DNA of 64,000 bases from Candidatus Tanganyikabacteria bacterium (lineage in GTDB: Bacteria; Cyanobacteriota; Sericytochromatia; S15B-MN24; VGJW01), in the NCBI GenBank assembly GCA_016867265.1, contig VGJW01000014.1, positions 24,778-88,777 of the forward strand, in the 5' to 3' direction. Of this stretch, positions 1 to 64,000 are shown one piece after another (the stretch's first letter is position 1; the number at the start of each line of letters is the position of its first letter). A program made the position numbers and the translations under genes. Below the pieces are notes generated by a model. That model saw only the letters and a program-made list of their open reading frames with translations, ran no database searches and was not told the origin of the DNA.

Positions 1-1
1 C

Positions 2-1063
2 GGCCTCCTCGCCACCAGGTTCTTGGTCGAGGCTCCCGAGGAGCAGCCCGAACGCCACCTGCGCGATATCCTTGCCATCCTCGTCCGCTCGGGCCTTGAC
101 CGGGGTCTCGTCGCCCGCGCATCCCGGGTCTTCCATCGCTTGGCGGTGGCCGAGGCCCGCGTGCACGGGACGACTCCGGACGAGGTCCACTTTCATGAGG
201 TCGGCGCCGTAGACGCCATCGTGGATGTCGTGGCGTTTGTCCTCGCCTTGGACCAGCTGGGTATCGAGCGGCTGTCGAGCTCGCCCTTGCCTCTGGGATC
301 AGGCACCGTGACATGTGCCCACGGCGTCATGCCGGTGCCTGTCCCGTCCGTCGTGGCCCTGCTCGAAGGCCTGCCCACAACGGACAACGGCGAAGAAGGC
401 GAGTTGGTCACGCCCACCGGTGCCGCCTTGCTGGCCACGCTTGCCGAGGACTGGGGTCGCCGGCCGGCCATGCGGCTGCTCGCCAGCGGAACCGGTGCCG
501 GCACCCGCACGGGACGTCGCCTGCCCAATGTGTGCCGGCTGCTGATTGGCGAGACCGACCCGGTCCCGGCCACCCCCCCGGAAAGCCAGGGCGTGGCGCG
601 CCCCGAGCGCGACGAGGAGCTCGCCGTGCTCGAAACCAACGTCGACGATCAGAACCCTCAGTTCTACAGCCACCTGACGGAACGCCTGCTCGAGGCCGGA
701 GCCATCGATGTCTTCATGTCGGCCATCGTGATGAAGCAAGGCCGGCCCGGCGTTAAGCTGACGGTATTGGCTCCGCCGCCGTGCCGGCAAGCCTGCGAAG
801 AATTGATCCTGACAGAAACCACCTCCCTTGGCGTCCGCAGTTATACGGTCCGGCGCAGGGCGCTCGCACGCGAGATCGTCACGCTCGAGACGGACTTCGG
901 TCCCATCCGGGTCAAGGTAGCCCGTCACCTCGGACAGGTGGCAAGCGTCAGCCCCGAATACCGCGACTGCGTGGCCGCGGCCCGGGCCAGGGCCATCCCG
1001 CTCAAGCAGGTCTGGCAGGCTGCCCTCGCCAAGGCGCTCGAAACCCCCCTCCTCGAAGGCTGA
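2..1063 (+). CDS. larC: LarC-type nickel-pincer cofactor insertion protein (5' end off window)
   Basis: LarC inserts nickel into the pyridinium bis-thiocarboxylate mononucleotide cofactor of lactate racemase-type enzymes in a CTP-dependent step. The family signature HFHEVGAVDAIVD is visible, followed by the glycine-rich GTVTCAHGVMPVPVP stretch and, in the C-terminal half, ETNVDDQNPQ and MKQGRPGVKL. The frame is open to the window edge, so the first residues are missing; the TTG at 23 is probably internal. The two halves (LarC1 and LarC2) lie in one frame, whereas lactobacilli make LarC2 by programmed frameshifting. No larA, larB or larE is visible here. The family call is secure; the cofactor role is inferred from the family. 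Confidence 0.9.
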   Translation, partial: GLLATRFLVEAPEEQPERHLRDILAILVRSGLDRGLVARASRVFHRLAVAEARVHGTTPDEVHFHEVGAVDAIVDVVAFVLALDQLGIERLSSSPLPLGSGTVTCAHGVMPVPVPSVVALLEGLPTTDNGEEGELVTPTGAALLATLAEDWGRRPAMRLLASGTGAGTRTGRRLPNVCRLLIGETDPVPATPPESQGVARPERDEELAVLETNVDDQNPQFYSHLTERLLEAGAIDVFMSAIVMKQGRPGVKLTVLAPPPCRQACEELILTETTSLGVRSYTVRRRALAREIVTLETDFGPIRVKVARHLGQVASVSPEYRDCVAAARARAIPLKQVWQAALAKALETPLLEG

Positions 1064-1110
1064 TTCGTCCGACTGGTGCGACGCGCGGCTGGGCGGGTTA
1101 TGATGCCGGC

Positions 1111-1635
1111 ATGGTCGAAATGAAGGTTTCCGGCATCATCCTCGAGCCGAAGTCCCGCAGCCCTATCGTGGTGCTCAAGGATCTGGCAGAGAAGCGTGCC
1201 TTGCTCATTTGGGTGGGAGAGCCCGAGGCCAACGCCATCCTGATGGGCTTGGAGCAGGTCGAGACACCGCGGCCCCTGACGCATGACCTGTTCCTTGTCA
1301 CAGTCGGCGAGTTGGGCGCCACGATTCGCGAAGTCGCCATCCTCGCGATGAAGGAGAAGACCTTCTTCGCCGAGATCGTGCTGGATACAAGGCGCGGCGA
1401 ACACCGCATCGATGCCCGCCCGTCGGATGCCCTTGCTCTCGCCTTGCGCGCCGAAGCCCCTATCCATGTGGCCGAGGAGGTCCTCGAGCAGTCCGGCATT
1501 CCCATCCGTCAAGAGGGGGAAGAGGGCGCTCCTGCGGGACGCTCGGACGACGAGGACTTCAGACGGTTCCTCGAGAACGTCAAGCCGAGCGACTTTACCC
1601 GGCTTGGCGGCGGTGATCTGCCCGCCGACTCCTGA
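1111..1635 (+). CDS. DUF151 bifunctional nuclease family protein
   Basis: The product is 174 aa. Residues 1 to about 130 match the bifunctional nuclease (BFN/DUF151) fold, with the typical features ILEPKSRSPIVVLKD near the N terminus, an acidic strand pair, and the motif DARPSDALALALR around residues 95-107, the family hallmark. Family members have reported RNase/DNase activity, but the cellular role in bacteria is poorly defined. The tail (about 45 aa, Glu/Asp rich) is variable. The ATG at 1111 was chosen because it gives the normal family N terminus. It lies 47 bases after larC on the same strand, so co-transcription is possible. Confidence 0.85.
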   Translation: MVEMKVSGIILEPKSRSPIVVLKDLAEKRALLIWVGEPEANAILMGLEQVETPRPLTHDLFLVTVGELGATIREVAILAMKEKTFFAEIVLDTRRGEHRIDARPSDALALALRAEAPIHVAEEVLEQSGIPIRQEGEEGAPAGRSDDEDFRRFLENVKPSDFTRLGGGDLPADS

Positions 1636-1652
1636 CAGACGACGCCCCGGCC

Positions 1653-2288
1653 TCAGGCCGTGACGGGCACGGCGGGCAGGGCCGCAAGCACGGGAAGGAT
1701 TCGCCCGACCAACTCGCCGGCTTCCGTGCGCCAAGCCTCCGACGCGGTTTCCGATGCGACGCGGGCAGGAACCTCGATAGCGTCCTGAAGGGCCTCGGTC
1801 ACCACGCCCAGAAGGCGCGCTGCCAGCCGGGCCTCGCCGAGGCACGCCGGATGCCCGTAACGCAATACCCGGTCGATTAGCATCGCCAGTTCGACCCCGA
1901 TCTCGAGGGTCGCCAAGGAGAGGCGCGCCCACCCTTGCAGGGCGACATCGACACAGCTCATCCGGATGGCGGCCTCCTCGGCCGTGGCACCGGGCAGCAT
2001 CCGAGCTTGCGTCAGGCGCAACTGAGCCTGCGCATCCTGATCCACCAGGACCAGCAGGCGGTCTCCGAGCGCCCGCGCACGCTCCGCATCGCGTTCCATT
2101 TCCTCGCTGACGGCTTCGTAGGCCGGCTGACGACCCGTCATCCGGGCCGACCGGGACAGCAGCGAGGCCGCCGTGGCGAGCAGCAAGGCGCCGGCACCGG
2201 CCACTCCCGGCCCCTGAGGCTCGGCGAGTTCGGCCAGGACGTCCGCCGCGGGTTGCTGGCGAAGGGGCACGTACACAGAAGATTCCAC
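1653..2288 (-). CDS. Cyclodeaminase/cyclohydrolase (FchA/FTCD-C) family protein
   Basis: All-helical protein of about 211 aa resembling the formiminotetrahydrofolate cyclodeaminase / methenyl-THF cyclohydrolase family. Visible features are a Gly/Ala-rich first helix pair (AGAGALLLATAASLL), the central DQDAQAQLRLTQARMLP segment, which matches the conserved Asp-x-Asp-Ala...Leu-Pro block, and a terminal pair of helices. Such proteins interconvert one-carbon folates, which would fit with the glycine cleavage system elsewhere in the window. The start is uncertain: GTG at 2288 gives VESSVYVPLRQQ, while the frame remains open to 2336. It converges on the DUF151 gene with only 17 bases between stops. 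Confidence 0.7.
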   Translation of the reverse strand: MESSVYVPLRQQPAADVLAELAEPQGPGVAGAGALLLATAASLLSRSARMTGRQPAYEAVSEEMERDAERARALGDRLLVLVDQDAQAQLRLTQARMLPGATAEEAAIRMSCVDVALQGWARLSLATLEIGVELAMLIDRVLRYGHPACLGEARLAARLLGVVTEALQDAIEVPARVASETASEAWRTEAGELVGRILPVLAALPAVPVTA

Positions 2289-2456
2289 ATGCCCATGATA
2301 ACCCGGGCACGGCGCGCTTGCCGGATCGGCCGGCACGGGCCATCATGGCGCATCCGCTCGCCAGTGGAACCTTCAGGCGATGCGCGGCGTCACCCACTCG
2401 AACCCCCGCCTTGCGGCCAGATGGCGCAGGGTCAAGCAAGAGGAATCGTTCCCGAG

Positions 2457-3218
2457 ATGTCCCAGAAGAAGCTCCTTGCAGCCGCCCTCGTGGCCGGCAC
2501 CGCTGTCCTCGCCGGCTGCGACCCGACTGGCGCCGGCCTCGGCACCACCCTGCCCAGCGTGACGCCGACCCCGGCTGCCACGGCGACCCCGGTGGCCTTC
2601 CTGGGCTTCCCCAGCAACGCGACGCTGACCGGTCGCGTGACCTTCAATGGTGGCGCCCCCGGCGTACTCGACCTCGAGTACAAGACTCCCGGTGGCAACC
2701 GCTCGCCAGTCACCGCGAAGACCGATGCCAACGGGTACTTCAGCTGGGACAATATCGCGGCGGGTACTGCTGTTCAGGTCATCTGGGATGACGGAAACAA
2801 GGCGGCCGTCACCACGGCCGATTTCAACGTGCCCGGCATCTTCGTTTCCGACGCTATCCAAGCCAAGTCGGGTCCGGACAAGATGAACCCGATGGTCAAT
2901 ATGGATATCCAGTGGCAGCCCAACCCGACGCCGGCCATCGGCGCGACGGCCAATGGGACCTTTGGCATCTCCTCCGTGATTGCTAATCTAAACGCCAAGT
3001 ACCTAGTGTCGATCTTCGGGTCTGACAAGTCGGCGAAGCTCACCGTCGAGATCCCGGCGGGCTCCACGACCGTAAGCCTCGCGTCCAATACCGGTTACAC
3101 CGGCCTTGCCGCTGGCGACTACTTCTATCAAATCAAGTTCTTCAAGAACGAGAGCGGTGCGACGTTCGGCGGCTCGAACTTCTACGGATCCACGAAGTAC
3201 ATCCCTTTCAAGAAGTAG
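2457..3218 (+). CDS. Secreted lipoprotein with a carboxypeptidase-regulatory-like beta-sandwich
   Basis: 253 aa with a clear lipoprotein signal peptide: two Lys at positions 4-5, a hydrophobic core and lipobox LAGC with Cys21. A Pro/Thr/Ala linker follows (about residues 28-45), then a domain with a GRVTFNGG...TDANGYFSWDNI pattern typical of CarboxypepD_reg/CNA-B-like sandwiches. The C-terminal half looks like a second beta domain. The ATG at 2457 is set by the signal peptide, although the frame is open much further upstream. It stands alone and is followed by a strong hairpin terminator. Substrate and role are unknown. Confidence 0.75.
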   Translation: MSQKKLLAAALVAGTAVLAGCDPTGAGLGTTLPSVTPTPAATATPVAFLGFPSNATLTGRVTFNGGAPGVLDLEYKTPGGNRSPVTAKTDANGYFSWDNIAAGTAVQVIWDDGNKAAVTTADFNVPGIFVSDAIQAKSGPDKMNPMVNMDIQWQPNPTPAIGATANGTFGISSVIANLNAKYLVSIFGSDKSAKLTVEIPAGSTTVSLASNTGYTGLAAGDYFYQIKFFKNESGATFGGSNFYGSTKYIPFKK

Positions 3219-3237
3219 GCTTCCGGCCTGCGGTTCC

Positions 3238-3268
3238 GGCCCCTCGCCCCATCGGGCGGGGGGCCTTT
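3238..3268 (+). terminator. Intrinsic terminator after lipoprotein gene
   Basis: GGCCCC-T-CGCCC, loop CATC, GGGCG-G-GGGGCC, then TTT. The stem is 12 bp including one G-T pair. It lies 20 bases past the lipoprotein stop and before the xthA ribosome binding site. The T-run is short. Confidence 0.7.
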
Positions 3269-3299
3269 CCCTGACCCCGCAGTCCGAAAGGACAACCCC

Positions 3300-4073
3300 A
3301 TGAAGATTGCGACCTGGAACGTCAATGGCATCCGTGCCGTGACCCGTAACGGCTTCGCCGCCTGGCTCGCTGAGGAAGCCCCGGACGTGCTTTGCCTGCA
3401 GGAAGTCCGGGCCATGCCTGGCCAGGTGCCGGCCGAAGCCCTTGCCGAAGCCGGATGGCACCGGACTTGGCACGCAGCCGAGCGCAAGGGGTACAGCGGC
3501 GTCGCGACGTGGACGCGCGCGCCCCTGCCCAGTCGCCTCGGCTTGGGCCAGACACGCTTCGACACCGAGGGGCGGGCCATCTGGACGGAACTTCCCGAGG
3601 GTATCCGCCTGCTGAACGTCTACGTGCCCAATGGGGGAAGGGATCTCGACCGCGTCCCCTACAAACTGGATTTCTACGCCGCGATGCTCGATGAGGTCCG
3701 GGCCGGCCATGCCCGGGGCGAGCGTTTTCTCATTTGCGGCGACTGGAACACGGCCCACATGCCCATCGATCTGGCCAACCCCAAGGCCAACCAGCGCACG
3801 ACAGGCTTCCTGCCCGAGGAGCGCGCCTGGATCGACCGGTTCCTGAACGAAGGGGATCTCGTCGACCCTTTCCGGGACCGGCATCCGGGCAAATCAGGAC
3901 ACTACACGTGGTGGAGCAACCGTCCCGGCGTGCGTGCCCGCAACATCGGATGGCGCATCGATTACTTCTTGGCATCCCGGTCACTGGCAACCCGCGTGAC
4001 GACGGTTGCGCACCGGCCGGACGTCATGGGGTCGGACCACTGTCCGGTGGTGCTGACCATCGGCCCAGCCTGA
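3300..4073 (+). CDS. xthA: Exodeoxyribonuclease III / AP endonuclease
   Basis: 257 aa, the normal length for ExoIII of the EEP superfamily, which cleaves at abasic sites and degrades 3' ends in base excision repair. Motifs in order: KIATWNVNGIRA (Asn ligand), LCLQEVRA (catalytic metal-binding Glu), LNVYVPNGG, CGDWNTAH (Asp/Asn), and the C-terminal GSDHCPV with the catalytic Asp-His pair. The ATG is preceded by AAAGGA. Its 3' end overlaps the convergent ispD by 50 bases (4024-4073). Confidence 0.95.
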   Translation: MKIATWNVNGIRAVTRNGFAAWLAEEAPDVLCLQEVRAMPGQVPAEALAEAGWHRTWHAAERKGYSGVATWTRAPLPSRLGLGQTRFDTEGRAIWTELPEGIRLLNVYVPNGGRDLDRVPYKLDFYAAMLDEVRAGHARGERFLICGDWNTAHMPIDLANPKANQRTTGFLPEERAWIDRFLNEGDLVDPFRDRHPGKSGHYTWWSNRPGVRARNIGWRIDYFLASRSLATRVTTVAHRPDVMGSDHCPVVLTIGPA

Positions 4074-4752
4074 GCCCGATGCCGTCAGCCCGGTCCAGGT
4101 CGCCGGGGCCGGTCACCTTGAGGTTGTCGGGATCCCCCGCGACCACCACGACGGACAGGCCCGCGGCTTCGAGCAACGAGGCTTCGTCCGTCCCCGCGAA
4201 GCCCACCCGGCCGGCCTGGTCATAAGCGTCCCGTAGCCAGTCGAGTCGAATGACCTGTGGCGTCTGGACCAACCACAAGCCGTCACGTGGCACCGTCTCC
4301 GAGACCCGGTCCGAGCCATGGGCAACGCGCTTCACGGTATCGGCGACCGCGAGGCCCGGGATGGCGGCACCTGCCTCGCGGGCCCGCGACACCAGCGCTG
4401 CGACCAGTTGGCCCGAGGCGAAAGGACGCGCCGCATCGTGAACCGCCAACCAGTCCGCACCGGCGGCTCTCGCCTCACGTAGCCCCGCGCGCACCGACTC
4501 AGACCGCGTCGCGCCCCCTTCCGCCCAGCGCAGCGGCCACGGCCACGCGCGGATGGCGACCACCTGCTCGAGCAAACCCCGCTCGCCAGCGGCATGGACC
4601 AGGACCACGCCCTCGAGCCCCGGCCAAGCCGCAACCGCCTCAAGCGTCCGATACAGCAAGGGCTGGCCCCCGAGGGGAGCCAGCACCTTGTTGAAACCGA
4701 GGCCCAGACGCGAGCCAGCGCCTGCGGCAGGCAGGATCGCCCAGAGCCTCAA
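4024..4752 (-). CDS. ispD: 2-C-methyl-D-erythritol 4-phosphate cytidylyltransferase
   Basis: 242 aa cytidylyltransferase of the MEP isoprenoid pathway, making CDP-methylerythritol from MEP and CTP. The nucleotide-binding motif PAAGAGSRLG is at the N terminus, and NKVLAPLGGQPLL, HDAARPF and TPQ are all in their usual order. It is the last gene of a minus-strand series that starts at 8556. Its tail overlaps xthA on the other strand. No ispF follows within the window, although in many genomes ispD and ispF are adjacent or fused. Confidence 0.93.
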   Translation of the reverse strand: MRLWAILPAAGAGSRLGLGFNKVLAPLGGQPLLYRTLEAVAAWPGLEGVVLVHAAGERGLLEQVVAIRAWPWPLRWAEGGATRSESVRAGLREARAAGADWLAVHDAARPFASGQLVAALVSRAREAGAAIPGLAVADTVKRVAHGSDRVSETVPRDGLWLVQTPQVIRLDWLRDAYDQAGRVGFAGTDEASLLEAAGLSVVVVAGDPDNLKVTGPGDLDRADGIGLRLGRWSAPPDSGPTP

Positions 4753-4761
4753 GGCCGCGTC

Positions 4762-5127
4762 CTACTCGACCTTGCCCTCACCCTTGGTCTCGGCCTTGAC
4801 CTCGACCTCGATGCGGGTCACGGGCTCTTGTGCCGCGGACTCGCCAGAGCCTTGGCGCGCCGCCTGCTGCCAGAAGGCCATCAGATTGCGCGCGCCTTCC
4901 TCAATCTGGCGGGTGGCCTCGGCAACCTGCTTGTCGAAGGCTTCTTCCATTTCCTTCATCTTGGCGACGGTCGCCTCGTCCTTGACGAGACCATGCACGG
5001 TGTCGCGAAGCACGCGCACACCCACGCCGGCCGTCTCGCGCGCCGCATCGGCGATGCGCTCCGCGCTTTCGCGCGTCGTCTGCGCCAACTTCTCGGCGCT
5101 CTGCTTCAGTTCATCGATCTCGGGCAC
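4762..5127 (-). CDS. Small helical coiled-coil protein of unknown function
   Basis: 121 aa, almost entirely predicted helix and rich in Ala, Glu, Lys and Gln. The first 85 residues have a heptad-like pattern (ELKQSAEKLAQTTRESAERIADAARET). The middle has MAFWQQAARQG, and the last 20 residues are charged. There is no signal peptide or membrane segment. It resembles phasin-like or apolipoprotein-like helical proteins in texture only; I do not recognise a family. It lies 9 bases from ispD and probably shares its transcript. Confidence 0.6.
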   Translation of the reverse strand: MPEIDELKQSAEKLAQTTRESAERIADAARETAGVGVRVLRDTVHGLVKDEATVAKMKEMEEAFDKQVAEATRQIEEGARNLMAFWQQAARQGSGESAAQEPVTRIEVEVKAETKGEGKVE

Positions 5128-5192
5128 GGGTCATCCTCCTCGGCCGTCCACCCCGGGACGTCCCCTACGTGACCCAATGGTACACCCCGGCG

Positions 5193-6374
5193 TCAGACGA
5201 CGGCGCCCAATTCCCGCCAGAAACCGTCACCCACCAGGCTGCCGCCAAGCTCCCAAGCCTGGGCAATGGTCACGCCCATATCCCCGAAGCCGGCCCTATC
5301 GCCCAGCGGACGCCCGGCGATACCGGGCATGTGGGCGAGCACGGGGATGTATTCACGGGTGTGATCCGTAGAGACATCCGTCGGATCGTTGCCGTGGTCT
5401 GCGGTAATCATGAGCAGATCGCCCTCGCGCAAGCGAGGCAGCAAGTCGGCGAGGTGCCGATCGAAAGCCTCGAGGGCACCGGCCATGCCCCGGGGATCGT
5501 TGCGATGCCCATACAGGCTGTCGAAATCCACCAGGTTGGTGAAGACCAGCGAACCCTCGGGCGCCTCGCCCGCGAGCCGGATCGTCGCGTCCATGCCTTG
5601 GGCGTTGTCCGCCGTATGGACGGACTCGGCTACGCCCACGCCCGCGAAGATATCGTGGATCTTCCCGACACCGATGACCTTGTGGCCCTTGGCACCCGCC
5701 AGATCCAGCACGGTCGGTCCGGGGGGCAGGACGGAATAGTCGTGACGGCCGCCTTGATTGCGGGCCCACTTGCCCTGGCCCCCCGTAAAGGGCCGTGCGA
5801 TGACCCGGCCCACCCGCCAGGGCCCGTCGAGAATCTCACGCGCCTTGCGACAGGCCTCCCACAGTTCCTCGAGGGGCACCACATCCTGATGCGCGGCCAA
5901 CTGGAACACGGAATCACCGGAGGTGTAGAGAATCCACTTCCCCGTACGGAGATGCTCGTCGGCCAATTCGGTCAGGATCTCGGTGCCGGATGCCGGCTTG
6001 TTGCCGAGGATGCCCCGCCCCGTCGCCTTGGTGAAGGCCTCGAGGACTTCCGGAGGAAAGCCATCGGGGAACGTAGGGAACGAGAAATCGAGCGGCAGGC
6101 CGCACATTTCCCAGTGCCCCGTCTGGGTATCCTTGCCGGGCGAGCGCTCGGCCAGGCGGCCCCAGGAAGCCAGCGGAGCCGACACCGGCGCGACGCCCGC
6201 CACCTGCGTCACGTTGCCCATCCCGAGGCGCTGCAGGGTCGGCAGGCTGAGACCACCCACCACCCGGGCCGTGTTACCGAGGGTGTTGCTGCCCGTATCC
6301 CCGAAGGCCGGGGCATCGGGCAACTCGCCCACACCCACGCCATCCAGCACGATCCAGAAGACGCGTCCGAGCAT
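5193..6374 (-). CDS. deoB: Phosphopentomutase
   Basis: 393 aa enzyme of the alkaline-phosphatase superfamily that interconverts deoxyribose/ribose 1- and 5-phosphates in nucleoside salvage. It shows the N-terminal metal site DGVGVGELPDA, GKDTQTGHWEM with the catalytic Thr, and the C-terminal metal-binding block TADHGNDPT...DHTREYIP. The ATG at 6374 follows GGAGGGC at good spacing; a TTG one codon earlier is less likely. It lies directly downstream of deoA (stop-to-start gap under 10 bases), a functional pair, as nucleoside phosphorolysis supplies its substrate. Confidence 0.95.
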   Translation of the reverse strand: MLGRVFWIVLDGVGVGELPDAPAFGDTGSNTLGNTARVVGGLSLPTLQRLGMGNVTQVAGVAPVSAPLASWGRLAERSPGKDTQTGHWEMCGLPLDFSFPTFPDGFPPEVLEAFTKATGRGILGNKPASGTEILTELADEHLRTGKWILYTSGDSVFQLAAHQDVVPLEELWEACRKAREILDGPWRVGRVIARPFTGGQGKWARNQGGRHDYSVLPPGPTVLDLAGAKGHKVIGVGKIHDIFAGVGVAESVHTADNAQGMDATIRLAGEAPEGSLVFTNLVDFDSLYGHRNDPRGMAGALEAFDRHLADLLPRLREGDLLMITADHGNDPTDVSTDHTREYIPVLAHMPGIAGRPLGDRAGFGDMGVTIAQAWELGGSLVGDGFWRELGAVV

Positions 6375-6383
6375 CAAGCCCTC

Positions 6384-7703
6384 CTATCCGGCGATGCCGC
6401 CATAAATGGCGTGGATGAGCGGTGGCGGTGACGCCGGGCCCTCACCCGTCTTGTATGCTTGTTCCACGGCGTGCCGTCCTGCCTCGAGGCGCTCGGGTTC
6501 CGAGGCGCGGACCTCAGCCAGAGGCTGTCCGGTCTCGACGACATCACCGACCTTGGCCAGCAACCGCACGCCCGCCCCGAGGTCAAGCACGTCCTCCTTG
6601 GTCCGACGACCGGCCCCCAAGGCCACGACGGCATCGCCGATGCATCGCGCGTCAAGGTCGAGCACCGTCCCTGCCTGCCGGGCGACGACATGGGTCGAGA
6701 GTGGAGCCGACGGAAGATACTCAGGTCCATCCACGAGGGTGGCGTCCCCTCCCTGGGCCGCAACAAGCTCGCGGAAACGGGCCTTGGCCGTTCCGTCATC
6801 GAGCAGGCCGGCAAGGCGGGTACGGGCCGTGGCTGCATCCGGGTCCAAGCCGCCCGCCACGCAGAGTTGCGCCCCGAGTTCGAGGCAAATCTCGCGCAGG
6901 TCGGCGGGCCCACCGCCCGAAAGGGTCTCCATCGCCTCGGCAACTTCGAGGGCATTGCCGACGTTCTGCCCCAGCGGCTGGCCCATGGCACTCACCACGC
7001 AGATGACCCGACGCCCCAGGCGCTCGCCCACCTCACGCAGCATCCTCGCGAGGGCCTCGGCCTCGGCCTCGGTCTCCATGAACGCGCCACGGCCCGTCTT
7101 CACGTCGAGCAAGATGATGTCGGCACCAGCCGCGATCTTCTTGGAGAGGATGCTCGCGCAAATGAGTCCCGGACACTCGATGGTGGCCGTCACGTCACGC
7201 AGAGCATAGAGGCGACCGTCGGCCGGCGTCATGCCTCGGGATTGCCCTGCCACGGCCACGCGCAGGCGCCGCAGTTGCGCCTTGAACCGCTCGGGTTCGA
7301 TGGCCGTCTGGAAGGAACCCAGACTCTCGAGCTTGTCGATCGTGCCTCCCGTGTGCCCGAGTCCCCGGCCGGACAGCTTGGCCACCGTAGCCCCCGCAGC
7401 CGCGACAAGGGGAGCCAACACGAGCGTCACCTTGTCGCCGACACCGCCGGTGCTGTGCTTGTCGACGCGAGGTCCCGGGACATCCGACAGGTCCAGGACC
7501 TCGCCGGAATGGGCCATCGCCCGTGTCAGCGCCACGGTCTCGTCGAGCGACAGGCCGCGACACGTGCATGCCATCAGCCACGCCGCGACCTGGTAGTCGG
7601 GATAGGTACCGAGATGCGCAATCAGGCCCTCGATATCCTCGCGGGACAACGCGTGGCCGTCGCGCTTGGCACGAATCAGGGGCAGGATGTCAGGCCTGTG
7701 CAT
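6384..7703 (-). CDS. deoA: Thymidine/pyrimidine-nucleoside phosphorylase
   Basis: 439 aa. It splits thymidine or uridine with phosphate to the base and (deoxy)ribose 1-phosphate, the substrate of the adjacent DeoB. Family motifs: DKHSTGGVGDKVTL for phosphate binding, KLSGRGLGHTGGTIDKLES, and DVKTGRGAFM before the C-terminal alpha/beta domain. The length fits both the thymidine (DeoA) and pyrimidine (Pdp) branches, and I cannot separate them by eye. Its start overlaps the 3' end of the upstream coiled-coil gene by 14 bases, implying coupled translation. Confidence 0.93.
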   Translation of the reverse strand: MHRPDILPLIRAKRDGHALSREDIEGLIAHLGTYPDYQVAAWLMACTCRGLSLDETVALTRAMAHSGEVLDLSDVPGPRVDKHSTGGVGDKVTLVLAPLVAAAGATVAKLSGRGLGHTGGTIDKLESLGSFQTAIEPERFKAQLRRLRVAVAGQSRGMTPADGRLYALRDVTATIECPGLICASILSKKIAAGADIILLDVKTGRGAFMETEAEAEALARMLREVGERLGRRVICVVSAMGQPLGQNVGNALEVAEAMETLSGGGPADLREICLELGAQLCVAGGLDPDAATARTRLAGLLDDGTAKARFRELVAAQGGDATLVDGPEYLPSAPLSTHVVARQAGTVLDLDARCIGDAVVALGAGRRTKEDVLDLGAGVRLLAKVGDVVETGQPLAEVRASEPERLEAGRHAVEQAYKTGEGPASPPPLIHAIYGGIAG

Positions 7704-8556
7704 CGGCTTGGTTCCCCGGACCCTCTTCCGTTGCGGGCGGGTCCTCCTTGCGCAATGGGCGCACCTGAGGCTTCATGCCGGGCTTGAGCAAGGCAATGAA
7801 ACGCTCCTGCTGGTCCATGGCATCTTGGGAATCTGCCAGTTGCTCCCTCAAGTCTGCCGTCTGATGTTGCAGCGAGATGACGAGCGACCTCAGGTCGTCC
7901 ACCTCGCGAGCCGTCGAGATCGTCTGGTTGGCCAGCACCTCGCCGAGGCCATGCCTTGCCTTGTCGAGTGCCTCCTCGGTCTGGGCCAGCCGCGCAATTG
8001 TCGTCTCGTAGCGCTGCATCAGGTCCTGCCACTGGCGCTCCTGAATGGCACCCTGCTGGTGGATCGCGTCCAACTCGCCCGCCAATCGTCGATTTTCACT
8101 CCGCAGCTTCTGGGCCTCGTCCTTGAGCGCCACGAGTTCGGCCGCACCAGCAGGATCCGCAGCCTGAGGAGCCGGCTGCGCCTGCCGCCTGAGCGCTGTC
8201 AACTCATCGCGCACCTGCCGTCGTTCGAGTGACAGGTCATCGATGCGGGCCATCGCATAGTCCAACTGATTGCGCAGGTTGATCTCGCGTCGCTGGTGCA
8301 AGGCCCTGAGGCTCTCCACGTAGTGACGAAGACGCGTCACCTCGGTCGATGCATCCCGGTATCGGGCAGCGACATCGGCAAGGACGCGCCGGACCTGACC
8401 GAGCATCGACTGCCCGAGGCGCTGGCGCTCGTCCCGCAACTTGCGGGCGTAGCCTTGCCAATAGTGGAGCTGCTGGTTGCGTTCCTCGACCGTCTGGTTG
8501 ATCTTCCGGACGTAGGCGACCAGCTTCTCGATTTGCTGTTCGTAACGGGTTGACAT
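7690..8556 (-). CDS. Long coiled-coil protein of unknown function
   Basis: 288 aa, nearly all coiled coil from residue 1 to about 255 with frequent Gln/Glu/Arg heptads; a Pro/Ala-rich break (about residues 126-137) separates two coil segments. The C-terminal 30 residues are Lys/Pro rich. There is no signal peptide or transmembrane segment, so it is likely cytoplasmic and perhaps structural. It is the first gene of the minus-strand run leading to deoA, deoB and ispD. It is divergent from the DUF4388 gene, with about 150 bases between starts. Confidence 0.65.
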   Translation of the reverse strand: MSTRYEQQIEKLVAYVRKINQTVEERNQQLHYWQGYARKLRDERQRLGQSMLGQVRRVLADVAARYRDASTEVTRLRHYVESLRALHQRREINLRNQLDYAMARIDDLSLERRQVRDELTALRRQAQPAPQAADPAGAAELVALKDEAQKLRSENRRLAGELDAIHQQGAIQERQWQDLMQRYETTIARLAQTEEALDKARHGLGEVLANQTISTAREVDDLRSLVISLQHQTADLREQLADSQDAMDQQERFIALLKPGMKPQVRPLRKEDPPATEEGPGNQADAQA

Positions 8557-8676
8557 GCTTTATCTGGTGGCCGCCTTGGCTCCTCCTAACGCGGGGATCG
8601 TACCCGACTTCTCTCCGCAGGATAGGGCAAGAACGAACTTCATGCGGTGACGAGTTACCATCGCATCCCCCCTGTG

Positions 8677-8682
8677 TATAAT
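8677..8682 (+). promoter_or_regulatory. Promoter -10 element for the DUF4388-mutS unit
   Basis: A perfect TATAAT, 25-30 bases before the likely TTG start at 8707. The upstream C-run makes a poor spacer, and the -35 candidate (TTACCA at 8655) is weak. A start of transcription near 8689 would make GTG 8692 almost leaderless, supporting TTG 8707. Confidence 0.5.
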
Positions 8683-8706
8683 TTTCGGGGCGTGAGAGGG
8701 AGTGCT

Positions 8707-9687
8707 TTGAGCAAGGTAGTACTGTCGGGAGATCTGGGCCTATTCCGCCTGGACCTGCTGATTCGCCTTCTCGAAGCGGTCAAGGCAACGGCCGAAATCC
8801 AGATCGAAAGTCGCGAACGGGCCATACTGGGGCTCGCCGGCGGTCGTCTTGTCTCGGCGAGCACCGCCTCGCAACAAGGCTTCGCCGCCTTGCAGCAGAT
8901 CGTGACGTGGCGTCAGGGTGGCTTTGGAGTCCGAACGGCGGAAACGCCGGCGACCCAGCCCGACTTCCAGAACTTTCAGGACAACGCAGGTATCTTTCGG
9001 CACCTGCAAGGCGTGATGGGTCGGCCCCAGGAGGCACCAGCGGGAGCGCCCGCGGCTCCTCCAAGTGGCGGCCAGCCGTCCGCCGGCCCGCCGGGCGCCC
9101 GGCCTGCGGCACCCGCGCCGACCGGCGGCGGCCTGGTCGCGGCCGGAGCACCGCAAGGGCAGGCAGCAGCTTCCAAGGGTCCCTTCCGGGCCGGGGCCGG
9201 CGCAGGCCCGTTGGCGCGCGTGCCTGAGCTGACGGACAAGGGCAGGGTCACCTTGCGGACGATCCAGACCAACTTCGCGATGCGCGGCGTGCAGGTCGAA
9301 GGCGACAACTGGCGTTTCCTGGGCAAGGTCGACGGTCAACTCACGCTTTACCAGATTGGCCAGAGCGTGAGCATTCTGGGTGAGAAGCTGGTCAAGCTCA
9401 CCAACGAGATGGAGCAGCAGGGCTTCTTGCGGTTCGTGGCCAAGGATGACGTCGCCGAGCAGTTCAAGAGTCAGAAATTCCGCTTGGGCGAATACATGGT
9501 CGCCAAGGGCATCCTCACCGAGGTCCAGCTGGAAGCCGCGCTGCGACGCCAGTCCGAACTGGCGCGCAAGGGTCGGTACATGTGGCTGGGCGAAATCCTG
9601 GTCGAGATGAACTACGCACGGCCCTCCCAGGTCCAGGAGGCCATGGCCGTCCAGAAGCGCATCCAGCAACAGCAGCAGCAGAGTTGA
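8707..9687 (+). CDS. DUF4388-type protein with a GspE-N-like C-terminal domain
   Basis: About 326 aa. The N-terminal 110 residues (SGDLGLFRLDLLIRLLEA...AILGLAGGRLVSAS) match the DUF4388/PATAN-like fold found in regulatory proteins of gliding and twitching bacteria. A flexible Pro/Ala/Gly linker follows (about residues 115-175). The end carries RLGEYMVAKGILTEVQLEAALRRQ...LGEILVEM, which looks like the N-terminal domain of type II/IV secretion ATPases (GspE/PilB). TTG 8707, preceded by AGAGGGAG, gives the natural family start. Its stop overlaps a TTG that probably starts mutS. A signalling or pilus-related role is inference. Confidence 0.65.
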   Translation: MSKVVLSGDLGLFRLDLLIRLLEAVKATAEIQIESRERAILGLAGGRLVSASTASQQGFAALQQIVTWRQGGFGVRTAETPATQPDFQNFQDNAGIFRHLQGVMGRPQEAPAGAPAAPPSGGQPSAGPPGARPAAPAPTGGGLVAAGAPQGQAAASKGPFRAGAGAGPLARVPELTDKGRVTLRTIQTNFAMRGVQVEGDNWRFLGKVDGQLTLYQIGQSVSILGEKLVKLTNEMEQQGFLRFVAKDDVAEQFKSQKFRLGEYMVAKGILTEVQLEAALRRQSELARKGRYMWLGEILVEMNYARPSQVQEAMAVQKRIQQQQQQS

Positions 9688-12272
9688 TACCGTCCGTCCA
9701 CGGCTATCCTCGACCCGGCGCCGACGGCTATACGCCGATGATGCAGCAGGTGCTGGAGATGAAGCACCGCCATCCGGACTGCCTGCTCATGATCCGGATG
9801 GGCGACTTCTACGAGATGTTCTTCGGGGACGCCGAGATTGCTGCCCGTGACCTTGAGATTACCCTTACGGCACGGGAGAGCGGGCCGCATCGCGTCCCGA
9901 TGGCGGGCGTTCCGCACCATGCCCTCGATGGCTATCTCGGCCGCCTCGTAGCCAAAGGCAACCGTGTCGCCATCTGCGAACAGATGGAGGACCCGCGCCA
10001 GGCCAAGGGCCTCGTCAAGCGCGACATCACCCGCCTCGTCACCGCAGGCACGCTGCTGGAGTCCGGTCAGCTCTCGGAGCGGCGCCACCATTGGCTGGTC
10101 GCCCTGCGGCGCGGCCGCAACGGCTGGGGCCTCGCCACGTGCGACGTCTCGACCGGGACCTTTGGCGCCACCGAGCTCGCCGATCCGGAGTCCGTCCGTG
10201 AAGAACTCGAGCGCCTGCAACCCGCCGAAATCCTGCTGCCCGTCGCCCCGGCCCTCTGGGAAGCCCTTGCCTGGGGCAGGGGACCTTTCACCCTTACACC
10301 CGATCGCTGGGACAGCGCTTGGCGTGCGGCCATCCCCGACGGTCCGGGCCTGACGCCGCGCCCCGACGCCTGGTTCGTGCCGGACCGCGGGGAGAGCCGC
10401 ATCCGGACCCAGTTCGGCGTTGCCAGCCTCGAGGGCTTCGGCCTGCGCGATCGTCCGGAGGCAACCGGGGCCTGCGGCGCAATCCTGGCCTACCTCGAGG
10501 AGACACGCCGGGGTTCCCTGCCGGCTTTCCGCACGATCCAGTGGATCGATCGGTCCCGGACGATGGTCATCGACGCCCCTACCCAGCGCAACCTGGAGCT
10601 GCTGGGGACCGCTCGGGACGGCCAGGCACGGGGGGCACTGCTCGAAGCGCTCGACCAGACGGCCACCGCGATGGGCGCACGCTTGCTGCGCGAGTGGCTG
10701 CTGCATCCCTCTCTCGACCTCGACATCATCGCCGAGCGTCAGGCGACCATCGCTGAACTGGTCAGCCGACCAGCGGTACGTCAGGTCGTGACGGGGCTGC
10801 TGACCAAGGTCCGCGACATCGCGCGCCTGACTAATCGTGCCGTTTCAGCCACGGCTCAGGCTCGCGATCTCGTGGCGATCAAGGATTCGCTGCGGGTCCT
10901 GCCCGACTTGGCCCATGGCCTCTCCGGCGTGGCCTCGGAAGGCCCCCTCGCCCGACTGGCCGTGCCGGATCTGCGGCTGGACGAACTTGCCGACTTGCTC
11001 GATCGGACCCTCGTCGACGCGCCACCATCGGGCCTCACGGAGGGCGGCCTGATCCGCCAGGGCGTCGACCCGGATCTGGATCGGCTGCGGGACATGGTCG
11101 CGGACAGCCACGGATGGCTCGACAGGCTCGAGCAGCAGGAGCGCGAACGGACGGGCATCCGTAACCTCAAGATCGGCCACAGCCGGACCTTCGGCTACTT
11201 CATCGAGGTCACGAATGCCAATCGGGATGCCGTGCCCGTGGACTACCAACGCCGCCAGACGCTGGTCAGCGCGGAGCGCTACGTCACCCCCGAGCTCAAG
11301 GACCACGAAGGCGAGTTGCTCTCTGCCCAGGGTCGGGCACACCAGTTGGAGTACGCCCGCTTCAGCGAACTGCGGGACCAGGTCGCCGGACACGCCACCC
11401 GGTTGCTCGGCCTTGCTGCGGACCTCGCGGCCCTCGATGTGCTGGTCTGTCTCGCCGAACAGGCCGTCCGGCACCAGTGGGTCCGGCCGACTGTCGACGA
11501 GGGTACGGCCCTGGTCCTCGAGGACGCACGCCATCCCGTCCTTGAACGCCTGCTGCCTCCGGGAGCCTACGTGCCCAACGACCTCGCCCTCGACACCGCG
11601 GATCAGCGGCTGTTGATCGTCACGGGCCCGAACATGAGCGGCAAGAGCACATGGATGCGCCAGGCCGCACTGGTCGTCGTGATGGCCCAGATGGGTTCGT
11701 GGGTGCCCGCGCGCAAGGCGCGCATCGGGCTCGTGGACCGCATCTTCACCCGCATCGGGGCCGTCGACGACCTGGCCACGGGGCAATCCACATTCATGGT
11801 CGAGATGAACGAGACCGCGGCCATCCTGAACCAGGCAGGCCCTCGGGCGTTGATCCTGCTCGACGAGATTGGCCGCGGCACCTCGACGCACGACGGCATC
11901 AGCATTGCGTGGGCCGTGGCCGAGGACCTGGCAGCCAGGGTCGGAGCCCGCACGTTGTTCGCCACCCACTACCACGAGTTGGTGGCACTCAGCCGTAGCC
12001 AGCCGGGAGTGCGCAGCTACCGCGTCCTCGTTAAGGAACAAGATGGCGGAATCGTGTTCCTGCGCCGCGTCGTACCGGGCGCTGCCGACCGCAGCTACGG
12101 CCTCGAGGTGGCACGCCTCGCCGGGCTTCCACCGCAAGTTCTCGACCGGGCGCGCACGATCCTGACGGAGATCGAACGGCGCAACCGCCTCTCGCTGTCG
12201 CTGCGCCAGGCCGCCCGAGAGAGTGGCGTGGTCGATCAGCTCGACCTTTTCGGGGCGGACGGCGGGACGTGA
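9684..12272 (+). CDS. mutS: DNA mismatch repair protein MutS
   Basis: About 862 aa. Near the N terminus are TPMMQQVLEMK and GDFYEMF, the Phe-x-Glu mismatch-binding motif. The ATPase has Walker A GPNMSGKST, TFMVEMNET, Walker B LILLDEIGRGTST and ATHYHEL. It recognises mismatches and recruits MutL; no mutL lies in the window. Start choice: TTG 9684 shares three bases with the preceding TGA and gives an 18-residue lead before TPMMQQ; ATG 9738 would start right at that motif and is the alternative. Shared transcription with the DUF4388 gene is likely. Confidence 0.97.
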   Translation: MIPSVHGYPRPGADGYTPMMQQVLEMKHRHPDCLLMIRMGDFYEMFFGDAEIAARDLEITLTARESGPHRVPMAGVPHHALDGYLGRLVAKGNRVAICEQMEDPRQAKGLVKRDITRLVTAGTLLESGQLSERRHHWLVALRRGRNGWGLATCDVSTGTFGATELADPESVREELERLQPAEILLPVAPALWEALAWGRGPFTLTPDRWDSAWRAAIPDGPGLTPRPDAWFVPDRGESRIRTQFGVASLEGFGLRDRPEATGACGAILAYLEETRRGSLPAFRTIQWIDRSRTMVIDAPTQRNLELLGTARDGQARGALLEALDQTATAMGARLLREWLLHPSLDLDIIAERQATIAELVSRPAVRQVVTGLLTKVRDIARLTNRAVSATAQARDLVAIKDSLRVLPDLAHGLSGVASEGPLARLAVPDLRLDELADLLDRTLVDAPPSGLTEGGLIRQGVDPDLDRLRDMVADSHGWLDRLEQQERERTGIRNLKIGHSRTFGYFIEVTNANRDAVPVDYQRRQTLVSAERYVTPELKDHEGELLSAQGRAHQLEYARFSELRDQVAGHATRLLGLAADLAALDVLVCLAEQAVRHQWVRPTVDEGTALVLEDARHPVLERLLPPGAYVPNDLALDTADQRLLIVTGPNMSGKSTWMRQAALVVVMAQMGSWVPARKARIGLVDRIFTRIGAVDDLATGQSTFMVEMNETAAILNQAGPRALILLDEIGRGTSTHDGISIAWAVAEDLAARVGARTLFATHYHELVALSRSQPGVRSYRVLVKEQDGGIVFLRRVVPGAADRSYGLEVARLAGLPPQVLDRARTILTEIERRNRLSLSLRQAARESGVVDQLDLFGADGGT

Positions 12273-12274
12273 AA

Positions 12275-12304
12275 AGGGTCCCGGCCTTAAAAGGCCGAGA
12301 CCCT
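12275..12304 (-). terminator. Intrinsic terminator, probably bidirectional
   Basis: Arms AGGGTC-C-CGGCCTT and AAGGCCG-A-GACCCT form a 13-bp stem with one internal mismatch. Read on the minus strand it is followed by TTTT, so it terminates the gene ending at 12317. It also sits directly after the mutS stop. Confidence 0.75.
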
Positions 12305-12316
12305 CGCACATCACGG

Positions 12317-12931
12317 TCAGCGCGGCTTCTGCAGCTTCTGCAGGATGACCGCCAAGACCTCGGGTGTCGCGTACTCGTTGATGGCGAACTGGCCGTTGGC
12401 CGCCCGGTAGGTCTGGTGCAGGTTGTTGTCCATCTTGAAGCGCTGGACAGCAATCCCGAGGGGCTCGTCGTAACCGCCGGACGCCGACACCTGGTAACCC
12501 AACCGGCCCAGTGCCGCCCGCAGTTGGAGCACCGCATCTGCGTTGCCCGTTCCGGGGCCCAGCGTGCCACTTCCGGCATAGGTGCCGACCTCGGCCCGGA
12601 AGGCATCGAGGTTGGCCTTGGAGGGCTGAAGCTGGTACTGGTTGGCAAGCGCCCGATCCTGCGGCGTCAGGGTTGTCGCAGCATCATCGACGGGCTGCCC
12701 GAAGAGGCGCTTCACGAAGTTGACGATGCCGCGAAACATGTTGCCGGCCACTTCCATCGCCTTGGCAAAGAAACCCTGCAACACCACAATCGTGCCACCG
12801 GCCGCGGCCGGGGCCTGCGGCGCGGGCAGAGCGGGCGCAGCAACCGGCGCGACGACGGGAGGCGTGGGCGTTCCCCCTGCAGCAACCTGGGCGCGGAAGA
12901 CCATCGGACGATGCGACAGGGAAGCAATCAT
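12317..12931 (-). CDS. Protein with amphipathic helix and peptidoglycan-binding-like domain
   Basis: 204 aa. After a short Pro/Ala-rich head (residues 15-45), residues 46-78 form a strongly hydrophobic/amphipathic stretch (VLQGFFAKAMEVAGNMFRG). The C-terminal 90 residues resemble a PG_binding_1 fold (LRAALGRLGYQVS...FKMDNNL). ATG 12931 follows GAGGTGCCGAG. There is no classical signal peptide. The hydrophobic segment near the N terminus echoes the MGG proteins upstream on the same strand, which may mean a shared export or membrane-insertion route. Function unknown. Confidence 0.55.
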   Translation of the reverse strand: MIASLSHRPMVFRAQVAAGGTPTPPVVAPVAAPALPAPQAPAAAGGTIVVLQGFFAKAMEVAGNMFRGIVNFVKRLFGQPVDDAATTLTPQDRALANQYQLQPSKANLDAFRAEVGTYAGSGTLGPGTGNADAVLQLRAALGRLGYQVSASGGYDEPLGIAVQRFKMDNNLHQTYRAANGQFAINEYATPEVLAVILQKLQKPR

Positions 12932-13025
12932 CTCGGCACCTCGGCTACGGGGGGCGACAGCCCTTCCATCGTCGCTACGGAGCGCCTTTCGGTAAAGGAA
13001 ACCCCAAGGAAGCCTGAAGCCTGAA

Positions 13026-13925
13026 CTAAACCTCGGAGCTAAGGCGACGGCCAAACCACAGCCTGTCGACACGACGCGATTGGACCTCGACTGGATCAAA
13101 CAGGGCCTCGACACCACGCACGCCTGCAACCGTGAGGAAACGCATTTGTCCGCGCCCCAACTCGCGGGCAGCCAGCTTGAATCGATCGAGCAGGGCGCCC
13201 GACAAGCCAGCCGGCCGATGGCGGAGACGCACGGCGATCTCGTAGAGCAGCACGGTGTCGACGTCCTCGGACATGCCGAGGATGGCCGCAACCGGCTGGC
13301 CACCCCGCCAGGCAACCGCACCCAGGAGTCCGCCATCCCGCGCGTCGTGCAAGGCGTGGAGCAGGCGACGGCAACGATCAGGCGTGGGCCAGTCCGGAAA
13401 CGTCAGGTAAACGCCGTTCAGGCTGCCGACATTGACGGACGACAGCATGGCCCCGACGCGGGCAAAGGACTCGGGTTCTAGTGGACGGAGCTCATAGCCA
13501 TCCGGCAGGGGCCTGGGCGTCGGGTTGGCCAGCCCGAGATCATAGTCGTGGGCCACACGCTGGTAGGCCCTGTATCCCGCAGGCACGGCAAGCCTTTCGA
13601 AGGCAGGGCTGCCTGGAAGGCCGAGAATGGCCTCCTCCGGAACCAGCACGGCGGCGACTCCGGGTTGCACCAGCAGATCAGGCAACCAGGGCAAGCAGGT
13701 CGGTACCTCGAGGGCCCGGACGACCAGCAACGGACCGTGGCGATCGATCAGGGCAGCCGCATCCGACTCGAACCAGACGCAGCCCGGAGCATCGCCGAAG
13801 CGACGCACGCCGGCTTCCATCCAGCGGGCGCCAACGGGCTGCCCCATACGGGTGGCCCCGGCCTGCAGGACCCGAAGGACCTCTGGCGCATCGAACAGGC
13901 CGGCGGAACGCGGCGCCACGATCAA
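13026..13925 (-). CDS. GNAT-like acyltransferase-fold protein, unassigned
   Basis: About 299 aa. The C-terminal half has an acetyltransferase texture: YELRPLEPESFARVGAML, then a beta-strand GGLLGAVAWRGGQPVAAILGMSE, and a helix rich in Arg/Leu. A canonical Q/RxxGxG/A acetyl-CoA loop is not clear (RHRPAGLSGALL is the nearest). The N-terminal half may be a degenerate second GNAT domain. The start is TTG 13925 (overlapping the TGA of the upstream gene) or GTG 13919. Substrate unknown. Confidence 0.5.
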   Translation of the reverse strand: MIVAPRSAGLFDAPEVLRVLQAGATRMGQPVGARWMEAGVRRFGDAPGCVWFESDAAALIDRHGPLLVVRALEVPTCLPWLPDLLVQPGVAAVLVPEEAILGLPGSPAFERLAVPAGYRAYQRVAHDYDLGLANPTPRPLPDGYELRPLEPESFARVGAMLSSVNVGSLNGVYLTFPDWPTPDRCRRLLHALHDARDGGLLGAVAWRGGQPVAAILGMSEDVDTVLLYEIAVRLRHRPAGLSGALLDRFKLAARELGRGQMRFLTVAGVRGVEALFDPVEVQSRRVDRLWFGRRLSSEV

Positions 13926-15205
13926 TCCGCCGGAGGCGGCTCGAAGCCGTAACGCAAGGTCTCCTCGCGCTGGTCGGCGTCGGCAGGAAAGAGTCGGGCA
14001 AGGGCAGGCACCCCGGCAACCAGCTTGTGCGCGCCAAGGACGGCGGTGACGCGGCCATCCAGTTGCCTCCACACAGGCATCGACAGGATACGGGCGGCCT
14101 GACCGACCGACCCCGAGACCAGTTCCTTGAGCAGGACCCGGGCCACATGGGCATCTGCACGGGCCTCGAACAACACGTCAGCCAACGCACTGGCCCTGAC
14201 CTTGGCCTCGACCTGGCTCGCGAAGAGGGCGACCAGAGCCTCGCGTTCCTGCGCGCGGTAGGAATCGGCGATATTCGGCACCCAGCTCAGGTCATCGAAA
14301 ATGGGGGGGGTCGGAGCATCACCCACTCGCTCATCGACATCCTTGGGCGCGGCGCCTTCATCCGGCTCGTGACTTGCTTCATCCTGCACGCCCGGAGCCC
14401 CAGCCACGGGTAGGGGCAGCAATCCATCAAGTCCGGCGAGTTCCGGCAAACTGCTGCCAAGGCCGGGCAGTGGCTCCATGATGCCGCCGAGCCCACCGAG
14501 CCCGCCTCCGTCATCCAAGGACAGCGAGGATAGGCCCTTGGGCTGGACATCTGGCGACGAAGCTGCGGATGGCAAGCCACTTGCCAAGGGAATAGCCGAT
14601 CCGGCGCGACCGCCATCCGAGGACTTGGGCAACGCCGCCTGAGTCACGCGCCATGTCACGTCGTCCTCATCGGGCTGGAACGAAACCTGCAGAGCCTCGG
14701 CGAGCACTCGATGGGCCACCGCCAGATCCATGAGGTGGAAACGCAGCGCAGCCAGATCGGCGACGGCACCCGCCTTGCGATAAGCCACAGTCTGCTGGGG
14801 ATCATCGACTTGAATACCTTCGGCAAAGTTGATCTCAAGCGACCGGAGATCCTCCGCCATGTCCGCAACGCGGAGCAAGGCTTTGGTCCGCAGGTTCAGC
14901 TTGAGTTCGATACCCAAGTCCATGTGGTGGTGCCAGCGGACTCGTTCTTGCTGCACCGGGTCAAGGGGATAAGCAGCCTTCATCGCCCGGAACGAGGCCA
15001 CTTCCTGATCGAGCGAGGCGATGAACGAATTTTGCGTGGCCATGGCGTCCATGACCTTTTTCATGACGACGGCCTTGCGTCCCTCGGCCTTCTTGACCAG
15101 TTGGGCCAAGTCCTGACGGCGCGCCTCAAGGTAGGCCTCCTGCTCGGGTTCGGGAAGCGCCGCGAACTCCTCGACGGAGATCAGGTTGGGAACAAGTTCA
15201 TTCAC
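13922..15205 (-). CDS. Uncharacterised helical protein with a disordered centre
   Basis: About 427 aa. Residues 1-200 are helical and charged (ALPEPEQEAYLEARRQDLAQLVKKAEG in segments), with no signal peptide. Residues 210-310 are low-complexity Gly/Ser/Pro/Leu, followed by a helical C-terminal domain (VLFEARADAHVARVLLKELV). I do not recognise a family. GTG 15205 overlaps the stop of a small upstream reading frame by one base; TTG 15211 is an alternative. It is coupled to the GNAT-like gene downstream (TTGA overlap), so both belong to one operon that may start with the LysM gene. Confidence 0.6.
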   Translation of the reverse strand: MNELVPNLISVEEFAALPEPEQEAYLEARRQDLAQLVKKAEGRKAVVMKKVMDAMATQNSFIASLDQEVASFRAMKAAYPLDPVQQERVRWHHHMDLGIELKLNLRTKALLRVADMAEDLRSLEINFAEGIQVDDPQQTVAYRKAGAVADLAALRFHLMDLAVAHRVLAEALQVSFQPDEDDVTWRVTQAALPKSSDGGRAGSAIPLASGLPSAASSPDVQPKGLSSLSLDDGGGLGGLGGIMEPLPGLGSSLPELAGLDGLLPLPVAGAPGVQDEASHEPDEGAAPKDVDERVGDAPTPPIFDDLSWVPNIADSYRAQEREALVALFASQVEAKVRASALADVLFEARADAHVARVLLKELVSGSVGQAARILSMPVWRQLDGRVTAVLGAHKLVAGVPALARLFPADADQREETLRYGFEPPPAD

Positions 15206-15393
15206 TACCAAAATGCCTGCTGCAACCGCTTGAAGGGACCGAGAGAGTCATACCCACCGAGGAGGCTGCTCAAGACACGCCAAGTGATGACCGCCTCCAT
15301 CCAGAAAAAGAGGCCGACTGCACGTCCCGGGACATGAACAAGCAGTCGGCCCAAAGCCAAAGCCTGGTGGCCGAAGCTGTACTCCGGACCGAC
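15205..15393 (-). CDS. Possible small hydrophobic protein (start uncertain)
   Basis: An open frame between the LysM gene and the 427-aa gene encodes a hydrophobic, Trp/Phe-rich end (GRAVGLFFWMEAVITWRVLSS as its core, shortened to LFFWMEAVITW at the most apolar part). Third codon positions are GC-biased like neighbouring genes, and the stop overlaps the next start by one base, both supporting translation. No convincing start codon or ribosome site is seen; GTC/TTG codons near 15360-15390 are the only options. Treat as tentative. Confidence 0.3.
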   Translation of the reverse strand, partial: VGPEYSFGHQALALGRLLVHVPGRAVGLFFWMEAVITWRVLSSLLGGYDSLGPFKRLQQAFW

Positions 15394-15412
15394 GTATCCC
15401 TTGCTAACCGCC

Positions 15413-15829
15413 TCAGGAGGCACGGACGTCGGCGGGAGACGGCACATTGACGGCATCCCCGGGATAGATGAGGTCTCCCGACGCTTTGCGGGCCTTGCCA
15501 GAGGAATCTTTGCCATCCTTGAAGATGTCGGGATTGGCCGATTTCAGGTCGCCGACCGACACTTTGGCGTCTCTCGATACCTTGCCAATCATATCCCCGC
15601 TCTTCACCGCGATGGTACGCGAGGGTGGTTTGACCGCTTCATTCTTTTTCTCGTCCGCCGCCTTGGCCTCCGCATTGGCGGCGGGCTTCGCAGCCACCGT
15701 GCCCAAGCCCTCGAAGAACGTCGCCAATTTTTTGAAGGCACTTGCGATGCCCTCGAAACTGAACATCTTGCCGATGCCGCTTCCGATGCTGCTGACAGCA
15801 CTCTTGATACCGTTGACTACACCACCCAT
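15413..15829 (-). CDS. MGG-family protein fused to a LysM domain (array copy 1)
   Basis: 138 aa. It opens with MGGVVNGIKSAVSSIGSGIG, a divergent version of the hydrophobic Gly-rich head shared by four neighbours. It continues with an Ala/Lys/Glu linker (residues 47-68), then a LysM-like domain (IAVKSGDMIGKVSRDAKVS...GDLIYPGDAVNVP). LysM binds peptidoglycan glycans, so this member probably sits at the cell wall. There is no Sec signal peptide. ATG 15829 follows AGAGGGGAG at ideal spacing. It is the most downstream copy of the array and lacks the upstream element found before copies 2-5. Confidence 0.65.
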   Translation of the reverse strand: MGGVVNGIKSAVSSIGSGIGKMFSFEGIASAFKKLATFFEGLGTVAAKPAANAEAKAADEKKNEAVKPPSRTIAVKSGDMIGKVSRDAKVSVGDLKSANPDIFKDGKDSSGKARKASGDLIYPGDAVNVPSPADVRAS

Positions 15830-16082
15830 CAACGTTCTCCCCTCTCTGGCTCAACTTCTGGGCGCACATCTGGCAAGCACCGGGTCACCGACGAGATGCA
15901 TAGCCCCACACCCCCTCACGTGCTGAAGAATCGCCGAACTCACTAACGTTCACGCCGCCTTGAGAAAATACGAGAACATTTAAAGGACGGAAGTCCAGTC
16001 ACGATCTAGGCGACAAAATGTTAACGACCAAGCACCTCGTCTCTCTCCAGATCGCCCGAGGGTGGATACCCCCTGGACTGCA

Positions 16083-16319
16083 TCAGGCGAACTGGGACTG
16101 AAAGGCACCGGGCGCCTGCGGCATCTGGGCCCCGGCAATGCGTCCTTGATCCTGCTGGGCCGACATCTGCGAGAAGGCATCGAAGGCCCCCCCGAGCTGC
16201 TGGAAGAGGCCGCCCATCTGCTGCATCTCCGGCACGAACTTGCCGATGGCGTCAAAGATGCCGCCCCGGCCCTGCATCCCCTGAGAAATACCGCTGATGA
16301 CGTTCGCCACGCCACCCAT
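16083..16319 (-). CDS. MGG-family small protein, array copy 2
   Basis: 78 aa. Head MGGVANVISGISQGMQ, then GGIFDAIGKFVPEMQQMGGLFQQLGGAFDAF: two amphipathic Gly-rich helices separated by a Pro at residue 30. The tail is Gln/Ala/Pro rich and unlike the other copies. It aligns with copies 3-5 over residues 1-52 without gaps. ATG 16319 follows AAGGGGGA. An upstream element (ATGAAGTCTTGC at 16415) lies 96 bases before the start. Leaderless and unrecognised. Confidence 0.7.
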   Translation of the reverse strand: MGGVANVISGISQGMQGRGGIFDAIGKFVPEMQQMGGLFQQLGGAFDAFSQMSAQQDQGRIAGAQMPQAPGAFQSQFA

Positions 16320-16420
16320 GTCCGCATCCCCCTTGCTTGACGATCCCCCAGCCCCCCGGCAAGTTCCCGCAAGCGTTCAATCGGCCACGGAATACCATCG
16401 AATGCAAGACTTCATCTGCG
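16320..16420 (-). promoter_or_regulatory. Shared leader of MGG copy 2 with short upstream ORF
   Basis: Contains ATGAAGTCTTGC starting at 16415 (could encode MKSCIRWYSVAD, stop at 16377), then GATTGAACGCTT, a GCCGGGGGG run and the ribosome site AAGGGGGA. The order and spacing of these blocks recur before copies 3 and 5, and the first block before copy 4. Confidence 0.45.
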
Positions 16421-16507
16421 GTTCACCTTGGCACCCTACCCGGGACCTGCCCCCAAGAGGCAGCGGGGACGGCCTGTCGGCTGTCCCCGCAAAGTCCGGC
16501 AAGCCTT

Positions 16508-16767
16508 CAGGCTGCCGCAGGTGCCTACGCTGCCACCTGCGGCGGCCGCGCCACAACCTGAGCGTTCCTCTGCTGATCCCGTTCCCGATTGGATTCTTCC
16601 AGCTTGGCCGCCATCTGGGCGAAGGCATCGACGGCGCCGCTGACCTGCTTGAAGATGTCCCCGATCTGCTTCAACTGGGGCACGAACTGTCCGATGGCGC
16701 CGAAGATGCCACCGATGGCCTGAAGGCCTTGCTGGATACCGCTGACGACGTTGGCAATACCGCCCAT
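16508..16767. repeat. Long direct repeat A (covers MGG copy 3)
   Basis: Nearly the same DNA occurs at 17643-17920 in the same orientation, including the stretch around GAGCGTTCCTCTGCTGATCC with no changes. It indicates a recent tandem duplication or gene conversion of copies 3 and 5. Confidence 0.8.
16525..16767 (-). CDS. MGG-family small protein, array copy 3
   Basis: 80 aa. Head MGGIANVVSGIQQGLQAIGG, then IFGAIGQFVPQLKQIGDIFK and SGAVDAFAQMAAKLEES, ending in a charged/Gln segment (NRERDQQRNAQ) and PPQVAA. Nearly identical to copy 5 over residues 1-72. ATG 16767 follows AGGGGGG. The reading frame stays open upstream with DEPFVAGTAGG, which resembles DDPFVKGAAGG before copy 5; this reflects duplicated leader DNA, since the ribosome site favours the ATG. 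Confidence 0.7.
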   Translation of the reverse strand: MGGIANVVSGIQQGLQAIGGIFGAIGQFVPQLKQIGDIFKQVSGAVDAFAQMAAKLEESNRERDQQRNAQVVARPPQVAA

Positions 16768-16870
16768 GTTCACGACCCCCCCTGCATGTGGTCCGATGCG
16801 CCCCCCGGCGGTACCTGCCACAAAGGGTTCATCGCGCTTCAAGCACGCGGACTGGAAGATTTCACGAAGC
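16768..16870 (-). promoter_or_regulatory. Shared leader of MGG copy 3 with short upstream ORF
   Basis: GTGAAATCTTCC begins at 16865, 98 bases before the start (potential peptide MKSSSPRA). It is followed by GCGATGAACCCTTTGTGG, ACCGCCGGGGGG and the ribosome site. Best matched to the leader of copy 5. Confidence 0.45.
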
Positions 16871-16996
16871 GTTGAATGCCGGGAGACAAGTCTGAAACCT
16901 TCAACCCGAAAGGCCGCAGGACGGCCCAAAGGCGAAAGCGGGCCGCATCGGTGGATGCAGCCCGCCAATCTTGAAATGAGGCGGAAGCGCGCGTCC

Positions 16997-17374
16997 TTAC
17001 TTGGCCAAGGCACTCAGGATGGACGCTGGGTCAAAATTCCCGGACTTGATGGCATCGAGCACACCGTTGACCGTGCCGCTCGCCGCCTGAACCTCCTGCA
17101 GGTTGTTGTAACCCGTTCCGGCCAGTGGATCTGCGGCGGAACCGGTAGGGACCGGAGGCGCAGAGACGCCTGCCTTTGCGGCATCCTTGCCTGCCTCCTC
17201 GGCGTCGGCCTTCTCGTTGATTTTGGACATGACCGAGAAGGCATCGGAAGCTTGGTTGAGCATGCTGCCGATCTGCTTGAACTGCGGAACGAACTGGCCA
17301 ATGGCCCCCATCAAGCCACCAACGGCCTTCAGGCCCTGCTGGATGCCACTGACGATATTCGCGACTCCACCCAT
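16997..17374 (-). CDS. MGG-family protein with extended C terminus, array copy 4
   Basis: 125 aa, the longest of the tail-variable copies. Head MGGVANIVSGIQQGLKAVGG, then LMGAIGQFVPQFKQIGSMLNQ. After residue 55 it diverges: an Ala/Glu/Lys-rich stretch, Pro-rich APPVPTGSAADP, then a separate helical end (LQEVQAASGTVNGVLDAI...DPASILSALAK). ATG 17374 follows AGAGGGAGG. The upstream element GTGAAATTTAGC starts at 17469, 95 bases before. The conserved head with different tails suggests the head is a common targeting or assembly module. Confidence 0.7.
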   Translation of the reverse strand: MGGVANIVSGIQQGLKAVGGLMGAIGQFVPQFKQIGSMLNQASDAFSVMSKINEKADAEEAGKDAAKAGVSAPPVPTGSAADPLAGTGYNNLQEVQAASGTVNGVLDAIKSGNFDPASILSALAK

Positions 17375-17475
17375 GCTGACGCCTCCCTCTGACTTCCGGG
17401 GTCCACCAACGGAACCACCTAGCTGATCTGTTCTTTGCCCGATTTCAGCGCGCCATCGCTAAATTTCACGCTCAC
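17375..17475 (-). promoter_or_regulatory. Leader of MGG copy 4 with a possible 16-18 aa upstream ORF
   Basis: GTG at 17475 is preceded by GAGGGGACC and reads MSVKFSDGALKSGKEQIS to a TAG at 17419; GTG 17469 within it aligns with the MK-start element of the other leaders. This is the only leader whose upstream ORF has a clear ribosome site. Confidence 0.4.
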
Positions 17476-17641
17476 GTAATGGTCCCCTCGACCACCAGCG
17501 TGCGAAAGTTGCCGCATCCCAGTGAACCCGGACGCTGGCGCGTGGCACACCACGCGGTTTCTAGCGGACACCCCGGTACCGCCCAAAGGCCGATGGGGGT
17601 GGCCCCCCGACCACCCCCGCCAAGCCTCGCGATCCAGGCCG

Positions 17642-17920
17642 TCAGGCTGCCGCAGACGCCCGGGCTGCCGCAAATGGGTGGCCTGCCACCTGCGGCGGCC
17701 GCGCCGCAACCTGAGCGTTCCTCTGCTGATCCCGTTCCCGATTGGATTCTTCGAGCTTGGCCGCCATCTGGGCGAAGGCATCGACGGCCCCGCTGACCTG
17801 CTTGAACATGTCACCCACCTGCTTGAGTTGGGGTACGAACTGGCCTATGGCGTCGAAGATGCCACCGATGGCCTGCAGGCCCTGCTGAAACCCGCTGACG
17901 ACGTTGGCGATACCACCCAT
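17642..17920 (-). CDS. MGG-family small protein, array copy 5
   Basis: 92 aa. Head MGGIANVVSGFQQGLQAIGG, then IFDAIGQFVPQLKQVGDMFK, SGAVDAFAQMAAKLEES and NRERDQQRNAQ as in copy 3, but with a longer Ala/Pro tail (HPFAAARASAAA). ATG 17920 has the best ribosome site of the array (CAGGAGGCACAATC). The leader begins with ATGAAATCTTGC at 18019. It is the first gene of the minus-strand run and lies divergent to the secreted-protein gene at 18095. Confidence 0.7.
   Translation of the reverse strand: MGGIANVVSGFQQGLQAIGGIFDAIGQFVPQLKQVGDMFKQVSGAVDAFAQMAAKLEESNRERDQQRNAQVAARPPQVAGHPFAAARASAAA
17643..17920. repeat. Long direct repeat B (covers MGG copy 5)
   Basis: Partner of the repeat at 16508-16767. 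Differences are scattered substitutions, mostly silent or conservative, plus a small extension at the 3' end of the gene. Confidence 0.8.
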
Positions 17921-18022
17921 GATTGTGCCTCCTGATGGACTCCCGGGTGCTGCCCCCCCGGCCGCACCCTTCACGAAGGGGTCATCGCCACGCTAGCCGG
18001 CGCTGACGCAAGATTTCATCCA
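17921..18022 (-). promoter_or_regulatory. Shared leader of MGG copy 5 with short upstream ORF
   Basis: ATGAAATCTTGC at 18019 (MKSCVSAG, stop at 17993) lies 99 bases before the gene. Blocks GCGATGACCCCTTCGTG and GCCGGGGGG follow as in copy 3. Here GG and GC are exactly 10 bases apart (TGG-N8-TTGC), as in a sigma-54 -24/-12 promoter, but the other copies do not keep the GG. Confidence 0.45.
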
Positions 18023-18094
18023 TGCTTTATTCGTGTGTACCGAAGCCCGGACAAGTTCGGGCATGATGCGTATGTCCCGATTCCGGAGGAAGCC

Positions 18095-18865
18095 GTGCGT
18101 CACATCAATTGGTTGGCCGCCCCCCTGCTCGCCACGGCCATCGCCGCGCCCGCCGCGGCCGACGAAATGCCGGGCGTGCTGCCCGGCCTCGAGAAGGCGC
18201 CACCCTTCGTTGCCGAGGTCGAGGTCCACAACGCCCAGGCCAAGGGCGTGGTCTACCGCCTGAACTACGTGCCCGGGCGCATGCGCCTCGAGTCCCTCTC
18301 CGGCACGCCCAACGGCGAACATCAAGTCATCATCAGCAATCTCGTGGACCACGTCTCCTACGTCGAGGTCTTCGGGTCGTGGTATCGGGTACGCAACGAT
18401 GCCCTGGGCGTCGGCGGCATGAGCTATGGCCAGACGGGTGGTTTCCGGACCCGCAAGCTGGGCCGCAAGACGGTCGAAGGCCGCCTGTGCGAAGGCATGG
18501 AGCTGACCAGCCCCGATGGCCGTACCCGGGTGGAACAGTGGCTCTGGAACAACATGCCGGTCTTGGCGACCGTCCATCAGGCTTCGGGGGTGACCACGGC
18601 CAAGTACCGGTCGCTGACGGCGCAGCGAACTCCGGACGCGTGGTTCCAGGTTCCCGCCGGGGCCAAGGTCGAGGATCTCTCGATCCCGGCCGCGCCAAGC
18701 GGGGGCGGCGTGTCCTCGATGCCGGCCATGCCGGCGATGCCGCCCGGCTACGCGATGCCGCAAGGGATACCTCAGGGCGGCGGCCAGGACATGGCGCAGC
18801 TGCAGAACATGCTTCGCCAGCTGCAGCAAAATGCCAACCCCGAATACGTGGCCCCGATGGATTGA
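18095..18865 (+). CDS. Secreted protein, DUF4412/LolA-like texture
   Basis: 256 aa from GTG 18095, which follows GGAGGAAGCC. It has a signal peptide with a Leu/Ala core and cleavage after APAAA. The mature part has FVAEVEVHNAQAKGVVYRLNYVPGRMR, typical of DUF4412-like or LolA-like beta proteins that monitor or bind a ligand. The C terminus is Met/Pro/Gly-rich low complexity (PAMPAMPPGYAMPQG), then a Gln-rich helix. Role unknown; probably periplasmic or cell-surface. Confidence 0.65.
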   Translation: MRHINWLAAPLLATAIAAPAAADEMPGVLPGLEKAPPFVAEVEVHNAQAKGVVYRLNYVPGRMRLESLSGTPNGEHQVIISNLVDHVSYVEVFGSWYRVRNDALGVGGMSYGQTGGFRTRKLGRKTVEGRLCEGMELTSPDGRTRVEQWLWNNMPVLATVHQASGVTTAKYRSLTAQRTPDAWFQVPAGAKVEDLSIPAAPSGGGVSSMPAMPAMPPGYAMPQGIPQGGGQDMAQLQNMLRQLQQNANPEYVAPMD

Positions 18866-18915
18866 ACGACGGCCACGCCCATCGCGAGTGACAGCAGGCT
18901 CGCCCGCAGGTCATC

Positions 18916-20070
18916 ATGAGCCTCATGGAAACCGCAGAAGCCGTTGTCGTCGGTGGGGGGATCATCGGGGCGAGCATCGCCTACCATCTGGCTGCCCGCG
19001 GGATGTCCCGCGTGGTCCTGCTTGAGCGTGAAAAGCTGTTCGGGGCCGACTCCACGGGCAAGTGTGCTGGCGGCATCCGGGCGCAGTTCACGACACCCGT
19101 CAACATCGCCCTGTCACTGGCCAGCGTGCCGCGCTTCGTGGCCTTTCCCGAGGAAATGGGCGTCGCCGCCGTCTTCAACCAAGTGGGCTACATGTTCATG
19201 TCGACCACCGAGGACAATTGGGAACGGATGCAGCGCAATGTGGCCCTGCAACGCAGCCACGGCCTCGCGGTCGACCTGCTCAAGCCCGAGCAGGTCAGGG
19301 ATCGGCTCCCCCACCTGCGCACCGAGGACCTGCTGGGCGCCACGTGGTGCCCGACGGACGGCATCGCCGACCCCAACGACTTCCTGCTGGGCTACCTGAA
19401 GCGGGCCCGCGAGTTGGGCGTACGGGTCGAGACAGAGCGCGGCGCAACGGACCTGATCCTCGAGGGGGGCAAGGTCGCAGGCATCCGGACGACCCGCGGG
19501 GACATCGCCACGCCCCACGTCATCAATGCAACGGGAGCGTGGGCCGCACAGGTCGGCCGCATGGTCGGCCTCGACCTGCCCATCGTGCCCGTCCGGCGCC
19601 ACATCACCACGACGGGTGCTCTCGACTGGATCTCGACGCGGGATCCGATGATGGTCGACAACGGCTCGGGCCTGTACATGCATCCCGAGGGCCAGGGCCT
19701 GCTGATGGGCATGGCCCGACACGACGAACCCTCGGCCTTCCGGACGGATGTCGACGAGGACTTCGTCATAACCATCGTCGAAGCAGCCATCCACCGCATG
19801 CCCCGGCTCGAAGAAGCGTCCATCGCCACGTCCTGGGCAGGCCTCTACGAGGTCACGCCAGACCACCACCCCATCCTCGAGGCCCATGCCCAGGTCCCCG
19901 GCTTGGTCACGTGCGCGGGTTTCAGCGGCCATGGCTTCATGCACGCCCCGGCCGCCGGCGAGATTGTCACCCAGTTGGTGCTGGGCGAGCATCCGACCAT
20001 CGACATCACGCCACTCCGGACGGACCGGTTCCAAGGCCAAGGCCTGACGCACGAGGTGATGGTCATCTGA
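18916..20070 (+). CDS. FAD-dependent oxidoreductase, DAO/sarcosine-oxidase family
   Basis: 384 aa. The N-terminal Rossmann motif AVVVGGGIIGASIAYHLA ends with LLERE, the FAD ribose-binding acidic end. The DAO-family features GGIRAQF and a C-terminal CAGFSGHGFMHAPAAGE (FAD-binding) are in place. The family oxidises N-methyl amino acids, glycine, proline or related amines. Sarcosine/dimethylglycine-type substrates would link it to the glycine cleavage operon, but that is inference. It follows the secreted-protein gene on the same strand by 50 bases. Confidence 0.88.
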   Translation: MSLMETAEAVVVGGGIIGASIAYHLAARGMSRVVLLEREKLFGADSTGKCAGGIRAQFTTPVNIALSLASVPRFVAFPEEMGVAAVFNQVGYMFMSTTEDNWERMQRNVALQRSHGLAVDLLKPEQVRDRLPHLRTEDLLGATWCPTDGIADPNDFLLGYLKRARELGVRVETERGATDLILEGGKVAGIRTTRGDIATPHVINATGAWAAQVGRMVGLDLPIVPVRRHITTTGALDWISTRDPMMVDNGSGLYMHPEGQGLLMGMARHDEPSAFRTDVDEDFVITIVEAAIHRMPRLEEASIATSWAGLYEVTPDHHPILEAHAQVPGLVTCAGFSGHGFMHAPAAGEIVTQLVLGEHPTIDITPLRTDRFQGQGLTHEVMVI

Positions 20071-20092
20071 CCCTGTCAGGGCAGGGAAGAAA

Positions 20093-20165
20093 AGCCCCCG
20101 ACAGGAATCGAACCCGCAACCACGCGATTACAAATCGCGCGCTCTACCAGTTGAGCTACGGAGGC
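20093..20165 (-). tRNA. trnT: tRNA-Thr(TGT)
   Basis: 73 nt cloverleaf on the minus strand. Acceptor GCCTCCG pairs with CGGGGGC (one T-G pair). The D-arm is AGCTC...GAGC, the anticodon loop ATTTGTAAT gives TGT, and the T-arm carries GGTTCGATTCC. CCA is not encoded. Confidence 0.95.
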
Positions 20166-20205
20166 GCCCTTCAGATATAACCCGTGGCCGCCCGGGTGCC
20201 AAGGG

Positions 20206-20787
20206 TCAGGCTGGCCGCACCGTCCGGTTGACCAGTGCCATCAGGGCCTCGTCCGCATCGCCGGCAACCCAACGCGCGACGACCTCTTCCGCGCGGGAAA
20301 GCGCACCGTCGAGGGCTTCCTGCTCCCCGGCACGAAACCGGGACAGCACCCAGTCCGCAAGATCCCAGCCCTCGGGACGCGCGCCCACGCCGACACGCAG
20401 GCGCGGGATATCCTGGGTGCCGAGGTGCCGAATCACCGACTGCAAGCCCTTCTGGCCACCCGCCGACCCACGGGGCCTGTAGCGCAGACCACCCACGGGC
20501 AAGTCGATGTCGTCGGATACCAGCAGCATGTCGCCCGCTGCAATCTTGTGGAAGGCCTGCAGGGCATGTACGGACTCTCCAGACAGGTTCATGTACGTCA
20601 GCGGCCACAACAGCAGGACCCGTTCGCCGGCGATCCGGACATCGGCAAGCTCGCCCTTGAAGCGTGACTCCTTGCGTGGCAAGCCTCCGAAACGCGCGGA
20701 AAGCCTGTCAATGAGCATGAACCCGGCGTTGTGCCGGGTCCCGACGTACTCGGCCCCCGGATTGCCGAGGCCCACGACCAGTTTCAT
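20206..20787 (-). CDS. pth: Peptidyl-tRNA hydrolase
   Basis: 193 aa, the usual length. It frees tRNA from peptidyl-tRNA dropped during translation. Motifs: KLVVGLGNPGAEYVGTRHNAGF with Asn and the catalytic His, LLWPLTYMNLSGESV, SDDIDLPVGGLRYRPRGSAGGQKGL. ATG 20787 places the family start MKLVVGLGNPG at residue 1. It lies 7 bases after prs on the same strand and close to tRNA-Thr. Confidence 0.96.
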   Translation of the reverse strand: MKLVVGLGNPGAEYVGTRHNAGFMLIDRLSARFGGLPRKESRFKGELADVRIAGERVLLLWPLTYMNLSGESVHALQAFHKIAAGDMLLVSDDIDLPVGGLRYRPRGSAGGQKGLQSVIRHLGTQDIPRLRVGVGARPEGWDLADWVLSRFRAGEQEALDGALSRAEEVVARWVAGDADEALMALVNRTVRPA

Positions 20788-20794
20788 CCCGGCC

Positions 20795-21796
20795 CTACTC
20801 GAAGAGCATCGAGACGGACAGATCCTCGTGGATGCGACCAATGGCCTGCGCCAGCAGGTCGGCTACCGACAGCACCGTGATCTTGTCCAGCCTGCGCGAG
20901 GGCTCGAGCGGAATGCTGTTGGTGATCGCCAACTCGAGGATGGGCGACTCGGCCAGCCGTTCGAGGGCAGGACCGGACAGCAACCCGTGGGTCGCCGCCG
21001 CATAGACTTCGGCAGCCCCTTCGCGGACCAGCAGGCGTGCGACCTCCGTCAGCGTCCCCGCAGTGTCGATCATGTCGTCGACGATGACGGCCGTCTTGTC
21101 CCGGACATCGCCGATGACGCTCATGACCTCGGCAATGTTGTGCTTGGGCCGGCGCTTGTCCACGATGGCAATCGGAGCATCCAACTTCTTGGCATACACC
21201 CGGGCCCGCGAGACCCCGCCTACATCCGGGGAGACGATGACCATCTCGCGGTCCGACTTGCGCTTCTGCTCCATCCAGCGCGCCAGAACCGGGGTGGCGT
21301 AGAGGTGGTCAGAATTGATGTCGAAGAAGCCCTGGATCTGGGGCGCATGCAAGTCCAGGCAAACGACCCGGCTCGCGCCTGCCGTCGTCAGCAGGTCGGC
21401 CACCAGCTTCGAGGTGATAGCCTCGCGACCCTGGGCCTTGCGATCCTGACGCGCGTACGCGAAGTAGGGAATCACCGCCGTGACCTGGTGAACGCTGGCT
21501 CGCTTGAAGGCATCGAGCAGGATGCAAAGCTCGACCAGGTTGTAGTTGACGGGATGACAGATGGGCTGGACCAGGAAGACATCCGCGCCGCGGACCGACT
21601 CCTGGATCTGGACGTAGATCTCGCCGTCGGCAAAGTTTGCGATCTTGACGGGCCCGACGGGCAGGCCCAGCAGGCCGGCGATTTCAGCTGCCAGGCCCGG
21701 GCTGGCCGACCCGGAGAAGATCTTGAGGGGACGCCCGGTGCCCTGGCCGGCAATCGGCTGCTGGGTCGGGGACGCGTCAAGGGCGGTCACGGTCAA
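20795..21796 (-). CDS. prs: Ribose-phosphate pyrophosphokinase
   Basis: 333 aa. It makes PRPP from ribose 5-phosphate and ATP for nucleotide, His and Trp synthesis. The family signatures are clear: KIFSGSASPGLA, FADGEIYVQIQESVRG, YFAYARQDRK, and the PRPP loop VIVDDMIDTAGTL. The first 25 residues (to GTGRPLK) form a non-conserved extension. The start is TTG 21796, sharing bases with the glmU TGA, or GTG 21790. Confidence 0.96.
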   Translation of the reverse strand: MTVTALDASPTQQPIAGQGTGRPLKIFSGSASPGLAAEIAGLLGLPVGPVKIANFADGEIYVQIQESVRGADVFLVQPICHPVNYNLVELCILLDAFKRASVHQVTAVIPYFAYARQDRKAQGREAITSKLVADLLTTAGASRVVCLDLHAPQIQGFFDINSDHLYATPVLARWMEQKRKSDREMVIVSPDVGGVSRARVYAKKLDAPIAIVDKRRPKHNIAEVMSVIGDVRDKTAVIVDDMIDTAGTLTEVARLLVREGAAEVYAAATHGLLSGPALERLAESPILELAITNSIPLEPSRRLDKITVLSVADLLAQAIGRIHEDLSVSMLFE

Positions 21797-23217
21797 GGTG
21801 TCCTCGTGGCGGATCGGGAGAGTGCGTGTCGACGGGCCACCCAGCCCTCCTTCACGACTTGCTGGGCACGTCCGAGGGCCAAGGCGCCCTCGGGCACGTC
21901 TCGGGTCAGGGTCGAGCCAGCTGCCGTGTAGGCGCCGTCCCCGACCACCAAGGGAGCCACAAGCGTATTGTTCGTCCCGATGAAGGCACCGGCCCCGATG
22001 GTCGTCGGGTGCTTCAGTTCCCCGTCATAGTTACACGTCACGGTGCCACAGCCAATGTTGGCGGCCGCGCCCACGGTGGCATCCCCCAGGTAACTCAGAT
22101 GGGCGGCCTTGGCCCCGTCACCGAAGACAACCTTCTTGAGTTCGACGAAGTTCCCGATCCGGGCTCCTTCGCCCACGTCGACGCCATCGCGAATCCGGGC
22201 GTAAGGCCCCACCTGCGTCCCGGCCCCAATCACGGCATCCGCCAGATCCGAAGAGCGAACACCGACGCCATCCCCGAGCTGGACGTCCTGCAGCCTGGTC
22301 TGGCTGCCGACGCGACACCCCCGGCCGGTGGCCGACCGTCCGTAGATCTGGGTGAAGGGCTCGATCACGGTATCCGGACCCAGGCAGACCTCGGGCCCCA
22401 GATGGGTGGTGGCAGGGTCCTCGATGGTCACTTGGCGCTCCAGCCAATAGGCGGCCCGTCGCTGGCGCCACAGCGCCCCAGCGGCGACCAATTCGGCACG
22501 ATTGTTGATGCCGACGGTCTGCGTCCAGTCGACGAGCATATGACTGGCGACGCGCGCGCCCGACCCGACCAAGGCGGCAATCGCGTCCGTCAGGTAGTAC
22601 TCGCCCTGGGCATTGGCCGTACTCAAGCCGTCGATGGCCCGGGACAAGGCCGGCCAAGAGGCCAGGTAGACCCCGACATTGATCTCGGTAATGGCCCGTT
22701 CCCCGGGCGTGGCATCCTTGTGTTCGACGATTCGGACGACCCGACCTTCCTCGTCCCGAAGAATCCGGCCGAGCCCCGTGGGGTCCGGCATTACGGCCGT
22801 CAGGAAGGTCAGTTCCGCCTGCTCTCCGGCATGCGCGCCGAGCATCGCCTCGAGCGTCGCGGTCTCGAGCAGGGGAACGTCCCCGTTCAGGATCAGCACG
22901 CTGCCTTCGAAGCCTTCGAGCACGGGTCGTGCCTGCATCACGGCATGGCCAGTGCCCAACTGCGGCTCCTGCAGGACGTCGGCCACGTCGGGCCAGCGAC
23001 GCCCCAGGTAAGCCCTGACGCGATCCGACCCGTGACCCGTGATGACGACCGCACGATCGAGATGCCCTGCCGTCCGCAGTTCGGCAAGCCGCGCGAGCAC
23101 GAAGCCCAGCAGGGGCTCGCCGGCAATCTCGTGGAGGACCTTGGGCAGGTCCGAAGCCATGCGGGTGCCCTTACCTGCAGCCATGACCAAGGCGACACAA
23201 CCGGCGCTGGCTGTCAC
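21793..23217 (-). CDS. glmU: Bifunctional GlcN-1-P acetyltransferase / GlcNAc-1-P uridylyltransferase
   Basis: 474 aa. Two cytosolic steps to UDP-GlcNAc for peptidoglycan and lipid A. The N-terminal uridylyltransferase has LVMAAGKGTRM, GTGHAVMQA, LILNGDVPLL and YYLTDAI. The C-terminal left-handed beta-helix has GNFVELKK, AAHLSYLGDA, GCGTVTCNYDG and GTNNTLVAPL. GTG 23217 follows GGAGGGAACGGCC and overlaps the rsgA stop by four bases (GTGA). The pairing glmU-prs is common in Firmicutes. Confidence 0.97.
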   Translation of the reverse strand: MTASAGCVALVMAAGKGTRMASDLPKVLHEIAGEPLLGFVLARLAELRTAGHLDRAVVITGHGSDRVRAYLGRRWPDVADVLQEPQLGTGHAVMQARPVLEGFEGSVLILNGDVPLLETATLEAMLGAHAGEQAELTFLTAVMPDPTGLGRILRDEEGRVVRIVEHKDATPGERAITEINVGVYLASWPALSRAIDGLSTANAQGEYYLTDAIAALVGSGARVASHMLVDWTQTVGINNRAELVAAGALWRQRRAAYWLERQVTIEDPATTHLGPEVCLGPDTVIEPFTQIYGRSATGRGCRVGSQTRLQDVQLGDGVGVRSSDLADAVIGAGTQVGPYARIRDGVDVGEGARIGNFVELKKVVFGDGAKAAHLSYLGDATVGAAANIGCGTVTCNYDGELKHPTTIGAGAFIGTNNTLVAPLVVGDGAYTAAGSTLTRDVPEGALALGRAQQVVKEGWVARRHALSRSATRTP

Positions 23218-24326
23218 GGCCGTTCCCTCCTGCGCGGGCCATCGTACCACGGGGAAACGGCCTCCTCGACCGATTCTCCGGCATCGTCCGCCTCGTCATC
23301 CAACTGGTCCCTCAGGCGCTGGTTGGTCAGCCTGCGCGAATCAGCACGCGCCTCGCCGGGCAGTCGGACCAGACGCCGACCCTCGCCCTCCCGGGCACCT
23401 CCGGACCACTTGGTGACGCCCTCGTTCTTGCGGCTGCTCTGCTGATGCTGGCGCCACGCTTCATCGAGTTCCTCGACGAAGCGCAGGAAGGACGCGCGCC
23501 GGGTGTCCGTCAGGACCCCCGAGGACACGACGCGACAACCCGGCTCGGTGCGATGGCTGCACTTGGAGAGCGGACACGTGGCCGCGTGGGGCGCCGCCTC
23601 GGGAAAGACCCAGGCGAGATCCTCGGGGGGCCACGGCGGCAGGGCCAGGTGGCTGTATCCGGGCGTATCGGCGACGAGACCGCCGTGCACCGGGTGCAGC
23701 GAGGCATAGGTCGTGGTGTGGCGCCCCCGGCCCGATCGCACCGAGACCTCACCTTCACGCAGGGCGAGGCCCGGCGAGAGGGCGTTGACGAGGGCGCTCT
23801 TGCCCACGCCCGAGGGACCGGCCAGGACCGTGATGCGCCCCGCAAGCCAGGCCGGCAGGTCGCCGAGGCTGTCGCGACGTACGGAAGCGGCCGTGGCGGC
23901 ATAGCCCACGGCACGGTAGCGTTCCACCCTGTCCCGGGCGACGGCTTCGGCGACCAGATCCGTCTTGGTCCAGACGATACGAGGCTCGAGGCCACTCATG
24001 TGAACCAGGACCAGGAAGCGATCCAGGGTCGCCGGTTGAAACTCGGGTTCATCAGACGCCACGACCACGACCACCTGGTCGACGTTGGCCACGGAGGGTC
24101 GATGCAGCGTGTTTCGCCGGGGTCCGATGGCGGCAATGACGCCGATGCCATTGGCCGCATCGAGGCCCTCGATGCGGACGGTATCGCCGATCATCACGGA
24201 ACCCTGTTCCTTGCGAAGACGGGCTCTGACCTGACAGGCCCATTCCCTGTCGCCCGCAAGAACCCAGAAAACATTGTTGACCCGGCGGACGACCGTGCCT
24301 TCCGTAACGGGCATGGCCCCGATCAT
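23214..24326 (-). CDS. rsgA: Ribosome small-subunit-dependent GTPase RsgA
   Basis: 370 aa circularly permuted GTPase acting late in 30S maturation. Order: OB-fold head, G4 TKTD, then G1 GPSGVGKSALVN, G3 DTPG, then a zinc site with CPLSKCSHRTEPGC (Cys-x4-Cys-x-His-x5-Cys type spacing). The C-terminal 70 residues are extended and Arg/Glu rich beyond the usual end. ATG 24326 overlaps the rlmN stop by one base (TGATG). Confidence 0.93.
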   Translation of the reverse strand: MIGAMPVTEGTVVRRVNNVFWVLAGDREWACQVRARLRKEQGSVMIGDTVRIEGLDAANGIGVIAAIGPRRNTLHRPSVANVDQVVVVVASDEPEFQPATLDRFLVLVHMSGLEPRIVWTKTDLVAEAVARDRVERYRAVGYAATAASVRRDSLGDLPAWLAGRITVLAGPSGVGKSALVNALSPGLALREGEVSVRSGRGRHTTTYASLHPVHGGLVADTPGYSHLALPPWPPEDLAWVFPEAAPHAATCPLSKCSHRTEPGCRVVSSGVLTDTRRASFLRFVEELDEAWRQHQQSSRKNEGVTKWSGGAREGEGRRLVRLPGEARADSRRLTNQRLRDQLDDEADDAGESVEEAVSPWYDGPRRRERP

Positions 24327-25396
24327 CAGGCCTTTCCGGACTCCACCGGCTGGCCTTCCTCGTACCGTCTCCGCAACTGGCCGCAGGCCCCGTCGATCTC
24401 GGCTCCTCGCTCACGGCGCACCGTGGCCGGATGGCCGGCAGCCTCGAGCACCTCTCGGAACTGCCGCACCCGCGCGGGGGGCGAGGTCCGGAAAACGGTG
24501 TCCGTCGCATTGAAGGGGATCAGGTTGACGTGGACCGGAAGGTCGCCAATCCAGCGGGAAAGGGCCCGCGCCTGATCCGGGTGGTCGTTGACATCGTCGA
24601 GCAGGACATACTCGACGGACAGGCGACGCCCCGTCTGCTCGAAGTAATCGACCATCGCCTCGCGCAGGTCGGCGAGAGGATACTTGCGGTTGATGGGCAC
24701 CAGCCGATCCCGCAAGGCGTCGTCGGGCGCGTGGATGGAGATCGCCAAGGTCAGCTGCAGGCGTTCCGCCGCGAGACGCCGGATGCCCGGGACGATGCCC
24801 GAGGTCGACAGCGTCAGGTGACGCATGCCGATGCCCACGGACTTGTTGAGCAGGTGGACGGCCGCCAGGGTCTCGTCGTAGTTCAGGAACGGCTCTCCCA
24901 TGCCCATGAACACGACGTTGGTGATGCGATGGCCGGCCTCGGCCTGCATCCGCAGCACCTGCTCGACCATGTCGCCTGCCGTGACATTCCGCTGGAAGCC
25001 GGCAAGGCCGGTCGCACAGAAGGCACAGCCCACGGCGCAACCGACCTGCGTCGAGATACACGCCGTCACGCGGTCCGGGCCATCAAGGCCCTCGCCATAG
25101 GGCATCAGGACCGACTCGAGCGTTCCGTCCCGATGGCCGAACAGGTACTTGCGGGTGCCGTCGCGGGCCTCGCGGCGCTGAAGCAGGCGCAAGCGACCGG
25201 CATCGACATGGGCCGCGAGCCACTCTCGGAAGCCGGCGGGCAAGTCGCTCATGGCCTCCGGGGCGAAGCAGCCCTCCTTGAAGACCCAGCGGGCAAGCTG
25301 GCGGGCGCGGTAACCCGGTTGCCCGGCTGCCACCACGAGGGCTTCGAGCCGATCGGCCGGAAGGCCTGCCAGGTGGGGACGTTCGGTTTCGGTCAA
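24326..25396 (-). CDS. rlmN: Dual-specificity 23S rRNA/tRNA adenine C2-methyltransferase RlmN
   Basis: 356 aa radical-SAM enzyme that methylates A2503 of 23S rRNA and A37 of some tRNAs. It has the radical-SAM cluster motif CAVGCAFC, VVFMGMGEPFLN, SIHAPDD and a C-terminal Cys in GAEIDGACGQL (the methyl-carrying pair needs a second Cys, consistent with family). TTG 25396 overlaps the rsmB TGA and gives TETERPHLAGLPADRLE, a natural family start; no better start exists downstream. Confidence 0.95.
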   Translation of the reverse strand: MTETERPHLAGLPADRLEALVVAAGQPGYRARQLARWVFKEGCFAPEAMSDLPAGFREWLAAHVDAGRLRLLQRREARDGTRKYLFGHRDGTLESVLMPYGEGLDGPDRVTACISTQVGCAVGCAFCATGLAGFQRNVTAGDMVEQVLRMQAEAGHRITNVVFMGMGEPFLNYDETLAAVHLLNKSVGIGMRHLTLSTSGIVPGIRRLAAERLQLTLAISIHAPDDALRDRLVPINRKYPLADLREAMVDYFEQTGRRLSVEYVLLDDVNDHPDQARALSRWIGDLPVHVNLIPFNATDTVFRTSPPARVRQFREVLEAAGHPATVRRERGAEIDGACGQLRRRYEEGQPVESGKA

Positions 25397-26790
25397 GGTT
25401 GCACGCGCTCGATACGGGCGAGGAAGAAACCCTCCGTGCCGTGACGGTGGGGCAGCAAGGTCATCATGCCACGCGTGGCCTCCCCCGACCACGCCGCAGG
25501 CAGCCAAGGACGCAGGTCCCCGGCACGCGCGTCCGGCGCCGCCGCAAGCAGGGACGCGACGACATCTTCATTTTCCTCTCGGGCGAGGGTGCACGTCGCG
25601 TAGACCAGCGTGCCGCCGGGTCGCAACAGGCCGAAGGCCGCACGCAGCATGCGTTGCTGCAGTTGCGCGAGTTCTCTGGAGCGCGCGCGCGACCAGCGCC
25701 AGCGCAGGTCGGCCTTCCGATAGAGCGTGCCAAGACCCGAGCACGGAGCGTCCAGCAGCACCCTGTCGAAGGAACCGGGCGCCAGGCCCGCCGCCTGCAG
25801 GGCCTCGGGATCCGCGGCATCGGCCTCGATGACCTCGGGCGTCCCGAGTTGCCATCGCTGCGCGTTGGCGCGCAGACGATCCAGCCTGCTGCCGTGGCGA
25901 TCGACGGCAACAACGGTGCCTCGGTCGCCCAATCGGGACAGGATATGCCCGGTCTTGCCCCCGGGAGCAGCCCCAAGGTCGGCGACGCGCTCCCCGGGCC
26001 GGGGATCGAGGACATGGGTAGCGAGCATCGCCGCCGGACCCTGGACCGCCCAATGCCCCTCGGCATAGCCGGGCAGGTCCTGCAACCGCCCCGGGGCGGA
26101 AACGCGGATCTCCTCGGGCACCAGAGGCCCGGCCTCGGCCTGCAGGCCTGCGTCTCGGAACTGCGCGAGCAGGGTCTCGCGCGGGACATGGGCACGGAAG
26201 GCGAACGGCGTCGCACGCTGGGCCGCGAGCGCCAGCCCCAGGGCATCGGCAGGGCCCCGCTCGTCCCACCACAGCGCAAGCAGGTCATCGGGCAAGGACA
26301 GGGCACGCGCCACGGCGGCAGGCCCCAACGCCTCGGGGTCCGCCCCGGCCATCGCGTCCATGCGACGGCCCCAGGATCGCTCATCTCCCCCGGCCACGCG
26401 GCGCAGCACCGCGTTCACGAGGCGGGCCGCGCCCTCGTGCGTCACCAGGCGCGCCAACTTCACGGCCTCGGAGACGACGGCATGATCCGGCAGCGGGTCC
26501 ATGGCTGCCAACTGGACGGTCGCTGTCCTCAAGATTTCTCGGACGGGCGGGTCGAGCTTGTCCAGCGGCTGCTTGAGGCAGGGCACGAGCAGGTCGTCCA
26601 AGAAACGCTCCAGCCGGGTCGTTTCCTGCACGAGGGCCGTCAGGAACGCGCGATCCCGTTCAGGCCAGGCGGCGGGCAAGTCTTCGAGCAGGCGGTCAGG
26701 CCATGCGCCGGATTCGGTGACGGCCAGCCGCTTCTGGACGGCCAAGCCCCTCGGGGTCGCCGGCATGCGGCCCGTACGTCCCTTGCCCAC
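25393..26790 (-). CDS. rsmB: 16S rRNA m5C967 methyltransferase RsmB
   Basis: About 465 aa. The N-terminal NusB-like helical domain (residues 30-150) is followed by a Rossmann methyltransferase. DLGAAPGGKTGHIL binds SAM, VDRHGSRL follows, and the two catalytic Cys sites are LLDAPCSGLGT and YATCTLAREENED. The start is GTG 26790 or ATG 26766. It heads the overlapping housekeeping run rsmB-rlmN-rsgA-glmU-prs-pth. Confidence 0.93.
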   Translation of the reverse strand: MGKGRTGRMPATPRGLAVQKRLAVTESGAWPDRLLEDLPAAWPERDRAFLTALVQETTRLERFLDDLLVPCLKQPLDKLDPPVREILRTATVQLAAMDPLPDHAVVSEAVKLARLVTHEGAARLVNAVLRRVAGGDERSWGRRMDAMAGADPEALGPAAVARALSLPDDLLALWWDERGPADALGLALAAQRATPFAFRAHVPRETLLAQFRDAGLQAEAGPLVPEEIRVSAPGRLQDLPGYAEGHWAVQGPAAMLATHVLDPRPGERVADLGAAPGGKTGHILSRLGDRGTVVAVDRHGSRLDRLRANAQRWQLGTPEVIEADAADPEALQAAGLAPGSFDRVLLDAPCSGLGTLYRKADLRWRWSRARSRELAQLQQRMLRAAFGLLRPGGTLVYATCTLAREENEDVVASLLAAAPDARAGDLRPWLPAAWSGEATRGMMTLLPHRHGTEGFFLARIERVQP

Positions 26791-26802
26791 GCCCCGAGGG
26801 TA

Positions 26803-27898
26803 TCACGGTGCGGGCTCGATCCACCGCAGGTTACGCGTTCCGAGATCCGCCACGAGCAGGCCGCCCTGCCACGCCGGGAGTCCGGCAGGGCGCTCGAGTC
26901 GGACCGCCGATGGCGCGCCCCCATCACCTGATGTCCCGGCCGGCCCCTCCCCTGCCAACACGCGACGGACACCCGACGCGGCCAGGTGCAGGATCTGGCG
27001 GCGGCCGCCACTGGCCACGATCAAGCCGCCTGCACCGTCCTCGATCACGGCAGAGGGCTCGGGCAGGTCATCCGCCCTGATCGCCCATTTCTCGTCGGAA
27101 CCCAGTTCGAGCAGCCGGCCACTCCCCCTCCGTCCCCGACCACAATCCGGCCGTCCTTTCGGCCCAGGACTGCGAGGGGATGATCGATCGTCTCGCCCTG
27201 TGCCGGGCGCTCCGACCTCGCCTCGTCGGCTGCGCCTGTCCCGGCCAGGACCTCGCCCTCGTCCCGGGAGCGCAAGCGAAACAGACGGTTGCCCGCGTAA
27301 TCCGCAACAAGCAGGGCCCCGCCTTCCTCCGGCGCGAGCCCCGCTGGGCCCTGCAGCATGGGTAGGCCAGGTGGCCACGCGACCGTGTCCAGGCGTCCCG
27401 CCGCATCGAGCGTGCGCAACCGCCCGTTGCCGTAGTCCGCGACGACAGCCCCCCCGGCCACGTGGAGCCTGCGAGGGGGGCGGCGAGTTGGCCCTCGGGG
27501 CCGGGTCCACCGTCGCCGGACCAACCCTGTGCGCCCCAGCCGGCACGCCGGACGAGCCGGGTCCCGTCCGTCGACCAGACAGCATGTCCACCTGTGTCCG
27601 CGAACCATGCCTCTCCGGTAGTTGCCCAGATACCTGCCGGTGCCAGCAGGACGTCGGGTAGCTCCGGGGTCCGGATTTGCCCCTTGGCGAGGCGTACCGC
27701 CCAGCTTGGCGGTGGCGGCGAAGGGGTGGGAACGGGCTGGATGGTCGCGGCGGGCGACGGGGCGGGTGACGGCGAGGAAGCAGCTTCGGTCGCCGTTCGC
27801 GGGAGGGCAGGGTCGATCGGCACGCAGCAAGGCACTGCGAGACCGAGGGGGAGAAGCGCCTTGGGGCTCAGGTAGGACGGGCACATGCGCCTGAGCAT
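26803..27898 (-). pseudogene. NHL-repeat beta-propeller protein broken by two frameshifts
   Basis: Three frames each encode part of one protein. Frame 1 (27898 to about 27470) gives a signal-like N terminus (ALLPLGLAVPCC), a Pro/Ser linker and NHL-like repeats (GIWATTGEAWFADTGGHAVW). Frame 2 (about 27470 to 27130) gives VVADYGNGRLRTLDAAGRLD and LLVADYAGNRLFRLRS. Frame 3 (about 27130 to 26803) gives LIVASGGRRQILHL and LLVADLGTRNLRWIEP. The joins fall at a C6 run (near 27470) and a G5 run (near 27125), and one extra base in each would restore the frame. Either decay, phase-variable tracts or sequencing errors. A secreted propeller is the likely ancestral product. Confidence 0.7.
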
Positions 27899-27953
27899 GA
27901 ACCCGCAGGCTTGTCGGACGTCCTGCGCCGGGATGCCGGTCTTGTGAAGGTCG

Positions 27954-29108
27954 TCAGGGCAGGCGATCCAGCGCGAGAATGCCGGCCCCCAGACCCGGGT
28001 CCCCCGCGGGACGGGTCGTCTGTCGCAACAGGGCGAGCACGCGTTCCCGCGGCGCGCCGGGCTGGCTCTCCAGGAGCATCGCCAGCGCACCCGTCACGAA
28101 GGGTGCCGCGATGGAGGTTCCCGAATGCAGGCCCCAGCGCCCGCCCGGCAGGGTGGAGAGGATGCCCTCGCCGGGCGCCGCCAGCATCACCCCAGCGCCG
28201 TGGTTGGACCACGGGCACCGTCGTCCCTCCCGGTTGACCGCCGCCACACCGATGATGCCCGGCGTATTGGCCGGCTGGGTGACGGCCGTCCCGCCGTTCC
28301 CGGCGGACGCGACGATCCAGGCAACCTGGTTCCGCGCCCAGGTGGCGGCCCGCTCGTAGAACGGACTCAGGCGGCTGTCCCCCGAGTTCAACGACATGTT
28401 GACGAGGCTCGCGCCATGCCGCACGGCCCGGGCCAAGCCCTCGAGGGCAGCCGCATCGTACCCCCGGCCTCGATCCATGACCTTGACGGGCAGGATTCGG
28501 ATACGCCAGCAAAGGCCGGCCCCGCCAATGCCATCGGCACCCGAGGCACCCAGGATGCCGGCGACATGGGTGCCATGACCATCGCGATCGCGGGTATCGG
28601 CGTCCTGCGCCAATGTGTTCCCTCCCGGAAGGACACGCCCGCGGAGGTCCGGATGGTCGGCATCGACACCCGTGTCCAGAGCCGCCACGATGCGTTCTCC
28701 CCCGTCCAGGCCCCGGGCCCGGGCCGATCGGGCATCGAGATGTGCTGGCGCCAGCGCCCAATGACGATCCAACAGAGAGTCTCCCGGCCGGTCCGGCACC
28801 GGGGCGGTGTCCGCCTCGTGCGTCCGGGACGGCGCGGCGGCATGCACGCAAAGCAGGCGTCCGAGACGATCCAGCAAGACGTGTCAGGACCCGGCGTCGA
28901 CCGGCCAGTAAGCCATTGTCCTGCCCATGTCCCGTGTGCGCAGGGGGGGTGGCAAGCCGGGAACGGCACGCCAGGGCTGTCCGCCATCCGCGGCCATGGC
29001 GACCACCCCGGTAGGCACGGCTGGGGGGTCCACGGCCTGTGGCACGGTCATGCCACAGGCCAGGAGAACCGACACAAGCCCGGCGAACACGCGGGTCGCG
29101 AGCGTCAT
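27954..29108 (-). pseudogene. Lipoprotein subtilisin-like (S8) peptidase interrupted by in-frame TGA
   Basis: The 3' part (27954-28877) encodes an S8 catalytic domain. Counting from the TTG at 28877, Asp68 is in AALDTGVD, His101 in GHGTHVAG, Asn194 in SAGNGG and Ser255 in SGTSIAAPF. It lacks a secretion signal. Immediately upstream, in the same frame and separated only by TGA (28884-28886), 29108-28887 encodes a signal peptide with lipobox LLAC and a linker; its ATG 29108 follows GGGAGGGGG. Together they make one secreted lipoprotein peptidase, so the TGA looks like a nonsense change or an error. If both are real, they would be a tiny lipoprotein plus a cytosolic peptidase, which is less plausible. 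Confidence 0.7.
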
Positions 29109-29189
29109 CGGCGCCCCCTCCCGGATCGGGCGTTGCCCGGGGAAACCGCGGGAAACCTCGACCAACAAGGCCGGAGAATATGGCCCAAA

Positions 29190-29265
29190 GGGCTTCCCAT
29201 GCGCCTCGTAATCTGTTAGGTAATCGTTAGTTAGGGTCTTTTTTGTCGGAAGTTAACCGCCCCCC
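29190..29265. promoter_or_regulatory. AT-rich divergent intergenic region with short direct repeats
   Basis: Between the S8 peptidase and GH1 genes. TAATCTGTTAGG, TAATCGTTAG and TTAGGG form imperfect direct repeats, followed by a T6 run. The base composition is clearly lower in GC than the flanks, so promoters and an operator are likely here, but I cannot assign boxes with confidence. Confidence 0.35.
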
Positions 29266-30618
29266 ATGCCAGCCCCCCAGAGCCTTGCTCACCTGATGCG
29301 TCGCTTGGCGCCTTTCGCGACGCTCCTCGCAGCAGCCTGCGGGGTGGTGCCCGGCCGCGCTCTGCTCGCCACCGACGCCGCACGTGTCGCGACGCGGGCC
29401 AACGATGGTTTTCTCTGGGGCGTCTCGACCGCTGCCTACCAGTGGGAAGGTTACAACGACCAGACGCAATGGCTGGCCTTCGAACTGGCCGGCAAGACCG
29501 AGGAGCGGGCGGGTGCCGCGGCCGACGGCTGGAACCGCTACCGCGAGGACATCGCCCTCGCCAAGGGCATGGGCCTGACGGCATTCCGTACCAGCCTGGA
29601 CTGGGGTCGAATCGAGCCGGAGGAGGGCCGGATCGATGCGCAAGCCGTGGCCCGGTACCACGACATGCTGTCGGCCATGCGCGAGGCAGGCCTGACGCCC
29701 ATCGTCACGCTGATGCATTTCAGCTACCCGAAGTGGATCGAGCAGCGCTACGGCGGCTGGGAGAACCGCAAATCCGTGTACGCATTCGAGCGCTTTGCCG
29801 GCTTCGTGGCCCGCGAGTTCGGGCGGGACATCGAGTGGTACCTGACCTTCAACGAGCCCAACGTGTTCATAGGTGGTTCGTACGTCACGGGCGCCATCGC
29901 CCCCGGCCGCAAGGACGTGGGACGCGGGCTGCTGGCGGCGCGCAACTTCGTCCTTGCCCACCAAGCGGCCTTCAAAGCGATCCACGCCGCCGATCCGGTG
30001 GCACGCGTCTCGTTCAATAACTACGCCGCAGCCTACAGCCTGTCGCTCAAGGCCCAGCCCGAGCCCTCGACGGACATTCCCGAGGATCTGGGCAAGGACT
30101 GGATGTTCAACGCACAGCGCCCCTCGGGCAACAGAAACAAGTGGCTTGATTACGTCGCCCTCGACTACTACTGCCGCTGGCGGATCGGCCCGGGTTTCCA
30201 GATCAAGCCGGCGTGGCAGTGGGAGGTCTATCCTCAGGGCCTCCACCACGCTGTCAAGAACTACCACAAGTGGACTGGCCTGCCGGTGCTGGTCGCCGAG
30301 AACGGCTTCGCGACGGACGATCTGAAGCCCCGCGAGGACAACTGGACCCGGGAGGCCTATCTGGTCCAGCACGTGGCGCAACTCGAGAAGGTCAAGGCCG
30401 AAGGTGTCCCCGTGCTCGGGTACGTGCACTGGTCCATCACGGACAACTGGGAGTGGGGATCCTATCGCCCCCGGTTCGGCCTGTATTCGGTGGATTGCCG
30501 AAACGCAGATTATCGCAGGGTCCCCACCGAGGCGGCGGGCGTCTACGCCCGAATTGCGACGCAGAGAGGCACCGATGCCACCATGCGGAACCAGTATCGG
30601 GGACCTTCCGGGCTCTGA
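29266..30618 (+). CDS. GH1 family beta-glycosidase, predicted lipoprotein
   Basis: 450 aa. It is a classic GH1 TIM barrel: FLWGVSTAAYQWEG near residue 49, WNRYREDIALAKGMG, FRTSLDWGRIEP, acid/base Glu197 in TFNEPN, nucleophile Glu345 in LVAENGF and SITDNWEWG. GH1 enzymes are usually cytosolic; here the first 25 residues form a signal peptide ending in a lipobox-like LAAAC (Cys25), suggesting an exported, lipid-anchored enzyme. The barrel is shorter than typical (about 400 aa), as loops are trimmed. Substrate class (beta-glucoside or galactoside) cannot be set by eye. Confidence 0.88.
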   Translation: MPAPQSLAHLMRRLAPFATLLAAACGVVPGRALLATDAARVATRANDGFLWGVSTAAYQWEGYNDQTQWLAFELAGKTEERAGAAADGWNRYREDIALAKGMGLTAFRTSLDWGRIEPEEGRIDAQAVARYHDMLSAMREAGLTPIVTLMHFSYPKWIEQRYGGWENRKSVYAFERFAGFVAREFGRDIEWYLTFNEPNVFIGGSYVTGAIAPGRKDVGRGLLAARNFVLAHQAAFKAIHAADPVARVSFNNYAAAYSLSLKAQPEPSTDIPEDLGKDWMFNAQRPSGNRNKWLDYVALDYYCRWRIGPGFQIKPAWQWEVYPQGLHHAVKNYHKWTGLPVLVAENGFATDDLKPREDNWTREAYLVQHVAQLEKVKAEGVPVLGYVHWSITDNWEWGSYRPRFGLYSVDCRNADYRRVPTEAAGVYARIATQRGTDATMRNQYRGPSGL

Positions 30619-30645
30619 TTCCCCCCGAGAGACGGCGTGGCAGGT

Positions 30646-30690
30646 TACAATAGACCAGAGGGACCGGTCCCGGGTCCCTGACACTCAGGA
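30646..30690 (+). promoter_or_regulatory. Promoter and leader of the glycine cleavage operon
   Basis: A TACAAT -10 box at 30646-30651, then GGGACCGGTCCC (30660-30671), a perfect 12-base palindrome just downstream of the expected transcription start, and a further GGGTCCC. The leader is about 40 bases, too short for a glycine riboswitch. Confidence 0.4.
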
Positions 30691-30698
30691 TGTCGCGC

Positions 30699-31823
30699 GT
30701 GACCGAGACCATAGCCGCACCGTTGCGGCAAACTCCCCTGCACAATCGCCACGTGGCGTCGGGCGCCCGCATGGTCGGCTTCGGGGGCTGGTCGATGCCC
30801 GTCCAGTACACCTCGATCATAGCTGAGCATCAGGCCGTGCGTTCGGCGTGGGGCATCTTCGACGTCTCTCACATGGGCGAGTTCAAGGTCAGCGGTCCAG
30901 AAGCCCGCGAATGGCTGGGGTGCCTCGTTCCTGCCAACCTCGAGGCCCTGTCCGTCGGCCATGCCGTCTACACCATGTTCACGCGACCGACGGGAGGCGT
31001 CGTCGACGACCTCATCGTCTACCGATTTGCGGACCACCTGCTGCTCGTCGTGAATGCAGCCAATCGGGACAAGGACTGGGCGTGGCTCCAACGCCACCTT
31101 CCCGAGGCTCATGGCCAGGTCACCCTCGAAGATGTATCCGAGGACTGGGCCCTGATCGCCGTCCAGGGTCCCTCGGCCGCAGCGTCCCTCGAACGCCTGT
31201 CGGGCGGTGATGTCTCGGCGACAGGCTCCTTCGGCATCACGACCTTCCGCCTGGCTGGTATCGACTGCCCTGCCGGCCGGACAGGCTACACCGGCGAGGA
31301 CGGCTTCGAGGTGCTGGTACCCGCCGACCAGGCCGCCCGTGTATGGGACCTGCTCGTCGCCGAGGGCGCCAGCCCTTGCGGCCTGGGTGCCCGGGACACG
31401 TTGCGCCTCGAAGCGGGCCTGCCCCTCTACGGCCACGAATGGGATGACGACACGACGCCCATCGAGGCCGGATTCGGCTGGGCCGTGCGCAACCCGGGCC
31501 CCTACCTGGGCCGCGATGTCCATGTCCGGCAGAAGGCCGAGGGACCTGCCCGCAGGCTGCGGGGCCTTGTCCTTGAGGATCGGGCCCCCGCCCGTGAGGG
31601 CTACGAGGTCGTGAGCCCGGACGGTGAAGTCGTGGGCAAGGTCGCCTCAGGCACCTTCTCACCGACCCTCGGCCACCCTGTCGCCACGGCCTACCTGCCT
31701 GCAGGATTCGTGCCCGAACAGACCGTCTCGATCCGGGTGCGCGAGCGCCTGGTGCCCGCCCGTGTCGTTGCCTTGCCCTTCTATCGCCGCCCGGCAATCC
31801 AGCCCACCCGGAGGACTCCATGA
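30699..31823 (+). CDS. gcvT: Glycine cleavage system aminomethyltransferase (T-protein)
   Basis: 374 aa. It transfers the methylene unit from lipoylated GcvH to tetrahydrofolate, releasing ammonia. Visible features are TPLHNRHVASGARMVGFGGWSMPVQY, DVSHMGEF, GGVVDDLIVYR, RTGYTGEDGFEV and GARDTLRLEAGLPLYGHEWD, all T-protein hallmarks. GTG 30699 is favoured because CAGGA lies 8 bases before it; ATG 30690 has no spaced ribosome site. It heads gcvT-gcvH-gcvPA-gcvPB and overlaps gcvH by four bases (ATGA). Confidence 0.95.
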   Translation: MTETIAAPLRQTPLHNRHVASGARMVGFGGWSMPVQYTSIIAEHQAVRSAWGIFDVSHMGEFKVSGPEAREWLGCLVPANLEALSVGHAVYTMFTRPTGGVVDDLIVYRFADHLLLVVNAANRDKDWAWLQRHLPEAHGQVTLEDVSEDWALIAVQGPSAAASLERLSGGDVSATGSFGITTFRLAGIDCPAGRTGYTGEDGFEVLVPADQAARVWDLLVAEGASPCGLGARDTLRLEAGLPLYGHEWDDDTTPIEAGFGWAVRNPGPYLGRDVHVRQKAEGPARRLRGLVLEDRAPAREGYEVVSPDGEVVGKVASGTFSPTLGHPVATAYLPAGFVPEQTVSIRVRERLVPARVVALPFYRRPAIQPTRRTP

Positions 31824-32188
31824 TCCGTTTCGCCACCTCGCACGAATACGCCCGCAAGGAGGGCGATCGCTTCCGCGTGGGCATCACGCCCTTTGCCTCC
31901 GAGCAGTTGGGCGATGTCGTCTACGTCGAACTGCCCAAGGTCGGTCGCGCCTACGCCGCCGGCGAGGAGTTCGGAGTGGTCGAGTCCGTGAAGGCGGTGT
32001 CAAGCTTGTACATGCCGGTGGCAGGCACGGTCGTCGAGGTCAACGATCCCGTCGTCCAGGACCCCGGACTGCTCAACACCGACCCGATGGATCGGGGCTG
32101 GATGGTCGTCATCGAGTCTGCCGACCCGTCCGCCTACGATGCCCTGCTGACCGAAGACGCCTACCAGACCGAGATCGCGAGCCACTGA
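31820..32188 (+). CDS. gcvH: Glycine cleavage system H protein
   Basis: 122 aa lipoyl carrier of the glycine cleavage complex. The lipoylated Lys is in FGVVESVKAVSSLYMP; HEYARKEGDRFRVGIT and NTDPMDRGWM complete the family pattern. Its stop overlaps the gcvPA start by one base (TGATG). The LipM/LplA-like gene at 35923 is the probable source of its lipoyl or octanoyl group. Confidence 0.96.
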   Translation: MIRFATSHEYARKEGDRFRVGITPFASEQLGDVVYVELPKVGRAYAAGEEFGVVESVKAVSSLYMPVAGTVVEVNDPVVQDPGLLNTDPMDRGWMVVIESADPSAYDALLTEDAYQTEIASH

Positions 32189-33576
32189 TGACCTACGCGT
32201 ACCTCCCGCATACGCCGGCCGACCGGGCGGCCATGCTCGACACCATCGGGGTCTCCTCGATGGATGCCTTGCTTGACCATATCCCCAAAGCCCTGCGGGA
32301 GGTCCGGCTCGACCTGCCACGCCCGCACGCCGAAGCCGAGATCCAGCAGCGCCTCGCGCGCCTCGCCGCACGCAACGTCTCGACGAGCCAGCAGGCCAGC
32401 TTCCTCGGGGCAGGCGTCGGTCACCGCTACCGTCCCGCCGCCGTCGACCAGGTGGCGTCCCGGTCCGAATTCTACACCGCCTACACGCCCTACCAGCCCG
32501 AAGTCAGCCAAGGCACGCTCCAGGCTATCTTCGAGTTCCAGTCGATGATCTGCGAACTGACCGGGATGGATGTTGCCAACGCCTCGATGTACGACGGCAG
32601 CACCGCCGTGGCCGAGGCCGCCCTGATGGCCGTGCGCGTCACCGGACGCCCGCGCGTGCTGGTCTGCGGAACCGTCCACCCCGAGTACGAGGCCGTCACC
32701 CGGACCTACGGCCGGGGGCCCGGCCTGCGAATCGACAGCCTGCCCGCCCGGTCGGACCTGACGGATGTCGCGGCCGCGACGGCTGCCCTGACGCCGGATA
32801 CGGCCGCCCTCATCGTGCAGGTGCCCGGGGTACTGGGGACGGTGGCCGACCTGTCAGGCCTGGCCGATGCGGTCCACGCCGCAGGTGCCCTGCTGGTCGT
32901 CGTCGCGGACCCCGTGGCGCTGGGTGTCCTCGAAGCGCCGGGCCGCTGGGGTGCGGACCTCGTGGTGGGCGAGGCCCAGAGCCTGGGCAACGCGATGTCG
33001 CTCGGTGGGCCCCATGTCGGCTTCATGGCCTGCAGGGAGGCGCACATCCGGCAACTGCCGGGTCGCATCTGCGGCATGTCCGTCGACGCCGAGGGCCGGC
33101 CGTGCTTCACCTTGACGCTGCAAACGCGCGAGCAGCACATCCGGCGGGAAAAGGCCGCGAGCAACATCTGCACGAACCAGGCCTTGAATGCCCTCTTCGC
33201 GACCATCCACCTCGCCCTCCTCGGTCCCGAGGGCCTGCGCGAAGTGGCCACGACGTCGGCACTCCGGGCACACCACCTTGCGGAACGCCTTGTCGCGCTC
33301 CCCGGCTGCCGCCTCGCAAACCCGGACAGTGCCTTCCTGAACGAGTTCGTGCTCAACCTGCCTGTCCCGGCGGCCGTCGTGCGTGATGCCCTGCTGCCCA
33401 TGGGGGTGTTGGCCGGCCTGCCCCTGGACACCTGGTGGCCCGAACGCACCCACGACCTGCTCATCGCCGTCACGGAGATGAATGGCCCCGAAGACCTCGA
33501 GGGCCTCGTTTCGGGCTTGGCCGCCGTCGTCACTACCCAGGGGGGACAGCGCCCCCAGGAGGCCGTCCATGCCTGA
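32188..33576 (+). CDS. gcvPA: Glycine dehydrogenase (decarboxylating) subunit 1
   Basis: 462 aa, the N-terminal half of the P-protein as a separate chain. Features: [54 protein letters not shown] in fragments ([15 protein letters not shown]), [10 protein letters not shown] and [15 protein letters not shown]. It forms the P-protein with GcvPB; split P-proteins are common in Firmicutes, Thermotogae and archaea, while the fused form is usual in Proteobacteria and Cyanobacteria. Confidence 0.95.
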
Positions 33577-35029
33577 GTTGCTCGAGCCCGTCATCCTGGG
33601 GCAGGGCGCACCCGGCCGCCGGGGCGTCGCGATCCCCGAAGCGGCCGTGCCGGCCCCCTCCCTGTCGGAGGTACTGCCCGCCGCAATGCTGCGTCGTGAG
33701 GCCCCGGCGCTGCCCCAGCAGTCCGAGTTGGAGGTCGTCCGGCACTATCTGCGCCTGTCGCAGCTCAACCACGCCATCGACAAGGGCTTCTACCCCCTCG
33801 GCTCCTGCACGATGAAGTACAACCCCAAGGTCAACGAGTGGGTCGCCCGCCTCGACGGACTGGCCAACATCCATCCCTACCAGCCCGAGTCCCAGTTGCA
33901 GGGCGCGCTCGAGATCATGTACGACCTGCAACAGTGGCTCTGCGCCATCACGGGCCTCGAGCGGTGTTCCCTGCAACCGGCCGCAGGCGCCCATGGAGAG
34001 TTGACGGGCATCTTGATGATCAAGGCCTACCACCAGCATCGTGATGACGCCAAACGGACCCGGGTCCTCGTCCCGGACTCCGCACACGGCACCAATCCGG
34101 CGACGGCAGCCGTGGCTGGGTTCGAAGTCGTGACGGTAGCCTCGGACAGCCGAGGACTCGTCGACCTCGCCGACCTCAAGGCCAAGCTCGACGACCGGGT
34201 TGCCGCCTTGATGCTGACCAACCCCAATACCCTTGGTCTCTTCGAGGAGGACATCCTCGAAATCCAGGAGGCCGTGCATGCGGCCGGTGGCCTGCTTTAC
34301 TACGACGGCGCCAACTTCAACGCCATCCTCGGCACCGTTCGGCCCGGCGACATGGGCTTCGACGTCGTCCATCTCAACCTGCACAAGACGTTCTCCACCC
34401 CTCACGGTGGCGGTGGCCCGGGCTCGGGGCCCGTCGTCGTCGGAAAGGCCCTAGAGCCTTTCCTGCCCGTGCCCATCGTGGCACGGGATGCCTCGGGCAA
34501 TTACCGCCTCGACGCGAATCGGCCTCTGACAATCGGTCGGGTCAAGGCCTTCCTCGGCAACTTCGGCATGCACGTGCGGGCTTATGCCTACATCCTGGCG
34601 CACGGGGCGGATGGCCTCGCGCAGGTCAGCCGGGATGCCGTCCTCAATGCCAACTACCTCAAGGCCCAGCTCAAGGAGCCCTTCGAGATGCCCCATGCCC
34701 AGCCGTGCATGCACGAGTTCGTCATGTCGGGCAGTCGCCAGAAGGCCAAGGGTTGCAACACGCTGCTGCTGGGCAAGCGACTGATCGACTACGGCATCCA
34801 TCCGCCCACGATCTACTTCCCGCTGATCGTGCCGGAAGCCATGATGATCGAGCCGACCGAGACCGAGAGCAAGGAAACGCTGGACCGCTTCGTCTCGGCC
34901 ATGCACAACATCGCCCGCGAGGTCGAAGAGACACCCGCGGTCGTGCAGCAGGCGCCCCACACCACGCCCATCAAGCGCGTCGACGAGGTACTGGCTGCCC
35001 GCAAGCCCGTGCTGCGCTGGCGCGCCTGA
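33569..35029 (+). CDS. gcvPB: Glycine dehydrogenase (decarboxylating) subunit 2
   Basis: 486 aa, PLP-bearing half of the P-protein. It decarboxylates glycine and passes the aminomethyl group to lipoyl-Gcv[46 protein letters not shown] and [16 protein letters not shown] (PLP Lys) are all present. ATG 33569 follows CCAGGAGG, the strongest ribosome site of the operon. It overlaps gcvPA by 8 bases. Confidence 0.96.
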
Positions 35030-35038
35030 CGCCAAGCG

Positions 35039-35908
35039 TCACGCCCAGAAACGCCACCACGGTCGGCGACGCGCGTCGGCGGCCTGAAGGGCTTGGACAA
35101 CGCCCTCGACCAGCCCGACCTCGACGCTGCCACCGGGAACGTCTTCCGTCCGACTCGCAAGGGCGGCCTCCAGGTCCAGCATGCGCCGCTGGAGGCTGCG
35201 CATCGAATCATCCATCGCACGGCGCGCCTTCTGAGCGAGTTCCTGCTCCAGCTCCGCAAGCTGTTTCCTGAACGCCTCGCCCCGGACGGCATCCTCCTGC
35301 TCGTGCAGCTCGGCCTCGGCGCGGCGCGCAAGTTCGAGTTCCTCAAGACGCTGCCGCAAGGACGCATAGGCCTCAGGACCATCACCCTCGGGAACTTGCC
35401 CCAACGTCTGGCGGACCTCGGCCAACTGCGCCTCCAGTTGGGCCATGCGGCTGACGCCGGCCGCAGCCATCTCCGACACCTGGTCCGAGAGGGCCTGAAG
35501 GCGACCGGGGTCCATGCCCGGCGCCTCGAGCAGACCCCGGACAGCCTCGTGCGCGGCCGCGATCTGGTGGTAGCGACCCTGCAAGTCCTGCAAGGCGGCG
35601 TGCTGTCCGGCGAGGAGCTGTTCCATCGCATCCTGGCGCTGCACAATGCGCGCCAGCACCTCCTCGAGATCGGGCCGCGTCTCGACCTGAGGGGACGAGG
35701 GGGCGAGGAGTACGCGGACCTCGTCCAAGGTTCGACCCTCGGCGACATACCCGGCGACCACGCGCAGGTTCTCGAGGTCGCGGGGACCGACGACGCGCCG
35801 CCCCTGCCGGTCCTTGGCGAAGCGCAGGTTCAGGACGCGCTCCCAAGCCCGGACCTCCGCCACGGAAACACCCAGTTCCCGGGCAGCTTGGGCCACGCTC
35901 AACCGCAT
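35039..35908 (-). CDS. MerR-type HTH protein with long coiled coil and Trp-rich tail (RacA-like)
   Basis: 289 aa. Residues 1-65 form a MerR-type winged helix (RLSVAQAARELGVSVAEVRAWER). Residues 75-265 are coiled coil with many Gln, Glu and Arg. The last residues are basic then aromatic (RRRPWWRFWA), suggesting membrane attachment. The architecture resembles RacA of Bacillus (MerR-like DNA-binding head, coiled coil, pole anchoring) rather than a metabolite-sensing MerR regulator. The homology is architectural only. It converges on gcvPB and is divergent from the ligase gene, 14 bases between starts. Confidence 0.65.
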   Translation of the reverse strand: MRLSVAQAARELGVSVAEVRAWERVLNLRFAKDRQGRRVVGPRDLENLRVVAGYVAEGRTLDEVRVLLAPSSPQVETRPDLEEVLARIVQRQDAMEQLLAGQHAALQDLQGRYHQIAAAHEAVRGLLEAPGMDPGRLQALSDQVSEMAAAGVSRMAQLEAQLAEVRQTLGQVPEGDGPEAYASLRQRLEELELARRAEAELHEQEDAVRGEAFRKQLAELEQELAQKARRAMDDSMRSLQRRMLDLEAALASRTEDVPGGSVEVGLVEGVVQALQAADARRRPWWRFWA

Positions 35909-35922
35909 GACATGATCCTATC

Positions 35923-36681
35923 GTGACGATGCACCCATGGCGACTGATCGCCGACCCGCCTGCTCCGGGGCGGTGGAACATGCTGGCGGACGAGGCCATG
36001 CTCGAGGCCCTCGCCGCGGGCATCACGGGCCCGACGCTGCGGCTGTATGGCTGGGATCCGGCTTGCCTGAGCCTGGGCCGGAATCAGGTGGCCCCGATCG
36101 GCCTCGAGGAACGGTCCGCGCGCCTCGGCATCGGGATCGTCCGCAGGCCCACCGGAGGCCAAGCCGTCCTGCACGCCTCGGAGGTCACCTATGCCGTCGT
36201 CACGGCGACGGCAGGAGAGGGCGTGCTCGGGGATTACCGCCGCCTGAATGAGCGCTTGGCCCGGGCCCTGATCGCCGTGGGCTTCCCCGCCGCGCTGATC
36301 CGCAGCGAGGCGACGGAATCGACAGCGCGTGCCAGTTGCTTTGCGCGGCCCGGCAGGGCGGATCTCGCGGTCGACGGGCGCAAGATCGGCGGATCGGCGC
36401 AAGTCCGCAGGGGCACGGTGCTGCTTCAGCACGGCAGCATCAAGCTCTGGCCCGCGGCATGTTCGCTCGCCCGGGTCCTGGGGCCGGGAACGCCCGAACC
36501 CGAGGTCCTCTGGCCCGCAGGTCCGCCCGGGGATCCGGAGGCATGCCGTGATCGCATCGCCCGGGCCATGGCCACGGCCTTCGGGTTGCCATGGGCGCCG
36601 ACGGCCCGCACGGACTGGGAAAGCGCGTGGATTCACGCCCGCACCGAGGGAGAATCCCCGGTCATCGCAGTTGGAACCTGA
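35923..36681 (+). CDS. LplA/LipM-type lipoate-octanoate transferase
   Basis: 252 aa biotin/lipoate A/B transferase fold. RRPTGGQAVLH is the substrate-binding loop, ASCFARPGRADLAVDGRKIGGSAQ follows the LipM/LplA order with a Cys in the position used by octanoyltransferase LipM, and HGSIKL comes next. It is small and has no C-terminal LplA accessory domain, favouring octanoyltransferase or a stand-alone ligase. Its location next to the glycine cleavage operon makes GcvH the likely target. Its 3' end overlaps the TonB gene by 20 bases. Confidence 0.82.
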   Translation: MTMHPWRLIADPPAPGRWNMLADEAMLEALAAGITGPTLRLYGWDPACLSLGRNQVAPIGLEERSARLGIGIVRRPTGGQAVLHASEVTYAVVTATAGEGVLGDYRRLNERLARALIAVGFPAALIRSEATESTARASCFARPGRADLAVDGRKIGGSAQVRRGTVLLQHGSIKLWPAACSLARVLGPGTPEPEVLWPAGPPGDPEACRDRIARAMATAFGLPWAPTARTDWESAWIHARTEGESPVIAVGT

Positions 36682-37474
36682 CAGAGACATAGCCTTCCTG
36701 GTCCGGGGCATCCCCGGCCAGAGGACTGAATCGCCAGCGCTGGAATGCGGCCAAGGCTGCGGCATCGAGCGTCCCGTCGCCCGACGAACGCTGGATGCGT
36801 GCTGCGGTGACCTCCCCGGATGCAGCGACCCGGATGACGGCACGGACGCTGCCCTCGGCAAGGCGCGCACGCGCCTCTTGGGGGTAATCCGGCTCGGGCC
36901 GTTCCAGAATCCGTCGACCGGCAAGGTCACCCCGTGCCCCCGAGCCTGTCGACACGGCGCCGCCCGGTGCCCCGCCCGACGCACCTCCCGGCTGGCCGTC
37001 CGGCTGGGATGGCCCCTCACCCGACCCCGGCAACGCGGACTCCGCGAGGCGCCGCCGCTGCCGCTCACGTTCCAGCGCCAGCGCGTCCACCTGCGGCTCG
37101 GGTTCGACCTGCCGTGCATCAGGGTCCGCCTGCGCGCGCGCCGGGCGGACTGCCGGACGCGACGCGACGGGGCGACGCACCGCGGCTTCGGGACGGGGCG
37201 CCGGAGCCTCGGCAGGCGCCGGGCGCTCGGCCGCAGGACGCGCCTGAACCGGACCGGGTGCCGGAAGACCTGCCAGAGGACGTGTGGTGTCGCCAGCCAG
37301 GCCTCCGAGGTCGACCAGGGACACCACGAGGGGCTCGGGTGTCGGGAGGACCAGCGGCAATTCGGGCCGCGGCCAGAAAAACAGCCAGATCAGGAACAGG
37401 GCATGGACCAGCAGCGACAGGCCCCAGGCTTCCGGGTCCGGCCGGGCCTTGCGGCGACGGGACAAGGCAGCCAT
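36662..37474 (-). CDS. TonB-like energy transducer
   Basis: About 270 aa. A short cytoplasmic basic head (ALSRRRKARP) precedes one transmembrane helix (AWGLSLLVHALFLIWLFFW). A long Pro/Ala/Arg-rich periplasm-spanning region follows (about 60-190), then a TonB C-terminal domain (PDYPQEARARLAEGSVRAVIRV...FQRWRFSP). It would carry proton-motive energy to an outer-membrane partner, the obvious one being the barrel protein encoded directly upstream. Start is ATG 37474 or TTG 37480 that overlaps the upstream stop. No exbB or exbD is near. Confidence 0.85.
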   Translation of the reverse strand: MAALSRRRKARPDPEAWGLSLLVHALFLIWLFFWPRPELPLVLPTPEPLVVSLVDLGGLAGDTTRPLAGLPAPGPVQARPAAERPAPAEAPAPRPEAAVRRPVASRPAVRPARAQADPDARQVEPEPQVDALALERERQRRRLAESALPGSGEGPSQPDGQPGGASGGAPGGAVSTGSGARGDLAGRRILERPEPDYPQEARARLAEGSVRAVIRVAASGEVTAARIQRSSGDGTLDAAALAAFQRWRFSPLAGDAPDQEGYVSVRFQLR

Positions 37475-37476
37475 CG

Positions 37477-39189
37477 TCAAAAGCCCCGTGAGGCGCCCAG
37501 CACGAGCAGCGCCGGACGCATGTAGTAGCCGGGAGCCGGCTCGCGCAACGCGATGATCGGCCACGAGGTCGCCCGGCCAAAGACTTCCCAGGACGCGCCC
37601 AATGGAACGCCGACCGTACCCTCGATGCGGACCGCGGAACCCTCTGCGGCCTTGCCCGACTCTAGCCATGCCCCTGACAATTGATCGGCCTCCAGAAGCA
37701 CGTCGAGTCCGACGGCCCAGTCGCCGGCCCAGCGAGCATCGTGGGCAAGACGCAGTTCCTGATGGCGTACCCCGGCGACAGGCAAGTCCTCGAAGGCCCA
37801 CTCCACCTGTTGGGCAAAGCCTTCCCACGGCTGCCATTGCAGCGCAAGCCGCGCCTCGGTCCGGGGCTGCCAGCGGGGATCCTGCTGGATCGACCAGAGG
37901 CCGCCGCCCGCCTCACGCCAGACGACGGGATCCAGGACGCGGGCCAACGAGGCCTCGCTGCTCAGGAACAAGTCGGGTGCAAGGCGCCACGACAGACCGC
38001 TTTCCCATCGCGGCTCGACACGCACGGGGCGCAAGCTCATCCGGGCCACCACGGGGTCTCGTCGCCGAAGCAACGTCGCAAGGGTCGGCCAGTCGGCATG
38101 CGTCGACAGGCCAGACCACAGCTGAAGCGGGCGCTGCCAGGCCTCCGGCTCGGCGGTGCGACCGGGCAGGCGTGGCGCCCATTTCAGCCTCAAGGCCGGA
38201 TCGAGATAGCTTGACGCACCCAATTGGGTGGCACCGAGTCCGGCTTCGAGGTCGAGATCAGCGACAGGCAGCGTCCAAGGCTCAGCCGCCACCATCGTCC
38301 GAAGCACCATGCCGTCGTTTGCGGAGTCCTCCTCGCGCGAGTGCCCGACTTGACCGACGGTCCAATCCAGCCGCAACGGCAGCCCCAACGCGCCCGGCGT
38401 GACGGTACGCGTCCCTTCGAGTTGCCAACGGGTCTGCGTCGTCCCCATCGTCGTGCGCCAGGGCCCCACCGTGATTTGATTGGCCAGCTCAGCCCGCGAG
38501 AACGTCAAGACCGCGTCGGGAAGGGCCTCGTCCCATCCAGCCGAGACCTCGAGGACTTGCCGGGTCAGGTCGTAGCGACCCGTTCGCCGATGCACGCCCT
38601 CGAGCCCCATCTGGGCCCAGCCACCGCGCTCGTGGGCGATGTGCTGATCGAAGGCCAGCGTCGACCAGCCGTCGAGGGCGTGCCATTCGGCGCGTGCATC
38701 GGACAGCAGGGTAAAGCCACCCAGGGTCCACGCCGCAGCCCCCCCGAGCCTGCCCCGCCACGTCGACGGGCCACCCAGCAACGCATCTCCCAGGGCCAAC
38801 TCGAGTTGCGCGATGGCCGGTACCGGATTGGCATCAAGCGTCGCCCCCTCATCGCCCGGGCGCTCCAAGGGCACGGGAAGCACGAGCGAGGAGAGGGAGC
38901 CGGACATGGGCCGTACGGGTAGAGGAGGTTCGATCATGCCCGCGAGATCGGGATCGTCGAGGCGAACCTTGCGACCCCGCGCCTGGGGCAGCCGCAGGCG
39001 GCGACCCGTCACCGTGATGGGTGGCAACTCCATGGGCAACCGTTCGGCTTCACGGCCTGCCTGTGCTGCGGAGGCGCTGGCCTCGAGGACGACGGGCACC
39101 AGAGCCTCGGACTCGAGGGCCATGGCCGGGCAAGGCCCAAGGATGGGCACGGCCGCTGTCACGGCAGCCAGCAGGAGAAAATGGCGCAT
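37477..39189 (-). CDS. Predicted outer-membrane beta-barrel with TonB-box-like motif and no recognisable plug
   Basis: About 570 aa. Signal peptide MRHFLLLAAVTAAVPILGPC ends near AMA. PPITVTGRR at residues 56-64 resembles a TonB box. From about residue 130 the sequence alternates strand-like segments with Trp/Tyr pairs (GWSTLAFDQHIAHERGGWAQM, LDWTVGQVG, GLSWRLAPDLFL) and ends in LLVLGASRGF, a C-terminal aromatic typical of barrels. A TonB-dependent receptor plug domain is not seen between 65 and 130. ATG 39189 overlaps the TPR stop (TGATG). Substrate unknown. Confidence 0.65.
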   Translation of the reverse strand: MRHFLLLAAVTAAVPILGPCPAMALESEALVPVVLEASASAAQAGREAERLPMELPPITVTGRRLRLPQARGRKVRLDDPDLAGMIEPPLPVRPMSGSLSSLVLPVPLERPGDEGATLDANPVPAIAQLELALGDALLGGPSTWRGRLGGAAAWTLGGFTLLSDARAEWHALDGWSTLAFDQHIAHERGGWAQMGLEGVHRRTGRYDLTRQVLEVSAGWDEALPDAVLTFSRAELANQITVGPWRTTMGTTQTRWQLEGTRTVTPGALGLPLRLDWTVGQVGHSREEDSANDGMVLRTMVAAEPWTLPVADLDLEAGLGATQLGASSYLDPALRLKWAPRLPGRTAEPEAWQRPLQLWSGLSTHADWPTLATLLRRRDPVVARMSLRPVRVEPRWESGLSWRLAPDLFLSSEASLARVLDPVVWREAGGGLWSIQQDPRWQPRTEARLALQWQPWEGFAQQVEWAFEDLPVAGVRHQELRLAHDARWAGDWAVGLDVLLEADQLSGAWLESGKAAEGSAVRIEGTVGVPLGASWEVFGRATSWPIIALREPAPGYYMRPALLVLGASRGF

Positions 39190-42140
39190 CAGCGTTTCCC
39201 CTTGGCCGGACGCCGGACAAACTGCCGGATGAAGGCCAAGCGGGCCTCTGCCTCGCGGCGCTGGGCGGCGGGGGCAAGCTTCTCGCCTACGAGCGTGGTG
39301 TACAAGCGCTCGGCACCGTCCCACTCCTTTCGGATCTCGAGGACCTGGCCCCGCAGCAACCGGGCCTGCGCCCGCCACGCCGAGAGGCCCGACGACACGT
39401 CCCGAGGCCACGCCCCGTCCGCCAGCGGCTTGAGGATGACCTCGGCGTCCTCGAATCTGCCTTGCGTCACCAACGTCGAGGCCAGCCAGTAGCGGGCCTT
39501 CCAGTGGGCATCGCCTCCAGGCAGGCCGCGCACGGCCGCACGGAGCGCAAAGGCAGCCTCGTCCAGGTCCTGCCTGCGCACCATACGTTCGCCGTAGGCC
39601 ATCCACGAGGTGGCCCGCACCGCCATGTCGGCGGAGGCCTCGGCCATCCATCGGTCGAGCGTGGTCCGCTCGCGCTCGGGCAAGTCCAACGTGGCATAGT
39701 TGCGACACAGGCGCTCCCAGAACGGATCCCGCGCGTCGACCTGCTGCAGGAGGATCTCCTCGAGACACTCGGCAGCCCCCATCCGATCGCCGGATTGCTC
39801 GAGGGCTTCCACACGGGCCATACGGCTGGCAGCATCCTGCACAGGCAAGCTGGCCCATGTCGCGGCGGCAGCGCGCCACTGCCCCGAAGCAGCATGGCCG
39901 CGCGCCACCTGGCGCAGCAGGCCGTCGGCCCACGGACTGGCCGACGCCACACCCGTCAGCAGGGAGCCGGCCCCTGCCCACGCCCCGGTCGCGATCTGGG
40001 CCTCGATGAGCGGCTTCCACAACTGGTCCTGTTCCCCGGGGAAGCCACGGGCTTCCGAAGCCAGACGGGCATAGTGGGCAGTTGCCCGATCGGGCACGCC
40101 GGCGCGACTCCAGGCAACGGCCGCAGCCAGGCGCTCCTTGCGACCTGCGGCCACGTCCGCGTCGGGATTCTCGAGAAGAGCATCCAATACCGTCCCAGCC
40201 TCAGCCCAGCGCTCCGCCTTCTGCAGCATCTCGGCCTGCTGGCGCCTCGCCTGCCTGCCGCGTTCGCCACCAAGGGCCACGCAGGCACCATACTGGGCAG
40301 CAGCGGCAACCCAGTCTCCCTCGTCGGCCATGGCTTCGGCCAGCCACCAGGCCGCCTCGGCACCACGCGAGGGATCGGCCCCGGCTGCAATCTCGGCGAG
40401 CAGGACACGCGCCGCCTTGGGCCGGCCGGCATCGAGCAGAAGCAGGCCCAGATGGTAGCGCGCGTCGCGGCGTCGACGCCCATCGGCCAGGCGACGGGAG
40501 GCCTCCTCGAAGGCTGCGGCGGCCAGGCCGGCCTCATCCAGGTCGAGCCGTGCCCAAGCCAAGCCATACCAGGCGTCGGGGACACGGGGAGATTCGAGAT
40601 GGTCGCGCAACAACTCGAGGTAGAGGCGGGCCGCTTCGCCATGGCGCTCCCGACGCGAAGCGGCCTCGGCTTGCCAGAACAAGGCCTCGGCCCGCAAGGC
40701 CGGTTCCCCGACCTTGGCGAAGGCTGCCTCGGCAGCGGCATCATCACCTGCCCGCAGGTAGGCCAACCCCAGCTTGAAGACTACGGCAGCGCCCTTCCCC
40801 CCGAGCAACATCAGCGCATCAGGACGGCTTGCCAGACGCTGGTAGTTGACGATGGCCTCGGCGGTGCGGCCTTGGCTGAGTTGGGCTTCTGCCAGCAACC
40901 ACAGAGCCGCGGAGGCCATCCTGCCGCCGGGATGGTCGCGAACGATGGTGGCCGCAAGCGCCAGGGCCTCGCCCGTCTGCCCCCCGCGCAAGGCAAGCCC
41001 GGCACGCTGGAAGAGGGCTTGTTCCGACCAAGCCGCGACCCCGATGGGCTCGACCTCCTGGTAACGCGCGTCGGCCTCGGCCAAGCGACCCGCATCCTGA
41101 AGGAGGCGTCCCTCGAGGTAGCGTGCCGGTGCCTGGAGCAGACCGGCCCAGCGTTCGCGGCGATAGACCTCGATGACCCGGAGGGCCTCGTCCGTCCGCC
41201 GCAGCCGCCACAGGGCCCACGCACGGCCGACGAGGGCATGGTCGCGCAGGGGCCGATCACTGGCGGCCTGCTCCCACGCAGCCGACGCACGGTCCCAGTC
41301 TTCTTCGCGGGCAGCCGCCTCACCCCGCAGGAAGGCCAGCGTGGCCGACAGGTTGACACCCGCAATCTCGGGATAACCGCCGGAGACATACCGAGCCAAC
41401 GCATCGGCCGCCTGCCCCGGACGCCCCATCCGAAGGTGGTGGTTCACGACCTCGAGTTGCGCCAGTCCGGCCCGCTGCGACGCCGGGGCCAGCCGCGCGA
41501 CATCCTGGAAGCGCCCCAGCGCGAAGGCCGCATGGCCCGTCGCCTTGGCCGCGAGGCCCGAAAGCCACATGGCCTCCACGAGTGCGGCGGCATGCCCCTC
41601 GGTCGCACCGGAACCGCGCGGCGCCTCGAGCGTCGGGCGCAGGACCTTCAAGGTGGCATCGGGGTCACCTGCGGCAAGGCAAAGGCGGGCCAACTCGGCA
41701 CGGACGGCCTCCGCACGCGCGCCATCGACAGTGGGTAGCAAGGCCTCGAGATCAGCCCTTGCCCGGGCTGGTCGCCCCGTCCGGACGTGCAGCCAGGCGA
41801 GCGCCTCGAGGGCTTCGGGATGGTAGGGACTGTGGAGCGGCACGGCGGCGTAGGCGAGCGTGGCCTCTTCCCATTGGCCGGCATGCATCGCCCCGCGCGC
41901 GTGCCAGACAAGGGCGCGCTCCTCCTCAAGGGTGCGCGGGGGACCGACGCGCGGCGCCCGGGGCAACCAGGCCCAGCCTCCCTGACGCGCCAGCCGGTCC
42001 GGGCCGAGTACGGCACCCCGTGGCATCGCGAGGGCCGGCCCGGTCACAAAAACGACGGCCAGGGCCACGATCCCCAGCAGGACGACTGGCGCAGGGCCCC
42101 GGTGGCCTTCCGCCCCTGCTGGTCCGCGAACCCAAGGCAT
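39189..42140 (-). CDS. Large exported TPR-repeat protein
   Basis: About 983 aa. After a hydrophobic segment at residues 20-40 (VVLLGIVALAVVFVTGPALA), which is a signal peptide or membrane anchor, the rest is almost entirely tetratricopeptide-like helical pairs with recurring Ala/Leu/Trp, rich in Arg and Glu. ATG 42140 gives the signal segment at a normal position. It is the first gene of the operon TPR, OM barrel, TonB. A periplasmic scaffold or lid for the barrel is plausible. It is divergent from the MFS gene, with 64 bases between starts. Confidence 0.7.
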   Translation of the reverse strand: MPWVRGPAGAEGHRGPAPVVLLGIVALAVVFVTGPALAMPRGAVLGPDRLARQGGWAWLPRAPRVGPPRTLEEERALVWHARGAMHAGQWEEATLAYAAVPLHSPYHPEALEALAWLHVRTGRPARARADLEALLPTVDGARAEAVRAELARLCLAAGDPDATLKVLRPTLEAPRGSGATEGHAAALVEAMWLSGLAAKATGHAAFALGRFQDVARLAPASQRAGLAQLEVVNHHLRMGRPGQAADALARYVSGGYPEIAGVNLSATLAFLRGEAAAREEDWDRASAAWEQAASDRPLRDHALVGRAWALWRLRRTDEALRVIEVYRRERWAGLLQAPARYLEGRLLQDAGRLAEADARYQEVEPIGVAAWSEQALFQRAGLALRGGQTGEALALAATIVRDHPGGRMASAALWLLAEAQLSQGRTAEAIVNYQRLASRPDALMLLGGKGAAVVFKLGLAYLRAGDDAAAEAAFAKVGEPALRAEALFWQAEAASRRERHGEAARLYLELLRDHLESPRVPDAWYGLAWARLDLDEAGLAAAAFEEASRRLADGRRRRDARYHLGLLLLDAGRPKAARVLLAEIAAGADPSRGAEAAWWLAEAMADEGDWVAAAAQYGACVALGGERGRQARRQQAEMLQKAERWAEAGTVLDALLENPDADVAAGRKERLAAAVAWSRAGVPDRATAHYARLASEARGFPGEQDQLWKPLIEAQIATGAWAGAGSLLTGVASASPWADGLLRQVARGHAASGQWRAAAATWASLPVQDAASRMARVEALEQSGDRMGAAECLEEILLQQVDARDPFWERLCRNYATLDLPERERTTLDRWMAEASADMAVRATSWMAYGERMVRRQDLDEAAFALRAAVRGLPGGDAHWKARYWLASTLVTQGRFEDAEVILKPLADGAWPRDVSSGLSAWRAQARLLRGQVLEIRKEWDGAERLYTTLVGEKLAPAAQRREAEARLAFIRQFVRRPAKGKR

Positions 42141-42204
42141 GGTCCCATGTTGGCCAACGGCGCGCGTCACCGCAAGGCGACCGATCACACCCTGCGGAGG
42201 GAAG

Positions 42205-43506
42205 ATGCCCCGGCAGCTCAGCATCATCGCCTATCCTCCCTTCGCCTCGGTCCTCGCCCTCTGCAGCCTGCCGGTCTTCCTGTGGTTGCCGACGCTGTAT
42301 GGCGGCCTGGGGGTGGGGTTGGGCCTGATGGGCATCGTGCTGCTGGGTGCCCGGTTGGCCGATGCCGTCCTGGATCCCTGGATCGGGCGCGGCTGCGACC
42401 AGTGGCGCATCGGCCCCAGGGGCGTCCTGGCCCTTGCGGCACCCTGCCTCGCGCTGTCCGTGGCTGCACTGTTCCGCCCGCCGACTGGGGTATCCCCGCT
42501 ACCTTGGCTGGCCGGAAGCCTCGCGGCCTTCACCGTGTCCTTCAGCGCTGCGTCGATTGCCCACACGGCCCTCGCCATGCATTGGGGAGCCGGGGAGGAG
42601 GAAGGCACGCGCATCTGGACGGTGCGCGAGGCCTTCGGGCTGCTGGGTACGTTGGCCGCCACTGTCCTGCCCCATATCCTTGGCGGTTCGGAACATCCCG
42701 AACGGGGCCTCGCCCCGATGGCCATCGGCCTGCTGGTGGCCGTGCCCGTGCTGGCCTTGCCGGCCTTGATGACACCCAAGACACAAACCGGGGCCCCAGA
42801 GCCGAACGGCGAGCCACCGATGCCCGAGGAAACGGGCTGGAGGTCCACCTTGGCTCCCCTGGCTGATCCGGTCTTCCGGCGGCTCCTGGCCGTGTTTCTG
42901 GTCAATGGCACGGCAAGTGCCCTGCCGGCCTCGACCGTCGTCTTCTATGTCAAGGATCGCCTTGGTGCCGGCACGATGCTGCCCATCTTCCTGATCGTTT
43001 ACATGCTCGCGGGCGCAGCGGGCATGCCCTGGTGGACGCAGCGGGCAAGTTCCGTCGGCCATCGGCGTGCGTGGCAGGAAGCCATCATGCTCGCCACCGG
43101 AGCCTTTGTCTGGGCGACCTTCCTGGGCGAAGGAGCCACGTGGGCCTATGGTGCCGTGTGCGTGGCCGCCGGTCTCGCCTTGGGTGCGGAAGTCGCCCTG
43201 CCGCCCGCCATGGTGGCGAACAACCTTGCGAAGGGCGGTCGCACCCACCTTGCGGGCCGGGCCTTCGGGTTGATGGGCACGGCCGGGAAGATCAACCTTG
43301 CGATTGCCAGCGCCATCAGCTTGCCCCTGCTCGAATTCGTCGGCTTCCAGACCGGCAAGACCAATGCGACCGTCGCCCTCGTCACCCTGGGCATCGTCTA
43401 CGCCGGGTTGCCCTGCGCGCTCAAGCTCTGGGCCTGGGTCTTGCTCGGCCGCGTTGCAGAAACCCAAGCAGCCGGGCCCCCGGCGCAAGCGCCGGAGGCC
43501 CGGTAG
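42205..43506 (+). CDS. MFS transporter of the sugar-cation symporter (MFS_2/MelB) type
   Basis: 433 aa with about 12 transmembrane helices. LARLADAVLDPWIGRGCDQW near residue 50 matches the loop-2 Asp motif of GPH/MelB-type symporters, which couple sugar transport to Na+ or H+. LADPVFRRLLAVFLVNGTAS begins the second half. ATG 42205 follows GGAGGGAAG. A strong GC-rich hairpin (43472-43503) covers its last codons. Substrate not predictable by eye. Confidence 0.8.
   Translation: MPRQLSIIAYPPFASVLALCSLPVFLWLPTLYGGLGVGLGLMGIVLLGARLADAVLDPWIGRGCDQWRIGPRGVLALAAPCLALSVAALFRPPTGVSPLPWLAGSLAAFTVSFSAASIAHTALAMHWGAGEEEGTRIWTVREAFGLLGTLAATVLPHILGGSEHPERGLAPMAIGLLVAVPVLALPALMTPKTQTGAPEPNGEPPMPEETGWRSTLAPLADPVFRRLLAVFLVNGTASALPASTVVFYVKDRLGAGTMLPIFLIVYMLAGAAGMPWWTQRASSVGHRRAWQEAIMLATGAFVWATFLGEGATWAYGAVCVAAGLALGAEVALPPAMVANNLAKGGRTHLAGRAFGLMGTAGKINLAIASAISLPLLEFVGFQTGKTNATVALVTLGIVYAGLPCALKLWAWVLLGRVAETQAAGPPAQAPEAR
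43472..43503. terminator. GC-rich hairpin between MFS gene and rplL
   Basis: CCGGGCCCCCGGCGC pairs with GCGCCGGAGGCCCGG (about 14 bp with one mismatch, tiny loop). No T-run in either direction, so it may slow or stop transcription from both converging genes without being a textbook terminator. Confidence 0.45.
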
Positions 43507-43521
43507 GAATGATCGTCGGGA

Positions 43522-43902
43522 CTACTTGATCTCGACGGTGGCGCCTTCGGCCGTAAGCTTGGCCTTGAGCTCTTCGGCCTCTTCCTTCTTGCACTTCTCC
43601 TTGACGGGCTTCGGTGCGGAATCGACCAGCTCCTTGGCTTCCTTCAGACCCAGGCCGGTCAGCTCGCGCACGACCTTGAGCACCTGGATCTTCTTGTCGC
43701 CGGCGTTGGTGAGGATGACGTCGAACTCGGTCTTCTCCTCTTCGGCGGCGGGGGCGGGACCGCCACCGACCGCGGCCACGGCCACGGGGGCAGCCGCGCT
43801 GACGCCGAACTTCTCTTCCATCATCTTGACGAGGTCAGCAACCTCGAGCAGGGGCATGGCGCCGATCGCGTCGACGATCTCTTCCTTGGTAAGCGTAGGC
43901 AT
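43522..43902 (-). CDS. rplL: Ribosomal protein L7/L12
   Basis: 126 aa. The N-terminal dimerisation helix [24 protein letters not shown] leads to an Ala/Gly/Pro hinge, then the factor-binding C-terminal domain [39 protein letters not shown] in fragments. ATG 43902 gives the family start. It is last in the rplKAJL series. The usual next gene, rpoB, is absent; a convergent transporter lies there. Confidence 0.97.
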
Positions 43903-43983
43903 GGAAACTCTCTCCATCACGAAACAGGGTTGGGGAATGACGTCGGGTCCGCCGCAGCCCATTGGCCACGGCAGCACCCGGAC

Positions 43984-44511
43984 CTAGACAGCGAGCTGCT
44001 TGCGACGCGCTTCGAGCGCGTACACCAGCTTGCGTGCGACGCCGGCAGTGGCCATGACCACACCGGTCGCCGGGGAATTGACCGAGCCCATGAGCTTGGC
44101 GAGCAGTTGCTCGCGGCTGGGCAGGTCAGCAAGGGCCTTGACCGCCTTGGCGTCGAGGGAATTACCCTGGAGCACGCCACCGCGAATCTCGATCTGGACC
44201 TTGCGCTTCTCCTTGGCGAAGTCGGTCAGCGTCTTGGCGATGATGACCGGATCGTCGAATCCGATGGCCAGCGCCGTAGGCCCGGCGAGATGCGGGGCAA
44301 TGGCCTTCCAGGAATCGTCCTGGGTGGCCAGCCGCACCAGCGTGTTCTTGGCGACGGTGAAGTCACCACCCACGTTCTGGATGCGACGACGCAGATCGGT
44401 GATCTCGGCGACCGTGAGCCCGCGGTAATCGGCCACGAGCGCGACGGTTGCCTTGGAGAAAGCACCCTTGAGCGCTTCGAGCGAAGCTTCCTTTTTTTGC
44501 TTGGTCGGCAT
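43984..44511 (-). CDS. rplJ: Ribosomal protein L10
   Basis: 175 aa stalk-base protein that carries L7/L12 dimers. KKEASLEALKGAFSKATVALVADYRGLTVAEITDLRRR at the N terminus is the family pattern, followed by FTVAKNTL. It starts with ATG after GGAGGTG. The 290-base leader upstream likely gives translational autoregulation by L10. Confidence 0.96.
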   Translation of the reverse strand: MPTKQKKEASLEALKGAFSKATVALVADYRGLTVAEITDLRRRIQNVGGDFTVAKNTLVRLATQDDSWKAIAPHLAGPTALAIGFDDPVIIAKTLTDFAKEKRKVQIEIRGGVLQGNSLDAKAVKALADLPSREQLLAKLMGSVNSPATGVVMATAGVARKLVYALEARRKQLAV

Positions 44512-44519
44512 TTGTGTTC

Positions 44520-44700
44520 ACCTCCTTTCGCGGCCTGGGCCGCCGGGAATGGTCCACGACCCGGTTGGGCGCGGACCTCCCGGGCCTGCAGGCAGGCGCG
44601 AAAGGCGTGGAACGGCCCCAACCTCGGCGGGACGGTGCCGGAGCACCAATTGAGGCCGAGGCCTCCCGCTGTCTTCGGTGGTCGATGGTCAAAAGACAGA
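44520..44700 (-). ncRNA. L10 leader (rplJ-rplL autoregulatory element)
   Basis: Within the untranslated leader lies ACCGAAGACAGCGGGAGGCC, matching the ACCGAAGACAGC(A/G)GG core of L10 leaders where protein L10 binds. Further base-paired segments (GGCGCGAAAGGCG and GCCTGCCTGCAGGC regions) lead to the ribosome site at 44515. No gene fits here. Confidence 0.7.
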
Positions 44701-44722
44701 TGGCAGCAAAGCTACCAAAGCA

Positions 44723-44752
44723 AGTATGACACGCCGGCAAGGCCCCAAGCAA
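44723..44752 (-). promoter_or_regulatory. Promoter for rplJ-rplL
   Basis: -35 TTGCTT (44752-44747), 18-base spacer, -10 CATACT (44728-44723), upstream of the L10 leader. Confidence 0.45.
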
Positions 44753-44759
44753 GTCTCCC

Positions 44760-44792
44760 GCCCCCCGGGATGCCGGAGGGCGGGAGCGAAGC
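44760..44792 (-). terminator. Hairpin after rplA
   Basis: CCCGCCCTCC pairs with GGGGGGCGGG around an 8-base loop, 13 bases past the rplA stop. There is no T-run, so it is perhaps an attenuator separating rplKA from rplJL. Confidence 0.5.
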
Positions 44793-44804
44793 GCGGTACC
44801 CGCC

Positions 44805-45515
44805 TCAGTTGGCGGAAGCGGCCGCGGCCAACTTGGTGGTGTCGAGGCGGATGCCCGACCCCATCGTGCTGGCGACGTAGGCGCTCTTGATGTACGTGCC
44901 CTTGGCGGCGGCGGGCTTGGCCTTGTTGATGGCGTCCAGGATGGCGTTGAAGTTCTGCTGGAGCTGCTCGTCCGTGAAGCTGGCCTTGCCCATCGGGACG
45001 TGGACGATACCCTGCTTGTCCGCGCGAAACTCTACCTTGCCGGCCTTGAACTCCTTGACGGCTTTGCCGAGCTCGAAGGTCACGGTGCCGGCCTTGGGGC
45101 TGGGCATCAGGCCGCGCGGGCCAAGGACCTTACCGACGCGACCGAGGGCACCCATGATGTCTGGCGTCGCGATCAGGACGTCGAACTCCATCCAGCCTTC
45201 CTGGATGCGAGGAATCAGTTCCTCGGAACCGACGACATCCGCACCGGCGGCCTCGGCTTCCTTCAGACGATCACCCTTGCCGATGACGGCGACGCGGACG
45301 TTCTTGCCCGTGCCCGCGGGGAGGATGACCGAGGTACGAACCTGCTGATCGGCGTGCTTGACGTTGATGCCGAGGCGGAAGTGGACTTCGACGGTCTCGT
45401 CGAACTTAGCCGTCGCGTGCTCTTTGCAGAGACCCAGGGCCTCGACGGGAGCAAAGGTCTTGCCGGCGGGGATAGCCTCGGCAGTCTTCTTCTGACGCTT
45501 GGTGAGCTTGGCCAT
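44805..45515 (-). CDS. rplA: Ribosomal protein L1
   Basis: 236 aa. [25 protein letters not shown] at the start and the L1 signature [25 protein letters not shown] with [25 protein letters not shown] regions are all typical. L1 forms the stalk near the ribosomal E site and represses its own operon in many bacteria. Same operon as rplK. Confidence 0.97.
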
Positions 45516-45645
45516 GATGGAGAATTCCTTTCGGTAGGTGGTACGAACGGTCTCTCAGGATGGGGAGACCTCCCACGGCGACCGGCCTTGCGGCTATCGG
45601 TCGCCTGTCCCGCCGACACGAACGGCGGGACCGTGCCGACCGTTG

Positions 45646-46071
45646 TCAGTCGACGACGACGATGCCGGCCGCGCGGGCCGAGCCCTCGACCTGCCGCATC
45701 GCGGACTCGATCGACGTGCAGTTGAGGTCAGGCATCTTGATCTCGGCGATCTTGCGGACCTGAGCCTTGGTGACCTGACCGACCTTCTGGGTGTTGGGCT
45801 TGCCCGAACCCTTGTCGAGGCCGGCTTCCTTGATCAGGAGCACACCCGTCGGAGGGGTCTTCAGGATGAAGCTGAAGCTGCGATCCGCATACACGGTGAT
45901 CTCGACGGGGATGACCATCCCGGCCTTGTCCGCCGTCTGGGCGTTGTAAGCCTTGCAGAACTCCATGATGTTGATGCCGTGCTGACCCAGCGCGGGACCG
46001 ACCGGAGGAGCGGGATTGGCCTTGCCGGCGGGGAGCGCCAGCTTGACCTTGGCGGTTACTTTCTTGGCCAT
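45646..46071 (-). CDS. rplK: Ribosomal protein L11
   Basis: 141 aa. [40 protein letters not shown] is present in segments ([20 protein letters not shown] is the hallmark), and the C-terminal rRNA-binding domain ends in [11 protein letters not shown]11 holds the GTPase-associated centre. The 130-base gap before rplA holds no gene that I can see, only GC-rich sequence. Confidence 0.97.
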
Positions 46072-46112
46072 TGCTTAATCCTTGCCTTCTGGACCTTGGG
46101 GGGTTGGGAAAC

Positions 46113-46673
46113 TTACTTGGCGACCTTCTGAATCTGGCTGAACTCGAGTTCGACCGGAGTCAGACGACCGAAGACGGGCACGGTCACCTTGACCTTGCCG
46201 CGCTCGTGGCTCACTTCGACGATGTCGCCCGCGAAGTCAGCGAAGGGGCCACCGATGACCTTGACGTGATCGCCGGCCTCGAAGTCGACTTGGGCGCGCG
46301 CCTTTTGGGCGGACCGACGGAAGATCTTGCGGACCTCGCTGGGGGACAGCGGGGTCGGCTTGGAGACCGCACCGGAAGAGGACCCGACGAAGGAGGTGAC
46401 GCCCGGGGTATTGCGGACAACGTGCCATGCCTCGTCGTCGATCTTGCCCCCGGCCACGCTCATCTCGACCAGCACGTAGCCCGGGAAGACCTTGCGGGGG
46501 CGCTCGACGCGCTTGCCGTCCTTGTAATCGACGACCATCTCCTCGGGCACCTCGACGTGGAAGATGCGATCTTCCATGCCCATCGACTCCACCCGGCGGA
46601 TGAGGTTCTCGCGAACCCGCTCCTCATAACCGGAGTAGGTGTTGATGACGAACCACTTGCGATCGGCCTGCAT
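46113..46673 (-). CDS. nusG: Transcription antitermination factor NusG
   Basis: 186 aa. The NGN domain begins WFVINTYSGYEERVRENLIRRVES; PGYVLVEMS and NTPGVTSFVG follow; the KOW domain is FEAGDHVKVIGGPFADFAGDIVEVSHERGKVKV. NusG ties RNA polymerase to ribosomes or Rho. It sits between secE and rplK as usual. Confidence 0.97.
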   Translation of the reverse strand: MQADRKWFVINTYSGYEERVRENLIRRVESMGMEDRIFHVEVPEEMVVDYKDGKRVERPRKVFPGYVLVEMSVAGGKIDDEAWHVVRNTPGVTSFVGSSSGAVSKPTPLSPSEVRKIFRRSAQKARAQVDFEAGDHVKVIGGPFADFAGDIVEVSHERGKVKVTVPVFGRLTPVELEFSQIQKVAK

Positions 46674-46699
46674 GCTCGGACCTCTGGTGCTGGGAAGGC

Positions 46700-47011
46700 C
46701 TACTGGCCATAGAAGACGGCGTTCGCGAGCCGGGTGAGGAGCCAGTCGTAGGCCATCACCAGACCGGTCAGGAACGCACAGACGAAGATGACGACCAATG
46801 TCTCGACCAGGACCTGCCGCCGGGTCGGCCAGCTGATCTTCTGGAACTCTTCCCCGACCTCGGAAAGGAAGGTCCCGGCCTTGCCCATCGAGGGGCCGAA
46901 GGTCGGCAGGGAAAATCCCTTGAGCTGAAGCGCCCTGTCCACTGGCTCCGCAGCCGAAGCCTCGCCGGCCTCTTGGCGACCGGACGGCGGAACGGAAGAC
47001 GGATTAGACAA
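46700..47011 (-). CDS. secE: Preprotein translocase subunit SecE
   Basis: About 103 aa. The first 50 residues are a poorly conserved Pro/Ser/Gly-rich tail. The SecE signature EVGEEFQKISWPTRRQVLVETLVVIF then enters the single membrane helix (VVIFVCAFLTGLVMAYDWLL). The start is uncertain: TTG 47011 (GGGTG six bases upstream) or GTG 47020. It follows tRNA-Trp on the same strand, the common trnW-secE-nusG order. Confidence 0.9.
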   Translation of the reverse strand: MSNPSSVPPSGRQEAGEASAAEPVDRALQLKGFSLPTFGPSMGKAGTFLSEVGEEFQKISWPTRRQVLVETLVVIFVCAFLTGLVMAYDWLLTRLANAVFYGQ

Positions 47012-47042
47012 AGGAAACACCCATAGGGGAAACAGTTGGAAG

Positions 47043-47115
47043 CGCGGCGTGTAGGACTCGAACCCACGACATGCGGTTTTGGAGACCGCCGTTCTACCAC
47101 CTGAACTAACGCCGC
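47043..47115 (-). tRNA. trnW: tRNA-Trp(CCA)
   Basis: 73 nt on the minus strand. Acceptor GCGGCGT pairs with ACGCCGC. The D-arm is GTTC...GAAC, the anticodon loop CTCCAAA gives CCA, and the T-loop is TTCGAGT. CCA is not encoded. Confidence 0.95.
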
Positions 47116-47150
47116 CCGATGCCAACAGGGATGCGCCGCATCTGCCCCCT

Positions 47151-47156
47151 TATAAT
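47151..47156 (+). promoter_or_regulatory. Promoter -10 for the glycosyltransferase gene
   Basis: A TATAAT box 100 bases upstream of the GT2 start, preceded by a C-run. No convincing -35 box. Confidence 0.4.
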
Positions 47157-47254
47157 GAAGGACCCCGCCCTCTTCAGGAACGGGACCCGATGGGATCGAC
47201 GTTGCGCATCATGTTCGATACCACGCCCACACGCTCGCGTCAAACCGTGGACCG

Positions 47255-48160
47255 ATGTCCGAACCCGAACTTTCCGTCGTCGTCATCACCTACAACAGGG
47301 CCGCCATGTTGGCGCGGTGCCTGGATGCCCTGCTCGATCAGGAAGGGGCGCCCAGCCATGAGATCCTCGTCATCGATGACGGTTCGACCGATGGCACGGA
47401 GGAACTGCCCCAGTTGAGAGCCCCATGCGTCCGGCATGCCTGGGCCCCCAATGCCGGGCGATCGGCGGCCCGCAACCGCGGCATCACCGAGGCCGCCGGC
47501 ACCTGGCTGGTCTATGTCGACAGCGATGTCCTCGTGACGCCGGGATTCCTGCGCGGCCACGCCGACATCCTGCGCCGCGCGGGCGAGACTGCGTTCTCCC
47601 AGGGCATCAGCGTCGACGTCCCCTACCCGGTAGCACCCCGCAACCCGGGGGTCCCGGTCCGGGACCCCTCCAGGGCGTACTTCGACACCAAGAACGTGGG
47701 CGTGGCCACGCATATCCTCCGCGAGGCGGGCGGCTTCGACCCGGCCTTCACCGAATATGGATGGGAGGATCTGGAACTGGGCATGAGGCTGCGGGATCTC
47801 GGCCTGCAGCAGCAGCGCGCCCGTGAGGCGATCGGCTTCCACGTCCATCCGGCCTATCGGCCGGAGGACCTGCCGCGGTGGATCGAGACGGAGGCCCAAC
47901 GTGGCCGGATGGCTGCCGTGTTTTTGGCGCGGCGACCCACATGGGAAGTACGGCTGATGACGGGCATGACGCCCGCGCACCGCGCGCTGGAGTGGCTGCT
48001 GACGGGCGGGGATCGATGGCCGGATGCCGCGTGGCCGTGGTTGCGCGACTGGTTCGCGCGACACCCGCATGCCGCACAGCACCTGCTTCCCGGACTGCTG
48101 GCCCCCCATGGGTTCAGGGAGACCCGACGCCTGCTGCGGGAGACACGTCACAATTCGTAG
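47255..48160 (+). CDS. Family 2 glycosyltransferase
   Basis: 301 aa GT-A fold. ELSVVVITYNRAAML at the N terminus, VIDDGSTDGT, NAGRSAARNRGI, DXD-type VDSDV near residue 90, and GYGWEDLELGMRLRDLG-like WEDLELG as the acceptor motif. No transmembrane helix at the C terminus, so it is cytosolic or peripheral. It stands alone. Substrate unknown; cell-surface polysaccharide is typical for the family. Confidence 0.88.
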   Translation: MSEPELSVVVITYNRAAMLARCLDALLDQEGAPSHEILVIDDGSTDGTEELPQLRAPCVRHAWAPNAGRSAARNRGITEAAGTWLVYVDSDVLVTPGFLRGHADILRRAGETAFSQGISVDVPYPVAPRNPGVPVRDPSRAYFDTKNVGVATHILREAGGFDPAFTEYGWEDLELGMRLRDLGLQQQRAREAIGFHVHPAYRPEDLPRWIETEAQRGRMAAVFLARRPTWEVRLMTGMTPAHRALEWLLTGGDRWPDAAWPWLRDWFARHPHAAQHLLPGLLAPHGFRETRRLLRETRHNS

Positions 48161-48402
48161 CATCTGTTTGGTTTTCATTTTGGATTTATTAAAGAACCTC
48201 GAAAAACGCCAAAAAACAGACCATTGTCGAGAAAAATGAAGATCACCCCGGGAGGCAACCTTGATGCCCGGACAGACTGAAACCAAGTCAGCGCGCCAAA
48301 CAGAGCCAGCCTGGACGATTTCGGAAAAGTTCTTGAAAACCCGGCCAGACTACGTATAATCGCTACTCCCGGACTCTCGTGATTTTGGAAGGAGGTGATT
48401 CG
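48161..48402 (+). promoter_or_regulatory. AT-rich intergenic region with canonical speD promoter
   Basis: About 240 bases, lower in GC than its surroundings. It ends with -35 TTGAAA (48333-48338), 16-base spacer, -10 TATAAT (48355-48360), then AAGGAGGTGA just before the GTG start. The first 100 bases carry runs of A and T but no gene. Confidence 0.7.
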
Positions 48403-48831
48403 GTGTTCGGTCCCCATCTCATGCTGGATGCCTACGGTTGCGATCGCTCCAAGCTCGAGGACGTGGGCCTCGTGGCTTCCATCCTCGAGGAACTCCCCGC
48501 GGCCATCGACATGACGCGCATCATGCCGCCTTACGTCTTCAAGTACTCGGGCGAAGTGCCCGATGACTGGGGTGTTTCCGGCGTGGTGCTGATTGCGGAA
48601 AGCCATATCAGCATCCACACGTTCCCGGAGAAGGGCTACATCAGCCTGGACATCTTCTCGTGTCGGGACTTCGACGTGGACTACGCGACGGACTATATCG
48701 TCCGCGAGTTCAAGGCGGAGCGGTTCGAAAAGCAGATCGTGAGCCGTGGGCGGGAATTCCCCCGCAGCCCCGGCCGCGCCCTGCGCATCGTTCAGGAGGA
48801 ACGCGGTCGCCTCAAGGTGCCCGCTACCTGA
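48403..48831 (+). CDS. speD: S-adenosylmethionine decarboxylase proenzyme (bacterial SpeH type)
   Basis: 142 aa, short class 1B. It supplies decarboxylated SAM for spermidine. Self-cleavage occurs at Glu66-Ser67 in LIAESHISIHTFPE, leaving a pyruvoyl group; His72 and Cys87 (IFSC) are the usual partners. GTG 48403 has a perfect ribosome site, AAGGAGGTGA. No spermidine synthase gene is adjacent. It has its own promoter and terminator. Confidence 0.95.
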   Translation: MFGPHLMLDAYGCDRSKLEDVGLVASILEELPAAIDMTRIMPPYVFKYSGEVPDDWGVSGVVLIAESHISIHTFPEKGYISLDIFSCRDFDVDYATDYIVREFKAERFEKQIVSRGREFPRSPGRALRIVQEERGRLKVPAT

Positions 48832-48847
48832 CTGGTCCCAGCCAACT

Positions 48848-48882
48848 GAGGGCCGGCCGTGTGCCGGCCCTCAACTTCTTTT
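48848..48882 (+). terminator. Intrinsic terminator after speD
   Basis: A perfect 10-bp stem GAGGGCCGGC / GCCGGCCCTC with loop CGTGT, followed by AACTTCTTTT. Confidence 0.9.
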
Positions 48883-48898
48883 GGCGTATCATGAGTTG

Positions 48899-49963
48899 AT
48901 GGAACCAGTGTTCAGCGACCTGCGCGACCGCTTTCTGGCCGGCACCCTGACGCCGTCCGGCAACAGGCTCTCCGGTGAAGTCACGCCCCCTTTCTCGGCC
49001 GACCTCGCGACGCCACCGTCGGAAGGCACGGATGCCTGGCGCCTGCTCGAGTCCATGGGCCGCCAGGAATTGGATGAAGGCAAGGTGGGCCTCGTCATTC
49101 TCGCAGGGGGCATGGCGACACGATTTCAGTGGGACAAGCCCAAGGCCCTCTTCCCCATCCATGAGGGGATCAGCTTCCTCGGCTGGAAGCTGCTGTGGGC
49201 GCATGACCAGATGGGCGATGGCGCGCCAGTCTACATCATGACCAGCTTCCACACCCACGAGGCCATCGCTGGCCACCTGGAGGCCAACGCGTGGTTCGGG
49301 CTCGAACCGGATCAGGTCCATCTGTTCCGCCAAGGCAGGCTGCCCAGGATGGAACTGGACGGGACACCCTTTGCAGGGCTGCCCGGACACGATGCCGAGG
49401 CCGCTCCCGGACACGGGGACTTCGGGCCTCTGTTTCGTTCCTCCGGCCTCCTCGGCAGCTTCCTCGAGGGCGGCGGCCAGACGCTGATCTTCTCCAATGT
49501 CGACAATCTGGGCGCGACACCAGACCCCCTGCTGATTGGCATGCACCTGCGTTCAGGCAAGGCCATGACGGCCGAGGTCGCCCGCAAGGCCGATGGGGAC
49601 AAGGGCGGCGCACCGGCCCGGGTCAACGGCCGCCTCCAACTGGTCGAGGGCTTTGCCATGCCCGAGGGCCTCGACCAGGAAAGCCTGCCGCACTTCAATA
49701 CGGCGACCTACATGTTCAACGCAGCATCGCTCGACCAGAACCTCGACCTGCCTTGGTACGTCGTTGAGAAGAACCTCGACGGTCACCCCGTGTTGCAGTT
49801 CGAGCGGCTTGCCGGCGACCTGTCCTGCCTGCTGGACCTTGGTGTGGTCGAGGTGCGCAGGGAAAGCCGATTCATCCCGGTCAAGAGTCAGGCCGACCTG
49901 CCGCAGGCCCGCGCGACCATCCGGGCCAAAGCCGAAGAACTCGACCGGTTGCCCGTTCGCTGA
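48899..49963 (+). CDS. UDPGP-family UTP-sugar-1-phosphate uridylyltransferase
   Basis: 354 aa. VILAGGMATRFQWDKPKALFPI is the nucleotide-binding loop of the eukaryote-like UDPGP family (UDP-glucose or UDP-GlcNAc pyrophosphorylases). FSNVDNLGATPDP, HFNTATYMFNA and KNLDGHPVLQFERLAGDL complete its order. It differs from the bacterial GalU family. The spacing from the speD terminator suggests a separate transcript. Which sugar it uses is open. Confidence 0.82.
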   Translation: MEPVFSDLRDRFLAGTLTPSGNRLSGEVTPPFSADLATPPSEGTDAWRLLESMGRQELDEGKVGLVILAGGMATRFQWDKPKALFPIHEGISFLGWKLLWAHDQMGDGAPVYIMTSFHTHEAIAGHLEANAWFGLEPDQVHLFRQGRLPRMELDGTPFAGLPGHDAEAAPGHGDFGPLFRSSGLLGSFLEGGGQTLIFSNVDNLGATPDPLLIGMHLRSGKAMTAEVARKADGDKGGAPARVNGRLQLVEGFAMPEGLDQESLPHFNTATYMFNAASLDQNLDLPWYVVEKNLDGHPVLQFERLAGDLSCLLDLGVVEVRRESRFIPVKSQADLPQARATIRAKAEELDRLPVR

Positions 49964-49978
49964 GCGGGGCGCCCGGAC

Positions 49979-51310
49979 TCAGGCGAGGCTGGGGGCAGGC
50001 ACGAGCAGCTCGCCCCGCAAGGTGAAGGAGCGGGCCTCGGTGATACGCACCTGCACAAGCCGGCCGACCCATTCGGGACCGCCGGGGAAATAGCACACGC
50101 GGTTGCCCCGGGTTCGGCCCGTCAGAATGGCAGCATTGCGACTGGACGGCCCTTCGACCAGTACTTCCTGGACCGAGCCGACTTGGCGACGGGTATTGCG
50201 ATGCGACCCTTCGGTGACCTTTTCGTTCAGGCGTTGCAGGCGTTCGGCCTTGATCACGTCCTCGACCTGATCCTCGCGCTTCGCGGCCGGGGTCCAGGGG
50301 CGCGGAGAGTAGGCCGCCGTGTTGTTAAGGTCGAAATCGACCTTGTCGAGCAGGGCCAAGGTGCCTTCGAAATCCTCGTCGGTCTCACCGGGAAAGCCGA
50401 CGATCAGATCACCCGTGATGGTGGCATCAGGCACGATCCGGCGAATCATGGCAACCATCTCGAGATACTGGGCGACCGTGTAGCCGCGCTTCATCTCGGC
50501 CAACACCCGGTCGCAGCCGGCCTGGATCGGCACATGGAAGTACTCCATGACCTTGGGCAACTCGGCGACGGTACTGACCAGATCCTCATCGAGGTCTAGG
50601 GGGTGGCTGGTCAGAAAGCGGATGCGCCAGAGGCCCTCGATGGCATGCAGGCGCCGCAGCAGCGCGGACAAGGACGTCGGCTCGGGCAACTCACGCCCGT
50701 AGCGGTCGACCGTCTGTCCCAGCAGGGTGACCTCCCGATAGCCCTCGGCCACCAAGCCCTCGACCTCGCGGACGATGGCGTCAGGTTCACGGCTTTGATA
50801 CGGGCCGCGGGTGTAGGGGACGATGCAGTAGGTGCAGAAGTACGAACAGCCGTAGATCACGGGCACCCAAGCATGCAGGCCGCCCTCGCGACGCGTGGGC
50901 ATGTCATCCGGGATGGCGTCCCTGAGGCGGCCGATGCGGGTGATGGGTTGCCGCGTCCGGCGCACCTCGGCCACCAACTCGGGCAGCTCATGGAAGTTAT
51001 GCGTGCCGACGACGACATCGACGGCAGGATTGCGCCGCCGGATCTCGTCCTTCATCGCCTGGGCCACGCAACCCATCACGGCGATCACCATGTCGGGCTT
51101 CTCGCGCTTGAGTTGACGCCATTCGCCGAGCAGGGAGAACAGCTTGTCCTCGGACCGCTCGCGGATGGCGCAGGTATTGACCAGAAGCAAGTCAGCCTCT
51201 GCGACCTCGGGCGTCGGGCCGTAGCCGTCCTCGCCCAGCAAGCCGACGACTCGCTCGGCATCCGACAGGTTCATCTGGCAGCCAAAGCTCTTGACGAAGA
51301 CCTTGCCCAT
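49979..51310 (-). CDS. miaB: tRNA-2-methylthio-N6-dimethylallyladenosine synthase
   Basis: 443 aa radical-SAM methylthiotransferase modifying A37 of tRNAs. The N-terminal domain has KSFGCQMNLSDAERV and NTCAIRERSEDK with its three cluster Cys. The radical-SAM motif is CSYFCTYCIVPYTRGP. TRAM-like C terminus. The usual LLGQNVNSYG reads LLGQTVDRYG here, a modest variation. ATG 51310 overlaps panB by one base (TGATG). Confidence 0.93.
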   Translation of the reverse strand: MGKVFVKSFGCQMNLSDAERVVGLLGEDGYGPTPEVAEADLLLVNTCAIRERSEDKLFSLLGEWRQLKREKPDMVIAVMGCVAQAMKDEIRRRNPAVDVVVGTHNFHELPELVAEVRRTRQPITRIGRLRDAIPDDMPTRREGGLHAWVPVIYGCSYFCTYCIVPYTRGPYQSREPDAIVREVEGLVAEGYREVTLLGQTVDRYGRELPEPTSLSALLRRLHAIEGLWRIRFLTSHPLDLDEDLVSTVAELPKVMEYFHVPIQAGCDRVLAEMKRGYTVAQYLEMVAMIRRIVPDATITGDLIVGFPGETDEDFEGTLALLDKVDFDLNNTAAYSPRPWTPAAKREDQVEDVIKAERLQRLNEKVTEGSHRNTRRQVGSVQEVLVEGPSSRNAAILTGRTRGNRVCYFPGGPEWVGRLVQVRITEARSFTLRGELLVPAPSLA

Positions 51311-52113
51311 CAGGAAAGGACCTCCTCGCGGGCGAGGAATCGCCCGGCGCGAACATCGGCCGCGTAACGCCCGACGGCTTCGCCGATGACGTCGCCCACA
51401 CGGGCATAGCGCGCGGCGTGCCGGGGCACGTGGTCGGTGAACAGGCCGACAAGGTCATGGAAAACCTGGATCTGGCCGTCACAGCCGGGCCCGGCACCGA
51501 TACCGATCGTAGGTATCTCGAGATTGAGGCTAATGTGGGCCGCAAGGGCCTCGGGGACCAGTTCCAGCACGACGGCAGAGACGCCGGCCTGCTGCAGGGC
51601 ACGAGCTTCTTCCAGCATGCGCCTGGCCGCCTCCTCGTCCTTGCCCTGCACCTTGTGCCCCCCGAAGACATGAACGCTCTGCGGCGTGAAACCGATGTGA
51701 CCGAGGACCGGGATACCCTGCGCCACGAGGGCACGCACGGCGGCGAGCGTCAACGCACTGGCTCCTTCGAGCTTGACGGCGCCCGCACCGGCCTCCTGCA
51801 TCAGGCGACCGCCATTGCGGACGGCATCCTCGACCGTGATGCACGAGAGGAAGGGCAGGTCGCCGACCACAAGGGCGCGTTGGACACCACGGGCCACGGC
51901 ACGCGTATGGTGCACCATCACATCCATCGTCGCCGGCAGCGTCGTCGTGTGCCCGAGGATGACGGTCGCCAGACTGTCGCCCACCAAAACGACATCGACA
52001 CCGGCCCTGTCGACCATGACGCCGGAAGCGTAGTCATAGGCCGTCACAGCAACCACCCTTTGGCCTTCCCGCTTCAGGCGGGACAGATCGGGAGCGCGGA
52101 CGGGACGGGACAC
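51310..52113 (-). CDS. panB: 3-methyl-2-oxobutanoate hydroxymethyltransferase
   Basis: 267 aa. It uses methylene-THF to hydroxymethylate ketoisovalerate in pantothenate synthesis. VAVTAYDYASGVMVDRAGVDVVLVGDSLATVILGH in segments, VVGDLPFLS, VKLEGA, GHIGFTPQSVHVFGGHKVQG and GIGAGPGCDGQIQVFHDLVG are all hallmarks. It precedes miaB on the minus strand; panC and panD are not near. Confidence 0.97.
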   Translation of the reverse strand: MSRPVRAPDLSRLKREGQRVVAVTAYDYASGVMVDRAGVDVVLVGDSLATVILGHTTTLPATMDVMVHHTRAVARGVQRALVVGDLPFLSCITVEDAVRNGGRLMQEAGAGAVKLEGASALTLAAVRALVAQGIPVLGHIGFTPQSVHVFGGHKVQGKDEEAARRMLEEARALQQAGVSAVVLELVPEALAAHISLNLEIPTIGIGAGPGCDGQIQVFHDLVGLFTDHVPRHAARYARVGDVIGEAVGRYAADVRAGRFLAREEVLS

Positions 52114-52174
52114 TTGGACCTCCTGAGGATGCGCGGGACAAGACCCATGCTACACCGCCAGGGAATCAGGGTCG

Positions 52175-54121
52175 TCAGCCGCGTCGCCGCTGCGGCCGGA
52201 AGACGCCGCCACCCACAAGCAGTTGGTCCGTCGACGCTATCGGCGGCAGGTTGTGCGTCAGGCGATCGGAGAGGTAGACAGCCACGATGCGGTTCATGAG
52301 TTCACCCTCGCCGAAGACCTGCAGGCCCTCCTTGGGGTCATAGACCATGTAGTCGCCTTCCTGGGTGCGTCCGACGACGGTTGCCAAGTGCAGAACCTTG
52401 CCGTTGTCCGCGCGGACCGCCACGGGCACCTCGACCCCCTTCATCGCGGCGACCTTGAGAATTTCCGACATCGAGGGCGCAGGCCCGAAAGCCTTCGTAC
52501 CGGGGAAGTAGGCACCGACCTTCGACAAGGGCAAACCGGCCGGTACGGCATCGACCGCCTGAGCACCACCCGAGAGGGCCGTTGCCATGTTGTCGACGAG
52601 ATAGGAAGCGGCCTCGCCGTCGCTTCCCGCCTTGAGATCGATGAACAAGGACAGGTAGGGCTTGGCGAACTCGATGACCGCAGCACGTTCGCCCCGGTTC
52701 CACATGCCCTTGGCCGTCTCGAGCAGGCCGCGCACGAAGGCATTGTCGAAACCCGGGTTGGCCTTGAGCAGCCGGTCCGACCACAGCTGACCGGAGGGAT
52801 GCTTATCGTTCAGGAACTTGTCCAGAACCTGCTCGACGGTGAACACCCCCTTAACTCCCTCCCCGGCGTCGATCCCTACCATCAGTTGGCCGTCCTTGTA
52901 AAAGGACTTGCCGAAGTTGCCGCCCAGATCGAAGGGCTCCAGGGCCTGCTGCAGTTTGACGGTGGCTCCTTCGGCGACCGATGACTCTCCCTTCAGGTAC
53001 AGATCCCGGGCGAAGGCTGCGTACTGGCCGGGATTGTCCCGCGACATGATGACGCGCAGGTTCGTCAGGACGCAGTCCGACGTGCCCTCCTGCCGGATCT
53101 GAGTGGGATCGTCGATGTCCATCACGACCTCGCGGACAACGGAGGCCGGCGTGTAGCCCAGCTTGGCAGCCTGCGCGGACAGCGGCCCCGCGGCCAGGGC
53201 CTCGAGGTTGTCCAGCACCGTGCGGCCCGAAGCATCCACATCCGCCAAGCGACCGGCCGACTGCAGCCGCTGCAGGGCGGCCTGGCCCGGTGCATCCAGC
53301 ATCGCGGAGAGACGGGCCAGTCGACCCTCGAGGTCCGAGGCGGGTTGCAGGGCGGCCGGCTGCAACGAGACAGGTTGCCAATTGTCGGCGGGCTTTCCGG
53401 CCACAGGTTTGTCGGCGGCAGACTTGCCCGTTACGGCGCCGCTGCCAGCAGGGGACCTGGCCGGAGCTTCGATGCCGCCACTGACGGGCACGCCGAATCC
53501 GTCATCGCGGACCGGATTCGAGGTCGGGGCGGAGACCAGGCCGCCCCACTCGCCGATGCCGCCGGCGAAGGGAACGAAGCTGGGAGGCGGTTCGCGGACA
53601 GGCAACTGCGGATCTGCCGGAGGTGACTTGCCCGCCACCGGCGGAGCGGAGCGCGTGACAGGCAGGCCCGGTGCATCGAACGAGGGCAGCGACACCGTGC
53701 CGAGGGGGGCATCATCGAAAGCTGGCGTCGATGGCTCGACGGCTGTACGGAAGCCACCTTGTGCCTTGCCCGTGGGCTCGAGCGTCAACTCGGAGGTCCG
53801 GGTACGGTTCGCCATCAACTCTTCGGGCGTCAGAATCTTGCCCGAACCGAGCCCGGCCAACAGGGGCACCAGCAGGTCCTTGACCTGCTCGGCTGTGGTG
53901 CTGGCCTGAATGCGGTCGAAGAGCCCCGATTGCCGCACGACATCGAGCAGGCCGACGGCAGCCAGTCTTTCCTTCAGGCGTGCGACCGCCCCCTCGTCGA
54001 AGACGGCCGCATTGCTGCGGGCCGTGGACCAGTCCTGGGCGACACCGGGATCCAGCGCCTGCGTGGGACTGGCCGTGCGCACCGGGAGGCCGGTCGGGCT
54101 GGCTTGGGGAACGAGGGACAT
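52175..54121 (-). CDS. Leaderless large protein with papain-like Q-C-H-D pattern
   Basis: 648 aa. Residues 1-110 are helical; 110-260 are disordered and Pro/Ala/Gly/Ser-rich; 260-335 are helical. From 340 a cysteine-peptidase-like domain appears: Gln344 and Cys350 in RQEGTSDCVLTNL, then a long helical insert, His578 in KVLHLATVVG and Asp595 in YMVYDPKEG. Order and spacing fit papain-fold enzymes (oxyanion Gln, Cys, His, Asp). There is no signal peptide. ATG 54121 follows CAGGAGGCG. I do not recognise the family. A leaderless, modular enzyme could be a secreted effector or toxin; that is inference. Confidence 0.6.
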   Translation of the reverse strand: MSLVPQASPTGLPVRTASPTQALDPGVAQDWSTARSNAAVFDEGAVARLKERLAAVGLLDVVRQSGLFDRIQASTTAEQVKDLLVPLLAGLGSGKILTPEELMANRTRTSELTLEPTGKAQGGFRTAVEPSTPAFDDAPLGTVSLPSFDAPGLPVTRSAPPVAGKSPPADPQLPVREPPPSFVPFAGGIGEWGGLVSAPTSNPVRDDGFGVPVSGGIEAPARSPAGSGAVTGKSAADKPVAGKPADNWQPVSLQPAALQPASDLEGRLARLSAMLDAPGQAALQRLQSAGRLADVDASGRTVLDNLEALAAGPLSAQAAKLGYTPASVVREVVMDIDDPTQIRQEGTSDCVLTNLRVIMSRDNPGQYAAFARDLYLKGESSVAEGATVKLQQALEPFDLGGNFGKSFYKDGQLMVGIDAGEGVKGVFTVEQVLDKFLNDKHPSGQLWSDRLLKANPGFDNAFVRGLLETAKGMWNRGERAAVIEFAKPYLSLFIDLKAGSDGEAASYLVDNMATALSGGAQAVDAVPAGLPLSKVGAYFPGTKAFGPAPSMSEILKVAAMKGVEVPVAVRADNGKVLHLATVVGRTQEGDYMVYDPKEGLQVFGEGELMNRIVAVYLSDRLTHNLPPIASTDQLLVGGGVFRPQRRRG

Positions 54122-54202
54122 GGCAGACGCCTCCTGCATGTGCCATGCCCCTCTCTCCCACACAGGGGCTATCTATGATGGAGATTTAAGGCAATCCCCA
54201 TC

Positions 54203-54237
54203 TTGTCCAAAAAGGCCACCCCTGCTAAGCTGGACAA
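54203..54237. promoter_or_regulatory. Divergent promoter region with inverted repeat upstream of DUF370 gene
   Basis: TTGTCCA (54203-54209) and TGGACAA (54231-54237) are perfect inverted copies 21 bases apart. TTGTCC could be a -35 box for the plus strand, with TAAGCT at 54226 as a -10 (17-base spacer), so the arms flank the polymerase site and could be an operator. Confidence 0.45.
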
Positions 54238-54258
54238 CCCTCTTCCGGGACGTGCCCC

Positions 54259-54534
54259 TTGGATCTCCGCCTGATCAACATCGGTTTCGGCAACTTCGTG
54301 TCCGCCCATCGCGTGGTGGCCATCGTGAGTCCCGAATCCGCACCCATCCGGCGGTTCATCCAGGAGGCGAGGGACGCTTCCCGTCTGGTCGACGCCACCT
54401 GCGGCCGCCGGACACGCGCGGTCCTTGTTACCGATACGGAACGGGTCATCCTCTCGGCGATCCAGCCGGAGACCATCGTCCATCGATTCTCCCAGAAGGA
54501 CGCCACCGACAGTGGTAGCCACAGTGCAGACTAA
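54259..54534 (+). CDS. DUF370 / RemA-family regulator
   Basis: 91 aa. [57 protein letters not shown] in segments ([34 protein letters not shown]) is unmistakable. RemA binds DNA and controls matrix genes in Bacillus; in many genomes the gene precedes gmk and rpoZ, as here. It starts with TTG 54259. Whether it regulates anything beyond its operon is unknown. Confidence 0.9.
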
Positions 54535-55168
54535 CCCCGCCGGCGGCACCGGGCCCCTCGCCCGGGCGACCGCGCGTCGGCGCGAGGGCATGCTCGTCGT
54601 GGTCTCCGGTCCCTCTGGGGTGGGCAAGGGGACGTTGGTTCGCAAGTTGACAGGTCGCGACCCGCGCCTGGTCGCCTCGGTGAGCGTGACGACCCGCAGC
54701 CCGCGCCCGGGGGAGGTCGACGGCGTCCACTACTTCTTCCGGTCCACGGACGACTTCGGCCGCATGGTCGAGAATGGCGCCCTTCTGGAATACGCCACCT
54801 ACGTGACGGGCCTCTGCTACGGCACGCCTCGCGCCTTCGTCGAGGAGCGCCTCGCCGAGGGCGAGGACGTGATTCTCGAGATTGACGTCAAGGGTGCCAT
54901 GCAGGTCAAGGAGCGCTGGCCGGCCGCCGTCTTCGTGTTCCTGCTGCCGCCCACGATGGAAGCGCTCGAGCACCGCCTGCTCAAGCGGCAGACGGAGGCC
55001 ATCGAGGCCATTCGCCAGCGTCTTTCCGTCGCGATGGACGAGATCAACTTCCTCCCCATGTACGACTACCAGGTCGTCAACGACGATCTGGAACGTGCCG
55101 CGGAGACGCTGGACGCCATCATCACCGCCGAACGCTGCCGGGTCGCCCGGCGCAGCGGTCGGCATTGA
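54524..55168 (+). CDS. gmk: Guanylate kinase
   Basis: About 214 aa. It makes GDP from [19 protein letters not shown] is the P-loop, [20 protein letters not shown] the GMP-binding region, and [11 protein letters not shown] follows. The start is uncertain: GTG 54524 (within the DUF370 stop region) or ATG 54590, which begins right at [10 protein letters not shown]. Operon DUF370-gmk-rpoZ-coaBC-priA. Confidence 0.95.
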
Positions 55169-55190
55169 GCCCCCCAAGGAGAACAAGCCC

Positions 55191-55394
55191 ATGGAAGCCC
55201 ACGAGCCCCAAACCACCGACTACTCGCCCCTGCTGCAGAAGCACCCCAACAAGTACGACCTCGTCCTGACGGTGGCCAAGCGCGCCAAGACCATCAAGGA
55301 CGAGCAGAAGCGGATGCAGTCCACCGAGGCGACCAAGCCCATCCCCCTCGCCATTCGCGAGATGCTTCAGGACGACGACGTCACGATCGGCTAG
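55191..55394 (+). CDS. rpoZ: RNA polymerase omega subunit
   Basis: 67 aa. NKYDLVLTVAKRAKTIKDE is the omega core helix, and KPIPLAIREMLQDDDV the end. ATG 55191 follows CAAGGAG. It sits between gmk and coaBC, the standard place in Firmicutes-like genomes. Confidence 0.92.
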   Translation: MEAHEPQTTDYSPLLQKHPNKYDLVLTVAKRAKTIKDEQKRMQSTEATKPIPLAIREMLQDDDVTIG

Positions 55395-55402
55395 GTCGCA
55401 TC

Positions 55403-56590
55403 GTGGCGCGGATCCTGCTTGGGATCTCCGGGGGCATCGCGGCGGCCAAGGCCACCGATCTGGCCAGCCGGCTGGCCAAGGCCGGGCACGAGGTCCAGGT
55501 CGTGATGACGCCGGCCGCCACCCGTTTCGTGGCGCCGTTGACCTTCGAAGCTCTGACGCGTCGGAGCGTGCTCGTCGAGGGCCTTGACCCCGGCATGGGC
55601 ATCTTGCACATCGACCTGGCACGGTGGCCGGACCTCGTCGTCGTGGCCCCGGCCAGTGCCGACCTGCTGGCCCGGCAAGCTGCCGGAATGGCAGATGACC
55701 TGCTGGCGACGGTGCTGCTTGCGACGACGGCCCCCGTGGTGGTGGTCCCGGCCATGAACCCGGCGATGTGGCAGCACCCGGCAACCCAAGCCAACGTCGC
55801 CATACTGCGCAGTCGGGGCGTCACCGTGGTGCCGCCGGCCACGGGCCCGACGGCGTGCGGTGAGGAAGGCCAGGGCCGCATGCCCGAGCCCGCAGACCTG
55901 CTGCGCGAGCTCGGGGGATGGCTGGCATCCGGCCAAGGGCCACTGGCAGGACGCAAGGTGCTTGTCACGGCAGGCGGCACCCGCGAACCCCTTGATGCCG
56001 TGCGTTTCCTCGGCAACCGCAGCAGTGGCCGCATGGGCCATGCGCTCGCGTCGGCGGCACAGGCACTGGGCGCGGACGTCACGCTGGTGACAACGTCACC
56101 CCTGCCGTCACGAACAGGCGTCCGACGCATCGAGGTCACCACGGCGGCCGAGATGGCCGAAGCCACGCTGGCACGATGGCCCGATGCCGACGTGCTGGTC
56201 ATGGCGGCAGCAGTCGCCGACTGGACACCGGCGCAGGCCGCCCCGCACAAGCTCAAGAAGGCCGACGGTCCCCCCGAGATCCGCTTGGTCCCCACCCGGG
56301 ACATCCTCGCCGAGGCCGGCGCGGCCAAGCGCCCCGGGCAACTGCTGGTGGGATTCGCGGCCGAGACGGGAGACCTTCGGGTGCTGGGCGAGGAGAAGCG
56401 GGTGCGCAAAGGGTGTGACCTGCTCATCGCCAATCACGCGCCCCGCGCCATGGAAGCCCCCGACAACGAGGTCGTCGTCTTGTCCGGATCGGGCGCCGAA
56501 GACCTTGGCCCCATGATCAAGGAAGCCCTCGCGGACGTGCTGTGGCAACGCTTCGGGCGCGCGCTCGCGGCCCTGTCCGCGCCCTCGTGA
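55403..56590 (+). CDS. coaBC: Bifunctional phosphopantothenoylcysteine decarboxylase / synthetase
   Basis: 395 aa flavoprotein carrying two consecutive coenzyme A steps. The CoaC half has LLGISGGIAAAKATDLAS, HIDLARWPDLVVVAPAS and PAMNPAMW. The CoaB half has TAGGTREPLDAVRFLGNRSSGRMG and NHAPRAMEAPDNEV. It starts with GTG 55403, eight bases after rpoZ, and overlaps priA by GTGA. Confidence 0.96.
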   Translation: MARILLGISGGIAAAKATDLASRLAKAGHEVQVVMTPAATRFVAPLTFEALTRRSVLVEGLDPGMGILHIDLARWPDLVVVAPASADLLARQAAGMADDLLATVLLATTAPVVVVPAMNPAMWQHPATQANVAILRSRGVTVVPPATGPTACGEEGQGRMPEPADLLRELGGWLASGQGPLAGRKVLVTAGGTREPLDAVRFLGNRSSGRMGHALASAAQALGADVTLVTTSPLPSRTGVRRIEVTTAAEMAEATLARWPDADVLVMAAAVADWTPAQAAPHKLKKADGPPEIRLVPTRDILAEAGAAKRPGQLLVGFAAETGDLRVLGEEKRVRKGCDLLIANHAPRAMEAPDNEVVVLSGSGAEDLGPMIKEALADVLWQRFGRALAALSAPS

Positions 56591-58767
56591 ACACGTCGGA
56601 CGTCCCCGGCTTCGTCGCGATCGTCCTGACCTCGGAGCCAGTGCCGGGCACCTATACGTACTGCACCACTCCCGGCACCCCCTGTGCGTCGGGTGACTTG
56701 ATCCGGGTGCCCTTCGGACGCAGGCGTGCCACGGGTGTCGTCGTGCGCGCCCCTGCGCCTCCACCCCCGGAAGGCGTCACGGCCAGGGCCATCGACCACG
56801 TCGTCGTTCGCGGGTTGCTGCCACCCCACCTGCTGGCCGTCTGCCATGACATGGCCCGACACTACGCCACGCCCCTCGCCACCGTCATCGCGGGTATCCT
56901 GCCGGCAGCCCAGGCGCGGGGCGAGGCCGCACCGCGGACCCGCACCTGGGTGGTCGCGCGTGATGACGTCCCGGTTGCCGGCACACCCCGGCAACGCCTG
57001 CTGCGCCAGGCCCTCGGGCAGGCGGGGGACCGCGTGGCCCTTGCGGACTTCCTGAGAGAGGCCCGGACGACGCGGGCCACGGTGGTGGCGGGCGCCAAGG
57101 CCGGCCTGTGGCATGTGGTCGAGGAGGAGGCCCCCCGCCTGCCCGCCCCGGAGACGCCCCCGACCGAGGAGGCACCCATCCTGACGGCGGACCAGGAGCG
57201 TGCGCTGGGCGAATTGCTCGAGGCCGACGTCGCCAAACCGATCCTGCTTCATGGCGTGACGGGCAGCGGGAAGACCGAGGTCTACATGAGGGCCATGGCC
57301 GAGGTGCTGGCCGCAGATCGTCAGGCCCTGATGCTGGTACCCGAGATCAGCCTGACGCCTCAGACCGAGGCACGATTCCGCCGCCGCTTCGGAGGTCGGG
57401 TCGTGGTGCTGCATTCGGGGCTGTCCGACGGCGAGCGTCAAGAAGGGTGGCAGCGAGCGGCAGATGGACGGGCAGACATCGTGGTGGGCGCGCGCAGCGC
57501 CCTGTTCGCCCCCCTGCCGCGACCGGGCCTAATCATCCTGGACGAGGAACACGACGGCGCCTACAAACAGGAGCAGGCACCCCGCTACCACGCCCGCCTC
57601 GCCGCCCAGCGCCTCGCGCTGCATACCGGTGCACGGCTGGTGCTGGGCAGCGCCACGCCTGCTCTCGAGACATGGCAGGCGACAGTCGAAGGACGGGCAA
57701 CACGGGTCACGCTGCCCGAACGCATCCACGGTCGTCCCCTGCCCCCCGTCACGCTGGTCGACATGCGGGAAGAGACACTCGATGGCCACGAGGGTCTCTT
57801 CAGCCGCGTGCTGCTTGCCCGCCTCGCGACCACACTCGATCGCGGTGACCAGGCCATCATCCTGCTCAACCGCCGGGGCTGGGCACCAACGGTACTCTGC
57901 CAGGCGTGCGGGGAGTTGGTCCGCTGCCCGACGTGCGCCATTGCGCTGACGCGGCACCGTGCCGCCGAGCAGTTGCGTTGCCACTACTGCGGCCATGCCG
58001 AGCCCCCCGAGCGGCCCTGCGGCAATTGCGGAGGCAGATGCGCCCGCTCGCGCGGCGCCGGAACGGAACAGGTCGTGGCGCGCCTCGAGCGCCTGTTCCC
58101 GGACGTGCCGGTGCTGCGTCTGGACCGGGACACCGCCGGCGGCAAGGACGCGCACGGCCGGATTCTGGGTGCCTTCGGCCGCAAGGAGGCAGCCATCCTC
58201 GTCGGGACGCAGATGGTCGCCAAGGGGCTGGACTTCCCCGACGTCACGCTCGTGGGCGTGCTTTCGGCCGATGCGGCCCTCGGCCTGCCGGACTTCAGAG
58301 CGGCCGAACGCACCTTCCAGCTGATCACCCAGGTGGCCGGAAGGGCAGGCAGGGCGCGTGACGGCTCGGTCGTGGTGCAGGCCCTCGCCCCCGACCACCC
58401 TGCCGTGCGACACGCGGCCCGCCACGACTACGCAGGCTTCGCCGCGGATGAACTGGCAGAGCGACGGATGCTGGGCTATCCGCCCTTCTCGCGGGTCGTC
58501 GTCGTCACCGCCTCGTCGACCGAGGAGTCGCACGCAGAGCAAGCCGCGCAGGTATTCAGGCATGCTCTGCCCGAGATGCCGGCCCGGGTCCTGGGCCCGG
58601 CACCCGCCCCCCTGCTGCAGGTCCATGGCCGGTTCCGGCACCTGGTGCTCTTCAAGGCCGACAACCTGCCCGCAACGACGGCCATCATCCGCCGGACCCT
58701 TGACGGACTGCCGCGGGACAGCAAGGTGCGCTGGACCGTCGACGTGGACGCCGTCAACCTGCTCTGA
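56587..58767 (+). CDS. priA: Primosomal replication protein N' (helicase)
   Basis: 726 aa 3'-to-5' helicase that restarts collapsed replication forks. The N-terminal fork-binding domain is followed by Walker A HGVTGSGKTEVYMRA, LMLVPEISLTPQ, DEEHDGAYKQ and GSATPALE. A zinc region has eight Cys (CQACGELVRCPTC, CHYCGH, CGNCGGRC). GTG 56587 shares four bases with the coaBC stop. Some N-terminal sequence is divergent, as is usual for the family. Confidence 0.96.
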   Translation: MNTSDVPGFVAIVLTSEPVPGTYTYCTTPGTPCASGDLIRVPFGRRRATGVVVRAPAPPPPEGVTARAIDHVVVRGLLPPHLLAVCHDMARHYATPLATVIAGILPAAQARGEAAPRTRTWVVARDDVPVAGTPRQRLLRQALGQAGDRVALADFLREARTTRATVVAGAKAGLWHVVEEEAPRLPAPETPPTEEAPILTADQERALGELLEADVAKPILLHGVTGSGKTEVYMRAMAEVLAADRQALMLVPEISLTPQTEARFRRRFGGRVVVLHSGLSDGERQEGWQRAADGRADIVVGARSALFAPLPRPGLIILDEEHDGAYKQEQAPRYHARLAAQRLALHTGARLVLGSATPALETWQATVEGRATRVTLPERIHGRPLPPVTLVDMREETLDGHEGLFSRVLLARLATTLDRGDQAIILLNRRGWAPTVLCQACGELVRCPTCAIALTRHRAAEQLRCHYCGHAEPPERPCGNCGGRCARSRGAGTEQVVARLERLFPDVPVLRLDRDTAGGKDAHGRILGAFGRKEAAILVGTQMVAKGLDFPDVTLVGVLSADAALGLPDFRAAERTFQLITQVAGRAGRARDGSVVVQALAPDHPAVRHAARHDYAGFAADELAERRMLGYPPFSRVVVVTASSTEESHAEQAAQVFRHALPEMPARVLGPAPAPLLQVHGRFRHLVLFKADNLPATTAIIRRTLDGLPRDSKVRWTVDVDAVNLL

Positions 58768-58950
58768 CGCGGTACGCCCGTAGCGTGGCAAGGCCGGCTT
58801 GCTGACAGGAAAGTCCGGCCATGGGCGGTGAGCCGCATCGCTCCGGGCATCCGGTGCTCGGGATATTCAGGCGCCGGTCGGCCGGACCTTGAACGGATGG
58901 GGTAAGCCCGCCATGGTCGCCTTGGGCAAGACCACGGGAGGCGCAAGGGC

Positions 58951-59945
58951 ATGGACACCGGGAACCCACTGACTTCCCCCTGGTTGGACGGGCGCCTGCA
59001 GGCGATGGAAGAACTGCCCGACCCACTGGGCGCCGCGCACGATCAGCCGGCGATCCGCGTCCGCTTCCTGCCCCTCGAGGCCGCCGATGCCGGATTGGAC
59101 GGCACGGAGCCCGAGGATGCCTCGGAGCCCACCACCGCGGACCTTGACCTGCTCGAAGGACTGGACGGTGCCGAACGCGGCCGGCAGCGCATGGCCTAGG
59201 ATGGCAGTACCAACGGGGATGCGGTCGATCATTATCTGCGCGCAATCGGGCAGACTCCCCGCTCAAGGCGCACGACGAGTGGAACCTGGTCCGACTGATG
59301 GCCGAGGAGGGACCGGCCGGCAATCGGGCCTGCGAACGCCTGATCCGGGCGGTCGGGAAGTTCGACCATCGGCGCGGCGACAAGTTTCCGACCTCCGCCA
59401 TGTGGTGGATCCGGCGGGCCATCAGCCGCTCGCTGGCCGACAAGGGCTGCGTGATCCGCATGCCGGTGCACATGGTCGGGACCATGAACCGCCTGCGGGC
59501 CGTCGACCAGCGCCAACCGCAGGAGGACGGCACGCCGCCGTCCGACGAGCGCGTGGCCGAGGTCGAGCAGGTGCCGCTCGCCCGTCTGCAGAAAATACGT
59601 CGGGTCATCCGGGACATCGTCTCGTTCGATGCCCCGGTCGGCAGCTAGGAAGACGGGCGCCTCGCCGACCTCATCCAGGACGAGGACCATCCCGATCCGG
59701 CCCACGCTGCGGTTCAGATGGCGAGCGATCTCCACGCGGTGCTTGACGTGCTGCCGCAGCCTGAAAGACACATCGTGACGGCAAGGTTTGGCTTGGATGC
59801 CCGGGAACCCCGGATGCTCGAGGACATCGGCAAGGACTCGGGCATCACCCGCGAGCGGATCCGCCAGTTGGAAGCCCGCGCGCTCGGAAGGCTGCAGCTG
59901 GCCATGAGCGACCGCGAAATGCAGCGCTACCTCGAGGAGACATGA
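58951..59945 (+). pseudogene. Decayed sigma-70 (RpoD/SigA-like) gene
   Basis: Pieces of a primary-type sigma factor lie in order. N-terminal ATG 58951 frame; in-frame TAG at 59197; region 1.2/2.1 as [14 protein letters not shown] in the same frame; frameshift near 59265; then [13 protein letters not shown] joined to [35 protein letters not shown], so about 35 residues of regions 2.1-2.2 are deleted. Region 3 follows, then a TAG at 59646 where a Glu codon is expected (SFDAPVGS, stop, EDGRLADLIQDEDHPDP), and region 4 with ITRERIRQLEARALGRL. A dead paralogue, next to recA. Confidence 0.85.
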
Positions 59946-59952
59946 CGCCCCC

Positions 59953-60003
59953 TTGACCCAGGGAGCGGGGTGTCCTACGATGGCCCCGTCGAACAAGCGT
60001 ACG
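59953..60003 (+). promoter_or_regulatory. recA promoter with LexA-like box
   Basis: -35 TTGACC (59953-59958), 17-base spacer, -10 TACGAT (59976-59981). CGAACAAGCGTACG (59990-60003) sits at the expected start and matches the Gram-positive/cyanobacterial LexA box CGAAC-N4-GTTCG with one mismatch, implying SOS control. Confidence 0.7.
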
Positions 60004-60022
60004 AGAGGAGCAAACCCGCACC

Positions 60023-61108
60023 GTGGCCCCCAAGGAACCCGCCTCCACCCCCCAAACCACCGGCCGTGACCCCGCCTTGGCTGATCGCATGAAGGCGATC
60101 GACCTCGCCCTGACCGGCATCGAGCGACAGTTCGGCAAGGGCTCCATCATGAAGCTCGGCGACAACGCCAAGATGCGCGTCGCCACCGTTCCCACCGGCA
60201 TCCTGCCCCTTGACGTGGCCTTGGGCGTAGGCGGGCTGCCTCGTGGCCGTGTCGTCGAGATTTACGGTCCCGAGGCCGGCGGCAAGACGACCGTCAGCCT
60301 GCAAGTCGTGGCCCAGGTCCAGAAGGCCGGCGGCATCGCAGCCTTCATCGACGCCGAGCACGCCCTTGACCCCCAATATGCCAAGGCTCTGGGCGTCGAC
60401 ATCGACAACCTCCTGGTCGCCCAGCCGGATACGGGTGAGCAGGCGCTCGAGATCGCCGAGGCCCTGGTTCGCACCAGTGCTGTCGACATCATCGTCGTGG
60501 ACTCGGTCGCAGCCCTGGTCCCCAAGGCCGAGCTCGAGGGCGAGATGGGCGATTCGCATGTCGGTCTTCAGGCACGCCTGATGAGCCAGGCCTTGCGCAA
60601 GCTGACGGCCGCCATCAGCAAGAGCTCTGCCATCGTCATCTTCATCAACCAGCTGCGCGAGAAGGTGGGCGTCATGTTCGGGAACCCCGAGGTAACGACG
60701 GGTGGCCGCGCCCTACGTTTCTACGCCTCGGTCCGCATCGAGGTGCGGCGTATCGAGACGCTCAAGAAGGACGGCACCGAGATCGGCAACCGGGTCAAGG
60801 CGAAGGTCGTCAAGAACAAGGTCTCACCCCCCTTCAAGGTGGCCGAGTTCGACTTGCTCTTCGGACACGGGGTATCGACCGAAGGCTGCATCCTCGATAT
60901 CGCGACCGAGATGGGCATCATCCAGAAGAGCGGAGCTTGGTACTCCTACGGGGACCAGCGCATCGGTCAAGGTCGCGACGGTGCGCGGTCCTTCTTGGTG
61001 GCTCAGCCCGAGATCGCAGCCGAGATCGATCGCGTCGTGCGCACCAAGCTCTCGCTGATTGCCAGCGAAAACATCGTCGACGACGCCACGCCGGCAACGC
61101 AGGGCTGA
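60023..61108 (+). CDS. recA: Recombinase A
   Basis: 361 aa. [24 protein letters not shown], Walker [10 protein letters not shown] (E. coli has GPESSGKTT), [57 protein letters not shown] in segments and [31 protein letters not shown] are all present. It starts with GTG 60023. The Walker A Ser-to-Ala/Gly changes keep the Lys-Thr pair. Followed by a convergent ABC gene 7 bases away. Confidence 0.97.
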
Positions 61109-61115
61109 CGCGGCT

Positions 61116-61823
61116 TCAGGACACTGTTGACGACGGGCCGTCTGGTTCTCCCGCAAGGTGAACCAGGCGGCCGTCGCGCATGGCGACGTGACGATCGGCC
61201 CGTGCAGCCAGTTCCATGTTGTGTGTCACGATGACGATCGTGAGGCCATCCCGACGATGCGCTTCATGCAAGATGTCCATGACCCGCTCCCCGCTGGCCC
61301 CGTCCAGGTTGCCCGTGGGCTCATCGGCCAGCAGCAGGCGCGGCCGGTTGACGAGCGCCCGTGCCAAGGCAACGCGTTGCTGTTCCCCGCCCGACAGGCG
61401 CGTAGGCCGGTGCGTCAGACGATGGCTCAGCCCCAAAGCCTCGAGTCCGGCACGCGCCAGCAAGCGAGCTTCGCGTTCCGATCTGCCGGCCAGCATGGCG
61501 GGAACCATGACATTCTCTTCGGCCGTCAGCACTTCATTCAGGAAGTGGAACTGAAAGACGAATCCGATGGCTTCAAGGCGCAACCGCGCCAGGTCATCGT
61601 CGCCCAACGTAGTCGTCGACTGACCGCGAAGCAGGACGTCACCAGACGTCGGCCGGTCAAGGGCACCCAGCAAGTACAGCAAGGTCGACTTGCCACTGCC
61701 CGAAGGACCCGTCAGCGCGACAAACTGCCCGTCGGGCACCACCAGGTCGACGCCATCGAGGACAGCACCGGAGCGCGCGTCTTGATCCCCGAAGACCTTG
61801 CGCACCGCCCGTGCTTCGAGCAT
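61116..61823 (-). CDS. ABC transporter ATP-binding protein, MacB/LolD type
   Basis: 235 aa. Walker A GPSGSGKST, signature LSGGEQQRVALARAL, Walker B LLLADEPTGNLD and the H-loop VTHNMELA. The Q-loop FVFQFHFLNEVLTAEENVMVP is typical of LolD/MacB/FtsE ATPases that work with lipoprotein or peptide permeases. No permease gene is adjacent. It follows the LytR-like gene by five bases on the same strand, so the two may cooperate at the envelope. Confidence 0.9.
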   Translation of the reverse strand: MLEARAVRKVFGDQDARSGAVLDGVDLVVPDGQFVALTGPSGSGKSTLLYLLGALDRPTSGDVLLRGQSTTTLGDDDLARLRLEAIGFVFQFHFLNEVLTAEENVMVPAMLAGRSEREARLLARAGLEALGLSHRLTHRPTRLSGGEQQRVALARALVNRPRLLLADEPTGNLDGASGERVMDILHEAHRRDGLTIVIVTHNMELAARADRHVAMRDGRLVHLAGEPDGPSSTVS

Positions 61824-61828
61824 CGGCG

Positions 61829-62944
61829 TCAGGGCTCGCCTCCCAGCAAAACCGAGTAGTCGGCCGAGAAGGGGGAGGGATCATCCGTGACCAGCCACGG
61901 CGTGCCGGGCAGCAGGCGCTCGAGGACGGCATCGGACTCGAGCGTGACGTCACGGGAGACGACCCGGGTCGCGATGTCGGGCTCACCCGTGGCCAGACGC
62001 ACCACCATAAGCCCCTCGGCACCCAACGTCTCGGCCAGCTTCATGGCCCGGTCGCGCTGCCCCGGTCCATGCAGCACCTCGACCTGCATCGGACGGCTAC
62101 CCTTGGCCCGTTGCGGGCGTCCCAGCCGCTCGAAGAGCACTTCCATGCGGTTGATGTCGGGGATCCAGACGCCATCGAAGCCCGGAGTCCCCGGCACGAC
62201 CGCCGCCCGAATGCCGGACACCGCCCCGAGCCGTCGACACAGCGCGAGGCGCTCTGGGCCCGTGAGATCACCGGCAGGCTTGAGTGCGCTCCACGCCTCG
62301 CCCCACGACGCCGATCGCGCGGCAGCGCCGCGCATCAGCAGGCCCAGCAGTTGCATCTGCCGCACAAGCGCAGGCCGCTCTCCCACTTCGTCGGCCCGCA
62401 CCCTGCCCACGCGTGCCAAAGTCGCAGCATCAAGCGGCAGAGCGCTGCCAGATGCCGCTCCCCAAGTGGCCGGCACCAGGCCTTCTGTCGACCCGAAGAC
62501 CTTTCGTGCCGTCGCCGGCGTGAGTGCGACAACCCGGTTGACGGGATGTCCAAGCGTCCCCTCGACGGACTGCCGAAGCAGGGTCAGGCCCCCGACGGCA
62601 GGGACATCCTTGAGGCGGCCGACGCCATAGCCGGGCATCGTTACCTGAGTCAACGTCGGGAACAGCACCATCCGGGCCCGGGTCTCGTCCGGCATCAGGC
62701 CTAGCACCCCGAAGAACGCGCCCCTGGCAGCCGGGCCCTCGCCATCCAGCAAGGCAATCAGGATCCACCACGGCCCATCGAAGAGCCCCGGCTTGGGCCG
62801 ATCAGCCACGACGCGGCGCAGAACAAAGCCGCCGACGACCAGCAGCATCATGGCCAACAGCGCCACGGCAACGCGTCGGTGTCGCGCACGCTCCTGCGCG
62901 ACCGCCCGGCGCAGGCGGCGGGTACGCAGGTGCTGGGTGCCCAT
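61829..62944 (-). CDS. LytR/LCP-like envelope protein, degenerate
   Basis: 371 aa. A basic N terminus leads into one membrane helix (VAVALLAMMLLVVGGFVL). The LCP-like region (residues 60-145) keeps the fold pattern ARMVLFPTLTQVTMPG...LTLLRQSVEGTLGHPVNRVVAL, but the usual SIPRDT segment with its catalytic Arg/Asp is replaced. The C-terminal 95 residues match LytR_C (MQVEVLHGPGQRDRAMKLAETLGAEGLMVV). LCP enzymes attach polymers to peptidoglycan; this one may bind without catalysis. Confidence 0.7.
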   Translation of the reverse strand: MGTQHLRTRRLRRAVAQERARHRRVAVALLAMMLLVVGGFVLRRVVADRPKPGLFDGPWWILIALLDGEGPAARGAFFGVLGLMPDETRARMVLFPTLTQVTMPGYGVGRLKDVPAVGGLTLLRQSVEGTLGHPVNRVVALTPATARKVFGSTEGLVPATWGAASGSALPLDAATLARVGRVRADEVGERPALVRQMQLLGLLMRGAAARSASWGEAWSALKPAGDLTGPERLALCRRLGAVSGIRAAVVPGTPGFDGVWIPDINRMEVLFERLGRPQRAKGSRPMQVEVLHGPGQRDRAMKLAETLGAEGLMVVRLATGEPDIATRVVSRDVTLESDAVLERLLPGTPWLVTDDPSPFSADYSVLLGGEP

Positions 62945-63021
62945 TGAAGGCCCATGGTAGCACCTGTGGCGCCGACAACATTGACAAGCGCCGCCTCCGG
63001 CCCTACCATCGCGATCGTCAT

Positions 63022-63094
63022 TCCGGCATAGCTCAGTTGGTAGAGCAGCTGACTGTTAATCAGCGGGTCACTGGTTCGAGTCCAGTTGCCGGAG
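63022..63094 (+). tRNA. trnN: tRNA-Asn(GTT)
   Basis: 73 nt. Acceptor TCCGGCA pairs with TGCCGGA. The D-arm is AGCTC...GAGC, the anticodon loop CTGTTAA gives GTT, and the T-loop is TTCGAGT. CCA is not encoded. Confidence 0.96.
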
Positions 63095-63104
63095 CTAATA
63101 GGGA

Positions 63105-63142
63105 AGCGGGTTTTGGCGATTATGCCGGGACCCGCTCTTTTG
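63105..63142 (+). terminator. Intrinsic terminator after tRNA-Asn
   Basis: AGCGGGT and ACCCGCT with an inner GGC/GCC pairing around GATTAT, followed by CTTTTG. Confidence 0.75.
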
Positions 63143-63435
63143 TTGGGGGGACGCCGGGGGGACGGCAGGAGTGAATCTGGGTCACTCTCGGCGGTCCGTA
63201 CGCTCTGCCTGATCGACCTCACTTGCTACGACGGCAGGACGGTTCTTGTGGTTGCCCGGGCGGATGAGCCTCGAGGCCCGGAAGCGAGGGGTACCATCAC
63301 CCCACCCAGCAAGCAAAAACGCCTTCTAGGCCCCTGTAGAGGGCCGCTTTCCGCGCCGCGGTCCGGCTTCGCTACGGACCGGGGCGATAGGGTCAAGGGA
63401 CAAAGGGTTCAAGAGTCAAGGGACAAGCCCTCGGC
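63143..63435. other. Non-coding stretch with short repeats and a hairpin
   Basis: No convincing gene. GGTCCG-GCTTCGCTA-CGGACC (about 63360-63380) forms a hairpin. GTCAAGGGACAA occurs twice between 63391 and 63425, with a third partial copy (GGTTCAAGAG). Position just past tRNA-Asn is a typical landing site for mobile DNA, but no integrase or att repeat is seen. Confidence 0.4.
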
Positions 63436-63999
63436 CTACGGCCTCGACCTGGCAAGGCGGAAGCCGATGTAGAGGTTGCGGCGGGCGCCGGGGTCGTCGT
63501 CGCCGCGGTGCGCCGCACGCGTGCCGGACGCGTCAGCGGCCCACGACCCACCGCGGCGCACCCGGAACGAGCCTTCTGTGGGGCCCACCGGATCCGTCAC
63601 AGTGCCTGGGTAATCGCCGTACCAGTCCCAGCACCACTCGTACACATTGCCCGCCATGTCATACAAGCCCCACGCATTGGGTTTCTTCTGGGCTACAGGA
63701 TGGGTCATGCTGTAGCTGTTGCCGTCGAACCAGGCATACGTCCCCAGCAGGTTGCTGTCGGAACCGAAGTACCACGCCGTGCTGCTGCCGGCACGGTAGG
63801 CATACTCCCACTCCGCTTCCGTAGGCAGGCGCCATCCGGTTGTGGCATAGGGGGTGTAGGCCGTCAGCGTCACGTAGCGGCAGGAATAGTTGCCCGTGCC
63901 CGGGGTGCCATTGCAATTGGACAGGTTGTAGGCCTCGGGTAGGCCATCCGCAACGGACAGGGCGTTTGCGTAGGCTATGGCGTCGTACCAACTCACCTG
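63436..63999 (-). CDS. SUMF1/FGE-like domain protein (5' end off window)
   Basis: The visible 187 residues contain VSWYDAIAYANALS, GWRLPTEAEWEYAYRAG, AWGLYDMAGNVYEWCWDWYG, RRGGSWAADASGTRAAHRG and IGFRLAR: the formylglycine-generating-enzyme/SUMF1 fold. The active-site Cys pair of true FGE is not present in the SGTRAAHR region, so it is more likely a structural or ligand-binding member such as those in surface lipoproteins and kinases. The start lies beyond 64000. Confidence 0.85.
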   Translation of the reverse strand, partial: QVSWYDAIAYANALSVADGLPEAYNLSNCNGTPGTGNYSCRYVTLTAYTPYATTGWRLPTEAEWEYAYRAGSSTAWYFGSDSNLLGTYAWFDGNSYSMTHPVAQKKPNAWGLYDMAGNVYEWCWDWYGDYPGTVTDPVGPTEGSFRVRRGGSWAADASGTRAAHRGDDDPGARRNLYIGFRLARSRP

Positions 64000-64000
64000 A

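Follow-up and report, generated by a model that had tools for sequence, protein, structure and literature searches.

The five MGG genes in the window (the whole 64,000-nucleotide stretch of DNA that was analyzed) are paralogs with a constant start and variable tails, and the gene order downstream of them recurs in related genomes. The bacterium probably falls in a sister lineage of the cyanobacteria. In 7 genomes of its order, the slot immediately upstream of a full-length, GNAT-paired CC gene is filled by a gene that begins with MGG in 8 of the 8 complete cases, which are fewer than 8 independent events, since two of the genomes (G002 and G004) share one genus. On the best reading, the MGG head serves varied tails as an N-terminal module for targeting or assembly. 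In this order of bacteria the GNAT would likely modify the glycine start, and the helical CC protein would be the partner. The genes discussed are as follows.

12317 to 12931, minus strand: neighbor, homolog of PG_binding_1-domain proteins; no evident signal peptide
13026 to 13925, minus strand: acyltransferase with a predicted tandem GNAT fold; 299 aa when the TTG overlapping the CC stop (TTGA) is taken as the start
13922 to 15211, minus strand: CC partner, 429 aa; the model has a long helical hairpin, some 125 residues of low confidence, and a helical domain at the C terminus
15413 to 15829, minus strand: MGG1, 138 aa; divergent head, Lys/Ala-rich linker, LysM-like tail
15533 to 15607, minus strand: LysM-like stretch of MGG1, residues 75 to 99 (Pfam, subthreshold)
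16083 to 16319, minus strand: MGG2, 78 aa; likely orthologs P0025 (83% over 78) and P0027 (81% over 64)
16525 to 16767, minus strand: MGG3, 80 aa; 94% identity to MGG5
16997 to 17374, minus strand: MGG4, 125 aa; helical extension
17642 to 17920, minus strand: MGG5, 92 aa; Pro/Ala-rich end

Five paralogous proteins with a common start

The sequence-only reading had described five open reading frames (ORFs) on the minus strand, starting at 15829, 16319, 16767, 17374, and 17920, and all are present. Each begins MGG[IV][AV]N and is preceded by a G-rich Shine-Dalgarno-like stretch. Copies 2 to 5 give a gap-free alignment of about 55 residues in which F28, V29, and P30 are fixed, and hydrophobic-moment values agree with the two amphipathic helices proposed for the heads; the paralogy that had been claimed is correct. 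As judged by eye, the proteins have no signal peptide. The copies are under purifying selection in the pairs tested: dN was 0.037 and dS 0.326 for MGG3 versus MGG5, and dN/dS was 0.25 to 0.46 in the other four pairs computed (5 of the 10 pairs were covered overall).

MGG1 is, on alignment, a distant member of the set. Its profile alignment to the family of copies 2 to 5 is weak (E, 7e-4; probability, 27%), and its alignment score to that family was higher than those of 60/60 shuffles that kept the MGG. A profile search of the bacterium's own genome, with E values up to 1, gave no members beyond the five ORFs. Elsewhere, copies 2, 4, and 3/5 have separate relatives of their own; the likely orthologs of MGG4 are P0023 (82%), P0012 (71%), P0013 (66%), and P0024 (60%).

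The earlier reading knew of no family with this pattern, and the searches gave none: none of the five had a match above the cutoff or beyond noise in Pfam, PHROGs, or NCBIfam, and PADLOC gave no family and no weighty match for the three that were scanned. A LysM domain had been noted among the tails. The tail of MGG1 has a LysM match spanning positions 3 to 27 of 43, but at 19.2 bits it falls below the Pfam cutoff of 20.9. The top NCBIfam match of MGG1 was spore_safA (E, 1.8e-4; below the cutoff), and MGG1 was not among the 10 matches of a LysM search of its own genome.

Membership in the WXG100/ESAT-6 family was rejected because 15/15 sequences checked lack Trp and none of the five MGG proteins matched WXG100 in Pfam. 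Class II bacteriocins were rejected because no double-glycine leader stands ahead of the MGG and the top bacteriocin match in NCBIfam (E, 0.21) was not above noise, and type III needle proteins because none of the five matched Pfam T3SS_needle_F. The sole T3SS_needle_F match was to P0034, which adjoins a CC paralog, and was below the cutoff.

The MGG slot and its neighbors

The complete slots counted are in G000, G001, G002, G004, G005, G008, and G009 (two); the slot in G007, through which the contig end cuts, was left out. Some slots were first spotted by a scan for MGG ORFs; in 7 of the 8, the gene picker itself chose the MGG start. This heuristic picker gave 434 genes in the window plus 36 fetched loci, and 12 of them start with MGG, 11 in MGG loci. 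Across 16 aligned MGG members, M-G-G are the only invariant columns, with GG after Met1 in 16/16. In 7 of the 8 cassettes the GNAT start codon overlaps the CC stop or lies at most 15 nt from it; in G004 the aligned position lacks a standard start codon for the GNAT. The MGG and CC genes of G009 have been duplicated together as a pair, and G008 has an additional MGG-CC pair. Of 18 genomes of the class, 7 have a strong MGG match (E at most 2e-11), 8 a full CC, and 9 a GNAT (two of these weak), and all 7 with the strong MGG match also carry CC and GNAT.

The one MGG start outside the MGG loci, that of P0032, is directly upstream of the only strong second GNAT copy (G002:C68). The P0032 head is not otherwise recognizable (6 of 60 shuffles score equally high), and no CC is alongside. 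Two weak GNAT matches (E, 9.7e-4 for a second match in G009; E, 8.3e-4 for the match in G003) count against modification of the glycine start, since the stretches fetched around them contain no MGG ORF preceded by a ribosome-binding stretch. The 8 slots, P0032, the invariance of M-G-G, the paired MGG and CC genes, the close CC-GNAT junctions, and the joint occurrence across the class support it.

The conserved genes downstream of the array were absent from the sequence-only reading. For the neighbor at 12317 to 12931, the start was set from homologs of 204 to 214 aa in G001, G002, and G004, all three of which have PG_binding_1 over the Pfam cutoff; scanned from a longer start, the window ORF had no Pfam match.

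The CC partner and the predicted tandem GNAT

The CC partner has no Pfam family, and its helical fold is a model prediction. The enzyme is predicted to be a tandem GNAT, with two GNAT folds in one chain. Its AlphaFold2 model has a mean pLDDT of 73.8, the N-terminal half being weaker, and structures of tandem GNATs align with both halves (lowest E value in Foldseek, 3.3e-11). The alignments of the 50 matches listed cover 236 to 356 columns, with a TM-score to the query of 0.27 to 0.49 and 8 to 18% identity. The aligned structures include 3tt2, ORF14 (2wpw), VipF, MshD, and PamZ, whose substrates differ; the window copy lacks the first glycine of the coenzyme A (CoA)-binding loop. That loop has the motif R/Q-x-x-G-x-G/A in GNATs. 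In the window it reads R-H-R-P-A-G, and so departs from the motif, a proline replacing the usual first glycine; 7 of the 9 GNAT family members have RGxG or QGxG, and G008 also deviates. The window GNAT falls below the Pfam GNAT cutoff, and five relatives exceed it. The matches of the enzyme beside CC were limited to GNAT families (weak) and the GNAT fold, not the Lnt-like AatD, and a Pfam search with the GNAT (P0017) and E values up to 1 gave no N-myristoyltransferase (NMT) match. According to PMC10653941, GNATs act on many different substrates, and the substrate of a GNAT cannot be deduced from its sequence.

Proposed modification of the glycine start

We propose, tentatively, that the MGG set is the multiplied first part of an MGG-CC-GNAT cassette in which the GNAT would acylate Gly2, the heads would bind membrane or assemble, and the tails would place the copies. 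Removal of Met1 would expose Gly2, and the tandem GNAT would acetylate or acylate it; both the reaction on Gly2 and the acyl group are suppositions. The modified amphipathic heads might then bind a membrane or assemble, putatively at the membrane or envelope, and CC would bind the MGG proteins. The tails would likely fix each copy's place, for example, at the cell wall for the LysM-like MGG1; a way for them to leave the cytoplasm is conjectural. The common export or assembly signal suggested earlier is supported as a shared N-terminal signal, in narrower form (only M-G-G is invariant); N-terminal modification is favored over a classical export signal because, in the order, the genes alongside encode a helical protein and a predicted GNAT in tandem form. 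The loop proline of the window GNAT, its score below the Pfam cutoff, and MGG heads that occur without GNAT or CC (below) argue against modification of the glycine, and the tandem GNATs listed from the PDB include small-molecule enzymes, which argues against Gly2 as the substrate.

By analogy, the nearest precedents are glycine acylation of CexE by AatD and acetylation of EsxA by Emp1, although the machinery differs. EsxA is leaderless and helical. Emp1, as described in PMC10653941, is a bacterial N-acetyltransferase candidate that modifies the N terminus of this small secreted protein, but 23 proteins require it, and the paper describes it as not dedicated to EsxA. The MGG proteins, moreover, have no WXG100 match. 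For the Aat system, PMC7943197 reports that a dedicated acyltransferase, AatD, acylates the N-terminal glycine of CexE/Aap, reading a mature GG start in which the first glycine (G20) is invariant and the second (G21) contributes; CexE, however, carries a signal peptide of the Sec type, and AatD is homologous to Lnt. The MGG proteins have no evident signal peptide, and their enzyme has a predicted GNAT fold.

Eukaryotic NMT is a tandem GNAT-type enzyme, and Arf-type N termini have Gly2 followed by an amphipathic helix. The cassette resembles this pair in both respects but differs in that its enzyme has no NMT match in Pfam, and NMT is limited to eukaryotes according to PMC7943197. It is improbable, but conceivable, that the cassette is a bacterial counterpart of N-myristoylation, in which a cytosolic tandem GNAT would attach an acyl chain to Gly2 of the leaderless MGG proteins, the amphipathic heads would anchor the different tails to the membrane, and CC, whose gene lies between the two, would be a dedicated helical carrier. 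More generally, the cassette could be a new way to tag signal-less proteins. If so, it would pair an enzyme with a presumed substrate recognizable from three residues, three genes would suffice for tests in E. coli, and unrelated tails with a common address label in a little-studied lineage would be accounted for.

MGG heads outside the cassette and other readings

Another family of the same class has MGG-headed proteins of 242 to 267 aa, two in G013 and one in G011. The two G013 heads tested beat 40/40 shuffles. All have a long Gly-rich tail that neighboring proteins have behind non-MGG starts, which supports the earlier idea of one head with different tails. Neither genome has a match to the GNAT P0017 or to CC, and the only acyltransferase-type neighbor is a RimI-type enzyme about 10 kb away. 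Thus, either MGG has a GNAT-independent use or another enzyme serves. The former would fit a motif for recognition or assembly that needs no modification and that CC or some other factor reads, with the GNAT targeting CC lysines or a metabolite. That the most tightly joined gene pair is CC and GNAT, and that GNAT substrates are diverse (PMC10653941), also favor such a motif, but it leaves unexplained the MGG start of P0032, beside a second GNAT copy without CC. We consider an unmodified motif only slightly less probable than the proposed modification.

Codon usage bears on a further alternative, that the MGG proteins are cytoplasmic scaffold or housekeeping proteins whose start mainly mirrors strong translation initiation. 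Gly2 is encoded by GGT in 12 of 14 genes, versus 17% of the other glycines in those genes and 8 to 11% of glycines in 401 other picked genes; this bias and the strong ribosome-binding stretches suggest high expression. However, Gly3 is encoded by GGT, GGA, and GGC, which shows that the amino acid is kept and not the DNA alone, and the amphipathic character of the heads is maintained. We regard this explanation as unlikely. Less likely still is that a type III/flagellar-like route exports the leaderless MGG proteins, with CC as export partner and the GNAT as an accessory.

The least probable explanation is that they are membrane-active toxins or bacteriocin-like peptides from which the GNAT protects the producer: the proteins are small, amphipathic, Gly-rich, and multiplied, with diverging tails (Gly-rich and hydrophobic in G013), and the structural matches of the GNAT include PamZ, a tandem GNAT that acts as a self-resistance enzyme, but the searches above gave neither a bacteriocin family above noise nor a weighty PADLOC match, the cassette has no recognized leader or transporter, and separate relatives exist elsewhere for copies 2, 4, and 3/5. 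No result backed the surface, pore-forming, or toxin-like roles suggested earlier; a role at the membrane would still be compatible with the hydrophobic, Gly-rich tails of the G013 and G011 proteins.

Weak scores among more distant heads also count against the proposed modification. P0035 was indistinguishable from shuffled sequences (23 of 60), and P0028 was beaten by 2 of 60. The hhalign probability was 12 to 50% for 4 of the 5 distant heads compared and 89% for P0021.

The MGG family and its array

The MGG heads (the common N-terminal parts that start with MGG) form a real family with modular tails, and in one order, that of the window, the family is wired to an undescribed cassette that combines a helical protein with a predicted tandem GNAT. 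The five minus-strand open reading frames (ORFs) proposed by the sequence-only reading were present, and each begins MGG[IV][AV]N. The features of the region are

13026-13925, minus strand: GNAT, predicted tandem acyltransferase
13922-15211, minus strand: CC, helical partner of 429 aa
15829 (start), minus strand: MGG copy 1
16319 (start), minus strand: MGG copy 2
16767 (start), minus strand: MGG copy 3
17374 (start), minus strand: MGG copy 4
17920 (start), minus strand: MGG copy 5
18035-18865, plus strand: divergently oriented protein, no Pfam family, with homologues near the cassette in genomes G001 and G002

Copies 2 to 5 aligned without gaps to about residue 55, with FVP at residues 28 to 30. 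The picture of a constant head with variable tails held. The head of copy 1 is far from the others, and its tail resembles LysM but scored below the cut-off. Against a profile of copies 2 to 5, copy 1 outscored 60 of 60 shuffles that kept MGG. A G-rich ribosome-binding stretch lies upstream of each ORF, and dN was smaller than dS in all pairs of copies computed (5 of 10). The DNA repeats in register over 259 nt in copies 2, 3, and 5 and over 150 nt in copies 2 to 5; judging by sequence, copies 3 and 5 (94% identical) are recent duplicates. A profile search of the window's own genome listed no MGG copy beyond the five.

Gly2 is encoded by GGT, well over background, in 12 of 14 MGG genes (those of the array at 15413-17920 plus nine genes in other loci), which suggests that these genes are strongly expressed. 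GGT is otherwise rare in genes of these genomes; Gly3 is encoded by GGT, GGA, or GGC.

Relatives from other assemblies grouped with particular copies, so the array looks old and differentiated: P0025 (83%) and P0027 (81%) with copy 2; P0023 (82%), P0012 (71%), P0013 (66%), and P0024 (60%) with copy 4; and P0007, P0009, P0010, and P0011 (80 to 95%) with copies 3 and 5. Where a source was named, it was Candidatus Sericytochromatia bacterium in each case, and the window was placed in this group on that basis. Locus-tag numbers suggest that those assemblies keep the window's gene order (VKP57_03075 and 03080 with the partner at 03090; VKO64_10940, 10950, and 10955; VKO21_08610 next to the partner at 08605). 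Protein searches gave no close relative of copy 1, whose best match in the identity table was copy 2 itself (36%).

The cassette across the order

Downstream of the array on the same strand are CC, which has no Pfam family, and then the GNAT-type enzyme. With both as queries against 18 genomes of the class, syntenic loci were found in G001, G002, G004, G005, G007, G008, and G009. The slot, which is the gene just upstream of a full-length CC that pairs with GNAT, had an MGG start in all eight complete cases (seven genomes); the G007 slot is cut by a contig end. G009 has two successive MGG-CC units and then a single GNAT, and in G008 another MGG-CC pair, at a separate site, has no GNAT next to it. 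At L055:5824-7522 (minus strand) in G002, a second GNAT gene has as its upstream neighbor P0032, a 219-aa protein with an MGG start that is otherwise unlike the heads; in the rest of the class the hits were only weak. Two further GNAT matches were weak (G009:C41, E = 9.7e-4; G003:C33, E = 8.3e-4), and the stretches read around them showed no MGG ORF preceded by a ribosome-binding stretch. In G006, of the same order, neither MGG nor GNAT was matched, and of CC only the C-terminal domain was present.

In a search of 194 genomes across the phylum, with scoring limited to 10 candidates in each, CC matched nine, every one in this order. At E = 1e-4 the MGG profile matched eight genomes of the same set; seven belong to this order, and the eighth match looks like chance. 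An alignment of CC found five proteins in a large protein set (7,998 candidates sharing the most words scored); the three with names are all Sericytochromatia. In G005, a broken CC-like stretch (L052:1607-2105, plus strand) upstream of an intact MGG-CC-GNAT set points to duplication and decay at this locus.

A crude gene picker yielded 434 genes from the window and 36 loci, 12 of them with MGG starts (11 in MGG loci, plus P0032). The picker undercounts MGG, because it gave copies 1 and 3 other starts and missed both MGG genes of G013. MGG in 8 of 8 slots versus 1 of 423 other picks gives a Fisher's P of 3e-16, only a rough guide since the slots are related (above all G002 and G004) and some were first noticed by an MGG scan. 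M1, G2, and G3 were the only invariant columns in a 16-member alignment (truncated relatives left out). Against the profile of copies 2 to 5, six of nine proteins outscored 60 of 60 shuffles; shuffles scored as high as the other three, P0028, P0032, and P0035, in 2, 6, and 23 of 60 cases, respectively.

MGG heads outside the order

The chief result against a strict MGG-GNAT link came from a different family in the class. A class search with hits accepted at E up to 1 gave weak MGG matches in five genomes that had no strong one. G013 has two MGG-starting proteins (242 and 267 aa), each preceded by a good ribosome-binding stretch; their array (L125:3681-8622, minus strand) also holds at least three proteins that start differently. 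G011 has one MGG-starting protein (267 aa; L151:13768-14571, plus strand). When scored with the profile of copies 2 to 5, both G013 heads surpassed all 40 of their shuffles. The tails are long and Gly-rich, and part of the Gly-rich tail also follows a start other than MGG, with 47% identity across 111 aa. Neither the cassette GNAT nor CC was matched in either genome; within the stretches read, the closest gene of GNAT type was RimI, about 10 kb off in both. Because these genomes carry MGG heads on other tails with no match to the cassette GNAT or CC, the head is modular and either predates the cassette or is independent of it. The remaining array members start with MSLTG or otherwise, and the array proteins have a C-terminal Gly-rich domain in common; none of the five scanned had a Pfam match.

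The GNAT enzyme and a possible mechanism

By predicted fold the enzyme is a tandem GNAT. In alignment A5, the C-terminal half matched RimI-like and other N-acetyltransferases in PDB, and in the AlphaFold2 model (mean pLDDT, 73.8) both halves aligned with tandem GNATs; pLDDT was <50 over the first 53 residues, most of them ahead of the TTG at 13925 that is the likely start, and 47 to 61 over residues 61 to 110. In seven of eight cassettes a possible GNAT start codon either overlaps the CC stop or is no more than 15 nt from it; G004 has no standard GNAT start at the aligned position. The CoA loop is RGxG or QGxG in seven of nine copies, RGKQ in G008, and RPAG in the window; because of this RPAG loop and a score below the Pfam GNAT cut-off, the enzyme of the window may have reduced or changed activity.

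On the features tested, the system did not belong with WXG100, bacteriocins, Aat, or NMT. AatD is reported to acylate CexE at G20, with a contribution from G21 (PMC7943197), and GNAT specificity is described as not predictable (PMC10653941). As described there, neither the AatD/CexE nor the Emp1/EsxA precedent uses an adjacent tandem GNAT. Our leading proposal for the mechanism, held with low confidence, is an N-terminal modification: Met1 would be removed, the exposed Gly2 would be acetylated or acylated by GNAT, and the modified amphipathic head would bind a membrane or self-assemble, with CC as a partner. We infer every step past gene order and predicted folds. The LysM-like tail, together with a neighboring gene whose homologues carry a PG_binding_1 domain, hints at the cell envelope.

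The CC partner and its paralogues

The predicted CC model has long helices at residues 21 to 80 and 88 to 127, a third at 142 to 162, about 125 low-confidence residues, and then a helical C-terminal domain (316 to 407); no PDB match was better than E = 4. This domain recurs in 26 further, scattered genes whose surroundings were read (L098-L123), in this order only (G000, the window's genome, and G001, G002, G004, G005, G006, G008, and G009). Several have disordered ends repeating a TRPL-like motif, and at 3 of the 26 loci (L104, L110, and L113) the immediate upstream neighbor is a small protein that contains a WEYEV segment. In G006, one paralogue has upstream an 81-aa helical protein with a subthreshold T3SS-needle match (L115:4879-5124, plus strand) and a YjfB-type motility protein (L115:4017-4202, plus strand). 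Two flagellar clusters of the window's genome contain full-length FlhA-type genes, two in all (G000:C5:80004-82001 and G000:C15:51611-53575), and FHIPEP matches, many partial, numbered 10 in G007 and 12 in G008.
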